Shown: positions 1 to 64,000 of the stretch, in pieces
Numbering within the stretch: position 1 is the stretch's first letter
Layout of the letters: every line of letters starts with the position of its first letter
Assembly: GCA_026388275.1 (NCBI GenBank)
Contig: JAPLKB010000064.1
Location: 1 to 64,000 of the forward strand
Direction of reading: 5' to 3'
DNA from: Pseudomonadota bacterium
GTDB taxonomy: Bacteria > Desulfobacterota > Syntrophorhabdia > Syntrophorhabdales > Syntrophorhabdaceae
DNA: 64,000 bases
Notes under the pieces: generated by a model
What the model saw: only the letters and a program-made list of their open reading frames with translations
What the model was told of the DNA's origin: nothing
Databases searched by the model: none
Position numbers and translations under genes: made by a program

Positions 1-1
1 C

Positions 2-163
2 GTCGCCCCCCGCGCGGGGGCGTGGATTGAAACTTCAAAGTCAAGAACGGTTTCAATAGCAAGAAAGTCGCCCCCCGCGCGGGGGCGTGGATTGAAACGG
101 AGAATACAGGCTTTATATGTCAAATGTTGCGGTCGCCCCCCGCGCGGGGGCGTGGATTGAAAC
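2..163 (+). CRISPR. Trailer end of a type I-C CRISPR array (3 repeats, 2 spacers)
   Basis: Three identical 32-base repeats lie at 2-33, 67-98 and 132-163, separated by two 33-base spacers (34-66, 99-131). The repeat starts GTCGCCCCCC, carries the palindrome CGCCCCC/GGGGGCG and ends ATTGAAAC. From memory it differs by one base from the Desulfovibrio vulgaris type I-C repeat, so type I-C is the likely class. The ATTGAAAC end is the 3' handle, so the array is read left to right and enters from beyond base 1. No repeat follows 163, so this is the leader-distal (oldest) end. No cas gene is in the window. Confidence 0.93.
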
Positions 164-192
164 TGTCTTTGTTTGCCTTATTTCAAAGTTGA

Positions 193-221
193 TTGACATA
201 GAAAACCTGCCATGTTATACA
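193..221 (+). promoter_or_regulatory. Sigma-70-type promoter for the rubrerythrin-like gene
   Basis: TTGACA at 193-198 is followed after 17 bases by TATACA at 216-221. This sits between the end of the CRISPR array and the start codon at 336, leaving a leader of roughly 105 bases. Match to the consensus is 6/6 and 4/6. Confidence 0.5.
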
Positions 222-335
222 TCAAAAATGAATAGCGATTTATCATTATGTCGAATGATTCGGGCTCATGCAATGCATTGAGTAGTCACGATTTTGAGTA
301 AATAAAACGGCAACTTTGCCAAGGAGAAAGAGACA

Positions 336-791
336 ATGAATCAGGATGAATTTAAAAAGATAATTTCTTTTGCAATTGACTGCGAAAAAGAGGCATATGC
401 GTATTACAGCACAGTGTCTGAAAAAACAAATGATAAAAAGCTTAAGAATCTGTTTAATGAACTTGCTGAAGATGAGAAAAAACATCAAATTGGATTAGAG
501 GCATTCCTTGCCCGATCTCCTGAAAAGATGCATTTTTCAGAAAAACAGGATTATAAGGTTGTGGATTCGCTTCCTACACCCCCACTGACTGCGGATCTTA
601 AACCCCTTGATGGTTTGGTAATCGCCATAAAAAAAGAGCTCGAAGCAATGCAAATGTATACCCAGCTTGCAAATACCAGTACAGACGAGGCTCAGAAAAA
701 CATCTTCCTGGAACTTGCATCTATGGAGCGTGGACACAAGAGCAAACTCGAAGATATATATACAAATATGGCATTTCCTGAATCCTGGTAG
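336..791 (+). CDS. Rubrerythrin/ferritin-like diiron protein
   Basis: A 151-residue protein with the four-helix ferritin-like fold of rubrerythrins. Two half-motifs are visible: a glutamate near residue 19 (EKEAYAYY) with E47-x-x-H50 (DEKKH), and a glutamate near 103 with E131-x-x-H134 (ERGHK). These match the usual diiron ligands. There is no C-terminal rubredoxin CxxC domain, so it is a short rubrerythrin-type protein rather than a full rubrerythrin. Family knowledge suggests a role in peroxide or oxygen protection or iron handling in the cytoplasm of anaerobes. The start is supported by AAGGAGAAAG just upstream. The gene follows a CRISPR array and precedes a membrane protein 32 bases downstream, probably co-transcribed. 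Confidence 0.8.
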   Translation: MNQDEFKKIISFAIDCEKEAYAYYSTVSEKTNDKKLKNLFNELAEDEKKHQIGLEAFLARSPEKMHFSEKQDYKVVDSLPTPPLTADLKPLDGLVIAIKKELEAMQMYTQLANTSTDEAQKNIFLELASMERGHKSKLEDIYTNMAFPESW

Positions 792-823
792 CATCACTTT
801 AACCGTTTAATATTATTGACGGC

Positions 824-1390
824 ATGGAAGCGTTTCTTGGAGTTATCACAGGTATAGGGCTGAGTGCCGCCTGCGGTTTCAGGATTTTCGTTCCTCTTCT
901 TGTGATGAACCTTGCAATAAGAAACGGATTTCTTCATATTGCACCAGGTTTTGAATGGATAGGGAGTGAAGTTGCAACAATAGCATTTTCTATTGCCACT
1001 GCCCTTGAAATCATCGCCTACTATACCCCCTGGCTTGATAATCTGCTTGACACAATCGCCTCACCGGTCTCGATCATTGCTGGGACGATTGCTGCCGCGT
1101 CCGTAGTAACCGATCTATCACCATCATTCCGGTGGATACTGGCAATCATCGCCGGTGGAGGTACGGCAGGTATAATGCAGGGAATAACGACAGTACTCAG
1201 GGTAAAATCTTCTCTGGCTACCGGGGGCATCGGCAATGTCGTTGTTGCCAGCATTGAACTTGCAGGCTCTCTGATTACTGCGGTATTGGCAATCATTATT
1301 CCGGCCATCTGCTTTATCATCGTAGTAGCCCTCTGCGCCTTCATCATTCATAAAGTGGGCTATCACTTTTTCAGAAAATCAGAAAATTAG
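824..1390 (+). CDS. DUF4126-family membrane protein
   Basis: A 188-residue very hydrophobic protein with about four or five membrane segments and many Gly/Ala residues. The N-terminus (GIGLSAACGFRIFVPLL) and the central TPWLDNLLDTIASPVSIIAG segment are typical of DUF4126 proteins, whose function is unknown. No catalytic motif is apparent. It begins 32 bases after the rubrerythrin-like gene; the Shine-Dalgarno sequence is weak, so translation may depend on the upstream gene. It ends facing the convergent TetR gene 43 bases away. The family assignment is from sequence recognition; no role can be deduced from the context. Confidence 0.7.
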   Translation: MEAFLGVITGIGLSAACGFRIFVPLLVMNLAIRNGFLHIAPGFEWIGSEVATIAFSIATALEIIAYYTPWLDNLLDTIASPVSIIAGTIAAASVVTDLSPSFRWILAIIAGGGTAGIMQGITTVLRVKSSLATGGIGNVVVASIELAGSLITAVLAIIIPAICFIIVVALCAFIIHKVGYHFFRKSEN

Positions 1391-1433
1391 CCGGATAAAA
1401 TTGTACTACTATTGGCAGTTTATACAATCATCT

Positions 1434-2048
1434 TTATAACACAGCACCATCTGGCCTGTCAGGGGGCTTTGCTCTCAAACCGTCAATCAGTATCCGACTC
1501 ACTTCATGATGGTGTTCGACAAGATCGTATTTTTCTCCCTTAAGAAGCCAGCGGCATACCATATGTTCTAGAATACCCAGAATTAAATGTCGCAGAATAA
1601 AAATGTCGGTATCCCGCCGAATTGTTCCTTCATCCTGTCCTTCTGTTATGATATTCACCACCTGGCTGACAGATTGCTTCAAAAAATCGTACGTTTCAGT
1701 CTGGACAAAAGCCTTACTTACCCGCATCTCGAGCAGCAGTATTCGTCCATAACCGGGGTTGATTTGAAAAAAATAGAGAAAGTACCACACGAATTTCCTG
1801 ATTTTGTTAAAAGCGCCTGAGATGCCTTCCAGATGCAATTCGAGCTGACTGCAGAATTCTTTTGTTTTTTCTATGGGGATTGAAAAGAACAAATCTTCTT
1901 TGCTTTTGAAATACTTGTAGATCGTTCCATCGGCAATCCCTACTTTTTGAGCTATTTCGGAGATACTTGCATCCCGGAAATCTTTATCGCCGAAAACTTC
2001 AATGGCTGCCTGAATGATGGTTTCTCTGCTGGTAATCTTCTTAGACAT
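1434..2048 (-). CDS. TetR/AcrR-family transcriptional regulator
   Basis: A 204-residue protein with an N-terminal TetR helix-turn-helix (about residues 8-55, including the typical GIADGTIYKYFKSKEDL recognition-helix segment) and a helical ligand-binding C-terminal domain. The start is backed by CTGGAG upstream. It lies 173 bases downstream of the last gene of the aromatic operon on the same strand and is the only transcription factor near it, so it is the obvious candidate regulator. This link is inferred from position. In related systems TetR proteins often sense acyl-CoA intermediates; the effector here is unknown. No copy of the palindrome found in front of the operon (11669-11683) is visible near this gene's own start. 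Confidence 0.88.
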   Translation of the reverse strand: MSKKITSRETIIQAAIEVFGDKDFRDASISEIAQKVGIADGTIYKYFKSKEDLFFSIPIEKTKEFCSQLELHLEGISGAFNKIRKFVWYFLYFFQINPGYGRILLLEMRVSKAFVQTETYDFLKQSVSQVVNIITEGQDEGTIRRDTDIFILRHLILGILEHMVCRWLLKGEKYDLVEHHHEVSRILIDGLRAKPPDRPDGAVL

Positions 2049-2221
2049 TATTTACTCCAGTTTTCACAGATATACACTTAGAAGTTACCATATATTTCCC
2101 ATCGTATTCTATAATGAAATATGTAATTTATGTGCGATCTATCCAGGTCATATCATAAATGGCTTCAATATATTCTAAAATGTTCTGTCTTACAATTGAT
2201 ATATGTTCGGATAGATATCCT

Positions 2222-3298
2222 CTATGCCTTGACGTTCCGCCAAAAGCTTACCACGTCTGCCGTCACGCTGCCCGATGTCTTCAATTTTGACTCTGCCTCC
2301 TTTTTTGACCAGATCGTTTCCGGTCTTGTCTGCACGAAGAAAATATTTTCAGGAAAGGGCAGGTCCTTGTCTATAACCCATTCGATGTCCTGGGGCAGAC
2401 CATAGTGCTGTTCTATTTGCTTGCCCATTCTTGCCAGCTCTATCACCTCTTTGTCGGTCAGGCAAGGGACATTCTGCCTCTCAGGTGGTATGTCGGAAAC
2501 TATTACTTTTCCTGAAGGGTCGACTATATACTCAAGGCCTTTTGGTGATATAATATGCGTAATGATCTCGAGCACCACCTTATCCACCACCCACTCATCA
2601 GGGGTAACTGAACCGCTGACAACGCTCTCTCCCAGCCCCCAGTTTCCATCAATCATGATCTTGGATCTGTCGCCGTTGGCCGGATTGATTGTAAACATGA
2701 CACCGGCTGCCTTGGCGTTGACCATCTGTAGTACCGCAACACCGATAGGATCGTAGTCGAGCCTGTAACCGCCACGGGCGCGGGCAACAAGCGAGCGCTG
2801 GTTGAACGTGCTTGCCCACACTTTTATAATGTGCTGAAGCACCTCGGAAATGCCTTTTACATGGAGGAAGGTCTCGTACTGTCCCGGATGGCTGGAAGGT
2901 CCGGCTGATCTGGTTGCAACCGGGCAATTGGCTATCCCGGTCCTCCGGCACAACTCCTCGTAATATACAGTTATGGTTTCCTGCATATCCCGGGGCATTA
3001 GCTTCGTTTCAGCAATGCTGCGGACTATCTCCGACACTTCTCCCCATTTACCCAGGTGCGCCGGGTCGTGGGCATCAGCCTTGAAGAGACTCAGGTGATC
3101 ATTGATTTCGTTCAGAGCCCCGCTGTTGTTCATGAATCTGTCGTAAGCCTCAAGGCTCAAGGCAAACCCGTACGGAACCTTGAAACCGGCCCGGGTCATC
3201 TCTCCCAGATATGCGCATTTCTTGCCAACCAGGTCGTTCTGATTTTTGGTTACTTCTTCGAGCCAGTATATCCACTTGCCTGTAATATTTGTTGACAT
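2222..3298 (-). CDS. Phenylphosphate-synthase-like subunit 2 (ATP/pyruvate-binding half of PEP synthase)
   Basis: A 358-residue protein matching the N-terminal, nucleotide-binding half of PEP synthase. Landmarks are PVATRSAGPSSHPGQYETFL (the VRSS...GQ..TFL box), AAGVMFTINPANGD, the IDGNWGLGESVVSG box and IEWVIDKDLPFPE followed by FFVQTRPET. The swivelling His domain is absent and is encoded by the next gene upstream (3439-5286). This split is the architecture of phenylphosphate synthase (about 70 kDa plus 40 kDa subunits) in anaerobic phenol degraders such as Thauera, which phosphorylates phenol with ATP. I place the start at 3298 because AGGAGAGGTGAGG lies directly before it; an in-frame ATG at 3349 has no ribosome-binding site. 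The third, CBS-domain subunit known from Thauera is not present. Confidence 0.78.
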   Translation of the reverse strand: MSTNITGKWIYWLEEVTKNQNDLVGKKCAYLGEMTRAGFKVPYGFALSLEAYDRFMNNSGALNEINDHLSLFKADAHDPAHLGKWGEVSEIVRSIAETKLMPRDMQETITVYYEELCRRTGIANCPVATRSAGPSSHPGQYETFLHVKGISEVLQHIIKVWASTFNQRSLVARARGGYRLDYDPIGVAVLQMVNAKAAGVMFTINPANGDRSKIMIDGNWGLGESVVSGSVTPDEWVVDKVVLEIITHIISPKGLEYIVDPSGKVIVSDIPPERQNVPCLTDKEVIELARMGKQIEQHYGLPQDIEWVIDKDLPFPENIFFVQTRPETIWSKKEAESKLKTSGSVTADVVSFWRNVKA

Positions 3299-3438
3299 CG
3301 CCTCACCTCTCCTGCAATGCATCAGATGTTCCGGCTGTTTCAGGCTCATGCATCTTTGATTTTTTTATATGCCTTATGGATCTTCTGTAAGCGATGTAAG
3401 GGGCATGCCAGAGTCTGCATACCCCCTTCTGAACTCAG

Positions 3439-5286
3439 TTATTTCGCTCTCTCAAGTATTGTTACAACCCCTGTATCACCGTCGACCCTCAGCTTGTCGC
3501 CGGTCTTGATAATTACCGTGCCGTTGCCGACCCCGACGACTGCGGGCATCTTGTATTCTCTTGCAACGATGGCAGCATGACAGAACGTTCCGCCGATATC
3601 GGTTACACATCCTGCTATGACGTTGAATGCAGGCGCCCAGCTTGCAGCCGTCATCCTGCCGACCAGTACATCGCCCGCTTTTAACTTCGCAATATCTTCC
3701 AATTCCATGCATACACGGGCAGTTCCCTCGACAATGCCTGATGAACCGGCAAAACCTTTTAACTCAGTAACGTCTTCAGGTTTAATGTCTGCTGCCTGAA
3801 GCCACATGTCTATCTTTTCTGTGGTAACGCCCCATAAAACGATCGAATTGGGCTCTGTAACTACATCGGGTGCAGGACCAAGTGCCGGTGGAGGGCTCCA
3901 TTCCTTGAACTTGTTGTAAATTTCTTTTCGCCGCTCAATCTTCGGCGGGATCTCGTAAGTAGCTATTGCCGGCACGCAGGTACACCAGGACGCCAGGACA
4001 TCATAGAGCACAGGGTATATCTCGAAGCGGTTCAAATAGAAGATGTCGTCTTTATCGTTCAATACACCACGCGAAACGAACATCTGTCCAAGTTCTCTGG
4101 CTCTCCTGTAAAACAGCGCGTGGAACCAGTTCTCGATGTAAAATTGGTGACTTTCAGGAAAGATGGAGACTGTTTTCGCTAGTCCGAGTCGCTGATCAAA
4201 AATCTCTCTATCCTTATCGTTGGTGATGAGGCTGCGGTATTCAGATGCAACACGCTTGCTTTCCTTTTCCACTTCTTCACTGGGCCGGTCGATGCGTTCT
4301 CCCTTCTCAAGCATCCTGATATAGTTCTTTATGTGAGCCAGAGGCACTTCAAGGTTGTCATTCCAGGCAACATCCATGTGATGCCAGCCGCCGCCGATGC
4401 TCATCTCAAACCATGGCTCACGCACTGCTTCCACCTTAGCCAGCCATTCCTTGCCCGTTTCCGTCTGCTGCAGTTTTGCAGCCATGTCCGTCCACTTGTC
4501 GTAACCCTGTATGGTTTGAGCTACTCCAAGATCAATGGCAGATTTTGCCAGCTTCTGCAGCTCTTCCGGCGGCCGGAACATTTCGCCGGAAAAACCGGTG
4601 AGCATCTGGCCGATGGCCTTATCTGTGATGCCCGGGAAGAGGTCCCTCATGGTGTAGATGAAGTTCACATAGCCACCGTATGCCAGGCCATCCATTTCCA
4701 TGTGAAGCTGCCAGGCCCTCTGGGCAAGTTCGATCATTCTGTCGTAGCCGCGAAGGATTTCGTCACCTTCGAAGTACCCCTTGTGTTCAAAAACATAGGA
4801 ATCATCTGATACCCATGGCAGTGTACCTGGAAAATGGATCGACTTCATCTCGTCGATGACAGCCATCATTTTTGTTATCCAGAGCTTGTACAACTCCTCG
4901 TAGCGTTCATAGTAGTGGCCGGTCCTTGCCATAACGTAGGGGACCCTTTTCTCTTCCTCTTCCTTAGGTGGAAACGTCCCGGCCAGGTAAATGTAACCGT
5001 TAAGTATTTTGTGGTCGATTCCATTCGAATTGGGTATTACAAATACCTTGCTGACAAATCCGGATAGCGTCAAGTGCCACATGTCGTCCCATATGAGGTC
5101 CAGAGGATGCATCGGAAACGGGTAATGGACGCCGTCATAAAACCAGAACTGACTGCTCTCGTACTTCTCCCTCTCTGTCTTGCCTTTGCCGAATACGTAA
5201 TAGTAAGGATACATATCCTCCCACCCTTCGGTGCCAGGGATAATCGGCACTTCATGTGGATCCATAAAGCTTCTTTGTTTAGCCAT
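3439..5286 (-). CDS. Phenylphosphate-synthase-like subunit 1 (phosphohistidine domain)
   Basis: A 615-residue protein ending in a PEP-utilising mobile domain with the box GGTFCHAAIVAREYKMPAVV. The phospho-accepting histidine is residue 570. In the Thauera aromatica enzyme the corresponding residue is, from memory, His569 in a protein of about the same size, a striking agreement. The N-terminal two thirds match the PpsA1 type and not classical PEP synthase. With the ATP-binding partner at 2222-3298 it should form an enzyme that transfers the beta-phosphoryl group of ATP to phenol or a related hydroxyaromatic. The start has AAAAAGGAGG upstream. A 229-base gap without an evident gene separates it from the acyl-CoA ligase. 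Substrate cannot be proven from sequence; rifampicin phosphotransferases share the domains but are single-chain. Confidence 0.78.
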   Translation of the reverse strand: MAKQRSFMDPHEVPIIPGTEGWEDMYPYYYVFGKGKTEREKYESSQFWFYDGVHYPFPMHPLDLIWDDMWHLTLSGFVSKVFVIPNSNGIDHKILNGYIYLAGTFPPKEEEEKRVPYVMARTGHYYERYEELYKLWITKMMAVIDEMKSIHFPGTLPWVSDDSYVFEHKGYFEGDEILRGYDRMIELAQRAWQLHMEMDGLAYGGYVNFIYTMRDLFPGITDKAIGQMLTGFSGEMFRPPEELQKLAKSAIDLGVAQTIQGYDKWTDMAAKLQQTETGKEWLAKVEAVREPWFEMSIGGGWHHMDVAWNDNLEVPLAHIKNYIRMLEKGERIDRPSEEVEKESKRVASEYRSLITNDKDREIFDQRLGLAKTVSIFPESHQFYIENWFHALFYRRARELGQMFVSRGVLNDKDDIFYLNRFEIYPVLYDVLASWCTCVPAIATYEIPPKIERRKEIYNKFKEWSPPPALGPAPDVVTEPNSIVLWGVTTEKIDMWLQAADIKPEDVTELKGFAGSSGIVEGTARVCMELEDIAKLKAGDVLVGRMTAASWAPAFNVIAGCVTDIGGTFCHAAIVAREYKMPAVVGVGNGTVIIKTGDKLRVDGDTGVVTILERAK

Positions 5287-5515
5287 TACATTACCCTCCT
5301 TTTTAAGGTTTACTTGAAGATGAGACTTCCCGGAGGCAATTCAGTGCTCCAGGCGCAACTTACCAGTTACGAGACTCGAACTTTCAGCACCTCCTTATCC
5401 GGCTGGATCGACCTTCGCCGCCCGGATACATTCTTCTTTCCGGCTCAACGTTTGTTAGAATGAGTTATGTTTTCTATAAGAACTGTTGTAACAGCAATAA
5501 ATCTGCTTCTCATCC

Positions 5516-7144
5516 TCATCGAACCTTTTCCCGATTCTCATCCAGCAATGCCAGTTCCTGAACTCCACCCTCACCGAATTTCTTTATTTTTACGCCCCCT
5601 GCAAGTTTTGGAAAATCAGAAACAATGGACAACTCATCGGGAAGTTTGTGTCTGGCAACTTTATTTTTGAGGAAATCACGAATCTCATTAAGAGAAACAC
5701 TGGCATTACCCTTAGGTATGATAACTGCACATATGCTTTCTCCGAGAACAGGATTAGGCGTTCCAACAACACAGGCCTGTATTATCTTCGGATGCTGTAG
5801 AATCAGCGATTCAATTTCGGCAGGGTATATCTTCAGTCCGCCCCGGTTTATCAAATCCTTGCTTCTTCCGTACATAGTGATAAAACCCTTTTCATCTTTT
5901 GATACCAGGTCTCCGGTATGCAGCCATCCATCCTTTTCCAGTTGTTTATCTGTCTCCTGCTGGTTCTGCCAATACCCTTTCAGAACATTAGGTCCCTTAA
6001 CCATCATCTCGCCGACCTCACCTGCGCCAACCTGCTTACCGGTTTGCGGGTCAATAACTTTTATCCTTGTCCCTGGAATAGCCTTGCCGACAGTTTTTTT
6101 GCGCACTTCGAGCGGCGTCCTGTAGGGACACATTGTGCCTGCTCCGGGACCTATTTCTGAATTCCCCCAGGAAGAAGATAAGTATATATTCCTGTCTTCT
6201 CCCCATTGGATTAATTCTTCAGGACATATCTGCCCTGCAAGATAACCGGCCCTTAAACTTGAAAGGTCATATCTGTCAATGTTCGGATAATTCATTTCCA
6301 TAATGTAATGTGCAGGAGAACCATGCTGCAGCGTCGGCCTCCGGGAATCTATAAGCTTTAACGCCTCTTCTGCCTTGAAAGCTTCCATCAGAATGACGGA
6401 TGCCTGAATCAGAACCGGTTTAATAAGAGTGGTGCCGCAACCAAATGAATGGGCCAGAGGAAGTATGCCAAGAAGAACATCGTCCGACGTTGCCTTAACA
6501 CCGCGAACATGGGAATATCCACCCCTTACAGCCTGATACTGGGTAATCATCGAACCTTTCGGAATGCCTGTTGTCCCGGAAGTGTAAATCAGCATTGAAA
6601 GGTCTTGATAAATATTAATGGAAGGCTTCTTATATCCTTTTTTTCTTCCGCTTGAGAGAGCATCCTCAAATACCGTCACTCCGTCGCCCTGCCCTCCATT
6701 CAGGGATATTACACATGATAAATCAGGGAGACTACCTCGCAAACTCTGGACAAGGGCAAAATTATCCGAATCGTCTTTCCCCTTCTGCACAAACACAGCC
6801 TTTGCCTGAGAATTGCTGAGTATAAACATCAATTCCTGGGTCCTGTAAGCTGCATTCACCCAGGTAACTATTGCTCCGATCTTTTGAATGGCATAAAAAG
6901 CAATATATAATTCGGGACAATTGGACATGTAAACAGCAACCCTGTCCCCTTTTTTGATCTTCATCTCCTGAAGAGCACCGGCAAGGGCATTCGATTGCTC
7001 ATTAAGCCCCTTATAGGTAAGACTATCATCTTTAAAGAAAACACATACCTTGTTGGGAACAATTTCTGCGCTTCTTTCGAGCGCTTCTCCAACCGTCAGA
7101 TTTTCCACATCTTTATAAGTGCTTGTAATGCCGAGTTTTGTCAT
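5516..7144 (-). CDS. AMP-forming acyl/aryl-CoA ligase
   Basis: A 542-residue member of the ANL superfamily. It has the P-loop IYTSGTTGIPKG (about residue 190), the YGRSKDLINRGGLKIYPAEIE hinge region in which D and the following G-rich turn are conserved, and GWLHTGDLV. The C-terminal lysine box is PKLAGGVKIKKF, a variant of the usual TxxGKxxK. It would activate a carboxylic acid to its CoA thioester with ATP. Its place between the BadF-type ATPases and the phenylphosphate-synthase-like genes suggests an aromatic acid such as 4-hydroxybenzoate or benzoate, or a ring-opened product. The start is preceded by GGGAGAA. Long- or medium-chain fatty acids remain possible substrates. Confidence 0.8.
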   Translation of the reverse strand: MTKLGITSTYKDVENLTVGEALERSAEIVPNKVCVFFKDDSLTYKGLNEQSNALAGALQEMKIKKGDRVAVYMSNCPELYIAFYAIQKIGAIVTWVNAAYRTQELMFILSNSQAKAVFVQKGKDDSDNFALVQSLRGSLPDLSCVISLNGGQGDGVTVFEDALSSGRKKGYKKPSINIYQDLSMLIYTSGTTGIPKGSMITQYQAVRGGYSHVRGVKATSDDVLLGILPLAHSFGCGTTLIKPVLIQASVILMEAFKAEEALKLIDSRRPTLQHGSPAHYIMEMNYPNIDRYDLSSLRAGYLAGQICPEELIQWGEDRNIYLSSSWGNSEIGPGAGTMCPYRTPLEVRKKTVGKAIPGTRIKVIDPQTGKQVGAGEVGEMMVKGPNVLKGYWQNQQETDKQLEKDGWLHTGDLVSKDEKGFITMYGRSKDLINRGGLKIYPAEIESLILQHPKIIQACVVGTPNPVLGESICAVIIPKGNASVSLNEIRDFLKNKVARHKLPDELSIVSDFPKLAGGVKIKKFGEGGVQELALLDENREKVR

Positions 7145-7227
7145 AATTTTTTCTCCCTTATTCAGTTCAACCCTTTAAGTCAGGTTTCAAACCCTCACTT
7201 AGTTTGTTCAGACCATGTGATAACTTT

Positions 7228-8109
7228 CTATGCGCACTGGCTTTCCTCTGACTTGTTTGATACATCGGATTGTTGCCGCCTATAGAAAGTATCAGCAAAT
7301 AGAGCTGCGCCCAGAGCTGTTATCAGCGCAGGATCCCATTCAGGTTTTGGAGCCAGCCTGCTTACTTTAAGGATCTTTTCCACCCAATCAGTTATTCCCG
7401 GATTCCTGGCCAAACCTCCAATAATAACAAAATCCTTTTTCACACCTGATCTGGCTGCCAATGTGCTGATTCTCTTGGCCATAGCGTAGTGGTAAGCTGC
7501 TATTGCCTGTTCCTTAGACGCTTTACTCCGAATCAAATCCAAAATCTCGGACTGTGCATAGACCGAACAAAAGTCGCTCAGTTTGGGGAACTGATCAAAT
7601 TGAAGAGCGATGTCCCCCATCTCCGTTACTTCTTTCTTAACCAGATTTGCAAATGCTTCCATGGAGCGTCCAATACCGGCAGCACATTTGTCGTTCCAAA
7701 GGAAAGCAGTTGCTCTGCCTTTTCCTGTGCAGTGAATGACCCTGCAGCTTTGACCTCCAAGGTCCAGCACCGTACGCACAGACGGTCCCCAAATATGTAC
7801 TGCGCCTGCAGCGCTGCAGGGAATTTCAGTTATAGTTTTATGTGCAAAAGGCACTTGCGTCCTCCCGCAACCGGTTCCTACTATATAATGGATATTTTCT
7901 AACTTAAAATTAGTTTTAGCTAAAGCCTCGTTTATGGCCCTGAAAGCAGATTCTTCAGGCATTCGGGTTTTTACCTGAGAAACTGCACAGGGCTGTCCAT
8001 CGAGCAGTATCAAAGCTTTGGAACTCACTGCTCCAACATCTACGCCGGCCACTATGGCCTTAGCCTTTGTAAAATCCGGGTGTTCATTGATTAAAGTGTG
8101 CTCGCTCAT
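7228..8109 (-). CDS. BadF/BcrA-type ATPase, larger activator-like subunit of a benzoyl-CoA-reductase-type enzyme
   Basis: A 293-residue ASKHA ATPase with phosphate loop GVDVGAVSSK (about 22-31), VLDLGGQSCRVI (about 114-125) and the two cysteines that bridge a [4Fe-4S] cluster between subunits: C142 (NDKCAAG) and C181 (SDFCSVYAQSE). Such proteins use ATP to lower the potential of an electron passed to a dehydratase or benzoyl-CoA reductase core. Two short ATPase subunits (293 and 264 residues) resemble the Azoarcus-type reductase (BzdP/BzdQ) more than the Thauera type, where one ATPase is about 440 residues. Its start overlaps the previous gene by 4 bases (ATGA), and GGAGGT precedes it. Confidence 0.82.
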   Translation of the reverse strand: MSEHTLINEHPDFTKAKAIVAGVDVGAVSSKALILLDGQPCAVSQVKTRMPEESAFRAINEALAKTNFKLENIHYIVGTGCGRTQVPFAHKTITEIPCSAAGAVHIWGPSVRTVLDLGGQSCRVIHCTGKGRATAFLWNDKCAAGIGRSMEAFANLVKKEVTEMGDIALQFDQFPKLSDFCSVYAQSEILDLIRSKASKEQAIAAYHYAMAKRISTLAARSGVKKDFVIIGGLARNPGITDWVEKILKVSRLAPKPEWDPALITALGAALFADTFYRRQQSDVSNKSEESQCA

Positions 8110-8900
8110 TTTCCACCTCCGTCACTAATCGCCGCGCCTATTGCACCCACATATTCCGGTAGGTCTAATACACTTACCTCTTTTTTTATTAAATCAGGAA
8201 GGTGTTTAACAATTGCTTTAGATTTTGCTAATCCTCCGACTACCACAATATCTTCAGTAAGGGGCATATACGTGCACATATCGGCAACGCGTTCCACTAT
8301 GAATCTTGATACAGCACCTGCAACATCAGCGATATCCGCACCCTGACACATTAAATCAATAGCGTCTGATTCAGCAGATAGGGAACATTGAATAGCGATT
8401 GATAGATTTTTGGTGGATCTAAGTGACAATTCGGACATTTCCTGTTCACTTAGTCCTAAGGCATTGGCCATGCTGGTGTAAAAAATGCCAAGACCATCTG
8501 CACATTTATCATTTTGAATCACGTCCAGGAGAGTACCGTCCTGGTCATAGCTAACAGCTTTATGAATATTTCCGCCTATGTCAATAACCGTTCTGGAATT
8601 CTTATTAAGGAATAATGCCCCCATAGCATCCGCTACGTATTCGGGCACAGTTTTAGTTACATTCAAAGACGGAACCTTAATTATTTCCTTAAATATCCCG
8701 GTAGCTACGATTCCTCCCAATTCGTTCCCTGAAATTCCGGCATTCTTCAAAGCCGAATTTAGTGCTGCTTGAGCAGCATCCACTACATCAAATCCTGTGG
8801 GTATTGTGCAATACCCAAGGATTTCCTGACCCCTCATAATTACAGCCTTCGTAGCAACATGTCCCGCATCAATTCCAGTCAGAAGTTTTCCATTATTCAT
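8106..8900 (-). CDS. BadG/BcrD-type ATPase, smaller activator-like subunit
   Basis: A 264-residue ASKHA ATPase paralogous to its neighbour at 7228-8109. It has GIDAGHVATKAV at the N-terminus, VIDIGGNIHKAV near 105-116, and cluster cysteines C133 (NDKCADG) and C172 (IQCSLSAESDAI). The presence of both cysteines in both ATPases supports a heterodimer holding one shared [4Fe-4S] cluster, as in ATP-dependent benzoyl-CoA reductases. A homodimeric 2-hydroxyacyl-CoA dehydratase activator would need only one gene. It overlaps its neighbours by 4 bases on both sides, so the genes are translationally coupled. Confidence 0.82.
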   Translation of the reverse strand: MNNGKLLTGIDAGHVATKAVIMRGQEILGYCTIPTGFDVVDAAQAALNSALKNAGISGNELGGIVATGIFKEIIKVPSLNVTKTVPEYVADAMGALFLNKNSRTVIDIGGNIHKAVSYDQDGTLLDVIQNDKCADGLGIFYTSMANALGLSEQEMSELSLRSTKNLSIAIQCSLSAESDAIDLMCQGADIADVAGAVSRFIVERVADMCTYMPLTEDIVVVGGLAKSKAIVKHLPDLIKKEVSVLDLPEYVGAIGAAISDGGGK

Positions 8901-10063
8901 GGCGCCACCCCCGTTATGGTTTCTACAAAAGCTTCCAACTGAGTCCCGAATAAAGTTACTGGTACGGTTGTATCAAGTTCAAGTTCAGTCCAGGGAATGC
9001 CTAATTTATCCAGGATGGGCTTCAGTGCCACAATATCCATCGATTGAGGGCTGCAAAATCTCTGATATAGGAATACTATTCCATCGGGCTTGAAATCCTG
9101 GATAAACTGTTGAATGAATCTGAACCTTTTTTTCTCCCCTGTACCGGGAACAGTGTCTTTTGAAGGACAAGGGATTCTGCTGATGTATCCCTCAGCAATT
9201 GCTTCAAGCTTGTCCGATCTGTCCTCGGGCACTTCAAACCAGAAGTACCTTGCTGCCGTGCATGAATCAATAAATATCAGGCTCGCCGGATAATTCAGGC
9301 TTTCAATTAAATCGAAAATTCTCAGGTCGTCACATGCGCCTCCCGTTACCATCAGCCTTACCCGTGAGGGAACTTTCCCTGGATTGTTTTCCAATCTCTT
9401 GATAAGTTGCTCCAGCATTTGATTGTATTCTTCCTTATCCATAAGCTGAGAAGCCAGAGTCACAGCAGCTACTTCCGGTCCCGTTATAGGCGAGTTGTCG
9501 CGTCTCAAGAACTCCCAAAGTTGTTGAAGGAGTCTTCTGGTGTGGTTGTAAACTTTAATCGCCCTCTCAATATCATCATCTGTTATAGTTTTTTTAGAAA
9601 ACTTCTCAATGAATTGTCTGAACTCTTCGAAAGACTCCTTCATAAACCCGCCGGCAGGTTTAGAATGTATGATATGAGGGAACGATATGAGATAGCTTTT
9701 TTCCTGGAATCCTGCAAACCTGACCCAGACATTAAAGGCTTCACCCATGTGTATGCAACTGCTGCTCGTTACAATCAAGTCCAGGTAATCATAATTGTGC
9801 TGGAGTCCCTGGTATGCGCAATCATGTGAAAAAGAGCAGTATGTTTCATGAATATAGCTCCTTGTCATTGCTTGCGAAACATGTGAACTTAAAACTCTCA
9901 CCGGTATAATCCCGGCTGCGTAAAGAATTTCTTCAGGAACATGGGTGCACATATATCCTGCAAGCAGTTTCCCTTTCTCCTGTAAAGATTTGGCGTATTC
10001 ATGAGTATTTTCAGTTATTGAACGAAAACGTTCTATTATTGTGTCAGAGCCATTGTTCATCAT
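8897..10063 (-). CDS. BcrC/BzdN-like subunit (2-hydroxyglutaryl-CoA dehydratase D-component family)
   Basis: A 388-residue member of the HgdB/HgdC family that carries the catalytic [4Fe-4S] site of 2-hydroxyacyl-CoA dehydratases and class I benzoyl-CoA reductases. Candidate ligands and active-site cysteines include C39 (GYMCTHVPEE), C76/C82, C103 (SSCIHMGEAF) and a C-terminal FCSPQSMD. Its length matches BcrC/BzdN (about 380). Together with the 438-residue neighbour it would form the substrate-reducing half. AAGGAGGTG precedes the start. The family also includes true dehydratases, so the reaction (ring reduction, dehydroxylation or dehydration) is inferred from the heterodimeric ATPase pair and the aromatic context. 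Confidence 0.8.
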   Translation of the reverse strand: MMNNGSDTIIERFRSITENTHEYAKSLQEKGKLLAGYMCTHVPEEILYAAGIIPVRVLSSHVSQAMTRSYIHETYCSFSHDCAYQGLQHNYDYLDLIVTSSSCIHMGEAFNVWVRFAGFQEKSYLISFPHIIHSKPAGGFMKESFEEFRQFIEKFSKKTITDDDIERAIKVYNHTRRLLQQLWEFLRRDNSPITGPEVAAVTLASQLMDKEEYNQMLEQLIKRLENNPGKVPSRVRLMVTGGACDDLRIFDLIESLNYPASLIFIDSCTAARYFWFEVPEDRSDKLEAIAEGYISRIPCPSKDTVPGTGEKKRFRFIQQFIQDFKPDGIVFLYQRFCSPQSMDIVALKPILDKLGIPWTELELDTTVPVTLFGTQLEAFVETITGVAP

Positions 10064-10066
10064 TTA

Positions 10067-11383
10067 TCATACACCTCCTTTTTTATGCGCTTCCATGAGA
10101 TGCACAAACAACTCTGTTTTCCGTTGGGCGCCTGGTAAATCCATTTTTCGAACATCTACCTGGTCGCTGTCGTATTCTATGGTCGGAATTTTACTTTTAA
10201 AAATGCGCTGCATCCCCACATAACCGTTCCTGAAATCAGTTTCGCAACTACGGGAAGGCGCCAGCAAAAGCCCGTCTGCTTTATATTCTGTTATCATTGC
10301 CTGAGCCATTGATTCCAGCGCCCAGTAGGACCTTACCCCTTGCCAGGTTGGCCAGCCCAGAACTATTTTGGCAAGCTCGGTTATCGCCTTTTTTCTGGTA
10401 GACAAATCCAGTTCATCGACCCATGCAGGGTCAATGGGATCAAATGTCCAGCTTCCATTTACAATTCCCTTGAAATTACCCGCCGTACCAAAGGTATAGA
10501 CTGAGGCTACAATCTCGGCCCCGGCGTCTCTAAGGATTCTTGCCATTTCCGGATGACCGTAAGTGTGTGCCAGTCCAAAATAGACTATTCTGTACCGTTG
10601 ATCCGGAGCCACGCTTTGTCCGGTCTCAACCATGTATCTCACTTCCTTAAGCAATGCCTCATATAACCGCACGCATTCATCAGTTGTCCTGTCTACCATG
10701 GCCGGCGGGAACAGAGCTATAAGACGGCGCTCATCCAAAGGCGCGGGGCTGTGCCTGTTTAACGCACATATATTGCCCCATAAAACGAGGACCTTGATCT
10801 CGTTTCTTGTTGCCTTGATGAACAATTCATCCGAAAAATCCCTGCCTGTTATTTTCTCAAGCCATTGTATCCCCAGCTCCATCTGGTCGCACACATACTT
10901 TACAATTTTAGGATCTTTCTCCGCATTTCCCCCGCCGATCATGTCAATTGCGTACATAGGTATGCCGCCTAAACGTCTTGAAACTTCCTGATACCATTTT
11001 GCATGCAGATTGCACAAATGTGTAGTCCAGATCAAATCCGGTTTGGGATATCCTTCTTTGATTGTTCCATCTGTAATGCCTATTCTATCGCGTACCACTT
11101 CTCCTACAAAGAGTTTCAGGTAACTGCAAGAGTGAAGGCCTATCCCTGCGACTTCAGAAGCTGAAATATCCTCACGGGCCTCTTCAGGGAATGTACCGGC
11201 AGTTGACGCGGCGTGCGGCTCGCCGCCTATCATCAATATATCATCGCCCAGCCCCTTCAGAGGAGCCAGCGGGCTCCAGGTAGAACCCATGCAGCGAAGG
11301 CCTTCAGAACCATTTACATAGTTCCTGTAGCAGGCACTCTGGTAATTCTTGAAGTCACTCCAAGTTGTTATGTCGTATGCCAT
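10067..11383 (-). CDS. BcrB/BzdO-like subunit (2-hydroxyglutaryl-CoA dehydratase D-component family)
   Basis: A 438-residue protein, the first gene of the operon. It belongs to the same family as the next gene but is of the longer type, in line with BcrB/BzdO (about 430-450). Visible cysteines include C86 (GLHSCSYLKL), C124 (THLCNLHAKW) and a C-terminal SRSCETDFRNG box likely to be in the cluster/active site. AGGAGG lies seven bases before the ATG. Only 3 bases separate it from the 388-residue partner. Function would be ATP-driven one-electron reduction of an aromatic or unsaturated acyl-CoA, with electrons from ferredoxin through the two ATPase subunits. Confidence 0.8.
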   Translation of the reverse strand: MAYDITTWSDFKNYQSACYRNYVNGSEGLRCMGSTWSPLAPLKGLGDDILMIGGEPHAASTAGTFPEEAREDISASEVAGIGLHSCSYLKLFVGEVVRDRIGITDGTIKEGYPKPDLIWTTHLCNLHAKWYQEVSRRLGGIPMYAIDMIGGGNAEKDPKIVKYVCDQMELGIQWLEKITGRDFSDELFIKATRNEIKVLVLWGNICALNRHSPAPLDERRLIALFPPAMVDRTTDECVRLYEALLKEVRYMVETGQSVAPDQRYRIVYFGLAHTYGHPEMARILRDAGAEIVASVYTFGTAGNFKGIVNGSWTFDPIDPAWVDELDLSTRKKAITELAKIVLGWPTWQGVRSYWALESMAQAMITEYKADGLLLAPSRSCETDFRNGYVGMQRIFKSKIPTIEYDSDQVDVRKMDLPGAQRKTELFVHLMEAHKKGGV

Positions 11384-11668
11384 TAAAACCTCCTGTAATG
11401 AACATCATTCATTATTATAATCTTATTTACAGCACTTAATACCGTGCGATTTATTCCAATAATATTGTACTCCTGTAACAATAAACTATTTTGTTGTTTG
11501 TACGCCTTGATATAACTCATAATGGACCGCCCGCGGCAGGAATACAGCTTTTTTGTCTGATTCAATTAACTCTCCAAATATTTATGGTTTGTACAGAGTA
11601 CGCTCAGTTTATATACCCCCTGCTTGACCAGCCACCTGCTGATTTTACTAACTGCCATGGTAACGATT

Positions 11669-11683
11669 GTGAATATGATTCAC
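11669..11683. promoter_or_regulatory. 15-bp palindrome, candidate operator of the aromatic operon
   Basis: GTGAATATGATTCAC is a perfect inverted repeat with 6-base arms (GTGAAT/ATTCAC) and a 3-base centre. It lies immediately downstream of the predicted promoter for the minus-strand operon, where a bound repressor would block transcription. TetR-type repressors bind sites of this size; assignment to the TetR protein at 1434-2048 is inference. Confidence 0.45.
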
Positions 11684-11690
11684 TTTCTAC

Positions 11691-11717
11691 ACTATAATAT
11701 TGCTATAAAGCTGTCAA
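11691..11717 (-). promoter_or_regulatory. Promoter of the aromatic operon
   Basis: On the minus strand TTGACA (11717-11712) is followed by TATAGT (11696-11691) after 15 bases; read with 17 bases the -10 would be TAGTGT. The start codon is at 11383, so the leader would be about 300 bases. No riboswitch or hairpin-rich leader was recognised in it. Confidence 0.45.
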
Positions 11718-11909
11718 GCATTTTTTTACATTTTTTTTATAGGTCGCTGATTATGACCGTATCATACTAATATTATTTGTGTTAACAAATATGTGCCCTC
11801 AATGCGGCACCGGAACTTATTGTTATGAATATTATTCACAATATGACCTGTTTTAAATACAACATTGTTCATTGCCGAGGATGGTGATGAAGCCTGTTCC
11901 CTATGTACA

Positions 11910-13112
11910 CTACACATATACAATATCAAGCGAATCTCCTGTGATCCGTTCAAGGCCATTTGGTCTTACAATAAAATCAACCTCTATACCTATTGCACCG
12001 TAAGGATGGAGCACGAATTTAGGCTCAAAGGCAAATATCATCCCTTCTTTCAAAATCATCTTATGTCTGGCGGTAATAACCGGCAGTTCGTTGATTTCAA
12101 GACCAATGCCGTGACCGATGAAAGCGACCTGCCCTTCGCCGTGCCCCATGAAATAATCCTGAAGGTGTGCTTGCTTTACAATCTTTTCCGCTCTCACAAA
12201 TATCTCCGAGCAATCAATTCCCTGCCGTGCATAGGCAATTAAGTCTTCTATTATTTCACGTGCTGCATTATAGGGCTTTTTAAATCGCTCATCGAGCTTC
12301 CCTGCCACAAATACTCTTGTTTCATCGGTAATATAACCGTTATATCCTCCACCATAATCGACTGTGACAGGAATCCCCTTTTCCACTTTTTTAAATGATG
12401 ATCCCTGTGGAACTGCAGGCGTCACCCCCACTCCTGTGATAGGTCCATCCAGACAGGTGGTTATCGTGCCGGTATATCCCGACTGAACTGTCATGTTCAT
12501 CATTTCCTGGTTTATTCCACGCATCCGAAGAAATCCCTGATGTCCGAGTCTCCTGCCCTCAGCAGCCATGGCCGCCTCAATATCGAGTTCGGTGGTGCCC
12601 TCACGGACAATATCTTTCCCCTTCGCAAAGACCTGTGACATTATCTGACCAGATTTTTTCATCTGCTCAATCTCAAAGGGACTTTTCACTGCCCTCAATT
12701 TCTTGACAGCGGGTGTTATGTCGGTATAGCGGCTGAAGCCTATAACTCTTTTCAGCCTTTCAAATAGAGATACCGGCAGGACATCAAGTTCCAGACCTGC
12801 AGTACCCGGCAGAATTCCTTTATTGACGAGAGTCTCTTTAATTTCCTTGTAACTTCTGATAGGTATGATGGCAAACGGCGTCTCTGATCTTGCCCTGTCA
12901 AAGCCCTTTTCAATGAAAACCAGGGGCTCTCCTTCTGCGGGTATTACAAGGATACCTTTCTGCATTGTACCGCTGAAATAGAACATATCCACATTCTGAA
13001 GAATGATGGCAAAATCAATATGATTTTCTGACATGAGGCTTTTAAGATCTCCGGTTCTCTTCAGTAAATCCTGTTCCGGGATCATGTCGAATATTCCTGT
13101 CTGTACTATCAT
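11910..13112 (-). CDS. M24-family (Xaa-Pro-type) metallopeptidase
   Basis: A 400-residue protein with a creatinase-like N-terminal domain (about 15-145) and an M24 pita-bread domain (about 150-395). All five metal ligands are visible: D252 and D263 (VDYGGGYNGYITDETR), H334 (GHGIGLE), E363 (FAFEPKF) and E377 (GIEVDF). It is therefore expected to be a catalytically competent dimetal aminopeptidase of the Xaa-Pro type, or a related amidinohydrolase-fold enzyme. AGGAGG precedes the start codon. It is on the same strand as the aromatic operon but separated by 526 bases with a separate promoter, so a shared role is not implied. Some M24 homologues near aromatic genes have unknown substrates. Confidence 0.85.
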   Translation of the reverse strand: MIVQTGIFDMIPEQDLLKRTGDLKSLMSENHIDFAIILQNVDMFYFSGTMQKGILVIPAEGEPLVFIEKGFDRARSETPFAIIPIRSYKEIKETLVNKGILPGTAGLELDVLPVSLFERLKRVIGFSRYTDITPAVKKLRAVKSPFEIEQMKKSGQIMSQVFAKGKDIVREGTTELDIEAAMAAEGRRLGHQGFLRMRGINQEMMNMTVQSGYTGTITTCLDGPITGVGVTPAVPQGSSFKKVEKGIPVTVDYGGGYNGYITDETRVFVAGKLDERFKKPYNAAREIIEDLIAYARQGIDCSEIFVRAEKIVKQAHLQDYFMGHGEGQVAFIGHGIGLEINELPVITARHKMILKEGMIFAFEPKFVLHPYGAIGIEVDFIVRPNGLERITGDSLDIVYV

Positions 13113-13297
13113 AGTTGTTTATCCTCCTGAATATATCGTAGCAAAATAATGTTTTTCCGGGCTATATATTTTTTGGGTATCAATACTTCGCATCAAGAAC
13201 ACTTGAGACAGTGTGGCTCTGCCTCAAAGTACATTGCGCAATGTTTGCCTTAGGACATCCTGATACCGATACTTATCTTAATGGAAAATATGGTATA

Positions 13298-13425
13298 ATT
13301 CCAATTCTAAATCAAGGCGCTACCATCGTTGGCTTCGTCATCTGCTCCTCCGACGTACTATTACCGTACGCCTACGTCGCCTCTTCCTTGCCGCCTTGAT
13401 TTCATCCTTGATTTAGAATTGGAAT
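13298..13425. repeat. MITE-like repeat, intact copy (20-bp perfect terminal inverted repeats)
   Basis: A 128-bp element bounded by ATTCCAATTCTAAATCAAGG (13298-13317) and its exact reverse complement (13406-13425). The interior has a further hairpin built on GTACGTCG/CGACGTAC-type sequences. A second, inverted copy is at 20640-20782 plus 22326-22341. It encodes no protein that looks real, lies between genes and ends 8 bases before the stop codon of the YdbL-like gene. It resembles a non-autonomous miniature inverted-repeat element. This copy preserves the unoccupied form of the IS110 insertion site in the other copy. Confidence 0.85.
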
Positions 13426-13433
13426 AAGCCTAT

Positions 13434-14027
13434 CTATTGTTTCTTCTCCCATTCTCCGCTATCGTTTTGAATCCACCAGTTGGTCTGCGATTTGTTCCGC
13501 CAGCTGTTTGCAAATATCTTCTGAACCTGCGGCTGCGAATTGGCTTCAAGCTTATTTGCTTTAACAATCTCGGTATAGAGGGCTGTACGATTTTTATTCT
13601 GCTGATCCACGAGTCTTGTCACATCCGCTTTTTCTTTCAGGTTGAGGTCTGAATTATTACGTACTTCTATGAAACCTTTATTGTTTTCACCAACGCTCCC
13701 ACGAATATAGAACGGTTTTAACTGCTGATAGGTTTCCTTCATTGATTGCCTGATGCTGCGTATGGCAGGCGTTGATACAGTTATGTCTGCCACCTGAGCA
13801 TATGCTTCCCCTGGTGCAAAATCAATGTTTTTCAGTTTGTCCAGGAGCCAGCCTTGTGTATCCGATTTCTTTTCTTGTTTTTGCTGATCTTTTGTTCCTG
13901 TGACATCGTCTACAATCTGGTCGGCTGCTTTCTGAATCGCAGCAGCTGGAAAATAGACGTTGATTGTTACACATGCGGCTACAAAAAGAAATACAAAGAA
14001 ACTAAGATGCCTGAATCTTTTCAACAT
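13434..14027 (-). CDS. YdbL-like (DUF1318) envelope lipoprotein
   Basis: A 197-residue protein starting at 14027, chosen because AAAGGAGGAG lies before it; the longer frame has no such site. The N-terminus is a signal sequence ending in a lipobox-like VAAC (about residues 15-18), followed by VTINVYFPAAAIQKAADQ, a segment typical of DUF1318 lipoproteins in delta-type bacteria. The C-terminal part (about 85-190) fits the YdbL helical domain. In E. coli YdbL acts with YnbE and the AsmA-like YdbH in phospholipid transport and outer-membrane homeostasis. Here it follows the YdbH-like gene by 52 bases. There is no separate small YnbE gene, and the lipoprotein N-terminus may supply that part. Confidence 0.72.
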   Translation of the reverse strand: MLKRFRHLSFFVFLFVAACVTINVYFPAAAIQKAADQIVDDVTGTKDQQKQEKKSDTQGWLLDKLKNIDFAPGEAYAQVADITVSTPAIRSIRQSMKETYQQLKPFYIRGSVGENNKGFIEVRNNSDLNLKEKADVTRLVDQQNKNRTALYTEIVKANKLEANSQPQVQKIFANSWRNKSQTNWWIQNDSGEWEKKQ

Positions 14028-14079
14028 AAACTCCTCCTTTATTATACTTGGCACATAGCACCCGTTTACATACGTAAAG

Positions 14080-16722
14080 CTAATTCATGCTCGTTGTAAA
14101 TGTTGGCTTGTTTCCATCTTTCTTAAAAATCCTGCCCACTCTCTCCTGCATATCACCAAAGCTTACTGTATTGTCCGGATCTCTGTTAATAACATCAAGT
14201 CCGCGCAAGAAGCTCTTTCGAATGAAATATTCATTACCGCCTTCATGAATTTTACCATTTAAACGGAAATTGTCGTTTTCAAGAGTACACTTTATCCCGA
14301 TGCGGCTATAGGGATATTCTTTGAAAAAACGGTTTATGCCGCTTCTCAGAATTGCTCCCACAGCACCGGAACCTGTACCGATTATTGATATATTTTCTAT
14401 AGCATCAACACTGATCATTTGTTCAACCCCTTTTTTCTTAACAGAGTCAATATCGAGAATAAAATATGAAGGCTGCCCGTATTCAATTTCCAGTCCCTTT
14501 ATCGAGCCATGGATGACCCCTTTTATTTTTCCAATCTTAATTGTGTCGGTGATTTTTCCAAGATCAATATCACTGAATATAATATCACCCCCAATGGTTC
14601 TTGAGGACGAAAAAATATTTTTTGCATGAACGTTATTTGCCTCTATGGTGCCGCCAAAGACCTTAAACTCTGTTACACCCTTTGTAACCCATTTGCCGTC
14701 TTCATGGGCAATCATGGGGAATTGTGCTTCCATACTGCCCGGCAACTGCATGCCTGTCAGGTCGTTAAGCATTGCGCCAAAATCTAAATTCTCTATTTTT
14801 GCAGCAAAATAAAATTTCCTTAAAGGAGAAAGTATGTCAAGGGTTGCACATTGAAGAATCCTCAGCTTCCCGCCATATAAGGGTATCTCAAAATTCTCTG
14901 AGACGGCAAAACCATTGTCCGACGAAGTGATGGGAATATTAATGCCTGTTATTTCCAGGATACCCCTTTCAAGTCTTTCAATGAATATTTTACCGGGGAC
15001 GCTCTGTCCTTCTGAGTGGGGCACCACGGAGGGGTTACTAAGTTTGAACGGAAGGTCAATTGAGATATTGGAGACCTTTAATGATTTTTCGGGTATGCTT
15101 ATAGATGTAGTATCTGCGCGTATATTGCCGTTAAAAGAATACTTTTCACCTTCAGCTTCAACCCTGAGTGCTGTATTTAACTTACCTGTTATATCCATGT
15201 TTTTTAATAACGGATAATTCTCCTGCAAGTAATCGTAGAAAAGAACGGACAGGAATCTCCGGTTGGAAATATCTTTTCCGATAAAAGAGAAATCCCATTT
15301 GTTTGTGCCGATGGAGCCTGTATACGTGTACTGGCCTGTATCGAAGAAATTTAATGTACCCTTGAAATCACAATGTTGTTTGCTGCTGAAGGAGATATCC
15401 ATATCAGATGAGATTTTAATGCGGTCTTTTGTAAAGTCTTTATAATATGTGCCAAAGAGGTATTCGCCCGGAAAAAGCTCGGTGTGCATATTTATACTCG
15501 TTTTTTGACTCTCCAGGGGGATGCTGAATTTCAGTACCATTGAGCCTTCCATGCCCTGTGCTGCTTTTGTGCCGTCTGCCGAGCTAAATCCTCCCTTCTG
15601 GAACTGAAGAACAGCTTTACCTGAAAGCGCCGGGTCCCTGCCTTTGAAGGTACCTTCCATTTCACTCTTAAGCACACCCTTCCCCTGGATTGACCACTTA
15701 TCGTCACCTGATTTTTCGATGAATGGCTTTAAGTATGCGAAGAGAGTTTTAAAATCTATGCCTGTTGCATCAATACCGGCCTTCCACGGGAAAGCATCTT
15801 TCATGGCGCCTCTGTAATAGCCGCTCAATGTACCAAGCGAAGGCATTTCACACAGAAAACGGTCAATAATGAGTGTTTTTGGTTTTAATTCATAGATCAT
15901 ACTTGTTTTCAATAAAGAGTTCTTGATTTTTGAATTGCCGGCAGCCGTATTCTTTAATATCAGCGAGTCTGCCGATATATCAATACGGGTAACAGCGATA
16001 CGTTCTTGTTCAAATTTTACGGCAAGATACAGTTTTGCATTCTCCAGAGATGTTGTTTTAAAAACTCCTGAATTTAATGAGATTTCAAGCAGCCCTGTTC
16101 CGATAGTATTTGGAAATAAACCGGTAAGGTTCATAGAACCCTTACACTGGCCATGCCCTGTCATGTCGGATGTTTCCTTGCCGGTTATTTCAATCAGCCC
16201 CTGAAAAGTAACATTGCCCCCGGTTTCAGGAGAAAATTTCGTAACATCGAGGTTGATTTCTTTAAATTTTAATTCGTAATCAGCAGCTCCAAAAATTAGC
16301 TTAAATTCACCTTTCCTAATATTAAGCAAATGAACGGGTGGTATTTTTTTAATGAAAGACAGGTCTGTTTCTGTCTCTTTCTTCTTACCGATCCGTATCT
16401 GTATTTTTGGTTCATTCAAAATGATTTTTTCGACTTCACCTTTTATCGCAGCAGAGAACTTGCTTTCAACATTGACATCTTTGCTCACAAATTGAAATCC
16501 GTCTTTTCCTGTATTTGCTACCTGCAAATTAGATATTTTTGCCTTCATAAAAGGCGTATAGGCTACATTATCAGCATGGCCTGAAAATCCGTATTTATAT
16601 TCAAGAAGATAGGTAAGGTGACGAAAAAACAAAGGCGTACGAAGGTAAAGGGCTGCTCCGGCAATAAACAGTAGTATTGCCGGTATGATAAGAAGTAAAG
16701 TTTTTCTTCTCAAGATCGGCAT
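14080..16722 (-). CDS. YdbH-like AsmA-superfamily protein
   Basis: An 880-residue protein with one N-terminal membrane anchor (about 8-28) followed by a long beta-rich periplasmic region full of alternating hydrophobic strands, as in AsmA/TamB-type lipid-bridge proteins. Length is close to E. coli YdbH. The gene is followed by a DUF1318 (YdbL-like) lipoprotein gene, the same order as ydbH-ynbE-ydbL, which supports the assignment. It should span from the inner membrane across the periplasm and help move glycerophospholipids to the outer membrane. No catalytic motif is expected. Assignment rests on architecture and neighbourhood and not on a short diagnostic motif. Confidence 0.68.
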   Translation of the reverse strand: MPILRRKTLLLIIPAILLFIAGAALYLRTPLFFRHLTYLLEYKYGFSGHADNVAYTPFMKAKISNLQVANTGKDGFQFVSKDVNVESKFSAAIKGEVEKIILNEPKIQIRIGKKKETETDLSFIKKIPPVHLLNIRKGEFKLIFGAADYELKFKEINLDVTKFSPETGGNVTFQGLIEITGKETSDMTGHGQCKGSMNLTGLFPNTIGTGLLEISLNSGVFKTTSLENAKLYLAVKFEQERIAVTRIDISADSLILKNTAAGNSKIKNSLLKTSMIYELKPKTLIIDRFLCEMPSLGTLSGYYRGAMKDAFPWKAGIDATGIDFKTLFAYLKPFIEKSGDDKWSIQGKGVLKSEMEGTFKGRDPALSGKAVLQFQKGGFSSADGTKAAQGMEGSMVLKFSIPLESQKTSINMHTELFPGEYLFGTYYKDFTKDRIKISSDMDISFSSKQHCDFKGTLNFFDTGQYTYTGSIGTNKWDFSFIGKDISNRRFLSVLFYDYLQENYPLLKNMDITGKLNTALRVEAEGEKYSFNGNIRADTTSISIPEKSLKVSNISIDLPFKLSNPSVVPHSEGQSVPGKIFIERLERGILEITGINIPITSSDNGFAVSENFEIPLYGGKLRILQCATLDILSPLRKFYFAAKIENLDFGAMLNDLTGMQLPGSMEAQFPMIAHEDGKWVTKGVTEFKVFGGTIEANNVHAKNIFSSSRTIGGDIIFSDIDLGKITDTIKIGKIKGVIHGSIKGLEIEYGQPSYFILDIDSVKKKGVEQMISVDAIENISIIGTGSGAVGAILRSGINRFFKEYPYSRIGIKCTLENDNFRLNGKIHEGGNEYFIRKSFLRGLDVINRDPDNTVSFGDMQERVGRIFKKDGNKPTFTTSMN

Positions 16723-17058
16723 TCCGTATTATAGCATGAAGAAATTAATTAACAAAGTCTGAATTCTGCTTTTAAACACACCATTCAGAGCTTGTAATAA
16801 TAATCCTCTGTTCAAAAATCTTCAGGTCCGGGTGCATAAGTTATACTTTCTTCAGGGTTGATGGGTTACAGCATTTTACCCTTTGCATTAATAAACAATA
16901 TAGCCGAATAGGTTAAAGTAAGCTATAATACTTTTTATGAAACTCCCCACAGTAAAGCTGCGAGGTATCAGGCAAAGAAACAGGGGAAAAACAGGATTGT
17001 GCAGGCATAACGGACCCGGGAAATGTTACAGGAAAAACCCATGAGAATATATTAAGTT
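16723..17058. other. 336-base divergent intergenic region between ydbH-like and rarA
   Basis: No gene is seen. A TATAAT hexamer on the plus strand at 16924-16929 could be the -10 of rarA, but no good -35 lies at the proper distance. The ATG of rarA lacks a clear Shine-Dalgarno sequence. A short ATG-started frame at 17041 stops at once. Confidence 0.5.
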
Positions 17059-18375
17059 ATGGAATTATTCAAAGACTCTGACTTTCAGGAAAAAGATTCC
17101 CGTAAACCTCTTGCAGACAGGATGAGGCCAAGGAATCTCGATGCCTTTGTCGGCCAGTGGCACATACTCGGGGAAGGGAAGCTCCTCAAGGTTCTCCTTG
17201 AAAAAAAAGATGTACCATCTCTAATTTTGTGGGGACCAAGCGGCGTCGGAAAAACAACGATCGGCTGGATTATCGGCAAAGAACTGGATCTTCCCTTTAT
17301 ATCACTAAGCGCAGTAAATATCGGCATTAAAGAAGTCAAAGAAGCTATACAGAAATCAAAACTGCGCAAAATCATTCTATTTATTGATGAGTTTCACAGG
17401 TTTAACAAACTCCAGCAGGACACATTCCTCCCCTACGTTGAAAACGGCGACATAATCCTCATCGGCGCAACAACGGAAAACCCCTCTTTTGAAATTATCT
17501 CACCCCTCCTGTCGCGGATGAAGGTATTAACATTAAATCCGCTCACTGTCGACGAGATGGTTATTATTATAAAAAGGGCGTTGAAGGAAGATATTGAATT
17601 AAAGGCATTTTCCCTGCAGATTGATGAACACATCATAGAAGAGCTTGCCCTTCTGGCAAATGGTGATGCGAGAAAGGCGCTTAATCTCCTGGAAGTATGC
17701 TTTAAAATGGTGAAAAAGTCGGGAAAAGGTGAATTGGTTATTGAACACAATGTGCTGAAGGAGGCCTATCAGAAAAATATCGCCGTATATGACAAAAAAG
17801 GCGAGATGCATTATGACCTTATCAGCGCATTTCACAAAAGCATGAGAGGCTCTGACCCGGATGCTGCGCTATACTGGCTTGCCCGCATGATCGAAGGCGG
17901 CGAAGATCCGTTATATATACTAAGGAGAATGGTGCGGTTCGCATCGGAAGATATAGGCAATGCCGATCCTGATGCATTGATGCTTGTAATTTCGGCAACT
18001 GAAGCATTCAAATTCATCGGGCCGCCGGAGGGCTATCTCGCCATTGCACAAGCATGTATATATCTTTCCCTGTGTGAAAAGAGCAACGCTGTCTACACGG
18101 CTTACAGCAGGGTGAGCAAGGATGTGAAAAACCTGCCTGAATACCCTGTCCCTCTGCACATAAGAAATGCACCCACAAAGCTTATGGGAGAGTTAGGCTA
18201 CGGTGACGGCTATCTGTATCCTCACAATTTCGATGATGCAATCGTCAAGCAGTCATATTTTCCTGATGAAATGAAAAACAAAAGATACTATTCTCCAACA
18301 GACAGGGGCTACGAAAAGAAACTGAAAACATTTTTGGAAAAAGTGAAACAGGTTTACAGCAAAAGCAAGGGGTAG
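17059..18375 (+). CDS. rarA: Replication-associated recombination protein A
   Basis: A 438-residue AAA+ ATPase of the RarA/MgsA family. It shows the N-terminal LADRMRPRNLDAFVGQWHIL segment, Walker A GPSGVGKTT (about 54-62), Walker B ILFIDEFHRFNKLQQD (the signature box after Walker B), the sensor GATTENPSFE and the C-terminal tetramerisation domain with YPVPLHIRNAPTKLM. The family acts at stalled replication forks with SSB and the clamp loader. Length is typical (about 440). It is convergent with the nuclease gene that ends 6 bases away. Confidence 0.93.
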   Translation: MELFKDSDFQEKDSRKPLADRMRPRNLDAFVGQWHILGEGKLLKVLLEKKDVPSLILWGPSGVGKTTIGWIIGKELDLPFISLSAVNIGIKEVKEAIQKSKLRKIILFIDEFHRFNKLQQDTFLPYVENGDIILIGATTENPSFEIISPLLSRMKVLTLNPLTVDEMVIIIKRALKEDIELKAFSLQIDEHIIEELALLANGDARKALNLLEVCFKMVKKSGKGELVIEHNVLKEAYQKNIAVYDKKGEMHYDLISAFHKSMRGSDPDAALYWLARMIEGGEDPLYILRRMVRFASEDIGNADPDALMLVISATEAFKFIGPPEGYLAIAQACIYLSLCEKSNAVYTAYSRVSKDVKNLPEYPVPLHIRNAPTKLMGELGYGDGYLYPHNFDDAIVKQSYFPDEMKNKRYYSPTDRGYEKKLKTFLEKVKQVYSKSKG

Positions 18376-18381
18376 TATACC

Positions 18382-19020
18382 CTACTCCCAAAACCCCCTT
18401 TTGTGCGCTTTTGCTTCTGCATATGCCTTCAATAGCCTATCGTGATACTTTGCGTTGCGTGAAGTTGTGACTACATGAGCATGTCCGGCTCTTACAATTT
18501 CTTCATTCAACATCTTTCCGCTAACCATAAAGACATACCCAAGGAGATTCCCGGTTATATCCCTGGTTTCATCATCGAATTCTATAGTTACGATATCTCC
18601 CTTTTTTACGAGGTTTTTCATAAACTTTTCAGCATCAATTCCCATAGAAACAATTGTCACCAAATTTTCTTTACTTGCTACGGCTTCGCTTTTTGCTTTT
18701 CTACTGAGTTTGTTTTCAGGGGCATCTATGCCAATGAGCTTTACAAGTTCAGTTTTACCATCATAATTGACCTTAAGAGTGTCGCCATCAACTACGCGAA
18801 TAATGGTAGCAGTGTTCTGCGCCTTAAGGCAGGTATCCGGCGGCTGAGTATAATCCTCTGCCTGGATTGTATTATCCTGTACCTTGACATCTATATCTTC
18901 ATTCCGGATTGTATTATCCTGTACCTTGACGTCAACATTTTCAGCCTGAAGGGACAAGTTCATCAAGACAGGAAAAGTAAAAAAGATAATGCAACAACTA
19001 ATTAATACCATCTGTTTCAT
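18382..19020 (-). CDS. Secreted thermonuclease-like (SNase domain) protein
   Basis: A 212-residue protein with a signal peptide (about 1-26), a short repeat-containing linker and a staphylococcal-nuclease domain (about 70-210). The SNase signature IIRVVDGDTLKV, LIGIDAPE and the C-terminal GHAHVV box with a following FWE end are present. It is probably exported and degrades nucleic acids in the envelope or outside. The linker contains a tandem duplication: DVKVQDNTI occurs twice (about residues 30-38 and 44-52), reflected in a 42-bp DNA repeat at about 18862-18927. The start has AGGTGG upstream. Some family members lack nuclease activity, so activity is inferred. Confidence 0.85.
   Translation of the reverse strand: MKQMVLISCCIIFFTFPVLMNLSLQAENVDVKVQDNTIRNEDIDVKVQDNTIQAEDYTQPPDTCLKAQNTATIIRVVDGDTLKVNYDGKTELVKLIGIDAPENKLSRKAKSEAVASKENLVTIVSMGIDAEKFMKNLVKKGDIVTIEFDDETRDITGNLLGYVFMVSGKMLNEEIVRAGHAHVVTTSRNAKYHDRLLKAYAEAKAHKRGFWE
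18862..18945. repeat. 42-bp tandem duplication inside the nuclease gene
   Basis: GATTGTATTATCCTGTACCT recurs at 18862 and 18904, exactly 42 bases apart, with nearly identical flanks. It keeps the reading frame and adds 14 residues to the linker between signal peptide and catalytic domain. Confidence 0.85.
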
Positions 19021-19056
19021 TTATAACCACCTTATTCTATTTTGCTTAAATGCCAT

Positions 19057-19090
19057 GCATAACCACACTATATCTCGAACATGGTTATGC
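19057..19090. repeat. Inverted repeat upstream of the nuclease gene
   Basis: GCATAACCA (19057-19065) and TGGTTATGC (19082-19090) are perfect 9-base inverted repeats with a 16-base centre, 37 bases before the nuclease start codon. They may be a regulator site or an RNA hairpin in its leader. Confidence 0.4.
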
Positions 19091-19207
19091 CAAATTACGA
19101 CAATATTATAGCAAAACAATTCGACACAATACAGAGATAAGTGAGATCAGCATGACAGGCAAAACTATTTAAAAAAGATAAAAATTAAGCGCCGCTGAAT
19201 TTATCTT

Positions 19208-19235
19208 TTGAGTATACTGCCGTTTTCTGTATAAA
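19208..19235 (+). promoter_or_regulatory. Promoter of the UDP-sugar pyrophosphorylase gene
   Basis: TTGAGT (19208-19213), 16-base spacer, TATAAA (19230-19235). The ATG is only 15 bases beyond the -10 and no Shine-Dalgarno sequence is visible, so the mRNA may be almost leaderless. Confidence 0.45.
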
Positions 19236-19250
19236 ATAATATAAGCAACC

Positions 19251-20633
19251 ATGACAGACAAAGCATTCTTGAATCTACTAAAGACATACGAACAGTATCA
19301 TGTACTTGAATACTATCATTCATTGCCTGCTGAAAAACAAAACCTGTTTTTGAAAAATCTCGAAGGATTGGATATTAATCTCATATTTTCCTTATACAAT
19401 TCCTTTTCGCAGAAAAAAGATTTTTCATATCATGCTAATGCTATTAAACAGGCTGATATTATTAAAATTCCAAAAACATCCGAGGAAAAAGCTCTTTACA
19501 AAAAAGCGCGGGCCTTCGGAGAATCACTGATCCGGGAAGGCAAAGTCGCTGTTTTGATTGTTGCAGGCGGCCAGGGATCAAGGCTTGGCTTTGAAGGACC
19601 AAAAGGCACATTTCCGACTACATTGATAAAGAAAAAATCGTTATTTCAGATCTTTGCCGAATCAATAAAAGCCATTACCAAAAAATACAACACTTCCATA
19701 CCTCTCTTAATCATGACAAGCCAGGAAAACCATGAGGATACAATTGACTTTTTTAAGCTGCATGATTATTTCGGCCTCGAAAAAGATACTATCAGTTTTT
19801 TCAGACAAGGAATGATCCCGAGTATTACACCTGAAGGACAACTAATTCTCAAAGACGAAACCCATTTATTCACAAATCCTGACGGACATGGTGGTTCTCT
19901 CAAAGCACTTCACGATTCGGGGCTGCTCCGTGATTTGATGAAAAAAGGTTTTACTGAACTATTTTACTGTCAGGTAGACAACCCTCTTGTCAGGATGGCT
20001 GACCCTGTTTTTCTGGGCTACCACGCATTATCAAAAGCCCAGGTATCGACAAAGGTTGTCAGACGAACAAATATAGATGAAAAAGTAGGCATCTATTTAT
20101 CAATAAATGGAAAGGATGCTATTGCCGAGTACAGTGACTTGCCTCCTGAATTTATGGCCGCCCTTGATGTAAACGGAAATATACAATATTGGGCAGGGAA
20201 CACTGCCATTCACGCATTCTCGCTCGCATTCATTAAACACATAAACCATCATGGATATGCCGTTCCCTATCATTGCGCCCGTAAGACTATTGAGATCACA
20301 GATAATAACAATTTATCAATACAGAGGGATACGTGGAAATTTGAAACTTTTGTATTTGATGCAATCCCTCTTGCAGAAAAAACATGCTGCATGGAAGTAG
20401 CTCGAGAAAAAGAATTTTCCCCTATCAAGAACAATGATGGAGCTGATTCTCCATACACAGCGTCCATTGCTATGAACAATCTTCACAGGAGCTGGCTGGA
20501 AAATGCAGGGGTTAAAGTACCTCCTGCGGCTCAGGTGGAGATAAGTCCGCTTTTCGCGCTGGATAATGAAGAGTTGAAAGAAAAGATAAAAGGAAAAGAA
20601 CTGCAAATAAGTAAAAATATTTATCTTGGGTAG
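19251..20633 (+). CDS. UDP-N-acetylglucosamine/UDP-sugar pyrophosphorylase (UDPGP family)
   Basis: A 460-residue protein of the eukaryote-type UDPGP family. The nucleotide-binding box VLIVAGGQGSRLGFEGPKG (about 99-117) is intact, followed by the substrate region TNPDGHGGSLKALHDSG, where GHGG is typical of UDP-GlcNAc pyrophosphorylases, and QVDNPLV. It would make UDP-GlcNAc or a related UDP-sugar from UTP and the sugar 1-phosphate in the cytoplasm, feeding peptidoglycan, LPS and the surface-glycan cluster at 36-64 kb. It is a different fold group from bacterial GlmU. It stands alone, with a MITE-like repeat beginning 7 bases after its stop codon. Confidence 0.8.
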   Translation: MTDKAFLNLLKTYEQYHVLEYYHSLPAEKQNLFLKNLEGLDINLIFSLYNSFSQKKDFSYHANAIKQADIIKIPKTSEEKALYKKARAFGESLIREGKVAVLIVAGGQGSRLGFEGPKGTFPTTLIKKKSLFQIFAESIKAITKKYNTSIPLLIMTSQENHEDTIDFFKLHDYFGLEKDTISFFRQGMIPSITPEGQLILKDETHLFTNPDGHGGSLKALHDSGLLRDLMKKGFTELFYCQVDNPLVRMADPVFLGYHALSKAQVSTKVVRRTNIDEKVGIYLSINGKDAIAEYSDLPPEFMAALDVNGNIQYWAGNTAIHAFSLAFIKHINHHGYAVPYHCARKTIEITDNNNLSIQRDTWKFETFVFDAIPLAEKTCCMEVAREKEFSPIKNNDGADSPYTASIAMNNLHRSWLENAGVKVPPAAQVEISPLFALDNEELKEKIKGKELQISKNIYLG

Positions 20634-20639
20634 GTTCTA

Positions 20640-20782
20640 ATTCCATTTCTAAATCAAGGATGAAATGAAGTACCCCGCCTGCAGCTTGCGGGGCAATCAA
20701 GGCGGCAAGGAAGAGGCGACGTAGGCGTACTATAACAGTACGTCGGAGGAGCCGATGAAGAAGCCAACGATGATAGCGCCTT
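20640..20782. repeat. MITE-like repeat, second copy, split by IS110-family element (remainder 22326-22341)
   Basis: Starts with ATTCCATTTCTAAATCAAGG (20640-20659; 19/20 to the intact copy) and runs as an inverted copy of 13298-13425 up to GCGCCTT at 20776-20782. The missing terminal GATTTAGAATTGGAAT is found at 22326-22341, on the far side of the transposase gene. Joined, the two parts rebuild the right terminal repeat exactly. This copy also holds 31 extra bases containing a CCCCGC/GCGGGG hairpin (about 20667-20697). Confidence 0.85.
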
Positions 20783-20829
20783 CCCCAGAAAATAAATCTC
20801 CCTATATATGTTTGTTTGACTTTGTTTCT

Positions 20830-20960
20830 TTTTCTCACATGTGTGGTAGCCGGTCCGGGTTATAATAATTTCCCCTGCGTGCTCTTTGGCAACACTGTTT
20901 TGTCCATATGACCGGCTGAGGTCAGTTTGATTTACGGGGTTTTCACCACCAGTAGGCGTC
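20830..20960 (-). ncRNA. Candidate bridge RNA of the IS110/IS1111-type element
   Basis: The noncoding end downstream of the transposase can fold by AGCCGGTC (minus, 20917-20910) with GACCGGCT (20855-20848) and CCCC/GGGG (20939-20936 with 20875-20872). It contains TAAATCAA (minus strand of 20927-20934), identical to the left target plus core (TAAATC then AA), and GGGGAAA (minus strand of 20869-20875), identical to the element's own right end plus core (GGGG then AA then A). These positions fit the left target guide and left donor guide of bridge RNAs. A right target guide was not found. Boundaries are approximate. Confidence 0.5.
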
Positions 20961-20999
20961 GACCTTTTTTCCACATTGTGTTATATCGTTTTTATATAT

Positions 21000-22217
21000 T
21001 TATGCCGCTTCCTTCAATGTTACCGTAAATCCAAGGCTGGTAAGTCTCTTTAAATAGCTCTTCACAATACGGTCTTTCTTGCGGGTATCAAGGTAATTAG
21101 CACCCAGTTCCTTGTAGGGCACTTTGTATTTGAGTATGTGATAGCCCATTATAAGTATCTTATGCCCTACTGCAATGAGCGCCTTTTTCTTTCCCCTTCT
21201 TCCTGCGAGACTCTGATATTTGGCCCTGAGATACGTTCCCTTCATCCTCGATGCCACCCATGCGAGCTCTGTAAGGATACTCTTCAAGCACTTATTGCCG
21301 TTTGTCGTGGTCCCTGGCTTTTTCTTACCCGCGCTTTCGTTGTTGCCGGGACTCATTCCAGCCCATGATGAAAGGTGCATTTCGCTGGGGAATAGGTTCA
21401 TGTTTACACCCATCTCTGCGATGATGACGGAAGCACTGTCTTTCACGGGCGGTATGGTCTGAAGAAGTTCATATTCTTCCTTATAGTGAAGATCAATCAT
21501 TTCCTCAATCTTTTGTTCCAGGTTTGAGAGTATCTCTTCCATTGCCTTTATATGTTTCAGAGATGCCTTTATCATGAATGCATGATGAGTGTCCATATGC
21601 CCCGCGAGTGCTTCCTTGAGGTCCTCTTTTTTTCTCCTTAATTTGCCTTTGCTCAATTCAGCCATTTCCTCTGCCTTAAGGTCACCTTTCATCAGCTCTT
21701 CGATAATCCTCGTTCCGCTTACCCCGAATATATCCGAGGCAACACAGGAGAGCTTTATATTTGCATCTTCAAGAATCTTTTCGATTCTCTGCTTTTCGGA
21801 GGCAACAGACTGAATGAGCTTCCTCTTGTACCTGGTGAGGTCTCTCAATTCCCTTATTTCTTTGGGAGGGATGAAGCTTCCCCTGATCAGCCCGCTTCTT
21901 AAGAGTTTACAGAGCCACTCGCTGTCCTTCACATCAGTTTTTCTTCCCGGTACATTCCTGACGTGCCGTGCATTCGCCAATATTACCTTAAAGGTATCTT
22001 CCAGTATGTTGAATATGGGCTTCCAGTAGACCCCGGTACTTTCCATGGCTATGTGGGTAATCCGGTTTTCCTTGAGCCAGATCTTGAGCCGCAGAAGATC
22101 GTTGGTCATGGTGCTGAAGGTCCGTATCTCCTTTTTTAACCCTGTCCCCATGATGCATGCCACCACTGTGTCCTTGTGCACATCAAGGCCCGCTCCTCTT
22201 TCAACGATTATGTCCAT
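21000..22217 (-). CDS. IS110/IS1111-family DEDD transposase (serine/DEDD recombinase)
   Basis: A 405-residue full-length transposase. The N-terminal RuvC-like DEDD domain shows D12 (GLDVHKDTVV), the glutamate of MESTGVYW (about 58) and two aspartates in GRKTDVKDSEWL (about 96 and 99). A coiled-coil region lies at about 130-240. The C-terminal Tnp20 domain contains SSWAGMSPGNNESAGKKK, where the conserved serine acts in strand exchange in this family. AAGGAGGGATCAC precedes the ATG. No frameshift or stop is present, so the element looks intact and potentially active. Confidence 0.94.
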   Translation of the reverse strand: MDIIVERGAGLDVHKDTVVACIMGTGLKKEIRTFSTMTNDLLRLKIWLKENRITHIAMESTGVYWKPIFNILEDTFKVILANARHVRNVPGRKTDVKDSEWLCKLLRSGLIRGSFIPPKEIRELRDLTRYKRKLIQSVASEKQRIEKILEDANIKLSCVASDIFGVSGTRIIEELMKGDLKAEEMAELSKGKLRRKKEDLKEALAGHMDTHHAFMIKASLKHIKAMEEILSNLEQKIEEMIDLHYKEEYELLQTIPPVKDSASVIIAEMGVNMNLFPSEMHLSSWAGMSPGNNESAGKKKPGTTTNGNKCLKSILTELAWVASRMKGTYLRAKYQSLAGRRGKKKALIAVGHKILIMGYHILKYKVPYKELGANYLDTRKKDRIVKSYLKRLTSLGFTVTLKEAA

Positions 22218-22387
22218 GTGATCCCTCCTTATTGGAATGACTACTATGGATATTCTTACTATAGAAAGGAGATATCTGGCGACATTTTCATTCCTTTTTG
22301 TGCCGACAAGTCGGCATGTGTGTTTGATTTAGAATTGGAATAACACAGTCTTTCCCATCTTCGAACTTCAAATTTAAAACCGGGATT

Positions 22388-23815
22388 TCATCCCCCAACT
22401 ACATGCATTTTCATAAAATTAGTTTTGCCGGAAGAAATTGACGGTGGATGACTCGCCACAATGATTATCCTATCCCCTTTCTTTGCATATCCCAATTTTA
22501 CCAATAAAGAATCCACTTCATTGATCATTTCATCCGTGCTTTCTATATGCTTTACATAATACGGGCTTACTCCCCAGTATAGAGCCATTTGCCTGACAAC
22601 CTCCTCTTCAGGCGAAAAGGCAATTAAAGAAGCGTGTGGTTTAAATTTCGATATCAGGCGTGCAGTGAATCCCGATCGCGTAAAAGCCACAATCCAACCG
22701 GCGCCCACATCCTCTGCTACGTGCGATACGGCATGAGCAATCGCTTCAGGGAACTCATAAAGCCCGCTATGAATAAATGTGGATGCATGAGCTTTGGTTA
22801 AATCTGCCTCTGCGTTCTCGGTATACACAATTATTCTGTTCATAACCTTGAGAGCCTCGATGGGATATTTTCCTGCCGATGTCTCACCGGACAGCATCAA
22901 AGCATCTGTCCCGTCTATGACGGCGTTTGCTACATCAGTCGTTTCCGCCCTTGTCGGTCTTGAATGTTGAGTCATGGATTCAAGCATCTGCGTGGCAGTT
23001 ATTACAAGGCGTCCACTTTTATTGGCCTTCTCTATGAGCATCTTCTGATACATGGGGACTTCTTCCAGGGGCATCTCGACACCCAAATCTCCTCTGGCAA
23101 CCATTATGCCGTCCACTTCGTTCAGAATGCTGTCAATGTTGTGTATTGCCTCTTCTTTCTCGATTTTCGCTATAATGGGTATATTGGCACCCTTTTTTGA
23201 AAGCCACTTCCTCACTGTCGTAACATCAGTTGCGGTTCTCACGAACGACAAAGCCACAAAATCAACACCCTTTTGGATGCCGAACTCAAGGTCTTTTTTA
23301 TCCTTGTCCATAAACGATCCGGGCTTTATCTTCATATGGGGAAGATTAACCCCTTTGTGCTCTTTCAATACCCCGCCTTCAATAACTTCTGCTGTTAAAA
23401 AATCCTTTTCTTTTTTCAATACCTGGAGCTTCATAAGTCCATCGTCAAGAAGTATTGTATCCCCCGGCCTGGCATCATTTACCAGCCATGGATAAGAAAC
23501 GAATATGTGCTTTTCGTCGCCTGTATCATCACCTGTCATAATGTATACCTGCTCCCCTTTATTCAGGTGTATCTTTCCGCCTTTCAACCCCCCCACCCTT
23601 ATCTTTATGCCCTGCAAATCCTGAAGGATGGCAACATTCTTTTTAAGTTTTTGTGAGATTTTTCTTATTTTATCAATAATATCGCCGTGAAATGCATGAT
23701 CGCCATGTGAAAAGTTCAGCCTCGCCACATCCATACCGTTTTCAATCAGCGCTTCCAACTGTTTCTCGCTGCTTGTCACCGGCCCAATGGTGCATACTAT
23801 TTTAGCTCTTCTCAT
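22388..23815 (-). CDS. pyk: Pyruvate kinase
   Basis: A 475-residue enzyme with the expected N-terminal RRAKIVCTIGPVTSS, the catalytic lysine box IPIIAKIEKEEAI, MVARGDLGVEMPLEEVPMYQK with metal-binding residues, and the signature ATQMLESMTQHSRPTRAE. The C-terminal allosteric domain is present and there is no extra PEP-utilising extension. It converts PEP and ADP to pyruvate and ATP in glycolysis. GGGAGT is located before the ATG. It stands alone between the IS-disrupted repeat and the accessory island. Confidence 0.96.
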   Translation of the reverse strand: MRRAKIVCTIGPVTSSEKQLEALIENGMDVARLNFSHGDHAFHGDIIDKIRKISQKLKKNVAILQDLQGIKIRVGGLKGGKIHLNKGEQVYIMTGDDTGDEKHIFVSYPWLVNDARPGDTILLDDGLMKLQVLKKEKDFLTAEVIEGGVLKEHKGVNLPHMKIKPGSFMDKDKKDLEFGIQKGVDFVALSFVRTATDVTTVRKWLSKKGANIPIIAKIEKEEAIHNIDSILNEVDGIMVARGDLGVEMPLEEVPMYQKMLIEKANKSGRLVITATQMLESMTQHSRPTRAETTDVANAVIDGTDALMLSGETSAGKYPIEALKVMNRIIVYTENAEADLTKAHASTFIHSGLYEFPEAIAHAVSHVAEDVGAGWIVAFTRSGFTARLISKFKPHASLIAFSPEEEVVRQMALYWGVSPYYVKHIESTDEMINEVDSLLVKLGYAKKGDRIIIVASHPPSISSGKTNFMKMHVVGG

Positions 23816-23818
23816 ATA

Positions 23819-24124
23819 TACTCCCTTTTAGCGTTCCTGGTTTTGTCAAAAGTTTATTATCCAAATTGTACTGTTGTTTTATGAACATTGGTTGCTTCCA
23901 GGTTTTTTCTTTGACGGTCAACGGCGTGATCGAAATGTCCATCTGCGGCGCTCTGCGGCGCCTTGCGCCCTCCAACATACGCATGTATAGTTTTCGGTCT
24001 GCAAGGCTTACAGCCCATCCACATCTGAAGCATTTCTTCCATGCCGTCGCCCACTCAAACCGGATTAGCATCAGCTTTTCAGGTGCAGATGCTATTCCGG
24101 AATAAAATAAGCAGAATGTCTTCA
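23819..24124 (-). pseudogene. Possible decayed cassette gene (YCII/DGPF-like start)
   Basis: A frame starting at 24124 (MKTFCLFYSGIASAPEKLML) has GGGAG six bases upstream and an N-terminus reminiscent of the MKTF..LY.G start of YCII/DGPF-type small proteins. After about 30 residues it becomes basic and irregular, and a second frame (about 23857-24054) carries other plausible residues, so a frameshift is possible. It sits after an attC-like site on the same strand as the other island genes. Both the family and the decay are uncertain. This covers the otherwise geneless stretch 23816-24199. Confidence 0.25.
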
Positions 24125-24138
24125 TTCTTAACTCCCTG

Positions 24139-24195
24139 TCATAACCATGGGCGAGAGACCGACTTATGGCCGATTGGTTGAATGGCATTGTCAAG
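24139..24195 (-). repeat. attC-like site 1 (degenerate)
   Basis: On the minus strand it contains CAATCGGCCATAAGTCGGTC followed by TCTCGCCCATGGTTATGAC. The AATCGGCCA core is shared with sites at 25409-25459 and 27965-28034; GTTATGA could be the right-hand core site. It separates the membrane protein gene from the next frame. Confidence 0.35.
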
Positions 24196-24199
24196 TGGT

Positions 24200-24580
24200 T
24201 CATATCCGAATCAACGGATAGGCATAAAGACAGAATCCCAGTAAAAACAGTATGGTCATAGCTATGGATAAGGGACGTCTGAAGCTGAAAAACACGAGCT
24301 GCTCGATCGCCCTTATCAACCAGAATAGTGCGATGGATAATAGCAGTACCCGTCCCATGCTGGATGTACCCAGTTCTGATGTGTGAAATAGTGAAATGTA
24401 GGCGAATAACAGGAAGCAGAACATCAGACACAGATTCAGCACTTGCATGACAGCGGCATTGATATGTGTCAACCTGGGTAATTCATTCTTCCAATTGAAG
24501 AGTTTCCAGAACATAGCATGAAAAACCAGAAATCCCATGTTGTAGAACCCGCCGATCTTGATCACGGTGTAAGGATCCAT
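24200..24580 (-). CDS. Small four-helix membrane protein, function unknown
   Basis: A 126-residue protein with four predicted membrane segments (about 10-28, 43-63, 76-95, 102-122). It begins MDPYTVIKIGGFYNMGFLVF and has few charged residues between helices. I do not recognise the family. GAAGGAGGAC lies before the ATG, so the start is firm. It follows a methyltransferase gene by 31 bases and is followed by an attC-like site, consistent with a cassette-borne gene. No catalytic residues stand out; a conserved-hypothetical integral membrane protein is all that can be said. Confidence 0.7.
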   Translation of the reverse strand: MDPYTVIKIGGFYNMGFLVFHAMFWKLFNWKNELPRLTHINAAVMQVLNLCLMFCFLLFAYISLFHTSELGTSSMGRVLLLSIALFWLIRAIEQLVFFSFRRPLSIAMTILFLLGFCLYAYPLIRI

Positions 24581-24611
24581 ATCTATAGTCCTCCTTCATA
24601 TAATATCGAGA

Positions 24612-25385
24612 TCAGCCCAAGCCGGATTTTTCGTCGATTGGCTGCATTGGCTCATTTGATGCTTTCCTTCCTCCAAACAGAGCCAACTCAAAAACCTTGA
24701 AAAAACAATCCACATCCTGAAAGCCTATATCGCGAAGCCATTGGCATTGTGTTTCAACCGGGGCAAGAATGTTTTCCGTCTTGTCGGGTCGCTGATAATA
24801 GGCTTCTTCGATCTCCTGCCTTATTTTATCCGGAACAGTGTCTCTATGGAAACACAATAAATGGTCAACGAAGAAGTTGTCAAAAAGCGCACCTACTGAA
24901 AGTGTTGCTGAACTGACGTGTTCGAGGTTTAAGAAAACACCACCTTTGCTCAGAAGCCCGTAAATTTCGGCATATAGCTCCTTCTTTCGATCATCTGGTT
25001 GGTGGTGTATGGCAAAACCCGATACAATGATATCAAAAGGCTTTTCGGCCTTAAAGCTTTTTGTCCAGGCAGGGTTTGCGAAATCTGCCTTGATGACGGT
25101 TGTCTGTTGATTGCCAACGATCTGTCTCCGTAACGCTTCCAGCATAGGTTCCGAAAAATCAGCAAAAATCATATGCGCTGTGGGGTGTGCATCGAGTAGC
25201 ATACGACCGAGCGCACCATCCCCACACCCAAGGTCCAAAATCTTGGATGGCAGTGGACACCACATGCTTACAATCTTGCTGAGCACTTCTAATTGGAAAT
25301 TTGCCGCTGGGATAGCCCCTCGAACTCCCTCTAAAAAGGTCTGTGCAAGCTCCTTTGTTTGCCATTTGCTATGCTGATCATTCAT
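24612..25385 (-). CDS. Class I SAM-dependent methyltransferase
   Basis: A 257-residue Rossmann-fold methyltransferase. Motif I is KILDLGCGDGALGRMLL (about 58-74), the acidic residue after strand 2 is in MIFADFSEPML (about 84-94), motif IV is FDIIVSGFAIHH and post-motif LLSKGGVFLNLEHV follows. The family includes small-molecule and ubiquinone-type methyltransferases; the substrate is unknown. Start supported by AGGAATGA and position 24 bases after an attC-like site. The gene lies between attC-like sites on the minus strand with other accessory genes, so it may be horizontally acquired. Confidence 0.8.
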   Translation of the reverse strand: MNDQHSKWQTKELAQTFLEGVRGAIPAANFQLEVLSKIVSMWCPLPSKILDLGCGDGALGRMLLDAHPTAHMIFADFSEPMLEALRRQIVGNQQTTVIKADFANPAWTKSFKAEKPFDIIVSGFAIHHQPDDRKKELYAEIYGLLSKGGVFLNLEHVSSATLSVGALFDNFFVDHLLCFHRDTVPDKIRQEIEEAYYQRPDKTENILAPVETQCQWLRDIGFQDVDCFFKVFELALFGGRKASNEPMQPIDEKSGLG

Positions 25386-25408
25386 TCCTATTACTCATTC
25401 AATAAAGA

Positions 25409-25459
25409 GGTCAACCAGAGGCCACTTCATGGCCGATTAGCTTCAACGGCTTGTTGGCC
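25409..25459 (-). repeat. attC-like site 2
   Basis: Minus strand reads GGCCAACAAGCCGTTGAAGC, then TAATCGGCCATGAAGTGGCC, then TCTGGTTGACC. The first half closely resembles the left half of classic attC sites (xxxAACAAGxCGTTxAAGC); GTTGACC would be the right core site. The inner L' box seems deleted compared with site 3. Confidence 0.45.
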
Positions 25460-25460
25460 C

Positions 25461-25742
25461 TTATTTTGTTGTTCCTTCAACAAGTGTTCCATTAATGAAC
25501 TTATGAATAATGCTTGATACATATGTCTGATACGGCAAGCCTTCTTTTACAGCCTTTCTTTGGAGCTCTATAAGGTCTCGTTCAGAAATGCGTATATTCA
25601 GTCTTTTGTCCTTTCTCAAAGTACTGCGAGTATACTCTGCCAACTCTTTTTTTCTTTTTGAAAGGTCAGTAACAGGAACCCACTCACCTTTCTCAAAGCT
25701 GTCCAGTATTTCCTTCTCTTCTTTTGTTGGTTTAGTTTTCAT
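25461..25742 (-). CDS. CopG/BrnA-type antitoxin, apparently orphan
   Basis: A 93-residue protein with a ribbon-helix-helix segment near the C-terminus (KDKRLNIRISERDLIELQRKAVKEGLPYQTYVSSIIHKF). The N-terminal acidic region (EEKEILDSFEKGEWVPV) is typical of CopG-antitoxin family members paired with BrnT-like RNase toxins. Normally the toxin gene overlaps or directly precedes the antitoxin. Here the 211 bases upstream contain only a short frame (26 codons ending YYPEQEGYAAIFCRKT, overlapping the antitoxin ATG by ATGA), so the partner seems truncated or missing. It lies just before attC-like site 2. Confidence 0.75.
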   Translation of the reverse strand: MKTKPTKEEKEILDSFEKGEWVPVTDLSKRKKELAEYTRSTLRKDKRLNIRISERDLIELQRKAVKEGLPYQTYVSSIIHKFINGTLVEGTTK

Positions 25743-25953
25743 GTTTTTCTACAAAATATAGCAGCGTAGCCTTCCTGCTCGGGATAATATGATTTGGTGT
25801 TTTCATAAACGTCATTATCTTAGAACCAAAAGGAGAAGCTTGACTTTATTTGCCTAAAGGTATTGCTTCGTTGGGCAAGTTTTTCTGTTGTTTTTTCCAT
25901 GTAAACGAAAACCTCTGTTAACAAAAGTTACTTAGTTTTTAGGGAACGTCACT

Positions 25954-26937
25954 TTAACCCCCCCGGGATTCTTTGGACCGTCTTTTGATTGTTTCACTGA
26001 CTGAGTATTCTATTTGAGGTTCATGCACGGCAGGATAGGTGTCCATCCAAGATAAATCTTTTCCTATCACAAGTTCCTCCATCGCTGTATGGTGGGTATT
26101 GGTCATTGGTATAAGGCGCATTTGAAATCCATGATCCCGAGCCATTTTTTTGACTTCATCGGCGTTATCATAAGTCATGAGAAAATCGCCTTTAAGTGAT
26201 TTGCACGTTTTAAACAACAGTTGGTGGTCAAGATCGTAATGGTTATATAGCCTCTTCCCCGCTTTTTTTCCTCCAGCAGTATACGGTGGGTCTATAAAAA
26301 AGACGGAATCATCGCGGTCGTAATATTCCTTCATTACCTTCAAACCATCATCGTGCCGGAATTCTATCTTACTGACGATGTTGCCTATGTTCAAAAGGCG
26401 TTTGGCAATGGTTCCGGGGTACCACCGTGAATGAATTCCCTTTCCGTTTTCTCCATGTTTAAGGAGGCCAGCTCCTTCCGCAAGAATCCCTCCGTGAAAA
26501 GTTCGGTTTTTCAAAATAGTCTGGAAAGCCCGTTCTTTTTGTGAATTGGGAACCTTATTAATTTCATTTACCACGGCATCTTTTGTTAGATCGAAGGTGA
26601 TAATACGTTCCGCAAGCCATGTGGCACTTCCTTGGGTAATAGATTCCCAGACCGCCGCAATCTCATCGTCAAGTTCAGCCATAACAACGCGTTGAACCAA
26701 GTTCTCAAAAAGAGCGGTGAGGCTGATAATTCCACCACCCGTGAAAGGCTCAATTAGGATTCTTGGTTTCTGGCACATGCCTGCAATCCAATTTCTGAAT
26801 GTAGGCACAAACCAGGTTTTTCCGCCGGGATAACGAAAGGGACTGCGTTGAGGAACAGAGGCTACGTTCACCGCTTTCAGCGCTTCCACTCTCTCGACCA
26901 ACTCAGGGAATAACGATGATTGTCTTTGCATAGCCAT
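25954..26937 (-). CDS. D12-class (Dam-type) adenine-N6 DNA methyltransferase of a type II RM system
   Basis: About 327 residues from the ATG at 26937, which begins one base after the stop codon of the nuclease gene. A longer frame reaches 26994 inside that gene but has no clear ribosome-binding site. Motifs are PFRYPGGKTWFVP (SAM-binding start, equivalent of F.GGK), ILIEPFTGGGIISL (motif I) and FFIDPPYTAGGKKAG (DPPY, motif IV). This is the Dam/D12 arrangement. It should protect host DNA from the partner NotI-type nuclease. The known NotI methylase is a cytosine enzyme, so an adenine methylase beside a NotI-type nuclease implies a different recognition sequence containing adenine. Confidence 0.85.
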   Translation of the reverse strand: MAMQRQSSLFPELVERVEALKAVNVASVPQRSPFRYPGGKTWFVPTFRNWIAGMCQKPRILIEPFTGGGIISLTALFENLVQRVVMAELDDEIAAVWESITQGSATWLAERIITFDLTKDAVVNEINKVPNSQKERAFQTILKNRTFHGGILAEGAGLLKHGENGKGIHSRWYPGTIAKRLLNIGNIVSKIEFRHDDGLKVMKEYYDRDDSVFFIDPPYTAGGKKAGKRLYNHYDLDHQLLFKTCKSLKGDFLMTYDNADEVKKMARDHGFQMRLIPMTNTHHTAMEELVIGKDLSWMDTYPAVHEPQIEYSVSETIKRRSKESRGG

Positions 26938-26938
26938 A

Positions 26939-27826
26939 TCAGAATGGTTTTTCAATCGTGTTGTTTGTTGGTGGAGTCTTAATCTGGTCATCAAGTTTTT
27001 CTTGGAGTAGTTTTATAAAGTCGTCAATTCTTCCAGGCGATGGTTGTGTAATAGAGATAAGGGCAGGCTCAAACTCGGTGAAGACCTCGTCTACTTTCTT
27101 TAGCGAATACTGGCCAGATTCATTACTTTTTTCTTCAATCAGTTCCAGATCGTAGATAAACCATGCAATATCTGCTTTTGATTTCGATACTGTCTTTAGG
27201 TTGGGCAAAGTGTTGAAGAAACTCTTGTTTAACGCAACAGCCATCTTCTTCTGCCAGGTATGAAGAATACCTCCTTTAAAAAGAAGCTGCGGAGCAAGTC
27301 TTTTTCTGGAAGATGAAAGATAGTCGGGACGGGGGTAATTTGGCTCTTTAGACCAATCCATAGAAGATCGGCTCTCAGGGTCCTCCATGAAGTGTTTAAA
27401 TGGTTCGCGGACATTGCCCGAGATATAGACAGCCTGTATTTCAAGGGAGCCAAAATCGTACACCCTTCCTTTATCATCATAGGCAACAAGCACAACGTCG
27501 ATGTTTCCGGCTGATTTTCCAAAGGAATCGTTTAAACGAACCTCTGTTAGAGAACTCCACGTTGTGCCTTCTTTAAAAAAGAACGAAGCAGCGTCATCTG
27601 CTATGATCCATTCTTCTCGAAATCTGATTGGGCAAGTGATTACAGGCTTACTTTCATGGTAAATACTGCAAACCCCCAAGGGGTCTTTTGCCTTATCCTT
27701 GGTACAATTAGGAACCTTGTTATTAAAAGGGCAGAGCCTGTGGGAACGGTATCTATTGGCTTTTTCTGTGTGGTCAGTTGTTAAATGGCCAAATACCTCT
27801 GCCAATGGGTGTTCTGTGTTTGCCAC
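26939..27826 (-). CDS. NotI-family type II restriction endonuclease
   Basis: A 295-residue protein with the N-terminal four-cysteine metal site typical of NotI: C32 (LCPFNN), C41 (NCTKDK), C53 (GVCSIYH) and C65 (ITCPIRFR). NotI binds iron there. The catalytic PD-(D/E)xK-type region is NIDVVLVAYDD with D110 and SLEIQAVYISG with E129-x-Q131, matching the E-x-Q variant of NotI. The C-terminal half (WFIYDLE, FEPALISITQPSPG) also fits the family. GGGGGAT is found before the ATG and a promoter is at 27854-27881. It overlaps nothing and abuts the methylase gene, forming a complete restriction-modification pair. Confidence 0.82.
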   Translation of the reverse strand: MANTEHPLAEVFGHLTTDHTEKANRYRSHRLCPFNNKVPNCTKDKAKDPLGVCSIYHESKPVITCPIRFREEWIIADDAASFFFKEGTTWSSLTEVRLNDSFGKSAGNIDVVLVAYDDKGRVYDFGSLEIQAVYISGNVREPFKHFMEDPESRSSMDWSKEPNYPRPDYLSSSRKRLAPQLLFKGGILHTWQKKMAVALNKSFFNTLPNLKTVSKSKADIAWFIYDLELIEEKSNESGQYSLKKVDEVFTEFEPALISITQPSPGRIDDFIKLLQEKLDDQIKTPPTNNTIEKPF

Positions 27827-27853
27827 GTTTACGATCCCCCTATGTAAATTCTC

Positions 27854-27881
27854 ATTATATTCTTGTTCTAATTATAGACAA
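27854..27881 (-). promoter_or_regulatory. Promoter of the restriction-modification pair
   Basis: Minus strand TTGTCT (27881-27876), 16-base spacer, TATAAT (27859-27854), about 28 bases before the nuclease start codon. It gives the RM pair its own promoter within the cassette-like island. Confidence 0.5.
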
Positions 27882-27964
27882 ACCGGGCATTTTTTGCATC
27901 TAAATTCGTGAGCGGAATAAATACCTGGTGCCGGAAATATTCAAAATACCTATATATTTTTCGG

Positions 27965-28034
27965 GTCCAACAAAAAGTTGAGCCAGAGGCAACGTCTTTT
28001 GTGGCCGATTGACTGCGACGATTCGATAGTGTTT
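27965..28034 (-). repeat. attC-like site 3 (best preserved)
   Basis: On the minus strand the right half is GGCTCAACTTTTTGTTGGAC, matching the classic pattern GGCTTAACTxxxxGTTRRRY, with GTTGGAC fully matching GTTRRRY. The centre is GTCAATCGGCCACAAAAGAC and the left side begins AAAACACTATCG. It lies between the genes at 28048-28722 and 26939-27826. Confidence 0.5.
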
Positions 28035-28047
28035 TGATTTCATTCCT

Positions 28048-28722
28048 CTATATCTCCGTATCCGGTTCATAACCACTGAAATACCAACCTATTTCTCGCG
28101 CGGAGATTGTAGTACGACTCCTAGGACTTGAAGTCATTGCCCTTCGTAAGCAAACCTCAAGGTTAGAAACACAAGGATGCGGTGCAGCCCACTGCAATTC
28201 GTTATATGCTCTTGGCATTTCCGGCACTATTGTTCCTTCCGGGTGATACTGAAATAACTCGTAACATCGGTAGCGGAGAAGGGCTTTCACCTCTGGGTGG
28301 GTGTCTGTGAGCTTGGAGAGAAATGACGGTAACAAGAAGATATTTGCCAGATTGGTATACGCTGTGATATTTGCGGATTGCCCCCACACATGATTAAACT
28401 GAATATCCTTGTATTGGCTACGGCGAATGCCATGTGCCCAAATGAAGGCATTGGTTGGGGTCAAGTTATCGTCCTGCAACGCTCTGACACCCCCACCAAG
28501 GTCAACAATTTGACCACGTGCAGCGTTGTTCTGTGTGCGCACGACACAAAACAGGTGGCGTGTATTGGTGGCATGTACCACGTCTGGATGTGCAAACATT
28601 GTCAAGCAGGCAATGGCTTGCTCAAGAGTGCGATATGACGACTCTTCAATTACAGTCTTCAATGCTTCCTGACCATTATACGAGAATTCAATTAGCTGCT
28701 TCATCTTTTCTCTGCCGAACAT
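28048..28722 (-). CDS. Unrecognised protein (224 aa) of the accessory island
   Basis: A 224-residue soluble protein I do not recognise. It contains FNHVWGQSANITAYTNLANI followed by FLLPSFLSKLTDTHPEVKALLRYR. The N-H-x(n)-N pattern is faintly like an HNH-type nuclease, but this is weak. The C-terminus is rich in Arg/Ser. The start could be 28722 or the in-frame ATG at 28704, which has AGAGAAAAG before it. It lies upstream of the NotI-type pair, separated by the best attC-like site, so it is probably an independent cassette. Confidence 0.6.
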   Translation of the reverse strand: MFGREKMKQLIEFSYNGQEALKTVIEESSYRTLEQAIACLTMFAHPDVVHATNTRHLFCVVRTQNNAARGQIVDLGGGVRALQDDNLTPTNAFIWAHGIRRSQYKDIQFNHVWGQSANITAYTNLANIFLLPSFLSKLTDTHPEVKALLRYRCYELFQYHPEGTIVPEMPRAYNELQWAAPHPCVSNLEVCLRRAMTSSPRSRTTISAREIGWYFSGYEPDTEI

Positions 28723-29221
28723 TTAAAATACCAATATACTTTTTCCTTAAATCTAATAACATGCTTAAGACAAAAAACCCTCAAAATGTTGCTGTTTTGA
28801 AGATAGATTGACAAATTGATTAATAGTATTTGCTGATATTACCTGATATTTGCCAGGTTGGTATAATATAGGTATTTCTACAAATGACCAAAGCAATTCA
28901 TAATATACCGTTTGAATTTTATTGATCCGCTGTCTCATGTAAACCCTTTAACTGAAATGATAATGTGTTTACATGGTGTTGATCCCCCATCCCAGCCTTT
29001 TGATATTATTACCAAAATCTATTTGCTTTTCAAGGAAATAATTGTAATGCAGTGAATAGTCGTTAGTGAATAGTGAATAGTTGAAAAACCCATGCGTCAT
29101 TCACTGCCTTTTTCTTACTTCATGGCTTGACCCGTTTCACAAGTCCTTTTATCTTTTCTACTGTTCACTATCTACTGTTCACTATGTCCCGCATTAAGCG
29201 GGATTAAAACTTGCACTGTCT
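28723..29221. other. 499-base region without genes at the island border
   Basis: No gene was recognised. The left part is A+T-rich, with plus-strand TATAAT near 28861-28866 but no partner gene. The right part (29050-29186) carries heptamer-type repeats described separately. A GCGGG/CCCGC-type hairpin (GTCCCGCATTAAGCGGGAT, about 29186-29204) lies just downstream of the parB-like stop codon and could act as its terminator. Confidence 0.5.
29050..29186. repeat. Heptamer-based repeat block downstream of parB-like gene
   Basis: CAGTGAATAGTCGTTAGTGA and the following ATAGTGAATAGT (29050-29080) are copies of the heptamer AGTGAAT/GTGAATA. An inverted counterpart, TGTTCACTATCTACTGTTCA, is at about 29161-29182. 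The left block is identical to that at 30170-30201. Confidence 0.8.
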
Positions 29222-30148
29222 TCACACTTGTGGTGGTCTTTTCTTGCCGTATGGGGTTATAAACATCTGTTGTTGCACAAAATTACAGAAAACCTGTAGT
29301 TCATAGAGATATTTTTCAACATCTTCCCGTATATAGGTTCCAATACCCTTTTCAAAATCTGTTTTTATTGATGCAATACTTTTAACCTGTTTCATTACAG
29401 GTATTGGTTTTGTTTTAGTCGGTTCAGGTTTGACTTTTTTGTATGCGGTGAGCTTGCTCTCTAAAGTAATATAAGTCACTGGTGTCTTCATAATGTCGTT
29501 AAATATCTTCATAAGATCAGGACATTCAAGGTTTGCGGCGAAGAGATACCCCTGGGAAACAGGGAGATTTCCTGATCTGATTTCGGCCTGAATTTCAGGA
29601 GAAAGTTTTAAAAGAGATAGTCCGTTGAACAGCGTCTTTGTTGACTTTCCGGAGATTTCTAATATCTCAGCAACATTTGCTGAGAACCCCTCTGTAATAT
29701 AGTCGGACGATCTCATTACGCTGACCAAATCATTCATCACCCCATCCACGTCATAATTTTTATCGGGAAATTTTGCTTGGATATACGCCAATATCCCTTT
29801 TGCCTGATCTATTGGATTGAGATCTTCCCTCTGGAGATTTTCTGTCAATTGCAAGGCAAGTATCTCCTCTCTTTGAGTTATTGCATCCACAACCCGAACA
29901 GGAATAGATGGGATTTCCAGTTTCTGAGCGGCAAGGTAACGGCGTTCTCCGCAGAGAAGGAGATATTTACCATCTTTTGGTGTTACAAGGACAGGCTCCA
30001 GAACACCCCGGTCTTTGATAGATTCCATGAGTGCCTTGAAGGAATCACTCTCCGTATCGATCCCTGAACGAACCTGTTCTTCCACTATAATGCTTTCCAG
30101 AGGCAGGTACATAAATTCCGGACTTTCTACTGTTTTCTTTGTTGCCAT
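29222..30148 (-). CDS. ParB/RepB/Spo0J-family protein
   Basis: A 308-residue protein with the ParB N-terminal nuclease-like/CTPase domain. It shows LPLESIIVEEQVR, the box LLCGERRYLAAQKL (about 66-79; equivalent of GxRRxxA) and LQLTENLQREDLNPIDQAKG (about 95-114). A helix-turn-helix region follows (SANVAEILEISGKSTKTLFNGLSLL). The C-terminus is lysine-rich and divergent from chromosomal ParB. No parA is adjacent, so it is not a standard partition operon; plasmid or integrative-element origin is possible. GGGGG precedes the ATG. It is bracketed by near-identical heptamer repeat blocks at 29050-29186 and 30170-30258. Confidence 0.82.
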   Translation of the reverse strand: MATKKTVESPEFMYLPLESIIVEEQVRSGIDTESDSFKALMESIKDRGVLEPVLVTPKDGKYLLLCGERRYLAAQKLEIPSIPVRVVDAITQREEILALQLTENLQREDLNPIDQAKGILAYIQAKFPDKNYDVDGVMNDLVSVMRSSDYITEGFSANVAEILEISGKSTKTLFNGLSLLKLSPEIQAEIRSGNLPVSQGYLFAANLECPDLMKIFNDIMKTPVTYITLESKLTAYKKVKPEPTKTKPIPVMKQVKSIASIKTDFEKGIGTYIREDVEKYLYELQVFCNFVQQQMFITPYGKKRPPQV

Positions 30149-30169
30149 AATATTCCCCCTTTTTGAAAT

Positions 30170-30258
30170 TCAGTGAATAGTCGTTAGTGAATAGTGAATA
30201 GTCATACCCTGTGTCTTTCCTTCTTTACTATTCACTATCTACTATTCACTATTCACTG
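30170..30258. repeat. Heptamer-based repeat block upstream of parB-like gene
   Basis: The left arm (30170-30201), starting CAGTGAATAGTCGTTAGTGA, is the same 32 bases as at 29050. The right arm (30227-30258), ending CTATTCACTATTCACTG, is its imperfect inverse. Together they could form a long hairpin of about 30 bp between parB and trmO. Confidence 0.8.
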
Positions 30259-30378
30259 CCTTTAATCCTCCGTGATGTTGTTCCTTATTTTAAACATTTG
30301 GAAAAAACGTGTCAATATGTTTCCATTTTTTCTACGGAGCACATGGGCAATCCTGTACTTCTTGTGTCAATAAATCCA

Positions 30379-30406
30379 TTGACAGAAAACAAAACGATCT
30401 GATACT
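30379..30406 (+). promoter_or_regulatory. Promoter of trmO
   Basis: TTGACA (30379-30384), 16-base spacer, GATACT (30401-30406), about 118 bases before the ATG of trmO. The rest of 30259-30523 holds no gene beyond a 24-codon frame. Confidence 0.45.
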
Positions 30407-30523
30407 GTTATTAAGCAAAGAGAGCCGATTTAATGGCAAATTCAGATAATTGTGAATTAGGAAAAATTGCTGATTATTTGCTATTCCGGATGATCCCGAG
30501 TTAACCTTGAGAGATAACACGAT

Positions 30524-30985
30524 ATGATAATAGAAGCGATTGGCATCATACATACACCATACAAGACGAAGGAAGAATGCCCTATTCAACCGCTTTACGC
30601 CCCTGACTCCCCTGGACAGGTTGAGGTATTCGGAGAATATGAGCAAGGTTTGAAGGACATTGAAGGATTCTCTCACGTGTATCTGATCTACTTTTTTGAC
30701 CGATCCGGCAGGATTGAGATGGTGCGTCCCACCTTTCTGGACGATGAACCGCACGGCATCTATGCATCACGGCATCCTTGCAGGCCGAATAGTATAGGGT
30801 TATCAATCGTAAAACTGGTCCGGCGCGAAGGGAATGTCCTTATAATTGAAGGCGCTGACATGCTGGATAAAACACCTCTTCTGGACATAAAACCTTATGC
30901 TCCAAGATTTGATGCTATAAGCACTGCATCCGAAGGATGGATGGCCGGCAAAAAATGGCGGCCCAAACCTGAAGGCAGTGAATGA
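30524..30985 (+). CDS. trmO: tRNA (t6A37)-N6-methyltransferase family protein
   Basis: A 153-residue TrmO/YaeB-type protein. Recognisable segments are the N-terminal IGIIHTPYKTKEECPIQP, GFSHVYLIYFFDRSG, the signature GIYASRHPCRPNSIGLSIVKL and the C-terminal LLDIKPYAPRFDAIS. These fit the SAM-binding beta-barrel family that methylates threonylcarbamoyl-A37 of tRNA-Thr in E. coli. The protein has only the core domain, as is common outside enterics; such short homologues can have other methylation targets. It ends 9 bases before the convergent recG gene. Confidence 0.85.
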   Translation: MIIEAIGIIHTPYKTKEECPIQPLYAPDSPGQVEVFGEYEQGLKDIEGFSHVYLIYFFDRSGRIEMVRPTFLDDEPHGIYASRHPCRPNSIGLSIVKLVRREGNVLIIEGADMLDKTPLLDIKPYAPRFDAISTASEGWMAGKKWRPKPEGSE

Positions 30986-30994
30986 CTAAGGGGG

Positions 30995-33175
30995 TTACGC
31001 TACATCACTGAGACAGGCAATGCCCTTCCAGCGCTTCCTTGCCTTTTCCTGAACTCTGTCCAAATCGTCGTCAGTCATTTCAAGCATTGCTTCGCCTGCA
31101 ATTTTCCTTGCTTGTAACATGATATTAACATCGCGTACAATATCCCCTACCCTGAAATCCGGCAGACCGGCCTGTCTCACGCCAAGCATGTCACCGGGTC
31201 CCCGGAGTTTCATATCTTCTTCTGCAATTATAAATCCATCCGTTGTCTCTTCCATGGCCCTTAGTCTTTTCGCAGCCGGTGCTGTCCTTTTTGCAGATGT
31301 GATTAAAATGCATTTTGACGGATATTTCCCCCTGCCTACCCTGCCCCTCAATTGATGGAGCTGGGAAAGGCCGAATCGTTCAGCGTTTTCTATGATAATT
31401 ATTGTTGCATTAGGCACATCTATGCCGACTTCTATAACCGTTGTGCAAACCAGCACATCAGTCTCTCTGTCTTTGAACCTCGCCATTATCCCTTCTTTTT
31501 CTTCAGGTTTCATCCTGCCATGGAGAAGTCCTACACGGTATGAAGGAAAAACCGATGTTTGCAGATAAGCTGCCATCTCCTTTGCATTCAAAAGGTCAAT
31601 CTTGTCCGATTCCTCAATCAGAGGGCATACAACATATGCCTGGCGGCCCTTCTTCAGTTCATCTTCCACCATCTTATAAACAGCAGCCTTATCTTTATCC
31701 TGAAGCGCCTTCGTACTTATTTTCTGCCTGTCTTTCGGCATTTCATCAATAATGGAGACGTCAAGATCCCCATATATAACCATGGAAAGCGTTCTCGGAA
31801 TCGGTGTTGCCGTCATAACAAGTGCATCAGGGGTAGAATCAGTTTTTAATGTTGAATGTTGGATATTGAGTTGAAAATCTTCCTCCTCCGACTCCTGGCT
31901 CCTGATCTCTGACCCCTTTTCCTTCAATAGTTTCCTCTGAATAACTCCGAATCTATGCTGTTCATCTATTATGACCAATCCAAGTTTTTTAAAAACAACA
32001 TCTTTTTGAATAATGGCATGGGTTCCTATTATCACCCTGGTTTTTCCGTTTTTTATTCCTTCCAGAATATGTTTTCTATCGCTGCCCATATTACCCCTTA
32101 AAAAGACGAGAGATATTCCCATCTCATCAAAATATTTATGCATTGTGAGGTAATGTTGTTCGGCAAGGATTTCAGTAGGCGCCATAAGCGCCACCTGATA
32201 ATTGTTATCAACGGCAACCAATGAAGCCATAACAGCACAAATAGTCTTTCCGCTGCCCACATCACCTTGCAGGAGCCTGTTCATGGGCACACCCTGACCC
32301 ATATCATTCTCGATTTCTTTTATCACCCTCTCCTGCGCATACGTCAATTTAAAGGGCAAATTGGCTTTAAATCTCCGATAGTATGCATCGGCAGGTTTAA
32401 ACCTTATTCCCCTGTTCTTTTTTACCTCCTCCTTCTTTATTAAAAGCGCAAGCTGAAAAAGGAAATATTCTTCAAATATAAGACGGTGGAGATATCCTTG
32501 TATCCCTGAACCTTCAATATTCGTGTACTTTAAATCATCTTTCTCCGGAAAATGGATCTTCAGAAAGGCGTTATAAAGGGGGGCAAGTTTGTGATGTTCT
32601 TCAATACTTTCAGGAACAACGCTTTCAATACATATTCCATAGTCTTCAAAAGCCTTTTTCATGAGTGTTCTCAGAGTACCCTGCTTCAATCCATCTATTT
32701 CTGAATATATGGGGGCTATTGTTTTACGGTCCTCTGCTTCGTTTTCATCTCCAAGGATGTGAATTTCCGGGTGTACCATCTGGAACCTGTCACCGAACTT
32801 CGTTATCTCGCCGGATAAAAGGAGCAAATTTCCTTTTTTACAGATCTGTTTCAGATATTCTCCTACCCATTGAAACCACTTGATGGAAATACTGCCGGTT
32901 TCATCCTCTACAATCGCTTCGTACGCCTTCTTGCGGGAATGACGAAAAAATAACGACCTTGATGCCGCAACCTTTGCAACGATTGAAGCTCTTTCACCTA
33001 CCGTCAGTTCGCCTATGGTCTTTATAACGCTCCTGTCCATATACCTGACCGGTAAAAACCAGAACAAATCTTCAATGGTTTTAATGCCCTTCCCTTCCAG
33101 CATCACCGCAATTTTCGGGCCCACACCTTTCAATTCAATAATAGGAGTTAATAGTTGGTCTTTTTTCTTTTCCAT
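30995..33175 (-). CDS. recG: ATP-dependent DNA helicase RecG with in-frame repeat insertion
   Basis: A 726-residue RecG. It has an N-terminal wedge/OB domain with GVGPKIAVMLEGKGI, Walker A RLLQGDVGSGKT, the DEQH box IIDEQHRFG, TATPIPRTLSM (motif III) and QLRGRVGRG (motif VI). RecG remodels stalled forks and recombination intermediates. Between LLKEKG and PDALVMTATPIPRTL it carries about 26 extra residues (about 421-446, DNA 31836-31914) that E. coli-type proteins lack; these are low-complexity and hydrophilic. Two further regions agree with normal RecG. The start ATG has a poor Shine-Dalgarno sequence, but no better start is nearby. Confidence 0.94.
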   Translation of the reverse strand: MEKKKDQLLTPIIELKGVGPKIAVMLEGKGIKTIEDLFWFLPVRYMDRSVIKTIGELTVGERASIVAKVAASRSLFFRHSRKKAYEAIVEDETGSISIKWFQWVGEYLKQICKKGNLLLLSGEITKFGDRFQMVHPEIHILGDENEAEDRKTIAPIYSEIDGLKQGTLRTLMKKAFEDYGICIESVVPESIEEHHKLAPLYNAFLKIHFPEKDDLKYTNIEGSGIQGYLHRLIFEEYFLFQLALLIKKEEVKKNRGIRFKPADAYYRRFKANLPFKLTYAQERVIKEIENDMGQGVPMNRLLQGDVGSGKTICAVMASLVAVDNNYQVALMAPTEILAEQHYLTMHKYFDEMGISLVFLRGNMGSDRKHILEGIKNGKTRVIIGTHAIIQKDVVFKKLGLVIIDEQHRFGVIQRKLLKEKGSEIRSQESEEEDFQLNIQHSTLKTDSTPDALVMTATPIPRTLSMVIYGDLDVSIIDEMPKDRQKISTKALQDKDKAAVYKMVEDELKKGRQAYVVCPLIEESDKIDLLNAKEMAAYLQTSVFPSYRVGLLHGRMKPEEKEGIMARFKDRETDVLVCTTVIEVGIDVPNATIIIIENAERFGLSQLHQLRGRVGRGKYPSKCILITSAKRTAPAAKRLRAMEETTDGFIIAEEDMKLRGPGDMLGVRQAGLPDFRVGDIVRDVNIMLQARKIAGEAMLEMTDDDLDRVQEKARKRWKGIACLSDVA
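31836..31914 (-). repeat. Heptamer-repeat-like insertion within recG
   Basis: In the coding sense the inserted DNA has GATCAGGAGCCAGGAGTCGG (CAGGAGY heptamers) and ATCCAACATTCAACATT (CAACATT heptamers). It is about 78 bases, a multiple of three, so the frame is preserved. Such heptamer runs are otherwise found between genes in this window. Confidence 0.6.
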
Positions 33176-33254
33176 TTGTGAGTTTTTATATTACAATATT
33201 TATGTTTCTTTTTGAAGGCAGTTATATAAATTAAGGGCTGACCCCTCATAAGCG

Positions 33255-33800
33255 ATGAAAATTATAAAAGAATCGTTCATTAAAGATACCAAAGTCAGGA
33301 TTATCAATGGTGATTTAACTCAAAGCGATGTTGACGCCATCGTTAATGCAGCGAACTCACATCTTCAGCACGGAGGCGGTGTGGCAGGGGCCATCGTAAG
33401 AAAAGGCGGACAGGTCATCCAGGAAGAAAGCGATAAGATAGGTTATGTCCCGGTTGGCAAATGCGCGCTCACTACAGGAGGCAGTCTTAAGGCAAAATAT
33501 GTAATCCATACCGTAGGTCCAAGATGGGGTGAAGGGGATGAAGAGAATAAGCTAAAGAATGCCGTTAAAAACACACTCACACTTGCTTCTGAAAAAGGGT
33601 TTAAAACCATTTCAATGCCGGCTATAAGCGCCGGAATATTCGGTTTTCCGAAAGAGCGCTGTGCACGAATTATAATAAATGAAGTAACAGAATTTGTGAA
33701 GTATAAAGAAACATCATTGGAAGAAATAGACATCTGTCTGATGGATGATGAGATTATCAAATTTTTTGAAACCGAGCTGGAAAGGCTTGAAGAAGGTTAA
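33255..33800 (+). CDS. Macro-domain protein (ADP-ribose / O-acetyl-ADP-ribose deacetylase type)
   Basis: A 181-residue single macro domain. Ligand-binding signatures are GDLTQSDVDAIVNAANSHLQHGGGVAGAIVRKGG (N and D of the NAAN..L..GGGVAGAI box), KYVIHTVGP, and ISMPAISAGIFGFPKE. Family members hydrolyse O-acetyl-ADP-ribose or remove ADP-ribose from proteins. The start has no strong ribosome-binding site. purF begins 5 bases after its stop, so the pair may be co-transcribed; a functional link to purine synthesis is not established. Confidence 0.9.
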   Translation: MKIIKESFIKDTKVRIINGDLTQSDVDAIVNAANSHLQHGGGVAGAIVRKGGQVIQEESDKIGYVPVGKCALTTGGSLKAKYVIHTVGPRWGEGDEENKLKNAVKNTLTLASEKGFKTISMPAISAGIFGFPKERCARIIINEVTEFVKYKETSLEEIDICLMDDEIIKFFETELERLEEG

Positions 33801-33805
33801 TAGTT

Positions 33806-35203
33806 ATGTGCGGCATATTTGGAGTATACGATCACAGTGAAGCAGCAAATATAACTTATCTTGGTCTCCATGCTTTACAGCACCGGGGACAGGAAAGTGC
33901 CGGCATCGTAAGTTCCGACCATTCGGCTTTTTATTCCCATAAGGAAATGGGACTCGTCTCCGATATCTTCAATGAAGATGTATTGAAAGGATTGAAAGGA
34001 GACATGACAATTGGGCATGTAAGGTATTCAACAACAGGCGCCTCGTACATTCAAAACGCTCAGCCCTTTTCCGTTGAGTATGCAAAAGGCCGTCTTGCCA
34101 TTGCCCACAATGGAAATCTTACAAATGCAAAGGTCATACGGGATGAGCTGCAAAATTACGGCTCCATATTTCAATCCACAATGGATACAGAGGTTATTGT
34201 CCATCTCATGGCGCTTTCCAATGAAAATTCTACTGTTGAGAGGTTAATCAGCGCTCTTCACAGGGTAGAAGGCTCATATTCGCTTCTGATCTTAACGGAC
34301 AAAGAACTTATCGCCGCACGAGACCCCTATGGATTCAGGCCTCTCGTGATCGGAAAAATCGGCGGTTCATGTGTAATTTCAAGTGAAACGTGCGCCTTTG
34401 ACCTCATGCAGGCAGAATATGTTAGAGAGGTTGAACCAGGCGAAGTGCTCCATATAACAAATGAAGGAATGAAATCATATATGCCTTTCAAAAAGGTAAA
34501 ACCAAAATATTGCGTATTTGAATATATTTATTTTGCCAGGCCTGACAGTTATATGTTCGGCAGAAACGTATATACAGTCAGGAAAGCCCTCGGAAGAGAG
34601 CTGGCAAGAGAAACGCATGTAGATGCAGACATGGTAATCCCCATCCCTGATTCAGGTATCGGCGCTGCTATCGGATACGCACAAGAGACAGGTTTGCCTT
34701 TTGAACTCGGGCTTATCAGGAACCATTATGTGGGCAGAACATTTATAGAGCCGCGTGATTCTATAAGACATTTTGGTGTAAAACTGAAATTGAATGCCGT
34801 ACATGACGTAGTAAAAGATAAAAAAATTATTGTTGTAGACGATTCAATAGTGCGCTCAACAACAGGAGGGAAGATTGTAAAGATGTTGCAGCAGCAAGGG
34901 GCAAAAGAAATACATTTCAGGGTTAGCTCTCCTCCGACTGCTTTTCCCTGTTTTTACGGTATAGACACGCCTTCAAGAACACAGCTTATTGCATCTTCTC
35001 ATTCTACAGATGAGATCAATGCATTGATGGGCTCAGATAGCCTCGGTTATCTGAGTATTGACGGTATCAAGAAAGCAATCGGAGATAAAGAAGACGAATT
35101 TGATTATGATTTTTGTGATGCCTGCTTTTCAGGCTCCTATCCGTCAAGGTTCCCATGGGGGATGGGATTGGAACAAATGGAACTGTTTCAAAAAAGCGTT
35201 TAA
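33806..35203 (+). CDS. purF: Amidophosphoribosyltransferase
   Basis: A 465-residue enzyme starting MCGIFGVYD, so Cys2 becomes the N-terminal nucleophile after methionine removal and there is no propeptide. The glutaminase domain shows LQHRGQESAGI and IAHNGNLTN. The PRPP-binding box is IIVVDDSIVRSTTGGK (residues about 338-353). Cysteines in PKYCVFEYI, AFPCFYGID and FCDACFSGS fit the [4Fe-4S] ligands of the Bacillus-type enzyme. It makes phosphoribosylamine, the first step of purine synthesis. pyrE follows after 65 bases. Confidence 0.96.
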   Translation: MCGIFGVYDHSEAANITYLGLHALQHRGQESAGIVSSDHSAFYSHKEMGLVSDIFNEDVLKGLKGDMTIGHVRYSTTGASYIQNAQPFSVEYAKGRLAIAHNGNLTNAKVIRDELQNYGSIFQSTMDTEVIVHLMALSNENSTVERLISALHRVEGSYSLLILTDKELIAARDPYGFRPLVIGKIGGSCVISSETCAFDLMQAEYVREVEPGEVLHITNEGMKSYMPFKKVKPKYCVFEYIYFARPDSYMFGRNVYTVRKALGRELARETHVDADMVIPIPDSGIGAAIGYAQETGLPFELGLIRNHYVGRTFIEPRDSIRHFGVKLKLNAVHDVVKDKKIIVVDDSIVRSTTGGKIVKMLQQQGAKEIHFRVSSPPTAFPCFYGIDTPSRTQLIASSHSTDEINALMGSDSLGYLSIDGIKKAIGDKEDEFDYDFCDACFSGSYPSRFPWGMGLEQMELFQKSV

Positions 35204-35268
35204 ACGATTTCATGGCAAGCATTTTGCCTGTTTACAGATTTTGAATATAATAAGGGAGACAAGCGATT

Positions 35269-35814
35269 ATGGATGAAAAACAGAGGTTACTGGAAATTTT
35301 AAAGAAACTGTCTTATGAAGAAGGAGAATTTATTCTAAAAAGCGGTAAAAAAAGCACCTATTACATTGATGCGAGAGAAACCGCCCTGAACCCTGAAGGC
35401 ATGTACCTCATTGGCAGGATAATGCATGGAATGGTACGTAACATACCGGGAATAGGTGCAGTAGGTGGTGTAAGCGTCGGAGCTGATCCGCTGGTATGCG
35501 CTGTAGTACTGGCCTCTTACAGCTTGAAAGACAACCTCGCCGGATTTTTCATAAGAAAAGAGCCTAAAGGCCACGGGAAAAATCTATGGATCGAAGGCGC
35601 AAAAAACCTGAAAAAGGGAATGGACGTAATTATTCTTGAAGATGTAGTAACTACGGGCGGGTCTTCTTTGAAGGCAGTAGAAATAACCGAAAGTGAGGGC
35701 TATAACGTAAAGGGTATAATAGCACTCCTTGACAGATTGGAAGGTGGAAAAGATGTTATAGAATCAAAAGGTTATATGTTTAATTCAATATATAACCTTA
35801 ACGATCTAAGATAA
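35269..35814 (+). CDS. pyrE: Orotate phosphoribosyltransferase
   Basis: A 181-residue enzyme. The PRPP loop is VIILEDVVTTGGSSL (about 121-135), the catalytic flexible loop is IRKEPKGHGK and the N-terminal SGKKSTYYIDAR segment is typical. It forms OMP from orotate in pyrimidine synthesis. ATAAGGGAG precedes the ATG. It is the last gene of the plus-strand purF-pyrE group and is followed by a bidirectional hairpin terminator. Confidence 0.95.
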   Translation: MDEKQRLLEILKKLSYEEGEFILKSGKKSTYYIDARETALNPEGMYLIGRIMHGMVRNIPGIGAVGGVSVGADPLVCAVVLASYSLKDNLAGFFIRKEPKGHGKNLWIEGAKNLKKGMDVIILEDVVTTGGSSLKAVEITESEGYNVKGIIALLDRLEGGKDVIESKGYMFNSIYNLNDLR

Positions 35815-35843
35815 CATCTTGTAAATTAAGGTTATAATAATAA

Positions 35844-35871
35844 AATACCCTGCCGCAACTGACAGGGTATT
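35844..35871. terminator. Bidirectional terminator between pyrE and engB
   Basis: AATACCCTG (35844-35852) and CAGGGTATT (35863-35871) form a perfect 9-bp stem with a 10-base loop between two convergent genes. On the minus strand the stem is followed by TTATTATTATAACC, a T-rich tail; on the plus strand the tail is A-rich, so it favours minus-strand termination. Confidence 0.7.
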
Positions 35872-35936
35872 AAAGAAAATCGTCTTCACAACTAACAGAA
35901 AGCAGTTTACTCTAAAAGCTAAAACCGCAAAACATT

Positions 35937-36536
35937 TTATATATTTTCCACAACATCTGAGATATGGTGCAGCAATTCATTCCGTCCGTATCCATCCTTA
36001 GATGAGAATACAAAAACTTTGTCATTACCAAAATTCTGTTCAAATAACCTCTTTTTTATCAGCACATCATTTTTACTCACTTTATCAATCTTGGTGATTA
36101 CCATAGTGAAATCCAAGCCTGTCCGGCTAATCCACTCTATTACATTGCTGTCTGTTTCATCCAGGTCCCTTCTTACATCGTAAACCCATATCAATCTCTT
36201 TATGAATCTGTTCTTACTGATATACCCATCTATCATACTCTGCCATCCCTGGTATGTTTTTTTTGATACCTTTGAATAACCAAAGCCGGGGAAATCAGAA
36301 AAAATTAATAATATCCTTTTTTTATCTAACTCACAGTGTATTTTATAAATGTTTATCAATTTAGTCGCACCAGGAGTGGAGCTTGTCCTGGCAATCTTTT
36401 GCATAAGGAGTTTATTTATCATGGAGGATTTGCCAACATTGGACCTTCCGATAAAACATATTTCCGGATGCTCCAATTGTGCTCTATCCTCAAATCCGTT
36501 AACACTTTTAATATATTGTGCACTTAATATTCTCAT
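35937..36536 (-). CDS. engB: Ribosome-biogenesis GTPase EngB (YsxC/YihA)
   Basis: A 199-residue Era-like small GTPase. G1 is GRSNVGKSSMINKL (about 29-42), G2 region is ARTSSTPGATKLIN, G3 is DFPGFGY (DxPG), and G4 is ITKIDK (TKxD). Order and length are typical of EngB, which acts in assembly of the 50S subunit. It lies downstream of the glycan cluster by 60 bases on the same strand, so it may be read from the same transcript or from its own promoter. Confidence 0.93.
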   Translation of the reverse strand: MRILSAQYIKSVNGFEDRAQLEHPEICFIGRSNVGKSSMINKLLMQKIARTSSTPGATKLINIYKIHCELDKKRILLIFSDFPGFGYSKVSKKTYQGWQSMIDGYISKNRFIKRLIWVYDVRRDLDETDSNVIEWISRTGLDFTMVITKIDKVSKNDVLIKKRLFEQNFGNDKVFVFSSKDGYGRNELLHHISDVVENI

Positions 36537-36596
36537 ATTTATAATTTCACCATCACCATAATTTATTTTGAAAACTCAGTATAACATAAACAAAAC

Positions 36597-37646
36597 TTAT
36601 AAATCGGTTTCAATCCACCTAAGTTTCCAGTTTTCAGCTTTTTCAATATTATCAGACATTGATGCATTCAACTTTTTTGTTAAAAAGTAGTGCTCTGATT
36701 TATTGACCTTTAAACTGCTCATATTAAAAAAACCAAAATCATTTGAAATTATTTCCTGTTCTACCCTATCAGTTGACTGCCAGAGAACTATTGCATCTCC
36801 TAAGTTTCTCGCTTCGCATAACACCCTGGCAAAATATTTTGCGCTATCTTCTTTGTTATCACAAAGACTATGCCAGTCTACAATATCGAGAAATCTAAGG
36901 TTAATTCCCTTAATTTTTCTTATATCAATACGAATTGTACAAATAAATTTCGTTTCATTTTTTTTAGTTATTTTTATATAGTAGTGCTTATAATAATTAT
37001 CATTAAACTTGTAATTATAAACATCCTTTGATCTCATGCGGGTAACTTTATCAGTCATGTTGTTGATAAGGGCATAATCATCAGGCGTTATGATATTAAT
37101 ATCACCTTTCTCTATCTTAATATCCGACAAAGATCTCAATTTATTTGAAAAACCTTTTATCTTCTGCCATAAAAACAAATCATTCATGAAAGCAGGCCCC
37201 ATGCACGGCATTATAAAATAATCAAAAACGAAGACCTCCTTCCAGGCATTGCGTAAAAAACTTGCTTTTGATTTAATATTTGGAAATGTGCACAAAAAAT
37301 CATAATTCGCACTAATGAAATAACTCTCCATAAAAGATGTCAGGCCGGTGCCCAAACCTTTTCTCTGATAATCAGGGTCAACAAGATAATCACAGCCTAA
37401 AGCAGCTTTATACTTCATTCGGTTGTATAAATATTGACCGCTTAAAAAAAAAGTTGCAGCAATGACTTTTTTTCCATCAACTGCAACTGCACCACAGACT
37501 TTTTCACCAAAGGGATTCTTCAGGTGTTTATCGATAAGCATTTGAGTGCTGACATGGTATTCTCCGCCATACACCCTGTTATAAAGATCCGTAATCTGTT
37601 TTATTAAATCTTCATCATTATTGTATATTTCCCTGTATACATACAT
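36597..37646 (-). CDS. GNAT-family acyltransferase of the glycan cluster
   Basis: A 349-residue protein with an N-terminal GNAT domain. The acetyl-CoA-binding box is DYLVDPDYQRKGLGTGLTSF (about 86-105), and SGQYLYNRMKYKAALGC precedes it. A second, less conserved half (about 170-340) may be a degenerate GNAT repeat, common in large GNAT proteins. It would acylate an amino sugar of the surface glycan or a lipid-linked intermediate. Its start directly abuts the stop codon of the polysaccharide deacetylase (37647), so the two probably act together: one removing and the other replacing an acyl group. The exact substrate is unknown. It is the last gene of the cluster. Confidence 0.72.
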   Translation of the reverse strand: MYVYREIYNNDEDLIKQITDLYNRVYGGEYHVSTQMLIDKHLKNPFGEKVCGAVAVDGKKVIAATFFLSGQYLYNRMKYKAALGCDYLVDPDYQRKGLGTGLTSFMESYFISANYDFLCTFPNIKSKASFLRNAWKEVFVFDYFIMPCMGPAFMNDLFLWQKIKGFSNKLRSLSDIKIEKGDINIITPDDYALINNMTDKVTRMRSKDVYNYKFNDNYYKHYYIKITKKNETKFICTIRIDIRKIKGINLRFLDIVDWHSLCDNKEDSAKYFARVLCEARNLGDAIVLWQSTDRVEQEIISNDFGFFNMSSLKVNKSEHYFLTKKLNASMSDNIEKAENWKLRWIETDL

Positions 37647-38627
37647 TTACTTCTCCGGTAAAACTTCATCGGCTATCTCGCCCATATTCCTGGTTTCCAT
37701 GCCGTATTCTGATTCCAGGTTTTTAAAATAACGAAGTATTTCTTCAAGCTGTTCCATATTTTTCTGTATATTAATCCCAAAATTGTGGGGGTGCCACCAA
37801 AGGTGATATATTTCATTCTTCTGCGCAGCCCATCTCAGACCTTTTTTTATTCTTCCAATTTTAAGACTCTCAAGAAATGACAATCTATCGTTGTATCCTC
37901 TGAAAAAAGCAGAAGCACGTATGTTACATATATTGTCTTCAATTATATTTTCCTGGGAATAACTGTATTCACCTAAAATATTGCAATATGTATCAATCAT
38001 TCTTAATAACTTGTATACTATAAAATCCTCTTTATCAGCCATTTGCGGATATAATGCAAAAGAAGAACCATTCTTCTGAACTCCCCTGTATGCTTTATAG
38101 TTATATTTTTTCAGCAGGTTCAATGCATCCTCATTTAATTGATTTGAAGGGAATACGAGCGATTTTGTGTCCTTTGCAACTTTATTGAATGCTGTCAGTT
38201 CTTTTTCAAAAGCATTGTGATCGTTGACTTCATGAAAACAGTAAAGATGACTGAAAGTATGACTTGCTATTTCCTGGTAGGGATATTTTTTTATGATTTC
38301 AATTATCCTGCCGGCATAATGCAATGAATCGGCATCATCATTTTCCCCGACTTCCCGGTCAAGATATTGTTCTATCGTATAACCATTTTTAGTATACTCA
38401 AGCTCAATATTTATAATATCTTTTAATTCTTTTTTATTTTTACAAAATAATGCTCCGACTATTGCCCACGTTGCGTGTATACCATATTTTTCAAAAAGTT
38501 TAAGCGTTTCAATTACTGCTTTGTTTTCACCTTTAACATTTTCCAAATAAGGTTTATCTTTCAGGTTTGTCCCGTGAAACCCCCAGGCGAGCTCGTAATC
38601 AAGTGAAATAACAAATTTTCCGAACAA
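37647..38627 (-). CDS. Polysaccharide deacetylase (NodB-type) family protein
   Basis: A 326-residue protein opening with GKFVISLDYELAWGFHG, where the D of LDYE is the usual first metal/catalytic aspartate of carbohydrate esterase 4 enzymes. HATWAIVGALF and EIASHTFSHLY (H-x3-H metal site) are also present. It would remove N-acetyl groups from a sugar. The start appears to be TTG at 38627 with GATGGGAT upstream; no ATG or GTG lies in the open frame before it. There is no signal peptide, so it probably acts in the cytoplasm on precursors. Confidence 0.82.
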   Translation of the reverse strand: MFGKFVISLDYELAWGFHGTNLKDKPYLENVKGENKAVIETLKLFEKYGIHATWAIVGALFCKNKKELKDIINIELEYTKNGYTIEQYLDREVGENDDADSLHYAGRIIEIIKKYPYQEIASHTFSHLYCFHEVNDHNAFEKELTAFNKVAKDTKSLVFPSNQLNEDALNLLKKYNYKAYRGVQKNGSSFALYPQMADKEDFIVYKLLRMIDTYCNILGEYSYSQENIIEDNICNIRASAFFRGYNDRLSFLESLKIGRIKKGLRWAAQKNEIYHLWWHPHNFGINIQKNMEQLEEILRYFKNLESEYGMETRNMGEIADEVLPEK

Positions 38628-38740
38628 CTGATTTATCCCATCATACTTATTTTGTACAAACTCATATAATGCTCAGTAATTATTTGTAATTGTTGATTAA
38701 AGACAATACGTTAAAAAATGAACCCGGAAATCTGAATTTT

Positions 38741-40651
38741 TTATTTTAACCCTGACAAAACATCTTCCAGTGCATGGCAAACAACATTTATTTCTTCTGT
38801 TTTCATGTTTGTGTGAAAAGGCAAAGCAATGATCGATTTTCCCGCTGCCTCAGCTTCGGGGAAATCTCCTTCCTTAAAACCAAACATATCCATATAAAAG
38901 GGCTGAAGATGAATAGGGGTAAAATAAGGCCTTGTGGGAATACCGTTTTTTTCCATTTCTTTGATAACATAGTTCCTGTCAATACCAGGCGAAAAACGTA
39001 CAACATAGACAAACCAGCTCATCCTTGTTGTCGTTGGAACTACTTTTAGCGGACTCAAATTTACAAACGAAGAAAGCGCCTTGTCGTACTCTCTTGCCAC
39101 AGCATCTCTTTTCCTGAGAAATTCATCAAGTCTTTTTAGTTGAACAACTCCAAGTGTTGCATTCATCTCTGACATACGGTAATTATAACCAAGTCTCGAA
39201 TGGTTGAGCCAACCGTCGAATTTATCCCTGCCCTGGTTTCTGAGGCTCCTGAATAATGCAGCCCATTCCTCATCATTAGTGACGAGACAGGCTCCTTCTC
39301 CGGTTGTCATTTGTTTGTTCGGGTAAAAAGCAAAAGCGCCGGCTTTTGCTATAGCTCCTGTTCGTTTACCCATATATTCTGCTCCGACTGCCTCACAGGC
39401 GTCTTCAATAACAACAAGGCTATGTCTGTCGGCTATTTCAAGAATGGCATCCATGTCTGCAGGCTGACCAAAAATATGGACTACAAGAATGGCCTTTGTT
39501 CGACTGGTAATTGCAGCTTCAATCAGTTTCGGATTTATGTTGTAACTTACAGGATCAATATCGACAAATACCGGTTTAGCTTTTTCATAGAGTATGCAGT
39601 TTGCAGATGAAATGAAGCTGAATGGCGATGTTATTACTTCATCATCTTGTTTTATATTGGCAGCTATCGTGCACATATGAAGGGCAGAGGTACCATTAGT
39701 CACTGCCACAGCGTACTTAGCGTTTGCCTGCAACGCGACCAGCCGTTCAAATTCAACAGTTTGGGAACCTATACTGAGATTCCTTGATTGCATTACACGA
39801 ACAACAGCCTTTATTTCCTCTGCGGTAATATCAGGCATTGACATAGGAATTTTTAGTGAAGAAGAAGGTATATCCCCCCATTCATCGGCGTTTTCCATAA
39901 AACTGCTTAAAGAAGGCATAGTCATAAAGGCAATGGGGATACTCTGGCACATATACTGAACATTCTTGATAGTCTGTTCCGGCGCATTCGGAATAGCAAT
40001 TATGACCTCATCAACATTCTGCTTTTTAACAACATCCGACAGCTTTATTAGAGGTCCGAACACAGGAATACTCTGAGTTTTCATACCGATTTTTTTTGGA
40101 TCGTCATCGATGAAAGCACAAGGTGTCATGCCCATCTGCGGGTTTCCTCTCAACTCTCTTACCGTATTGATGCCATCGCTCCCTGCACCGACTATCAGAA
40201 CCCTCTTATGGTTCACAATATCACTTTTTTTCCAATCAATATCATCGGAGTAACGTTCTGATACCTTTATGAGCACTCTGATACCGCCAAGAAGCAAAAT
40301 ACTGAGAATTGCTTCAAGGACAAATATTGATTTAGGAAAAACAACAATCAGATTTGGAGTAAAAACAAAGATCGTTGCAATGAAAAGGATCATGGATCCG
40401 GCGAAAACAGCACCAACTAAAATCATAAAATCCCTGGGCGTTGCATATCTCCATATGCGCCGGTACATACCTGTTGCATAAAACATAGCAGGTCTTATAA
40501 AAACAGCAAGGATTGTAAACGGCCAGATTGACTGAAAATAGCGGCTGAACAAATAACCGGGATTGGAAATCTCTAAACGGAGCATAAGACTGAATACAAT
40601 TGAAGTCAGCGTTAAAAGCGCATCTGCGATCATCATGTACCAGCAAGTCAT
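38741..40651 (-). CDS. Fusion: CapD-type membrane/Rossmann domain joined to DegT/DnrJ/EryC1 aminotransferase
   Basis: About 636 residues. The N-terminal part has four membrane helices (about 8-25, 46-62, 78-98, 113-130) and a Rossmann domain with RVLIVGAGSDGINTVREL (about 152-169), exactly the front half of CapD/WbpM-type sugar dehydratases. The SDR catalytic half expected next is absent. From about residue 272 the protein is a complete PLP aminotransferase with TNGTSALHM, VIEDACEAVGAEY and the lysine in FYPNKQMTTGEGA (about 446). The start is ATG 40651 with GAGG before it, or GTG 40657. It would anchor a UDP-keto-sugar aminotransferase to the inner membrane next to a dehydratase. Confidence 0.82.
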   Translation of the reverse strand: MTCWYMMIADALLTLTSIVFSLMLRLEISNPGYLFSRYFQSIWPFTILAVFIRPAMFYATGMYRRIWRYATPRDFMILVGAVFAGSMILFIATIFVFTPNLIVVFPKSIFVLEAILSILLLGGIRVLIKVSERYSDDIDWKKSDIVNHKRVLIVGAGSDGINTVRELRGNPQMGMTPCAFIDDDPKKIGMKTQSIPVFGPLIKLSDVVKKQNVDEVIIAIPNAPEQTIKNVQYMCQSIPIAFMTMPSLSSFMENADEWGDIPSSSLKIPMSMPDITAEEIKAVVRVMQSRNLSIGSQTVEFERLVALQANAKYAVAVTNGTSALHMCTIAANIKQDDEVITSPFSFISSANCILYEKAKPVFVDIDPVSYNINPKLIEAAITSRTKAILVVHIFGQPADMDAILEIADRHSLVVIEDACEAVGAEYMGKRTGAIAKAGAFAFYPNKQMTTGEGACLVTNDEEWAALFRSLRNQGRDKFDGWLNHSRLGYNYRMSEMNATLGVVQLKRLDEFLRKRDAVAREYDKALSSFVNLSPLKVVPTTTRMSWFVYVVRFSPGIDRNYVIKEMEKNGIPTRPYFTPIHLQPFYMDMFGFKEGDFPEAEAAGKSIIALPFHTNMKTEEINVVCHALEDVLSGLK

Positions 40652-40754
40652 TTTCACCTCAAATTTATGGAATCAATTAAAATATAGCATTTTTAAAAAA
40701 TTTAATACAAAACTGCAGCGGCATTCAAAATCATATTGTTTCTTAAATAAAAAA

Positions 40755-41720
40755 TTAAGCCAAAAAACCTTTTTTCAGATATTCAGCACATAGTTGTTTC
40801 AGGTACTCATCAACCCCGTATAACGGCTTGTAGCCAGTTTCGTTAAGCATGCGTTCCTGGGAAATTATACTCGCATCTGTCAATGCTTTCAGACGTGAAA
40901 ACGTTAATCCTCTTTTCTTCCCTGTAATTAATTGCAAAAAAGAAAATGCAAATGCAGCTCCAAATGCTAAAACATATGGTATGTTGCCTATATTCTTTTC
41001 GTTCTTTTTTACTGATCTGTACACAATTGATGCAAATTCAGAGAAACTCAGCGGAGTATTAATAAAGAACACTCTGCCGTTTGTTATACTGTCATTACCA
41101 AGCACATGCATTGCACGGGCAACTTCACCAGCATAGACAATATTATAAACACCACGTCCCTTGCTGATATGTCTGTATCTTCCTGAAACAATAGTTCGTA
41201 AGAGCTGAAGTAAACTGTCTTTTTCAGGCTCCCGGCCTTCCCCGAAAACAATTGTCGGGCGTAGCATCTGAGCCCTTAATCCTCTCTTAATCCCTTCTCT
41301 TACAACTTCTTCTGCCTCAAATTTTGTCTTCTCATAAAGACTGCGCGGATTACAGGGGGTTTCTTCATTAATATTCTTATTTGAAGCTTTTCCTATTACA
41401 CCTGCACTGGAAAGATGAATCAATTTGCAATTATGCTCAATTGCAGCATCAACAATATTTTTGGTTCCCTGAACATTAACAGGCCACATTCTCATTTTTT
41501 CAGAAATAACACCGGCACAATGGTAGATTTTACCAACTTCATCAGGAACTATAAAACTTTCTGTAATATCACCTTTTATAATTTCTACATTTTTGTTTAA
41601 AACAGGATTGTTGGTTCTTGTCAATGCGTAAACTATAAAATCTTCATCAAGCAGATTCTCTACAACGTATTTACCTATAAATCCGGTTGCCCCGGTAACA
41701 AGGACAGCTTCCTTTTTCAT
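40755..41720 (-). CDS. NAD-dependent sugar epimerase/dehydratase (extended SDR)
   Basis: A 321-residue extended SDR. The cofactor loop is VLVTGATGFIGKYVV (about 6-20) and the catalytic YxxxK is in SLYEKTKFEAE (about 139-149) with the preceding serine in LSSAGV. The C-terminal region carries two hydrophobic stretches (YVLAFGAAFAFSFLQLI). It would act on a nucleotide sugar or lipid-linked sugar in the surface-glycan pathway. It overlaps the upstream membrane glycosyltransferase by 4 bases. It is not the missing SDR half of the neighbouring fusion protein by motif (no long CapD-type domain), but could act in the same step. Confidence 0.8.
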   Translation of the reverse strand: MKKEAVLVTGATGFIGKYVVENLLDEDFIVYALTRTNNPVLNKNVEIIKGDITESFIVPDEVGKIYHCAGVISEKMRMWPVNVQGTKNIVDAAIEHNCKLIHLSSAGVIGKASNKNINEETPCNPRSLYEKTKFEAEEVVREGIKRGLRAQMLRPTIVFGEGREPEKDSLLQLLRTIVSGRYRHISKGRGVYNIVYAGEVARAMHVLGNDSITNGRVFFINTPLSFSEFASIVYRSVKKNEKNIGNIPYVLAFGAAFAFSFLQLITGKKRGLTFSRLKALTDASIISQERMLNETGYKPLYGVDEYLKQLCAEYLKKGFLA

Positions 41721-43285
41721 AATATATTTTTTAACCGGTACACCGATATTTTATATTCACGATATTTTTCAAATTCAGGCAGGTTTATCTTCTCAAATAC
41801 TGAAAAATCAATGTTGTTCTGAAGATTCATATAAAAGATATTATTTGATTTTTCATCAAAAATAAGCAGGTTCGTTTTGTTTTCTTTCATAAAGCCAACC
41901 AGTTCATCATTTGTTTTTCCGGAAAGGATGGTGTCATATTCAGAATCAGCATAAAAGGCAACCCTGTAAAGAGATGGCTCGCCGGCAAATCTGATGCCGG
42001 AATATCCCATACCTTTGAGATATATGCCTGCCTTCTTCAATTCCCTTTTTTCATAACCCCCTGGAGACAATGTTTTTGGCAGAATAGCTATAAGAATTAC
42101 CAGAATGAAAATAGCTGTAATATTTTTAGCAAGAAAACTATGAGAACATACTTTTTTCAACCATAAATAAATCCATTCCTTCAGCTCAAAAAAGCCGATT
42201 CCTGCCCAAATAATTACGGGAATCCCCATCAAAAGACCATGACGTGTGCTGAAGTAATAAACTTTCGAAATATATAAAAATACAGTAAGAAAAAAAACAC
42301 CAAACCAGATAATAATTAATGCTTCTTTTTTATTGTATAATGTATTTTTTCTTCTGAATATGCCTGCAATTGCAAAAACAGCAAAGACAATGTTGATTGA
42401 TTTTATTAGCTTAAGAATAATATCAGAAAAAAAGATTACATATTTATGGTCTTTTGCAAGTTCAATGAATGTAGGAAGTTCCGGCGGCATTGCCTGGATA
42501 AGATCGGTCGTCAGCTCAAGCGATTCTTTGCTTTTGCTTATTATAAGAAGCCATATCTTCAACAGAGTAAATCCGAAGTCCCATTTACCCAGTCTTTCTC
42601 TGAAAAGAAACGTAAAAGGCAAAAGAACAATGGGCAGAGTAAAAATAAAAACAAAAAGACATAAAAAAAGCTTTCTTAAATCAGGTTTTATTTTCCAGAA
42701 ATACCATATGATCCAAAGAGAAATGATCACAAATACGGCGATTCCCTCAATGCGTGCAAAAGAAGACAGCCCGGAAAATATACCGGCAAAGGCCATACAC
42801 AAAAGGCTGCCGCGAGACAGTCCTTCCCAGGCAAGCCACAATGCCATCATAGAAAAAAACCAAAAGGTGGGCTCCCTGAGTACATCCGATGAATAATCTG
42901 CAAGTCTGGGGCTTATAACATAAAAGAGCGATGATACTAATGCTATACGTATATTAAACATCCCTTTTATCAAAAGAAAGAATGGGATCACCGCCAGCGA
43001 CCCCATCAGTACTGAGGTCATTCTTCCCGCAAGTTCCCAATCAGGGATAATTTTGTGTGCAAGTATAACAAGAAAAGGATACAAATGGATAAAAGTAAAT
43101 TCCATAAGCTTTTTGGATTCCCCAAGTTCTATCAGTTTTGCTGTTCTTATATATAAAATCCCGTCAGGAGTTATAATGTTTGAGAAAAATGCCAGATAAA
43201 ATCTCACAGCAAAGGCGCCTGTAAAAACAAGGATTGGAAGCAGCCAGATATTTTTCCCGGACGTTATTGTTTGCCGTATAGTCAT
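41717..43285 (-). CDS. GT39/ArnT-like integral membrane glycosyltransferase
   Basis: A 522-residue protein with about 11 membrane helices and a C-terminal periplasmic domain of about 130 residues. The first loop contains SNIITPDGILYIRTA with an aspartate where PMT/ArnT enzymes have their catalytic acidic residue, followed by FTFIHLYPFLVILAHKI. Family knowledge: it uses a polyprenyl-phosphate sugar on the outer face of the inner membrane and transfers it to a glycan or lipid A. It lies 5 bases after the sugar-phosphate transferase gene, in the middle of the glycan operon. Acceptor is unknown. Confidence 0.75.
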   Translation of the reverse strand: MTIRQTITSGKNIWLLPILVFTGAFAVRFYLAFFSNIITPDGILYIRTAKLIELGESKKLMEFTFIHLYPFLVILAHKIIPDWELAGRMTSVLMGSLAVIPFFLLIKGMFNIRIALVSSLFYVISPRLADYSSDVLREPTFWFFSMMALWLAWEGLSRGSLLCMAFAGIFSGLSSFARIEGIAVFVIISLWIIWYFWKIKPDLRKLFLCLFVFIFTLPIVLLPFTFLFRERLGKWDFGFTLLKIWLLIISKSKESLELTTDLIQAMPPELPTFIELAKDHKYVIFFSDIILKLIKSINIVFAVFAIAGIFRRKNTLYNKKEALIIIWFGVFFLTVFLYISKVYYFSTRHGLLMGIPVIIWAGIGFFELKEWIYLWLKKVCSHSFLAKNITAIFILVILIAILPKTLSPGGYEKRELKKAGIYLKGMGYSGIRFAGEPSLYRVAFYADSEYDTILSGKTNDELVGFMKENKTNLLIFDEKSNNIFYMNLQNNIDFSVFEKINLPEFEKYREYKISVYRLKNIL

Positions 43286-43290
43286 AAATT

Positions 43291-43890
43291 CTATCCTTCC
43301 ATCCTGGTACCGGTAAACTTTGGCATAGTCACATAGCCTTCGGCACTGATGTCTGTACCTTTTATAACCCTAAGAACAGTACGAAGAAGTATCTCCATAT
43401 CCAACCACAGACTCCTGTGGTCTACATACCATATATCCAGTTCAAAACGCTCTTCCCAGGTAATAGCATTTCGTCCGTTTATTTGTGCCCACCCTGTAAT
43501 CCCCGGTCTGACATCGTGGCGTCGCGCCTGTTCAGGGTTATACAACGGCAGATATTCCATCAGGAGAGGCCGTGGTCCCACAAAACTAAGATCGCCCTTG
43601 ATCACGTTAAAAAGCTGCGGCAATTCATCAAGGCTTAACCGTCTCATAAAACGTCCAATCCTGGTAAGACGCATCGCGTCAGGAAACATATTCCCTGATT
43701 CATCGACAAGATTATTCATAGTTCTGAATTTATATATCCTGAAAGGTCTTCCCTTATATCCCGGCCGGATTTGTGCAAATAAGACCGGACTTCCCATTGT
43801 TGCAAAAATCGTTATGCCGATCAAAAAAACAACAGGAGATAAAAATATAATAAGAGTTATTGAAAGGAAAAAATCAAATGCACGTTTCAC
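43291..43890 (-). CDS. Initiating sugar-phosphate transferase (bacterial sugar transferase, PglC/WcaJ-core type)
   Basis: About 199 residues from a GTG at 43890 (VKRAFDFFLSI, with AGAGAT upstream), the normal start for this family; the open frame reaches 43992 but the extra residues overlap the upstream gene heavily. The N-terminal re-entrant helix is followed by SPVLFAQIRPGYKGRPF, YKFRTM, the D-E catalytic pair in RLSLDELPQL, GDLSFVGPRPL and RPGITGWAQINGR. It transfers a sugar phosphate from a UDP-sugar to undecaprenyl phosphate, starting the repeat unit. It overlaps the preceding glycosyltransferase gene by 17 bases. Confidence 0.88.
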   Translation of the reverse strand: MKRAFDFFLSITLIIFLSPVVFLIGITIFATMGSPVLFAQIRPGYKGRPFRIYKFRTMNNLVDESGNMFPDAMRLTRIGRFMRRLSLDELPQLFNVIKGDLSFVGPRPLLMEYLPLYNPEQARRHDVRPGITGWAQINGRNAITWEERFELDIWYVDHRSLWLDMEILLRTVLRVIKGTDISAEGYVTMPKFTGTRMEG

Positions 43891-45082
43891 AGATATCTCT
43901 TTTATCTTTATTTTTAGTAAAAATAGATTTGTAAAAAGCATAAAAAGCATCTGTAACATATTCCCGTGAAAAAAGCTGTATTGCCCTATCACGCGCTCTT
44001 ATGCCCATCTTCACCCTTATTTCGGGCTCATCAATCATTTTCCGCATCTTTCCGGTAAGCTCTTCAACATTTCCGGCATTGTAAAGGTATCCGGTCACAT
44101 TTTCTTCGATTGAATCAGTAACTCCATATATTCTTGTCCCAATTGAAGGAATGCCTCCAGACCCTGCTTCAATGACAACGATACCGAATCCTTCACGATA
44201 ACTCGGAAGACAGAAGACATCCGCTGCAGCCATAAATTTTTCCGGTGTATCGGTAAAATCATAAAAGTGTACTTTATCAATACAGTTACTGCATACTGTA
44301 ATAACCCTGTCTTTAATTCCCTCTTCATCCGGTCCCACAATAAGAAGGCTTGTATTTTTTGCAGAATCGCTGAGCTTCGAAAAAGACAGGGCAAGATCAA
44401 GGAGACCTTTGTCAAAAGTAAGCCTGCCAAGAAATAGAAAGAGAACATCACTTTCAGGTATAAGTAATTGTTCTCTCAACACCCTCCTTGCCTTTTGATC
44501 AGGTCGGAAGCGAATGCTGTCCACTCCGCAAATAGAACCATTCCCGATGACAAAGGATTTTCCAGGCAGAACAATGCCTTCTTTCACGATAAAGTCTTGT
44601 TGAGACTTACTGTCTGTAAGGATATGTGTAGCGCATAAGGCAAGCAATCTGTCTATATTCTTCAAAACTTCCCGTTTTATACCTTTTTTGCTGGCCCAAA
44701 CCTGGCCGGTAAAGGTATGTATCCTTACCGGAACATTGGCCAAAAATGCCGCGAGCATTGATATGAGACCTGCCTTTGGTGTAATTGAATGGACTGAGTA
44801 AAAACCGTTTTTACAGAAAATTATATAAAGTCTGAACAATGCTACTAAGTCGGAAAACGGTGATGGCCTTCTTTTTATTTTTGCAGGAATAACATTCACA
44901 TCAAGTCCATAGGTTTTAAGAAAATCAACATTATCAGTATTCACTATCACTGTTACCCTATTTTCTTTACTGAGTTTTCTTATGTGCTCAACCATAAAAG
45001 CACGAATAGTAAGTTCTATCGCAGCAATAAAACAAATATTTCTGCCTTTCTCATTTATGCTTGCACTATCCGATGCAATCAT
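43874..45082 (-). CDS. GT4-family glycosyltransferase
   Basis: About 402 residues starting at ATG 45082 (MIASDSASINEKGRNIC), chosen because GAGAT precedes it and it lies after the upstream stop at 45126; the frame is open to 45178. It shows the N-terminal GT-B domain, SITPKAGLIS and TFTGQVW, and the C-terminal GT4 domain with FLFLGRLTFDKGLLDL and the donor motif PSYREGFGIVVIEAGSGGIP (E-x7-E). It would add a hexose or N-acetylhexosamine from a nucleotide donor to the growing lipid-linked oligosaccharide at the inner membrane. Confidence 0.85.
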   Translation of the reverse strand: MIASDSASINEKGRNICFIAAIELTIRAFMVEHIRKLSKENRVTVIVNTDNVDFLKTYGLDVNVIPAKIKRRPSPFSDLVALFRLYIIFCKNGFYSVHSITPKAGLISMLAAFLANVPVRIHTFTGQVWASKKGIKREVLKNIDRLLALCATHILTDSKSQQDFIVKEGIVLPGKSFVIGNGSICGVDSIRFRPDQKARRVLREQLLIPESDVLFLFLGRLTFDKGLLDLALSFSKLSDSAKNTSLLIVGPDEEGIKDRVITVCSNCIDKVHFYDFTDTPEKFMAAADVFCLPSYREGFGIVVIEAGSGGIPSIGTRIYGVTDSIEENVTGYLYNAGNVEELTGKMRKMIDEPEIRVKMGIRARDRAIQLFSREYVTDAFYAFYKSIFTKNKDKRDICETCI

Positions 45083-45125
45083 TCCGAAATCTCTGAAAAT
45101 ATAGTTTCTATGAACAGACTCCGCA

Positions 45126-46055
45126 TTATGTATCGAAGTAACCCTTGCTTTCCATAGAGACAGCTCGGCGCCAAACAAAGGCAGGCAAAAAAGTCATCAG
45201 ATAAAGTAAAAGGAAACGAAAATCTATCCCAAGATAAGGCCGCAAGTATTCCCTTGCCTTTTCGCAATTTTGTTTCGACATTTCTGCACGCGCACGGTAA
45301 TAACCAATCTTTCCATAAACGTATCTTAATGTTGCAGCATATTTTTCCTTAAATCCTTTTAGAGTTTTTTTGTATTTTTCCATAATGTCTTCCATCTCAC
45401 GGGGCCATTCATCTATATATCTTGTGCTGGCTCTTTCTGAGTGAATCCTGTAAACAGCCAGAGGGTCCCTGATATAAATTGCTTTAGATTGAAACAGAAT
45501 CCGCATAAAAAAATCATATTCCTCGCAAAGCCTGAAATTAGTGTCAAAATATTCGCCCAGCCTGCGAATTGCGCTCATTCTGATTGCAACAGTCACATAA
45601 CCTGCAGAATATTGTCTCAGGAAGCGGCCAAAAACATCGCCATCAGGGTTGGGTTTTCTAAATGCCAATTTTTTTTGTCCATCCTTCAGCACAAAATAGT
45701 TTGTATATATGAAATCAATATCGTTTCTCTTTTCAAATGCTGCCACCTGCATTGCAAGTTTTTCGGGGAGCCACAAATCATCATGGTCAATAAAGGTAAT
45801 ATATTCGCCCTGAGAAAATTCTAGGGCCCGGTTACGCGAATAACCAAGCCCTCTGTTTTCCTGGTAATGATATGTTACAGGAAATCCACGGTCTTTAAAT
45901 TCCATTATCATCGACTCCGTAGAATCAGAGGAGCCGTCATTGATAACAATAAGCTCCCAGTCTCTGAATGTCTGGTTTTCAATGCTTTGCAGCGTCTCGG
46001 CCAGATATTTTTCGGAGTTATAGCAACATAGATTTATACTAACTTTTGGAGGCAT
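45126..46055 (-). CDS. GT2-family glycosyltransferase
   Basis: A 309-residue protein with the GT-A fold. It starts PKVSINLCCYNSEKYLAETL, shows ELIVINDGSSDSTESM, NRGLGYSRNRALEFSQGEYI and the DxD-type FIDHDDLWLP (about 92-101). The C-terminal part contains an ED-type acceptor region RLCEEYDFFMRI. One more sugar is added to the surface glycan by this enzyme. The gene lies 9 bases after the aminotransferase gene and 43 bases before the GT4 gene. Confidence 0.87.
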   Translation of the reverse strand: MPPKVSINLCCYNSEKYLAETLQSIENQTFRDWELIVINDGSSDSTESMIMEFKDRGFPVTYHYQENRGLGYSRNRALEFSQGEYITFIDHDDLWLPEKLAMQVAAFEKRNDIDFIYTNYFVLKDGQKKLAFRKPNPDGDVFGRFLRQYSAGYVTVAIRMSAIRRLGEYFDTNFRLCEEYDFFMRILFQSKAIYIRDPLAVYRIHSERASTRYIDEWPREMEDIMEKYKKTLKGFKEKYAATLRYVYGKIGYYRARAEMSKQNCEKAREYLRPYLGIDFRFLLLYLMTFLPAFVWRRAVSMESKGYFDT

Positions 46056-46064
46056 AAAAAACGG

Positions 46065-47177
46065 TCACTGACTGCAAAATTCTATTACAGAACTTATTAC
46101 AAGATTCACATCCTCTTCTGTCATGTCATAAAAGAGAGGAAGCGTAATAATCTCCTTCCATATCATTTCTGTAACAGGAAGTTCTGTCGCGTAATTCTTA
46201 AATAACGGCTGTATATGATTGGGTATGTAATGAACACCGCTTGCCACCCCTTTTGTTGCGAGGAAATTCATCATCTCGTCCCTTCTGCCCTCGGCAACAC
46301 GAAGTATGTACATAAAAGGAGCCATTTCACTTAAATCCCATTTGAACATTTTGAGATGATTAACATTTTTAAAGGCAGCGTTATATTTTTCTACTATAAA
46401 TCTCCTGCGCTCGATGAATTTTTGAATCTTTTGCAGTTGAACGATCCCTATAGCGGCATTGATATTACTCATGTGATAGCGGTATCCAGGTGTCACCACT
46501 TCATAGAACCAGCTTTGTGTATTTTCCTGTCTTTGCCAGGAGTCCTTCGATATTCCAAGAACCCTTTTTTTCCGTATCTTTTCTGCAATGCCGTCATCAT
46601 TTACAGCTATTGCTCCTCCCTCACCGCATGTAATATTTTTTATCGGATCAAAGCTAAAACATGCTGCATCACCGATGCTTCCGATCTTTTTCCCCTTATA
46701 TGATGAACCGAATGCATGAGCAGCATCTTCAATCACAACAATTTTTCTGCTTCCGGCAATATCAAGGATCCTGTCCATATCGCAGGCATAACCACAATAA
46801 TGGACAGGCATAATTGCCTTTGTTCTCGGCGTTATCCGTTTTTCCACATCAACCGGATCAAGGTTAAGCGTTTTCGGATCAATATCACAAAACACAGGAG
46901 TTGCCCCAAGAGAAATAATACTCTGTATTGCTGCACAAAAAGTCAATGAAGGCGTTACAACCTCATCTCCAGGGCCAATGCCGTAGGCATCAAGCGTAAT
47001 ATGGAGCGCTGTAGTACCTGTGCTGACAGCTACTACATTGCGTGCACCCAGATAGTCCTTTATCATATTTTCAAACTCCATTACCTGCGAGCCCATACCA
47101 AGCCATCCTGTCTCGAATACTTTTCTGACTTCTTCAAGCTCTTCGCTACCAATAGAGGGTCTGTGTGCTTGCAACAT
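46065..47177 (-). CDS. DegT/DnrJ/EryC1-family sugar aminotransferase
   Basis: A 370-residue PLP enzyme. Signatures are VAVSTGTTALHITLDA, VIEDAAHAFGSSYKGK and the Schiff-base lysine in FSFDPIKNITCGEGGA (about residue 184). Normal length for the family, in contrast to the membrane-linked relative at 38741-40651. It would transaminate a UDP-4-keto or 3-keto sugar with glutamate as donor. Two aminotransferases in one cluster suggest two different amino sugars, or one diamino sugar, in the glycan. Confidence 0.88.
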   Translation of the reverse strand: MLQAHRPSIGSEELEEVRKVFETGWLGMGSQVMEFENMIKDYLGARNVVAVSTGTTALHITLDAYGIGPGDEVVTPSLTFCAAIQSIISLGATPVFCDIDPKTLNLDPVDVEKRITPRTKAIMPVHYCGYACDMDRILDIAGSRKIVVIEDAAHAFGSSYKGKKIGSIGDAACFSFDPIKNITCGEGGAIAVNDDGIAEKIRKKRVLGISKDSWQRQENTQSWFYEVVTPGYRYHMSNINAAIGIVQLQKIQKFIERRRFIVEKYNAAFKNVNHLKMFKWDLSEMAPFMYILRVAEGRRDEMMNFLATKGVASGVHYIPNHIQPLFKNYATELPVTEMIWKEIITLPLFYDMTEEDVNLVISSVIEFCSQ

Positions 47178-47225
47178 CTTTAAACCTCCAAAAAAATTTG
47201 TCCTAAAATAAAATTTCTTAACAAC

Positions 47226-49049
47226 TTACCGGCCTCTGTCAGGTGGAAGAAAGGGCTTCATAGTTTCTTCTGTCATCGGAGAAAAGAGCTCAGGCAGCAT
47301 TGCAGAGTATTGTGGCTTTTCATAGGATTGACTCCTTATTTTTTTCTCAGTATCAACAAGTCTTTTTCTTAATTCCTCTATGCTGCTGCATGGTCTGCCC
47401 AATTCTTCAAACCACGCCAGAGGATCAAAATCAATCTGAGTGCCTCTGCCAATCCTGATTACTTCCTTATCCGCCATAATACAGTCAAGAACTGCACCTG
47501 TAGCAGCGCTGACCACAATATCACACATATTAAGGGCATCTTCCATCCCTCCGGTAAAAACTTCTGTTCCGGGTAGGAAATCGCCTTTGATTTTTTCAAT
47601 TATTTTAGTCTCCATAGGATGCGGTTTAAGGATCATGCGGTAATGGTTTATCCCATCGATTGCAGTCTTAAGCTTATAAAAAAGTTCTACAACAGTCTCT
47701 TTTTCAATGGGCAGCACAAGAAGAATCCTGAAGTCATCATGCCTGTCACTGGAAGCCTTTTTAATGTTATGGAGATAAAGGTATCGAAGCGCTGCGCCAA
47801 CAACAATCCGTTCCTTCGGATAATGTTCCTTTATAAGAATCTCCATATATTTAAGTCCATTGCATATAATCCTGTCCGGTAGAGGAGCAACATCGCCTTC
47901 GATAACATCCGTAAAAAAGCAAAGCACATGGGGGGATTGAGCAACATGAAAAAAACCGTATACCGCTGTCCCAGGCATAAAATCCCTTATCCCGAGCAGG
48001 ATCATCTTATCGGTTGCCATATTTTCAAATCCTTCTATGAGCAATTTTGGCTTTATTCCTTTATTCAACAGCCTTTTAAAAAGCAGGTAGTACATTGCCT
48101 CAAAACGGACAGGTTCGTTCCTGTGATATTCGTTAAAAAGTATAGAACAGTCCAGATCTTTTAGTATAATCTGTGTGAAAACAAACCGACCCATCTTAAA
48201 ACGTAACAGGAAAGGAAAGATATAATCCCCGATATGATAATAATCCTCAGGAATAATAAAATCCTCCTGATTGACACGAAGAAAAGATACTGCGCTCCAG
48301 AGGGAACGGGTAATATTGCGGTAAGAAAAGGTAACAAATGTCGCCTTGCTCACACCTTTTTTACGATAATAATCCGGCAGGACTGTAAAATAGCGGTCCT
48401 TGAACTGCCCATTCGGACCGAAGCATTTCTCATCTACCCATGTATGGAGCACTACATCAGGATTTTTCAAAGGCTTCCATTTTCCGGCTGTTAACCTGTG
48501 ATATAGCCTGTTAAGTCTTGTTAAAGTAAAAATTCCAAGGTGGAGAATCAGTTTGTAAAAACCTTCAAAAAAAACCCCCGAACACCCGTCCTTAATTACA
48601 AAAAGGGTTTTACTTACTACATCTATCCTGTTTTTTCCAGCAATACCTGTGATGTTTTTTATAACAGCACTGCTGTCCGATATAACACAGAAATTATCCT
48701 CCTCCTTCATTTTGCGTGAAAAAATATAACAATAGCAGCAATGTAGAAAAAGATTGCAAATCATGGTATTTCGCTCTGATATGTTGCCGGCCCACCACTC
48801 ACGAGAGTTATATTTGACTCCAAGTTGTGCCGTTACTTCATAGAAAGGCCTTCTAAGCAAGTCTGCCGTGTTTTGGATATCACTGCTTATATCATAAATT
48901 TCTCCTGTATCTTTAAGAACCTCTCCCAGCTCTCGTACCCTCTCATAATCACTCACCAGCAGCAAAAACTTAGTAAAACCTGAAGCACTTAAAAAAGAGC
49001 TGATTTTTTCATTGGACAGACTGCTATGAACAATTGCAAGTTTATTCAT
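47226..49049 (-). CDS. Surface-carbohydrate protein of unknown function (607 aa), possibly GT-B-like
   Basis: A 607-residue protein I recognise only in general terms. Some resemblance to the Leptospira-type surface carbohydrate biosynthesis family (TIGR04326) comes from the central IEGFENMATDKMILLGIRDF and the C-terminal MILKPHPMETKIIEKI followed by ALNMCDIVVSAATGAVLD. The last two segments look like the donor-binding half of CDP-glycerol-type or capsule glycosyltransferases. No signal peptide or membrane helix beyond a possible one at about 165-180. It lies 11 bases after the KdsB-like gene, so it may use the CMP-sugar made there. Confidence 0.55.
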   Translation of the reverse strand: MNKLAIVHSSLSNEKISSFLSASGFTKFLLLVSDYERVRELGEVLKDTGEIYDISSDIQNTADLLRRPFYEVTAQLGVKYNSREWWAGNISERNTMICNLFLHCCYCYIFSRKMKEEDNFCVISDSSAVIKNITGIAGKNRIDVVSKTLFVIKDGCSGVFFEGFYKLILHLGIFTLTRLNRLYHRLTAGKWKPLKNPDVVLHTWVDEKCFGPNGQFKDRYFTVLPDYYRKKGVSKATFVTFSYRNITRSLWSAVSFLRVNQEDFIIPEDYYHIGDYIFPFLLRFKMGRFVFTQIILKDLDCSILFNEYHRNEPVRFEAMYYLLFKRLLNKGIKPKLLIEGFENMATDKMILLGIRDFMPGTAVYGFFHVAQSPHVLCFFTDVIEGDVAPLPDRIICNGLKYMEILIKEHYPKERIVVGAALRYLYLHNIKKASSDRHDDFRILLVLPIEKETVVELFYKLKTAIDGINHYRMILKPHPMETKIIEKIKGDFLPGTEVFTGGMEDALNMCDIVVSAATGAVLDCIMADKEVIRIGRGTQIDFDPLAWFEELGRPCSSIEELRKRLVDTEKKIRSQSYEKPQYSAMLPELFSPMTEETMKPFLPPDRGR

Positions 49050-49060
49050 CTAAAAGAATA

Positions 49061-49798
49061 TCACATATATTTATGCTTGATTGTGTCATGTTTCATTATC
49101 TCGCATACTATGGCAAGGTCTTCTGGGGTATCAACACTGATTTTGGCATTATCTATCATAACTGCCCGCATTTTCACACCATGTTCCAATACTCTGAGAT
49201 ATTCATTGAACTCAATGGCTTCAAGAGGTGTAGGCTCCCACAAGGTGTATTTAAGAAGAAAATTTTTCCTGAAAGGAACTATAAAACACATTTTAAGCAT
49301 TTCATTTACAACACTTCGGGCATCACTTGGCAGATCGTTGCGGGAGCAATACATTATATTGCCTTCGAGGTCCAAAACTGCCTTAATATCCGAGGTACTG
49401 TTTCTTTTTTTATAAGGTGTAACCCCGACAGCAATCAGAATATCAGGGTTAGTAATCAAAGGATCAACGATAGCATCAATATGTTCAGGATCAACAAGGG
49501 GTTCATCGCCCTGGATATTTACCACAATATCACAGTCGACATAAGTACATGCCTCAGCAAGCCTGTCCGAACCACTCCTGTGATGTGTTCCTGTCATAAT
49601 AACCTTAATGCCGCGAGACTTCCCTGCTTCCTTTATCTTATCGCTATCCGTTACAAGATAAACTTCGTCAAGTTTCCCTGCAAGCTCGGCTCTTTTACAT
49701 GTATGTATAACCATGGGCAGCCCTTCAATATCAACAAGAGCTTTCTCAGGCAACCTGCTTGATTGGAGCCTTGCAGGGACCATACCAACTATCCGCAT
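49061..49798 (-). CDS. kdsB: KdsB-like CMP-sugar (3-deoxy-ulosonate) cytidylyltransferase
   Basis: A 245-residue nucleotidyltransferase. It has VPARLQSSRLPEKAL (the nucleotide-binding R-x3-SRLPxK), TGTHHRSGSDRLAEA, and VNIQGDEPLVDPEHI, all hallmarks of CMP-Kdo synthetase. The product would be a CMP-activated 3-deoxy-ulosonic acid. It is the last gene of a block with two aldolases, a HAD phosphatase and radical SAM genes, so its substrate may be a Kdo-like acid made by that block, distinct from core Kdo. GGGAGGGATC precedes the start. Confidence 0.85.
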   Translation of the reverse strand: MRIVGMVPARLQSSRLPEKALVDIEGLPMVIHTCKRAELAGKLDEVYLVTDSDKIKEAGKSRGIKVIMTGTHHRSGSDRLAEACTYVDCDIVVNIQGDEPLVDPEHIDAIVDPLITNPDILIAVGVTPYKKRNSTSDIKAVLDLEGNIMYCSRNDLPSDARSVVNEMLKMCFIVPFRKNFLLKYTLWEPTPLEAIEFNEYLRVLEHGVKMRAVMIDNAKISVDTPEDLAIVCEIMKHDTIKHKYM

Positions 49799-49812
49799 AA
49801 ATTGATCCCTCC

Positions 49813-51354
49813 CTATTTTAATTTCATTTTAATAAAAGAATAAATCTGATATTCGAAGGGCATATAAAAAAAGAAAAATCTAAGTCTGACCCGACAAAAT
49901 ATTGATATCAGCAATCGCAATGCTTGTTTCAGGTTTTGTATTTTTTTACTTTGAAAACTCAAGGCATACATGGAATAGAAGGAAATAATATCCTTTTTTG
50001 TACGGAATTTTTCAGGTGTCCAGGGCATTTCATCAGAACTGCCTGAATAAGTCATCTGTTTTGACCACTCTTCAAGTGAATCAGGAATTTTAATTGCATA
50101 TTTATCGACCAATCTGTTAAAAATTGGTGAACCGGGGTAGAGTCTGAATATAAAAGGTCCCGCAATATCAACCAGTGGATTTACCTTCTTCATTTCCATG
50201 CAAAATTTATATGTATTTTTTATCTGCTCAAAACTCTCATTTTCAAGCCCAACCATGAATGAATAACGCGGGAAGATTGTTTTGCTTGTATCGGTGATAA
50301 CTCTCAATGAATGCATTATTTGTTCAGGAGTAATCCCTTTTTTCATGCTTTTGAGCATCTCAAGGTTTGCACTTTCACCGCCCATAGCAATCGAAACATG
50401 TCCGATATTGCATAACCTTTTCATCAGATCTTCATTCATATAATTATCTTTAAAATGGTCTACTCTGCACCATGTTCTAAAATTAAAATGGACATTTTCA
50501 TCTTCACAAATCGATATCAATTCAAGAACTCTATTTTTATTTATAAAAAAATCTTCATCGAGAAATAAAAATGTATTTGCACCGTATTTTTTCTGCATAT
50601 GTTTTATTTCATCAACAATAGATCTTGCCGAACGGTGTCTGTAGTGTCTTTTCAAAATAACATTTATACAAAACTGGCATCTATATGGACAGCCAAGGCC
50701 GGTAAGTATGGGCATAATACGGAGCGGGCTGGCAAAATAGGGAAACTCTCTCTTATATACCGAATTATTGGGCGGATTCAGATAATTTTCCACGTCAATA
50801 AGCGTGAAATCGAAAAACGGTAAAGCTTTTATATCATCCGGATCGCCGGGCTCTGTAAAATATAATTGGTTTTCATTATCTTTAAAACCGATTCCCCTGA
50901 CTGCTTCCAATCCCGTTCCTGATTTAAGGCACCCGGCAATATTTAAAGCAGTTTGCATTCCCTCATTTATCACTACAATATCTACGTTCCTATCCTTTAG
51001 TGTCTGCTCCGGATAGAGCGTTGCATGAGGACCACCCCAAACAATGGGAACTTCTTTTTGAATGCTTTTTATAGCTTTTGAAGCTTCCAGGGCAAAAGGT
51101 ATCTGGGTAACCATAACAGACATTCCGATATACAGAATATGATCTGCTTCTTTATTTAATAAAACTTTTATTCTTTCAATATAATCACTGTGATAGGCTC
51201 CATCCAGAATCCTTACTTCATAACCGTTTTGCTTCAGATAAGTTCCTATCAATAATATGGAAGTACTCGGATAAGTAAAACCTTTATGAGAATAAGAGAA
51301 ATCCTTAGCAGGAGGATAATTTATCAGAACTATTATATTGCGGTCTCTTGACAT
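49813..51354 (-). CDS. B12-binding radical SAM protein
   Basis: A 513-residue protein with an N-terminal cobalamin-binding-like Rossmann domain (about 8-150, including VWGGPHATLYPEQTL) and a radical SAM core. The cluster motif is C222-x3-C226-x2-C229 in GLGCPYRCQFCIN, followed by FLDEDFFINKN and AMGGESANLEMLKSMKKG. Class B radical SAM enzymes of this type often methylate unactivated carbons or rearrange carbon skeletons. It lies 14 bases from both neighbours (aldolase and KdsB-like), implying it modifies the same sugar. Its product cannot be told from sequence. Confidence 0.85.
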   Translation of the reverse strand: MSRDRNIIVLINYPPAKDFSYSHKGFTYPSTSILLIGTYLKQNGYEVRILDGAYHSDYIERIKVLLNKEADHILYIGMSVMVTQIPFALEASKAIKSIQKEVPIVWGGPHATLYPEQTLKDRNVDIVVINEGMQTALNIAGCLKSGTGLEAVRGIGFKDNENQLYFTEPGDPDDIKALPFFDFTLIDVENYLNPPNNSVYKREFPYFASPLRIMPILTGLGCPYRCQFCINVILKRHYRHRSARSIVDEIKHMQKKYGANTFLFLDEDFFINKNRVLELISICEDENVHFNFRTWCRVDHFKDNYMNEDLMKRLCNIGHVSIAMGGESANLEMLKSMKKGITPEQIMHSLRVITDTSKTIFPRYSFMVGLENESFEQIKNTYKFCMEMKKVNPLVDIAGPFIFRLYPGSPIFNRLVDKYAIKIPDSLEEWSKQMTYSGSSDEMPWTPEKFRTKKDIISFYSMYALSFQSKKIQNLKQALRLLISIFCRVRLRFFFFYMPFEYQIYSFIKMKLK

Positions 51355-51368
51355 CTTTAATTAGTCTG

Positions 51369-52148
51369 TTATTTTTTTAAGAAATTGTGATACGTATTTT
51401 CAAAGGCATGAAACAGCATCGTACAGTCAGGCATTAGGGTAATAAACTGCATACCCATATCGCGCATCCATTTTATATCATTCTCATCCTTTGCCACATA
51501 TCCGCCTGCGGCAATTCCACTTTTATTGATTCTTGCTATACAGCTCTCCATAGTGCTCCTCACATCAGGATGGTCTACCTGCCCGGGGGAACCAAGTGCC
51601 TGTGAAAGATCATATGCACCAATGTATATGGCATCTACTTTTGTTTCCATATTGTCGATGGAAAGGATTTCTTCGAGGTTTTCGATACCGGCCTTTCCTT
51701 CAAGAAGAAGTATCAGCAACGTTTTCTCATTTTGCTTTTTTGCATGATCTTTCGCATTGTACAACGAATATCCGCCTGCTCTTGTAAAGGGCGAGAACCC
51801 TCTTGTTCCCAGAGGGTAATATTTTGTAAAAGAAATTGCCAGCTCAACATCATCTCTGGTCTCAATATGCGGTACGATTACTCCACAGGCGCCGGCATCA
51901 AGGGCACTTAATATCAAAGCCTCATCATTTTTGGCCACCCTCACAACAGCAGAACAGCCCTCGACTTCAGCAGCACGTATCATATCCTCAACGGTTTCAA
52001 AGGAAAGTGGGCCGTGTTCCATATCAATAATAACAAAATCAACACCTGTGGCAGCAATAACATTAATAACCGCTGCAGAAGGAATCGTACACCAGGGGCC
52101 ATATACTACCTTACCTTCTTTCAATGATATTTTGAGTCTGTTATTCAT
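51369..52148 (-). CDS. HpcH/HpaI-family class II aldolase
   Basis: A 259-residue TIM-barrel aldolase. It shows GPWCTIPSAAVINVIAATG, DFVIIDMEHGPLSFETVEDM (the IDxEHGP box), CSAVVRVAKND, GACGVIVPHIETRDD and YIGAYDLSQALGSPG. Metal-binding residues of the family are present. Relatives condense or cleave pyruvate (or another 2-oxo acid) with an aldehyde to give 4-hydroxy-2-oxo acids, such as 2-keto-3-deoxy sugar acids. It overlaps the HAD gene by 4 bases. In the context of a KdsB-like enzyme it could form a 3-deoxy-ulosonic acid from pyruvate and an aldose. Confidence 0.85.
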   Translation of the reverse strand: MNNRLKISLKEGKVVYGPWCTIPSAAVINVIAATGVDFVIIDMEHGPLSFETVEDMIRAAEVEGCSAVVRVAKNDEALILSALDAGACGVIVPHIETRDDVELAISFTKYYPLGTRGFSPFTRAGGYSLYNAKDHAKKQNEKTLLILLLEGKAGIENLEEILSIDNMETKVDAIYIGAYDLSQALGSPGQVDHPDVRSTMESCIARINKSGIAAGGYVAKDENDIKWMRDMGMQFITLMPDCTMLFHAFENTYHNFLKK

Positions 52149-52921
52149 GTTTTTTCACCATCCCGTGCAATAATTTCAATTTTTGAAATATCGTCAGCAA
52201 CATAGGGTGTGATTTTTATAAGTTGACCATATGTTGCAAAGCCTGTCAGAAGACCTATTGAGGCTTTCAGGCCGGCATTTATCCCCATTTCAACATCAGT
52301 TAAGGCATCACCAACCATGACAGCATGCGTCCGGTCTATCCCGAGGGTATTAAGTATTATATATATCTGTTCAGGATCAGGTTTCTGCCTTGACACATCA
52401 TCTGCGCCAACAATCATATCGACAACATTACCGATTCCGATAAAATCCAATGCCAGGCCGGCTCTTTCCTTTCTATCGGTTGTAGCAACAGCTATTTTAC
52501 ATCCATTTAAAGAGGCTTTCCTCGCAAGCTCTGCAGCACCGGTTATCGGCTTTATGAATCCATGCAAATTGATGGAAGTTAGTTCGTCCACCTCTTTAAA
52601 AACATCAAAACAGAGGCTGTACGTTTCTTTAAGTCCCAGGCTTGCAAGATAATCTATGGCAGCCTGCATAACTATCTCACGTTTTTTAAGACCTACCGGA
52701 CCATTGGGCCTGAGCCTGCCGGTATCATTATCTACGCCCATTTCATAGGAAATATTTTTTATATGCAAATCATTGAGGGATAACCTTTCACAAATCATCT
52801 TCGCCCTGAGCCCCACCATCCTGGACCAGTAATGATAAAGCTCTATGAGTGTACCGTCCTTATCAAAAATCATGGCACGGATATTCTCAATGATGGTTTC
52901 TCCTACGCGCAGATTAACCAT
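52145..52921 (-). CDS. HAD-superfamily phosphatase
   Basis: A 258-residue HAD hydrolase of the phosphoglycolate-phosphatase type. Motif I is AMIFDKDGTLIE (about 17-28), motif II KIAVATTDR, and motif III/IV ADDVSRQKPDPEQIYI and VMVGDALTDVEMG. The helical cap lies between motifs I and II. It would remove phosphate from a sugar phosphate. Its gene overlaps the LdpA-like gene by 8 bases and the HpcH aldolase gene by 4, so the three are translationally coupled and their proteins are likely made in fixed ratio. Confidence 0.88.
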   Translation of the reverse strand: MVNLRVGETIIENIRAMIFDKDGTLIELYHYWSRMVGLRAKMICERLSLNDLHIKNISYEMGVDNDTGRLRPNGPVGLKKREIVMQAAIDYLASLGLKETYSLCFDVFKEVDELTSINLHGFIKPITGAAELARKASLNGCKIAVATTDRKERAGLALDFIGIGNVVDMIVGADDVSRQKPDPEQIYIILNTLGIDRTHAVMVGDALTDVEMGINAGLKASIGLLTGFATYGQLIKITPYVADDISKIEIIARDGEKT

Positions 52922-53918
52922 GAAGACCTTCTATGTTTGATTGGACGAGGTTTTCCGCTAAAGAAACAGCCTCATTTATAATATCGAAATCAACATCAAA
53001 ATTATCATGCATCAAAAGAGGTCTTACAATCTTTCTGGCAAAGCTTCCAACAGCCACACCATGTGCAAAAACTCCGCATTGCCTGGCAAGGACACCTGTT
53101 TTGCTGTTTGTTCCACCAGAAAGCAGAACCATAACAGGGACTTTGCTCTTCAATACAACATCCGCACAGGCCACTGCCTGCAAAGTGGTATTGAAATCAT
53201 CTCCTTCGCCGCTCATGGGAACTCCATCTGCCTGCACTATCATGCGCTCGCCGGTAATTTCATACATCATTTTAATTCGTTCTATAATATGTTTGTTTGA
53301 CAATAATGATCTGTCAAGACATACGCTGACAAAATTATTATTTATAATCCCATTAAGAAGCCCCCAATCCCTCATTGCTGCATCATCATCTTCTGTTACG
53401 GCATGGAGTTCCATAGTTTCAACTCCTGCTCCGGCACATTCAGGCAGTATTTTCTCGAAATCAGCTTTTCTATGGATAAAGTTAATTGCCTCAAAAGCAC
53501 ATACTTTTTCACAGTCTCCGCAACCAATACATCGAAACTCATGAATTACAAAGTCTTCTTCTATCGCCTCCTGTCTGCAGACATCGATACACTTACCGCA
53601 GCATGCACAGGTTTTCTTGTCAATCTGCACCTTCCTTACATGGGGGTCTCCTTTTATACCGATACTTACATTGAGGAAAGGCCTAATATTAATTTTTCTG
53701 TTTATTGCAGGCGCAAGTTCGTAAGCAATTTTTATCCCTTCCTTTGCCGCCTCAACAACATTCACATTAGCCGAAAGATCGTGCATGGCCGCACCGGCAA
53801 GAGTATATATTGTTGCAAGCCTTCTCACCTCAAGTAGATCTTCATTACCTGCACCACAGACGAGTTTAAAGAGTTTCCGTTCCTGAAAAAGTTTTCTCAA
53901 TTGCTGGTAACGATTCAT
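52914..53918 (-). CDS. LdpA-like iron-sulfur protein
   Basis: A 334-residue protein with a ferredoxin-like module carrying two [4Fe-4S] motifs: C104-C107-C110-C114 (CACCGKCIDVC) and C130-C133-C136-C140 (CIGCGDCEKVC). The N-terminus RKLFKLVCGAGNEDLLEVRRLATIYTLAG, split around the cysteine at 21, and the following TIM-barrel-like flanks resemble cyanobacterial LdpA, an Fe-S protein known from redox input to the clock. Catalytic role is unknown. Position between an HMGL aldolase gene (10 bases upstream) and the HAD gene suggests a redox or electron-transfer step in making the same sugar. Confidence 0.7.
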   Translation of the reverse strand: MNRYQQLRKLFQERKLFKLVCGAGNEDLLEVRRLATIYTLAGAAMHDLSANVNVVEAAKEGIKIAYELAPAINRKINIRPFLNVSIGIKGDPHVRKVQIDKKTCACCGKCIDVCRQEAIEEDFVIHEFRCIGCGDCEKVCAFEAINFIHRKADFEKILPECAGAGVETMELHAVTEDDDAAMRDWGLLNGIINNNFVSVCLDRSLLSNKHIIERIKMMYEITGERMIVQADGVPMSGEGDDFNTTLQAVACADVVLKSKVPVMVLLSGGTNSKTGVLARQCGVFAHGVAVGSFARKIVRPLLMHDNFDVDFDIINEAVSLAENLVQSNIEGLHG

Positions 53919-53928
53919 AGTCCGGTTC

Positions 53929-55656
53929 TCAGAGGTAATTTTCTATTCCTTTATAAAATGCTTTATAACTTGTAGGAGTAAGTATATGTATACCCTCCTT
54001 GCCTATGCCGTTCAGATATTCATCTATCTGTTCAATAAAATGCTGGTTATATCGGTGACGCTCAATAACAAGATCTTTTTCTTCAGGTTCAACCTTTTCA
54101 TTATAAAAATGGAAATCCTTCTTTACTTCTGTGCCTGCATAACCATCCATTCCTACGGCAAAAATTCTGTTCGCGCCCATAACAATGGCTACACCCATAA
54201 GCAAAACTGCTATTGTTCTGCAATTGGACTGGATTACTCCGTCGATTATATCAAAATCATTCAGTTCATCATTAAAATAAAGGGTTTCGTAATTCCGGGA
54301 CGTATATTCTCTGATCATATCTTCCGGAAAATTTTCACCAAGTAATAAAACCGCATTATTGTCAACAGTATCAACATAATCGACAAATCTATTTTTGTTA
54401 TTGAAGGCGTGATAATGGGGCTTGAATAAACCGGAAAGATAATTGGCACCGAGAATCATGGGGTCATACTTTTTAATGAATTCCACTATCTTCGGTTCAT
54501 ATTCCTTAAGAGTAGGTCCGTTCGCCAGTATGAGAAAATCCCTTCCTTTATATAAATCTTTATAGGGGACATCAATGCCCCTCCCCTTCAGCTTATTTGT
54601 GTCAACAGATTTCCCTTCAACCACCCTGCCCTTTTTAAGACCCCCTATCATTCCGCTTTTTATAATATCATCAAGAATATCCTTTGAAAAACCAACGGGG
54701 TTTATTTTGCGCAAAACCTCAAGAGCATTCCAGATATCTTCCATGGAAAATTCTCGGTAATCTACAAGTGTTTTAGGATAATAAGGATGACACTGAAATA
54801 TGCCTGAGAGCATATACGGAAGCTGATATCCCCAGGGCTCATCTGTTTGAATGTTTGTAAAAAACCTGTCAATACAGTGCAGTATTGGGATTACATTGTA
54901 CTTATCCGTTGTCGAAAGCTGTAGATACGAAAGCATTACTTCTGTGGGAAGGTTTCCAGCACCCCGGCCCATACCGTATATTGTGCCGTCAATTATATCG
55001 ACACCGCATTTTATTGCTTCAAGAGTATTCGCAAAAGCCATCTGTAAACTGTTGTGGGGATGAAAACCGATCTTTATATGTTTGAGCCCCAAAAAAGGCT
55101 CGATGAGTTGTCGCATCTGATCCGGCAGGATTGAACCATAACTGTCTGCAATATACATATAATCGATATCGGAATCTGCTAGCATTTTGACCAGTTCCTT
55201 TGTTTCTTCTTCTGTATAGCTCGTAATACCCATTGCATTCAAAGAAACCTCAAATCCTTTCTTTTTAATCTCTTCAAGCTGCATTATCGCGCCTGGTGTC
55301 CCGTCTTTATGAACAGCAATCCTTATAAAATCAACAAATTCCCTGTAATCATCGGTAAAATCTTCAACATCGAGCTTTCCATAGTCCCCCATAATTGCAA
55401 GTCTGGCGCCCTTGATTCCTCCTACTGCTTCTCTCAAATCTTTTATATCCGTAAACCTCCAGGGGCCGAATTCATTTCTTTGAAAATATTTATCCGTACC
55501 CCTGAAACCTATTTCTACAATATCAACACCGGCCTTTGAGAGAGCACGGTAAACTTCTCTCACTAGTTTTTTATCAAATCGCCAGTTGTTGAGATAACCA
55601 CCATCCCTTATTGTACAATCTAAAATATGAAAATGCGGGAGTTTATCGGAATCCAT
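53929..55656 (-). CDS. Fusion: HMGL-type aldolase joined to Maf/DUF115-like domain
   Basis: A 575-residue two-domain protein. The N-terminal part (about 8-280) is a DRE-TIM/HMGL-like aldolase: ILDCTIRDGGYLNNWRF, VEIGFRG and the metal histidines H199 and H201 (GFHPHNSLQ), ending GRGAGNLPTEV. It resembles 4-hydroxy-2-oxovalerate aldolases. From about residue 373, FLILANGPTLKEYEP looks like the nucleotide-binding start of MptE/DUF115/Maf-type or sialyltransferase-like proteins. The aldolase domain could make or break a C-C bond with pyruvate or acetyl-CoA; the second domain could use a CMP-sugar. GC-level and codon use match its neighbours. Confidence 0.72.
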   Translation of the reverse strand: MDSDKLPHFHILDCTIRDGGYLNNWRFDKKLVREVYRALSKAGVDIVEIGFRGTDKYFQRNEFGPWRFTDIKDLREAVGGIKGARLAIMGDYGKLDVEDFTDDYREFVDFIRIAVHKDGTPGAIMQLEEIKKKGFEVSLNAMGITSYTEEETKELVKMLADSDIDYMYIADSYGSILPDQMRQLIEPFLGLKHIKIGFHPHNSLQMAFANTLEAIKCGVDIIDGTIYGMGRGAGNLPTEVMLSYLQLSTTDKYNVIPILHCIDRFFTNIQTDEPWGYQLPYMLSGIFQCHPYYPKTLVDYREFSMEDIWNALEVLRKINPVGFSKDILDDIIKSGMIGGLKKGRVVEGKSVDTNKLKGRGIDVPYKDLYKGRDFLILANGPTLKEYEPKIVEFIKKYDPMILGANYLSGLFKPHYHAFNNKNRFVDYVDTVDNNAVLLLGENFPEDMIREYTSRNYETLYFNDELNDFDIIDGVIQSNCRTIAVLLMGVAIVMGANRIFAVGMDGYAGTEVKKDFHFYNEKVEPEEKDLVIERHRYNQHFIEQIDEYLNGIGKEGIHILTPTSYKAFYKGIENYL

Positions 55657-55728
55657 TTTTAATCCTCTTTATTTTTTAATGACAAATAGGCAGACCACTA
55701 TGCCTGAGTAATTATGAAAGCATCCATA

Positions 55729-57546
55729 TTAAAAAGTCTCTGATTTCCCTTCTTTTTCTCTTTGATAAAGAGAGTGATAATAACTATGTTTTTCAATCAA
55801 CTCTTCATGCGTCCCTTCTTCGACAATTTCACCCTGCCTCATTACAAATATTTTATCGGCATGTTCAATCGTTGAAAGTCTATGAGCTATGACAACCGTT
55901 GTTCTTGTCCTTGCTACCTCCCTGAGAGCATCCTGTATCGTTTTTTCAGAAATATTATCCAGAGAACTTGTGGCTTCATCAAGGATGAGTATTTCCGGAT
56001 TTTTAATTAAAGCCCTTGCAATGGCTACTCTTTGACACTGCCCCCCTGATAATGTCATACCGCGGTCACCCACAATCGTATCGTATCTTTCAGGCAGTTC
56101 CATAATAAACTGATGAGCATTGGCAATTTTTGCCGCATCCATAATCTCATCTTCAGTAGCATCAAGTTTTCCTATCTTTATATTGTCTTTAACAGAGGCG
56201 TGGAATATAAAAGGGTCCTGGCTGACCACCCCTAAATGTCTTAAACATGAAGAGCGTGAATAATCCAAGTAATCGATTCCGTCAATAAAAATCTTACCTT
56301 CAGTTGGTACATAAAGACGAAGCAGAATATCAGCCAGAGTTGATTTCCCTGATCCTGATTCCCCGACAATAGCAACCGTATTGTTTCTCGGTATAGTAAT
56401 ATTGATATTTTTCAGAACATCATTTCTTGTGGGATAGGAAAAGGAAGTATTACTCAACCTTATTTCGCTTGTCAGACCTGGGAAATCCTCACCACTATCG
56501 TCCATCTCGTACCGGCTATCGGCTAGAGTTTCATAGGTGATACGAATACGAGGCGCCAATCCTTTAAGCCCCATCCATTGATGAGCTATTTCCTTAACAG
56601 AAGGCATGAGTCTCATTAATGCACCTAAATAAACAATGATTATAGGGAAAATAATATTGAAACTATCCGGCATATAAAGTTTTGCATAGATAATAGCAAG
56701 GACAGTGCTTAAAGAACCGACTGATAAAATCAAATGTGAAGAAAAATAGGATGGCGCTGTATATTTGAATTGTTCTTTCCGTGCAACAACAGTCTCTTTT
56801 TTAAGTTTTTCAAACCAGTATTTATAATTATCGAAAAGCTTTATCTGTCTTATACCGGAAATAGATTCCGAGAAAAGTGCTGTAATATTCGTATATGCTA
56901 CCTGCGCTCTTTTTGCAGCCGGATTGATTATTTTATTTGAAAGCACATAAACAATAATGCTGAATCCGGCGATGACTAAGTACATAAAAAAAGTAAATTT
57001 TATTGAAATAGTGAGTAAAAGAACTGTTATAATCAAAATTCTGAAAAATTCGACACCTGCCTTAGGGAAGTAAAAGAACATTTCTCCTACGGACTGTGAT
57101 GCCTCTCTGCCCACATACATAATTTCACCGTGTTTCCTGGTATGGAAATAACCATATTGATTAAGAAGTATTTTTTGGAATATCCTGTTTTGCAGATCTG
57201 AGTGAAGTCTTAAATGATACCGAAGAGAAGTGCTTTCAGATATAATTCCGAGAATCCGGCTAATAATAATCAATATAAGAAGCAGCAAGCTTGCTGAAAC
57301 AAGCTTATCATCCACGGGCAACAGCGCCGATACTAAATCAAGATATTCAAGTATTTTACCACCGTATTGAGCTGTAGTTTCCGTTTTTGAAAGAATTCTG
57401 CTGACAAATGGGTATAACGCACCGACACTGAGCATTTCCAGAAATGCATACGCAAAAAGCAAGGAAAACACAAAGAGAGCCTGGAGCCAGTAAGGTCTTA
57501 GAAACCACACCATTATTCTTAAATCGCTAATATTATTTATCTGCAT
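55729..57546 (-). CDS. MsbA-type ABC exporter (fused membrane and ATPase domains)
   Basis: A 605-residue half-transporter. Six membrane helices lie in about residues 15-330. The ATPase domain has Walker A GESGSGKST (about 395), the Q-loop VSQDPFIF, signature LSGGQCQRVAIARAL, Walker B ILILDEATSSLD and the H-loop AHRLSTI. A homodimer would export a lipid-linked oligosaccharide, LPS precursor or similar amphiphile. Its place in the cluster suggests flipping of the glycan; no wzx or wzm gene is in view. Confidence 0.9.
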   Translation of the reverse strand: MQINNISDLRIMVWFLRPYWLQALFVFSLLFAYAFLEMLSVGALYPFVSRILSKTETTAQYGGKILEYLDLVSALLPVDDKLVSASLLLLILIIISRILGIISESTSLRYHLRLHSDLQNRIFQKILLNQYGYFHTRKHGEIMYVGREASQSVGEMFFYFPKAGVEFFRILIITVLLLTISIKFTFFMYLVIAGFSIIVYVLSNKIINPAAKRAQVAYTNITALFSESISGIRQIKLFDNYKYWFEKLKKETVVARKEQFKYTAPSYFSSHLILSVGSLSTVLAIIYAKLYMPDSFNIIFPIIIVYLGALMRLMPSVKEIAHQWMGLKGLAPRIRITYETLADSRYEMDDSGEDFPGLTSEIRLSNTSFSYPTRNDVLKNINITIPRNNTVAIVGESGSGKSTLADILLRLYVPTEGKIFIDGIDYLDYSRSSCLRHLGVVSQDPFIFHASVKDNIKIGKLDATEDEIMDAAKIANAHQFIMELPERYDTIVGDRGMTLSGGQCQRVAIARALIKNPEILILDEATSSLDNISEKTIQDALREVARTRTTVVIAHRLSTIEHADKIFVMRQGEIVEEGTHEELIEKHSYYHSLYQREKEGKSETF

Positions 57547-57689
57547 TGCAATCTTTAGTGATAATTGTTTCTGGAATTTTTTATAAATATTCTTAAAAAA
57601 TATTAAAAAAAATATTGAATCAATGAGATTTTATTAAACCAGCACATCTTTCAAACATCACTATTGTAATTATTGTATCCTTGTTATTT

Positions 57690-58487
57690 TTAGTCCTTCT
57701 TCTTTATAAATACTCTTTTAGAAACTGAACTGAAAAAATTATTTTTTATGTTGTATGGCATTGTTGGTAACAAGAACTTATGATTGTCGCCGTAATATAA
57801 TTTGAATAAGATTGTTTTACAACCATTCTTCTCAAATATACTATTAAAATCATAAGCATATACCTTAGAATTTTCCGTTGTTAAAACCAAAATATATTTT
57901 TTTGATACTCTAACCATATCTTTGAATAACGAAATATCTTTTGGCGGAATGTGTTCGAGCACTGCATTTGCAAAAACTACATCGTAACTTTTATCTGATA
58001 TTTTCTTAATTTCCTCAGCAGCACTTCCTACAAAAAATTGACCAACATTATAAAGCTCTGGAAAATTATTTTTTAAAGTTTCATTAATTGCTGTCCGGTT
58101 AATCTCTATTCCTGCCAAATCCCTAAAACCTTTTTTATAAAGATAATTTAAGTTTCTCCCCGCATTGCATCCTATTTCTAAAAAGGAAGCGTTTTTATCT
58201 AGTACCTGCAGTACATCTTCGAATAGTGAATGTGTTGAAATATCCTCTTTAATATAATTCTCAGGGCCATGAGTATCGCCAACATTTCTATCAGACCAAT
58301 ATTTTTTTTGATCTTTTTTAAATGGATTGTTGATACCTTTCATTGCAAGAAATCTCGATATAGGAAAATAATATTTATGCAATATATAGTTGTTTGCAAG
58401 TTTATTTTTATCCACAATTTTAAACAAAACAACAGCCCCTATTCTTTGAAAAAGGTCCCAAATGGTAGGTTTATTACTTTTTATCAT
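57690..58487 (-). CDS. SAM-dependent methyltransferase of the glycan cluster
   Basis: A 265-residue class I methyltransferase. Motif I is SFLEIGCNAGRNLNYL (about 99-114), the acidic residue LAGIEINRTAI follows, and VVFANAVLEHIPPKD is motif IV. It would methylate a sugar hydroxyl, carboxyl or lipid intermediate. It belongs to the A+T-rich distal part of the cluster (57.6-64 kb). A 143-base A+T-rich gap separates it from the ABC transporter gene; a gap of 12 bases separates it from the gene upstream. Confidence 0.82.
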   Translation of the reverse strand: MIKSNKPTIWDLFQRIGAVVLFKIVDKNKLANNYILHKYYFPISRFLAMKGINNPFKKDQKKYWSDRNVGDTHGPENYIKEDISTHSLFEDVLQVLDKNASFLEIGCNAGRNLNYLYKKGFRDLAGIEINRTAINETLKNNFPELYNVGQFFVGSAAEEIKKISDKSYDVVFANAVLEHIPPKDISLFKDMVRVSKKYILVLTTENSKVYAYDFNSIFEKNGCKTILFKLYYGDNHKFLLPTMPYNIKNNFFSSVSKRVFIKKKD

Positions 58488-58499
58488 TTATTATTCCTT

Positions 58500-60422
58500 T
58501 TATTTATCTAACATATTTTCTAATATTGATTGAACTTTATTACAAACATTGCCATGATAACAATTACTGTAAAATTCTTCCTTTAATATTTTCCTGTTAA
58601 CTTCCTTCAACATATTACCACTCAAATAATTATTTACGTGATGCTTCAATTCTGAATATTCCTTTACTATTACAGGAACATTATCATAATTAAAATGTGT
58701 TTCCATGTAATCAGATATTTCATAAAATATAACATCCCTGTCTGAAGCAAGCAGTTCATCACAAATAGAGGTGTGGCAAGCAATAGTCAAATCAGCCTTC
58801 GCTGCAATAAAATGAGGATTGTATTTGTCCAGATTCAATTCTATATTTATATTCGCAGCGCTATCTATTTTCTGAACTATATCTGATATATATACACTGC
58901 TATAAGATTTAATATCCTTTCCTTTAATAACTATATGAATCTGTGGAAACTCTATAGATAATTGCAATAAATCTTCATAGAATCGTCTCATTTGATCAAC
59001 CTTTGGCAAAAATAATGAAGTGTTTTGATAATCATTTTCTGGCAATGGATAATCAAATACAAGTACAAGTTTCTTTGATTTTTTAATTACATCATATTTA
59101 TCATCTGAAATTTTCAATTTATCGAATTCATATAACCTATCAACCCTGGGCAGACCAATTGATACACAATTATCGATATTTGAATTTTTTAATCCTTTTT
59201 CTTTAACTATAGGCCCTGCAATAAAGTAATAATCAAAAAGATAATATGTTGAGGCATAAAAAGCCTGTATAAACCTCTCTTGAGTTGCACAAACCTTTAC
59301 ATCAATTAATTGAAGAGCAATAGCCAGTTCTGGAGCGAACAAATAATCATAACCCGCAAGAGCTAATTTTAATTTTTTAAGTTTAGACACAATTGAATAA
59401 TACAGCTTTATCTTTATGAAAATTATGGATACCAGTATGATAAATACTGCGCCATACCGGTAAACTTCTGATAAAATTTTAAAAGGTGTTTTGGATAATA
59501 ATAGCAAATAGTCCTTTATGACATTGAATAGGCTTATTCCAAAATCACTTGAATCGATATGGGGTATTTTATTGGAACCATAATATTCATAACATTCTTC
59601 CATATAGTCTTTTGTTTTCTCATTCAAAGATATATGCAATATTCTTGAGCTATGCAAGGATGATTTCGAATCTGAACTATAAAATTGATCTTTAACAAAA
59701 AGATTACCGAAAAAAATTCCCTGGTGCGGGAAATATGCAACTTCATAAGCTTTTGCGCTATCTAATGTCTGATAGTATGGAGAAAGGGAACTATTTGCAT
59801 CAATCAATTTATTTTTTTTATTAAATCTTAATAAACTAGTAATTTTATTTAATAAAAATCTGATCAATTTATTATAGATATATTGTGTATCGTAATAATC
59901 AGATAAAATAATAAAAGGAAATAATATGATTTTAACATTGGGTTGTAGGTGGTCTTTTATTAAAAGCGCAATGGAGTTGGACGTCAAAAGTCTCACTTTA
60001 GTATAAATATTCTTTTTATCTAAGAAATAAAATACCGCATACTGGAATGCAAACGGTTTAATTGCCTTAAATATATTGTGTCTCCAAACAACTTCCATTT
60101 TTGTTTTTATTTTTTCAGAAGAATAATATTGATTGATTAAGTTCACTATAAAAGAAAGGTTTATTTTTTCAAATATTTTTCTTTGGAAATCTGTAGCAAA
60201 AATATTCCCTTTTTCAAAATCAGAAAAGTGTATGTAATCTTTTTTTATCCATCTATATCCATGTTGTTCTAATCGCTCAATAAGCTTAATACGTTTTTGA
60301 AAGTAGAGTGAAACTTCAAAAAAATAAACATCGGTTAATTTGCCACGCTTGAATAGAATTGAAATTAAGAAAGTAATCAAGGTAAGTCTATACAAGACAA
60401 TTGCTTTTCTATTTTTGCTCAA
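58500..60422 (-). CDS. Large glycan-cluster protein of unknown function (640 aa), GT-B-like C-terminus
   Basis: A 640-residue protein starting at a TTG (60422) with GAGAA upstream; the next ATG is about 110 residues in, and the region before it is in frame and coding-like. A hydrophobic helix lies at about 330-350. The C-terminal third (IHIVIKGKDIKSYSS, then FIAAKADLTIACHTSICDEL and DVIFYEI) resembles the nucleotide-sugar half of CDP-glycerol-type or capsular glycosyltransferases, in the same style as the 607-residue protein at 47226-49049. No firm family is recognised. Its low G+C content matches neighbouring pse-type genes. Confidence 0.55.
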   Translation of the reverse strand: MSKNRKAIVLYRLTLITFLISILFKRGKLTDVYFFEVSLYFQKRIKLIERLEQHGYRWIKKDYIHFSDFEKGNIFATDFQRKIFEKINLSFIVNLINQYYSSEKIKTKMEVVWRHNIFKAIKPFAFQYAVFYFLDKKNIYTKVRLLTSNSIALLIKDHLQPNVKIILFPFIILSDYYDTQYIYNKLIRFLLNKITSLLRFNKKNKLIDANSSLSPYYQTLDSAKAYEVAYFPHQGIFFGNLFVKDQFYSSDSKSSLHSSRILHISLNEKTKDYMEECYEYYGSNKIPHIDSSDFGISLFNVIKDYLLLLSKTPFKILSEVYRYGAVFIILVSIIFIKIKLYYSIVSKLKKLKLALAGYDYLFAPELAIALQLIDVKVCATQERFIQAFYASTYYLFDYYFIAGPIVKEKGLKNSNIDNCVSIGLPRVDRLYEFDKLKISDDKYDVIKKSKKLVLVFDYPLPENDYQNTSLFLPKVDQMRRFYEDLLQLSIEFPQIHIVIKGKDIKSYSSVYISDIVQKIDSAANINIELNLDKYNPHFIAAKADLTIACHTSICDELLASDRDVIFYEISDYMETHFNYDNVPVIVKEYSELKHHVNNYLSGNMLKEVNRKILKEEFYSNCYHGNVCNKVQSILENMLDK

Positions 60423-60458
60423 TCTTGTTCTCGTGATTATTCAGACAACCATTCAAAA

Positions 60459-61562
60459 TCAAATATAAATCTCCATCATCTGTTTCAATGTCTCAATTTT
60501 ATCAGTATCAACATGGTTTTTTTGTTTTAAATTTCCTAAAACAGTTTTTTCCATGTAGATTGGCAAATCCCTAAGAAAATCATCCTTTCCGTAACCAATG
60601 CAGGGATTATTGCAGGCAAAACAATCATGCCCAATTCCAACAAAGTAATCAATGTCACTATTAATAAGTGATTTTCTTAATTTTCTTGCTTTTTCATTAT
60701 TCCATAGCTCATATAATTTATCTTTTTTAACATTCCCGATTGGGTATCTGCTTTGGAAATCATGAGAACAAATTGTTACATCTCCATTTGATTTGACACT
60801 TAATGTAATCCAAGGAATTATGCAAACGGGTTTGCTCTTTATGTCTCCATGAAACCTCAATGATTCTTCCATAGGGCTATTGTTCTGAAGCGTGCTAAGT
60901 GGCGGAAAAGCTATATTGTCTACCGGCAGAGTCTGCCAGAATTTCATGAATTCATCTCTTTCCCCACTGTTTATTGAAGTTAAAATGGCAGAAATTGAAG
61001 TATATACGCTATGTTCATGCTCCTGGTTTAATAAAAGAAAATACAATATGTTAGCCATGGTTACATTAAAAAAGCTTATATTCTTTCTCTTGGGTCTCCT
61101 CAATAAATCATATGTTGTCTTTTTTATTGAATCTATTGATATTTGAATTCTATCCAAACCAGATTCTATTAATGCATGACTTATTTTTTTATTCAATATG
61201 GTACCGTTTGTAATCAATTCTACGCTTAAAAAATTATTCTTTTTTATGTATTTTATCATTTGTGGTAATTCTTTGTTAAGGAGAGGCTCGCCATGACCGG
61301 TTAAAGTCAGTCTAATAAGCTTTTGCCAATTCTGAGAAACAATATCATCTATTGTTTTTTTAAAAATATTAAAATCCATTTTCTCTTTTTTTCGAAGAAT
61401 ATTTTTTGTAGCACAAAAGGGACAGCTGAGATTGCACAAATTGATAGGTTCCATATAAATATGAAGAGGAGGAAGCACTGTTTTCTCAGAAAAACTGTTT
61501 TTTATATAATCGTACATTTGGAAATAAAATCCGATATATTCTCTTAAGTTTTTTTCAATCAT
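60459..61562 (-). CDS. Radical SAM/SPASM-type protein
   Basis: A 367-residue enzyme. The radical SAM motif is C43-x3-C47-x2-C50 (NLCNLSCPFCATKN), with LTGHGEPLLNKEL as the GE motif. The C-terminal SPASM-like region has VTICSHDFQSRYPIGNV and CFACNNPC, providing cysteines for an auxiliary [4Fe-4S] cluster. Relatives include dehydrogenases acting on peptides or sugars, such as BtrN-type enzymes. Overlap of 4 bases with the PseH-like gene (61559-61562) ties it to amino-sugar synthesis. A sugar dehydrogenase or epimerase function is the best guess, not proven. Confidence 0.82.
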   Translation of the reverse strand: MIEKNLREYIGFYFQMYDYIKNSFSEKTVLPPLHIYMEPINLCNLSCPFCATKNILRKKEKMDFNIFKKTIDDIVSQNWQKLIRLTLTGHGEPLLNKELPQMIKYIKKNNFLSVELITNGTILNKKISHALIESGLDRIQISIDSIKKTTYDLLRRPKRKNISFFNVTMANILYFLLLNQEHEHSVYTSISAILTSINSGERDEFMKFWQTLPVDNIAFPPLSTLQNNSPMEESLRFHGDIKSKPVCIIPWITLSVKSNGDVTICSHDFQSRYPIGNVKKDKLYELWNNEKARKLRKSLINSDIDYFVGIGHDCFACNNPCIGYGKDDFLRDLPIYMEKTVLGNLKQKNHVDTDKIETLKQMMEIYI

Positions 61563-62125
61563 GTATTTTTCCTTTTGATGTTAATTCTATCATCAATTTG
61601 ATTAACCATTCCCATTATCAATATGTTACACCATTTGTTATCTCTATAGACTGAATCCGGCAAAACACCTTCCCTTTGAAAACCAGCATTTTCATAAAAC
61701 TGGATCGCACGTATATTATTGTCGATTACTTCAAGCTTCAGAGTACGAAGTTTTACAATTTCAAAAGCAAGCACCTTAAGACATTGAATGAGAATTTTAC
61801 CGACCTTTAATTCATCAGGATTTGTGTATATGCCCAAGTATGCATTTTTTTTCTTTCTATCCACTTCGTTAAGGTAGACCACTCCAATATCGTCACTGTT
61901 TTCTTCCTGCCCGAGCCAATAATAATTACTATTATCTTTTTTAAGTCTTTCAATGAAATTTAGATGTTCTTCTTTGGATATGACATGATTTGAGTACATC
62001 CAGTTCTTTATCTTATCATTGTTTCTCCACTGCCGAATCATTTCCTTTTGCTGATCAGATAAGTTTACAAAATTAACCAGATGTACTTTGTGAATTGTAA
62101 AGTTACTCTTTAAATTTATAGACAA
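61559..62125 (-). CDS. pseH: PseH-like GNAT N-acetyltransferase
   Basis: A 188-residue GNAT protein with the features of PseH: MIRQWRNNDKIKNWMYSN near the N-terminus (about 29-46), the acceptor segment YYWLGQEENSDDIGVVYLNEV, LGIYTNPDELKVGKILI and the C-terminal NIRAIQFYENAGFQREG. PseH acetylates the 4-amino group of the trideoxy sugar made by PseB/PseC. It lies 6 bases after the PIG-L gene. The substrate may be a Pse, Leg or related diamino sugar. Confidence 0.82.
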   Translation of the reverse strand: MSINLKSNFTIHKVHLVNFVNLSDQQKEMIRQWRNNDKIKNWMYSNHVISKEEHLNFIERLKKDNSNYYWLGQEENSDDIGVVYLNEVDRKKKNAYLGIYTNPDELKVGKILIQCLKVLAFEIVKLRTLKLEVIDNNIRAIQFYENAGFQREGVLPDSVYRDNKWCNILIMGMVNQIDDRINIKRKNT

Positions 62126-62131
62126 TATTTC

Positions 62132-62809
62132 TTACCGAATAATTCTAACGCACTTAAAAGCTTCCGCATAATTATATCCAGAGCACATCCCCCAGTATTC
62201 TGCATCTACTTTAATACCTTTAATAGATCTTGGGTGAGGAAATTCCTTTAGCTCAGACTTATACATATTAGCAGCTTTTAATTTAATATCCAAAGTATTG
62301 GAAATATCATAAAATACATCAGGAACAAAATTTAAAGGGTAATTCCATTCAGTCGAAGATAAGGTTTTAAAAGTATATAATTCCTTTACAGTCTCGTCCT
62401 TTAATGGCCTTGTAGCAACAATCACTGCCTTATATGTTATTTTATGGTCAACATTTAGGTCTTTCTCATAATGCGTAAAAACTATATCCGGTTTAATATC
62501 AATTTTAATATTTTCGACAGTTTTCACAATATCTAATAAGGGGATACTGTCAAAACGGTTATCTGGAAAATCAAAAAGATAAACTTCCTTTACTCCGACA
62601 ACATGAGCAGCATCATATGCCTGTTTTTTTAGCGCATCCAATTCATTTTTTCTATTCTTAACATCACGTTCATTGTCCCGGGAAGTTATTCCTTCACCCA
62701 ATATCAAGGTATGCACTTCATATCCTTCTCTTGCTAATCGCGATATTGTTCCTCCACAACCCAATATTTCATCATCGGGGTGTGCTGCAACAACAAGTAT
62801 TGTCTTCAT
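62132..62809 (-). CDS. PIG-L/LmbE-family deacetylase
   Basis: A 225-residue zinc-dependent deacetylase with the signature VVAAHPDDEILGCGGT (AHPDDE at about 9-14) and the further metal histidine in FTHYEKDLNVDHKITY (HxxDxxxxH type). It removes an acetyl group from a GlcNAc-like sugar. It overlaps pseG by 4 bases and precedes pseH by 6. Deacetylation followed by re-acylation would give a nonulosonic acid with a non-standard N-acyl group. PIG-L enzymes occur in several Leg/Pse clusters. Confidence 0.85.
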   Translation of the reverse strand: MKTILVVAAHPDDEILGCGGTISRLAREGYEVHTLILGEGITSRDNERDVKNRKNELDALKKQAYDAAHVVGVKEVYLFDFPDNRFDSIPLLDIVKTVENIKIDIKPDIVFTHYEKDLNVDHKITYKAVIVATRPLKDETVKELYTFKTLSSTEWNYPLNFVPDVFYDISNTLDIKLKAANMYKSELKEFPHPRSIKGIKVDAEYWGMCSGYNYAEAFKCVRIIR

Positions 62810-63801
62810 AAATTATCAATTCCTTTTATAAATTCATAAATATTTGTAACACCTTTTCCATCAATTAATTCCCTGCCATTTTGTGAAAGTTGTAATCTTA
62901 TTGATACTTCTTTTATTTTATCAAGTTGATCAATTATTTTCATATACAATTTTTCATCATCCCAAAATATTTTATCAATTAAAAAACCTTTCTCATAAAA
63001 GCTTTCTGCATTTAATTTCTGATCATCATCGACACAAATTGCAATTGTTGGCTGACCCATATAAGCAAGTTCATTTAAAGTTTGACCAGCCGCTGTTATT
63101 ACCACATCCGCCAAATTAAATAATTTTACTATTTCCTGATCATCGACAAAACCATAAAAATGAATTTTATTTTGTCTGGAAAATTGTGTCTTAAGCTTAT
63201 TCATATATTCTTCTGTACCAGCAATTGAGACAATGTCATAGCATCCCTTGCCGTTTAAAACATCAATAAGCTTTGGCATTAGACCTCTATAATCACTCCC
63301 GCCCATTATAACTAATACTTTTTCAATTTTATCTCTTATTTTAAAATTTATATTAATATCCATTATAGACTTGCGGAGTATTACATATTTAGTGCCACCT
63401 ATTGCTATGGCAGATTGATTTGTATAATCAATGGAATCACCATATATGTTAGGATTAATTATCAGGTCAACTGGATATTGAATCCGGTTGTAATCATCTA
63501 TTGTAATGACTTTTTTAAAACATTTTTTAAGAAATTCATAATATTCTGCAGTAGCAAGGTATGAGTCAACAAGTACATATTCAAATAGCCTTGCAATCTT
63601 TTCAACCTCATTGGCTTTATCCAACCAGTTAACACATTTGATAAATCTGCTTTCACTTTTGTATCCACTACCATAATAATTTACAAAAACAAGCGCATTG
63701 ATGCCATTTATTATTAAATGGTCTTTTAAAGCATTACACCTCATGTAATGACCGTAGCCTATGTTTTTACCTGCTTCTGTTAAAATAACTAAATTTTGCA
63801 T
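62806..63801 (-). CDS. pseG: PseG-like UDP-sugar hydrolase
   Basis: A 331-residue GT-B-fold hydrolase. The N-terminal TEAGKNIGYGHYMRCNAL contains the expected catalytic-base histidine at H18 (His17 in C. jejuni PseG, from memory). The C-terminal half has VLVIMGGSDYRGL and ITAAGQTLNELAYMGQPTIAI, typical of PseG. It would remove UDP from UDP-2,4-diacetamido-2,4,6-trideoxy-altrose (or a relative) before condensation with PEP. The condensing enzyme and CMP synthetase would be expected just beyond the right edge of the window or elsewhere. Sequence is A+T-rich. Confidence 0.82.
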   Translation of the reverse strand: MQNLVILTEAGKNIGYGHYMRCNALKDHLIINGINALVFVNYYGSGYKSESRFIKCVNWLDKANEVEKIARLFEYVLVDSYLATAEYYEFLKKCFKKVITIDDYNRIQYPVDLIINPNIYGDSIDYTNQSAIAIGGTKYVILRKSIMDININFKIRDKIEKVLVIMGGSDYRGLMPKLIDVLNGKGCYDIVSIAGTEEYMNKLKTQFSRQNKIHFYGFVDDQEIVKLFNLADVVITAAGQTLNELAYMGQPTIAICVDDDQKLNAESFYEKGFLIDKIFWDDEKLYMKIIDQLDKIKEVSIRLQLSQNGRELIDGKGVTNIYEFIKGIDNL

Positions 63802-63849
63802 TTATGGATTACCATGGTATTTTTATTGTTCATACTATTTAAAGCGTTT

Positions 63850-64000
63850 TTATTTCCTTGCCACTTTATAAGTTGTTGTTTTTAATACATTATCATCAGC
63901 TATAGGTATGCCCAAAGCATTTTTCAGTTTTATTAATTCCTGACGCAAAGTATCTATCAACTCTTCGTCAGTCATTTTTGTCAGATTTATATGTAAATCC
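63850..64000 (-). CDS. Partial gene at window edge (C-terminal fragment)
   Basis: A minus-strand frame open from the window edge to a stop at 63850-63852. The visible last 49 residues include NLTKMTDEELIDTLRQEL and ALGIPIADDN. An in-frame ATG is at 63975, but without a clear ribosome-binding site the frame more likely continues upstream. I do not recognise the family. It is the gene directly upstream of pseG, 48 bases away, so a role in nonulosonic-acid or surface-glycan synthesis is likely by position only. Confidence 0.4.
   Translation of the reverse strand, partial: DLHINLTKMTDEELIDTLRQELIKLKNALGIPIADDNVLKTTTYKVARK

Follow-up and report, generated by a model that had tools for sequence, protein, structure and literature searches.

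The noncoding 3' end of an IS110-type insertion sequence almost certainly encodes a bispecific bridge (seek) RNA that guides insertion of the element into a repeat dispersed through the genome, at one of its two ends. The element lies in a 64,000-nucleotide stretch of a Pseudomonadota bacterium contig (the window), and we describe its gene, its ends, empty and occupied sites, the conserved fold of the RNA and the covariation of guides with DNA as they were observed. An earlier note on this DNA had proposed, from the letters alone, a candidate bridge RNA in the noncoding end 3' of the transposase; that proposal is borne out by a conserved fold and by guide–DNA covariation across related elements, so that what began as a guess by eye is now an RNA-guided recombinase with statistical tests behind it, and the guide code of one IS110 subgroup can be read.

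The insertion sequence occupies 20783–22323 on the minus strand (1541 bp without the shared core dinucleotide) and its junctions were seen directly in several copies in the same genome. Its intact transposase of 405 amino acids (21000–22217, minus strand), a DEDD/serine recombinase, carries both Pfam domains of IS110 transposases (PF01548 and PF02371), matches NF033542 ('IS110 family RNA-guided transposase') with an E value of 3.6e-78 and can be aligned by sequence similarity to the solved transposases of IS621 and ISCro4. The serine of its GMSPGNNES motif, the catalytic serine motif of the Transposase_20 domain, aligns with the IS621 serine; the DEDD RuvC-like and Transposase_20 domains that characterize the IS110 family are both present.

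The left junction reads ..CCAATTCTAAATC-AA-ACACACATGCC.. and the right junction ..TATTTTCTGGGG-AA-GGCGCTATCATCG.., with the core dinucleotide AA at 22324–22325 and 20781–20782, respectively; the left target TAAATC lies at 22326–22331 and the right target GGCGC at 20776–20780 (all minus strand), matching an empty repeat TAAATC-AA-GGCGC. The genome harbours one other full copy of the element and further partial copies that end at contig ends. All left junctions of full-size copies in this genome (6/6) read ..(T/C)AAATC-AA, and all right junctions (5/5) read AA-(G/A)GCGC, that is AA-(G/A)GCGCTATC. The ends of the window element (22283–22323 and 20783–20795) and of most relatives share conserved motifs, ACnnnCATG..ATGAAAA on the left and, on the right, TTTTC adjoining the left donor; GAAAAT and ATTTTC make up a short inverted pair, one lying closer to its element end than the other.

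The noncoding 3' part of the element can be aligned with regions beside other IS110-type transposases in public genomes, and a covariance model with explicit structure (R1) was built from 29 such regions, the window copy among them. R1 places the RNA gene at 20848–20966 on the minus strand (97 bits; 11 pairs with covariation), slightly longer than the earlier note had drawn it, to 20960. The model matches RNA beside nearly all of 84 related transposases, mostly with E values <1e-8; matches to training sequences hold by construction, and dozens of the matched loci lie outside the training set. A scan of the region against Rfam, both strict (gathering score) and permissive, returned zero matching families, and scanning for promoters gave no convincing candidate for the RNA.

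The RNA is structured in two guide-bearing loops, as in the IS110 family. The target-binding loop (20920–20964) has an outer stem formed by GGTC (20961–20964) with GACC (20920–20923) and an inner hairpin between its two guides; its helices 1 and 2 hold six pairs with two-sided changes, and the same loops appear in the minimum-energy fold. The donor-binding hairpin (20848–20917; both on the minus strand) is closed by AGCCGGTC (20910–20917) with GACCGGCT (20848–20855). This closing helix is too variable for alignment and was judged by pairing within and between elements: own arms scored 20.6 by comparison with 13.2 for arms swapped between elements, with a permutation maximum of 14.4. Of the folding first suggested, the pairing of AGCCGGTC with GACCGGCT thus stands as the helix closing the donor loop, but a further helix of CCCC with GGGG found no support in the alignment and is ruled out: the partners of CCCC are G residues in the inner hairpin of the target loop (helix 2), and GGGG serves as donor guide. 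Overall, the alignment contains compensatory changes in three helices, with 93.7% of paired cells pairing by comparison with 83.2% when shuffled and ≤ 48% with slid partners; the covariation score was 0.309 versus 0.119. The consensus is AGGTCG-[right target guide]-TGG..CCCG-[left target guide + core + 2]-TGACC..TGTTGCC..GAGCACG-[left donor guide + core].

The guides were tested by permutation over 53–68 deduplicated relatives, own guides being compared with swapped guides. The left target guide, TAAATC (20929–20934), is followed by the target-loop core AA (20927–20928), which agrees with the donor-loop core, and by AC (20925–20926), the first two bases of the element left end. The identity of TAAATCAA (20927–20934) with left flank plus core had been spotted from the letters and is confirmed; the identity continues two bases past the core (TAAATCAAAC), where the RNA agrees with the left end. 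Likewise, the match of GGGGAAA (20869–20875) to the right end (GGGG, 20783–20786, and core) holds and belongs to the left donor guide CAGGGG with core AA (20870–20877). The full guide agrees with the window end CTGGGG-AA at 7/8 positions and with the CAGGGG-AA ends of relatives L044 and L045 at 8/8. A right target guide, which the earlier note had been unable to find, is present as CGCC-T (20954–20958), the complement of A-GGCG, i.e. of the last core base and the right target (all guides on the minus strand).

Across relatives, the left target guide tracked the element's own left (upstream) flank with a z of 13.9, the left donor guide its own right end with a z of 15.9 and the right target slot the complement of the right flank with a z of 11.7 including the core or 11.1 without it (64 elements, with upstream as well as downstream RNAs); these and the later permutation z values are somewhat inflated because the permutations treat related elements as independent. 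No permutation of the guide slots (0/20,000) reached the observed value. The signal resolved to single bases: RNA nucleotides 34–38 co-vary with target positions −5 to −1 (z 9–12.5), nucleotide 40 with the core, 41–42 with the left end and 91–95 with the right end, and the position-wise signal of the right target guide lies at nucleotides 11–13. Identity of the two bases after the core with the first two left-end bases gave a z of 9.3 (53 elements), and these handshake-like bases (AC, TC, TG, TT, AT or CC) vary in step with the left end. The core letters of the two loops were the same in 70/71 elements, as AA, AG or, once, AC. As expected of the IS110 family, the guides change together with both target and donor and have a core in common.

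For the right-guide and handshake tests the junctions were located with other parts of the RNA. The right junction was located by the donor guide and not by the right target guide, so that the right-guide test is not circular. Controls gave a z of 0.7 for the right target slot against the left target, −0.7 for that slot when compared with the right flank in direct rather than complementary sense and 0.9 for the handshake-like bases against the right target. Some cross controls, with the left target guide in downstream DNA or the left donor guide in upstream DNA, reached a z of 2–3, which may reflect the frequent likeness of left target and left donor. In the window element itself the right target guide agrees with the target at five of eight positions including the core, with one core mismatch; close relatives agree at four. 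Position-by-position covariation for a right donor guide gave zero covarying positions; this guide is perhaps GTGT-T in CAGTGTTGCC.

It could be argued that two matches of seven to eight bases arose by chance or composition in a region that is merely the conserved 3' end of an element; chance alone should yield isolated short matches, the element has a high A/T content and the fold energy of the RNA is unremarkable (z −1.23). The caveat that had been attached to the original matches is right in that single 8-mers alone prove nothing, but the same slots co-vary over the deduplicated relatives, and the permutation tests, the single-base covariation and the null controls contradict the chance explanation, which we regard as highly improbable. 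That the fold is conserved across related elements and that guide positions follow the target sequence, the two checks suggested at the outset, both hold. Two elements in one strain of Paenibacillus cremeus differ correspondingly in guide and flank (L071, guide AGCAAA and flank CGCAAA; L085, guide TATAAA and flank CATAAA), which, as far as their sequences tell, is natural retargeting.

The intact target is a dispersed genomic repeat of roughly 115–165 bp with terminal inverted repeats ATTCCAATTCTAAATCAAGG, of which intact copies occur across the genome; in the window the interrupted copy is divided into a larger part (20638–20780) and a remaining part (22326–22341). The repeat is asymmetric inside: one end reads AAATC-AA-GGCGCTATC and the opposite end AAATC-AA-GGATG, the terminal sequence being common to both. 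The loci examined yielded 16 distinct empty ends of the first, GGCG-type kind and 21 of the second, GGATG kind. All five right junctions in this genome lie at the GGCG-type end and none at the GGATG end (0/5), and those of relatives L044 and L045 (AGCCCTATC and AGCGCTATC) are at the GGCG-type end as well (2/2); by our own arithmetic, 7/7 has a probability of ~0.008 under equal use of both ends. The target of the recombinase is one defined end of the dispersed repeat; for CGCC-T, the proposed right target guide, GGCG is a pairing partner and GGAT an incomplete one. At the orthologous site of a same-genus genome (G023, locus L149) both neighbouring genes are present and the repeat and the insertion sequence are absent, so that it offers no clean empty site and intact repeats of the element's own genome serve instead. 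The repeat itself, with terminal inverted repeats of 20 bp, looks like a MITE; it is found at 13304–13419 and 20638–20780 of the window and at many other places in the genome, and terminal matches to it also occur in G023 and G028.

The terminal inverted repeats of the target raise the question of whether the bridge RNA is real but the guides matter little, the target being set mainly by protein recognition of a DNA hairpin or repeat structure; published IS1111 elements often insert in potentially folded sites such as attC and REP (PMC11187229). Since the repeat ends are terminally alike, yet every right junction listed above falls at the GGCG-type end, and relatives insert at other sites that match their own guides, we consider this explanation very unlikely and retain the reading that the RNA guides select the site.

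By homology to IS621, ISEc21 and IS1111 elements we infer that the RNA is transcribed, that it forms an RNP with the recombinase and that strand exchange proceeds from a circular intermediate. In this scheme the left donor guide in the second RNA loop would pair with the element right end where this adjoins the left end in the circular form (the RE-LE junction), and the recombinase would insert the circle into one defined end of the repeat. Because the left target guide is followed by two bases in agreement with the left end, the same RNA strand could pair across the joined product in a handshake-like manner. The guide code is concrete enough for recombinases of this subgroup, whose members come from many bacterial phyla and from one archaeal genome, to be tested as programmable DNA inserters.

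Placement of the window element with the IS110 or the IS1111 group was based on transposase length, repeats and near relatives. The original label, 'IS110/IS1111', is too simple for an IS110-type transposase combined with an IS1111-like RNA position and guide order. IS621 and ISEc21 carry the left (bottom-strand) guide on the 5' side of the right one, and IS1111 elements have the reverse order (PMC11187229, PMC11208160). The window element lacks the long noncoding region upstream of the transposase and the left-before-right order of the IS110 group; its RNA is downstream and its right guide is 5' of its left, as in the IS1111 group. This arrangement (PMC11187229) would favour true membership of IS1111 rather than of the IS110 group. 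However, IS1111-type subterminal inverted repeats (7–17 bp) were not found in the window element, where inverted repeats between the terminal 60 bp are all ≤ 6 bp and the longest exact inverted match (6 bp) lies at unequal distances; the transposase has 405 amino acids by comparison with the 330–350 stated for IS1111 (PMC11187229); and the RNA is upstream in most relatives. Membership of IS1111 is in our view unlikely, and we treat the element as IS110-type. Among 79 placed relatives the RNA is upstream of the transposase in 58 and downstream in 19 rows, which form one clade (support 98) comprising the window element, its relatives and elements mostly from Bacteroidota; one change of RNA position suffices on the tree among single-RNA elements. 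The position itself is not new, as PMC11187229 noted a downstream noncoding region in some IS110-type elements.

Set beside published systems, the RNA resembles the IS621 bridge RNA (PMC11208160, PMC11208158) in being bispecific, with target and donor loops, core-containing guides, handshake bases and a DEDD/serine recombinase. It differs in that the IS621 RNA is upstream with the left guide 5' of the right; in the core, which is CT in IS621 and here A(A/G) on the top strand, i.e. (C/T)T on the other; and in the handshake bases, which follow the right guides in IS621 (PMC11208158) whereas the handshake-like bases here follow the left target guide. With the IS1111-family seekRNAs of ISEc11, ISPa11 and ISKpn4 (PMC11187229) it shares a position downstream of the transposase, palindrome-associated targets and a top-strand match (right guide) 5' of the bottom-strand match (left guide), but the element has no long subterminal inverted repeat, its transposase has 405 amino acids and is of IS110 type, and a related group keeps the RNA upstream. 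The ISEc21 seekRNA (PMC11187229) is likewise IS110-type and RNA-guided with matches to both target strands, with the opposite guide order and an upstream RNA. The 'green' group of PMC11187229, like the window element, combines an IS110-type transposase with a 3' noncoding region, and the element possibly belongs to it; we found no guide assignment for that group in the cited sections, and the present analysis assigns the guides, their order and the core.

These comparisons suggest that in this subgroup guide order does not follow the IS110/IS1111 split, contrary to the published rule; the same order may already be visible in three further IS110-group RNAs (PMC11208160, Extended Data Fig. 10). 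The reversed guide order, the complemented core and the handshake-like bases after the left target guide together suggest a flipped site polarity. We put forward tentatively, and do not yet count as probable, that in IS110 elements of this subgroup, with their long transposases, the recombination site has the opposite polarity with respect to transposase and RNA, that the bottom strand would be exchanged first and that the RNA gene changed ends once with its internal order kept.

Two relatives that might have been taken for two-RNA elements were rejected as such. In L102 a second IS110 element (3242–3620) directly adjoins the first downstream; it has a separate upstream RNA, whose target guide differs. 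The archaeal relative L109 has a duplicated RNA fragment at its right end (3057–3210), where the element runs directly into the latter half of its own bridge RNA. The break in this fragment falls precisely at the left target guide's core, much as though one copy had inserted, by self-targeting, into the guide of another.

Miniature elements of ~57 bp, with neither transposase nor RNA, occur in the same genome as the window element (L010, 1501–1558 on C63; L011, 1501–1560 on C4; L012, 1501–1558 on C42). In L010 the IS left end (ACACACATGCCGAC..GATGAAAAT) is joined directly to the right end (TATTTTCAGGGG-AA); L011 is alike and L012 less clear. Their left flank is again near AAATC-AA, and they look like non-autonomous elements moved in trans. 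Finally, in six Bacteroidota relatives (L049, L051, L052, L055, L092 and L122) the right end is ATG-AA and the junction ATG-AA-A forms the in-frame start of an open reading frame of 95–600 codons; a start codon is thus written both in the target guide and in the right end, and the gene would keep an ATG supplied by the insertion sequence.
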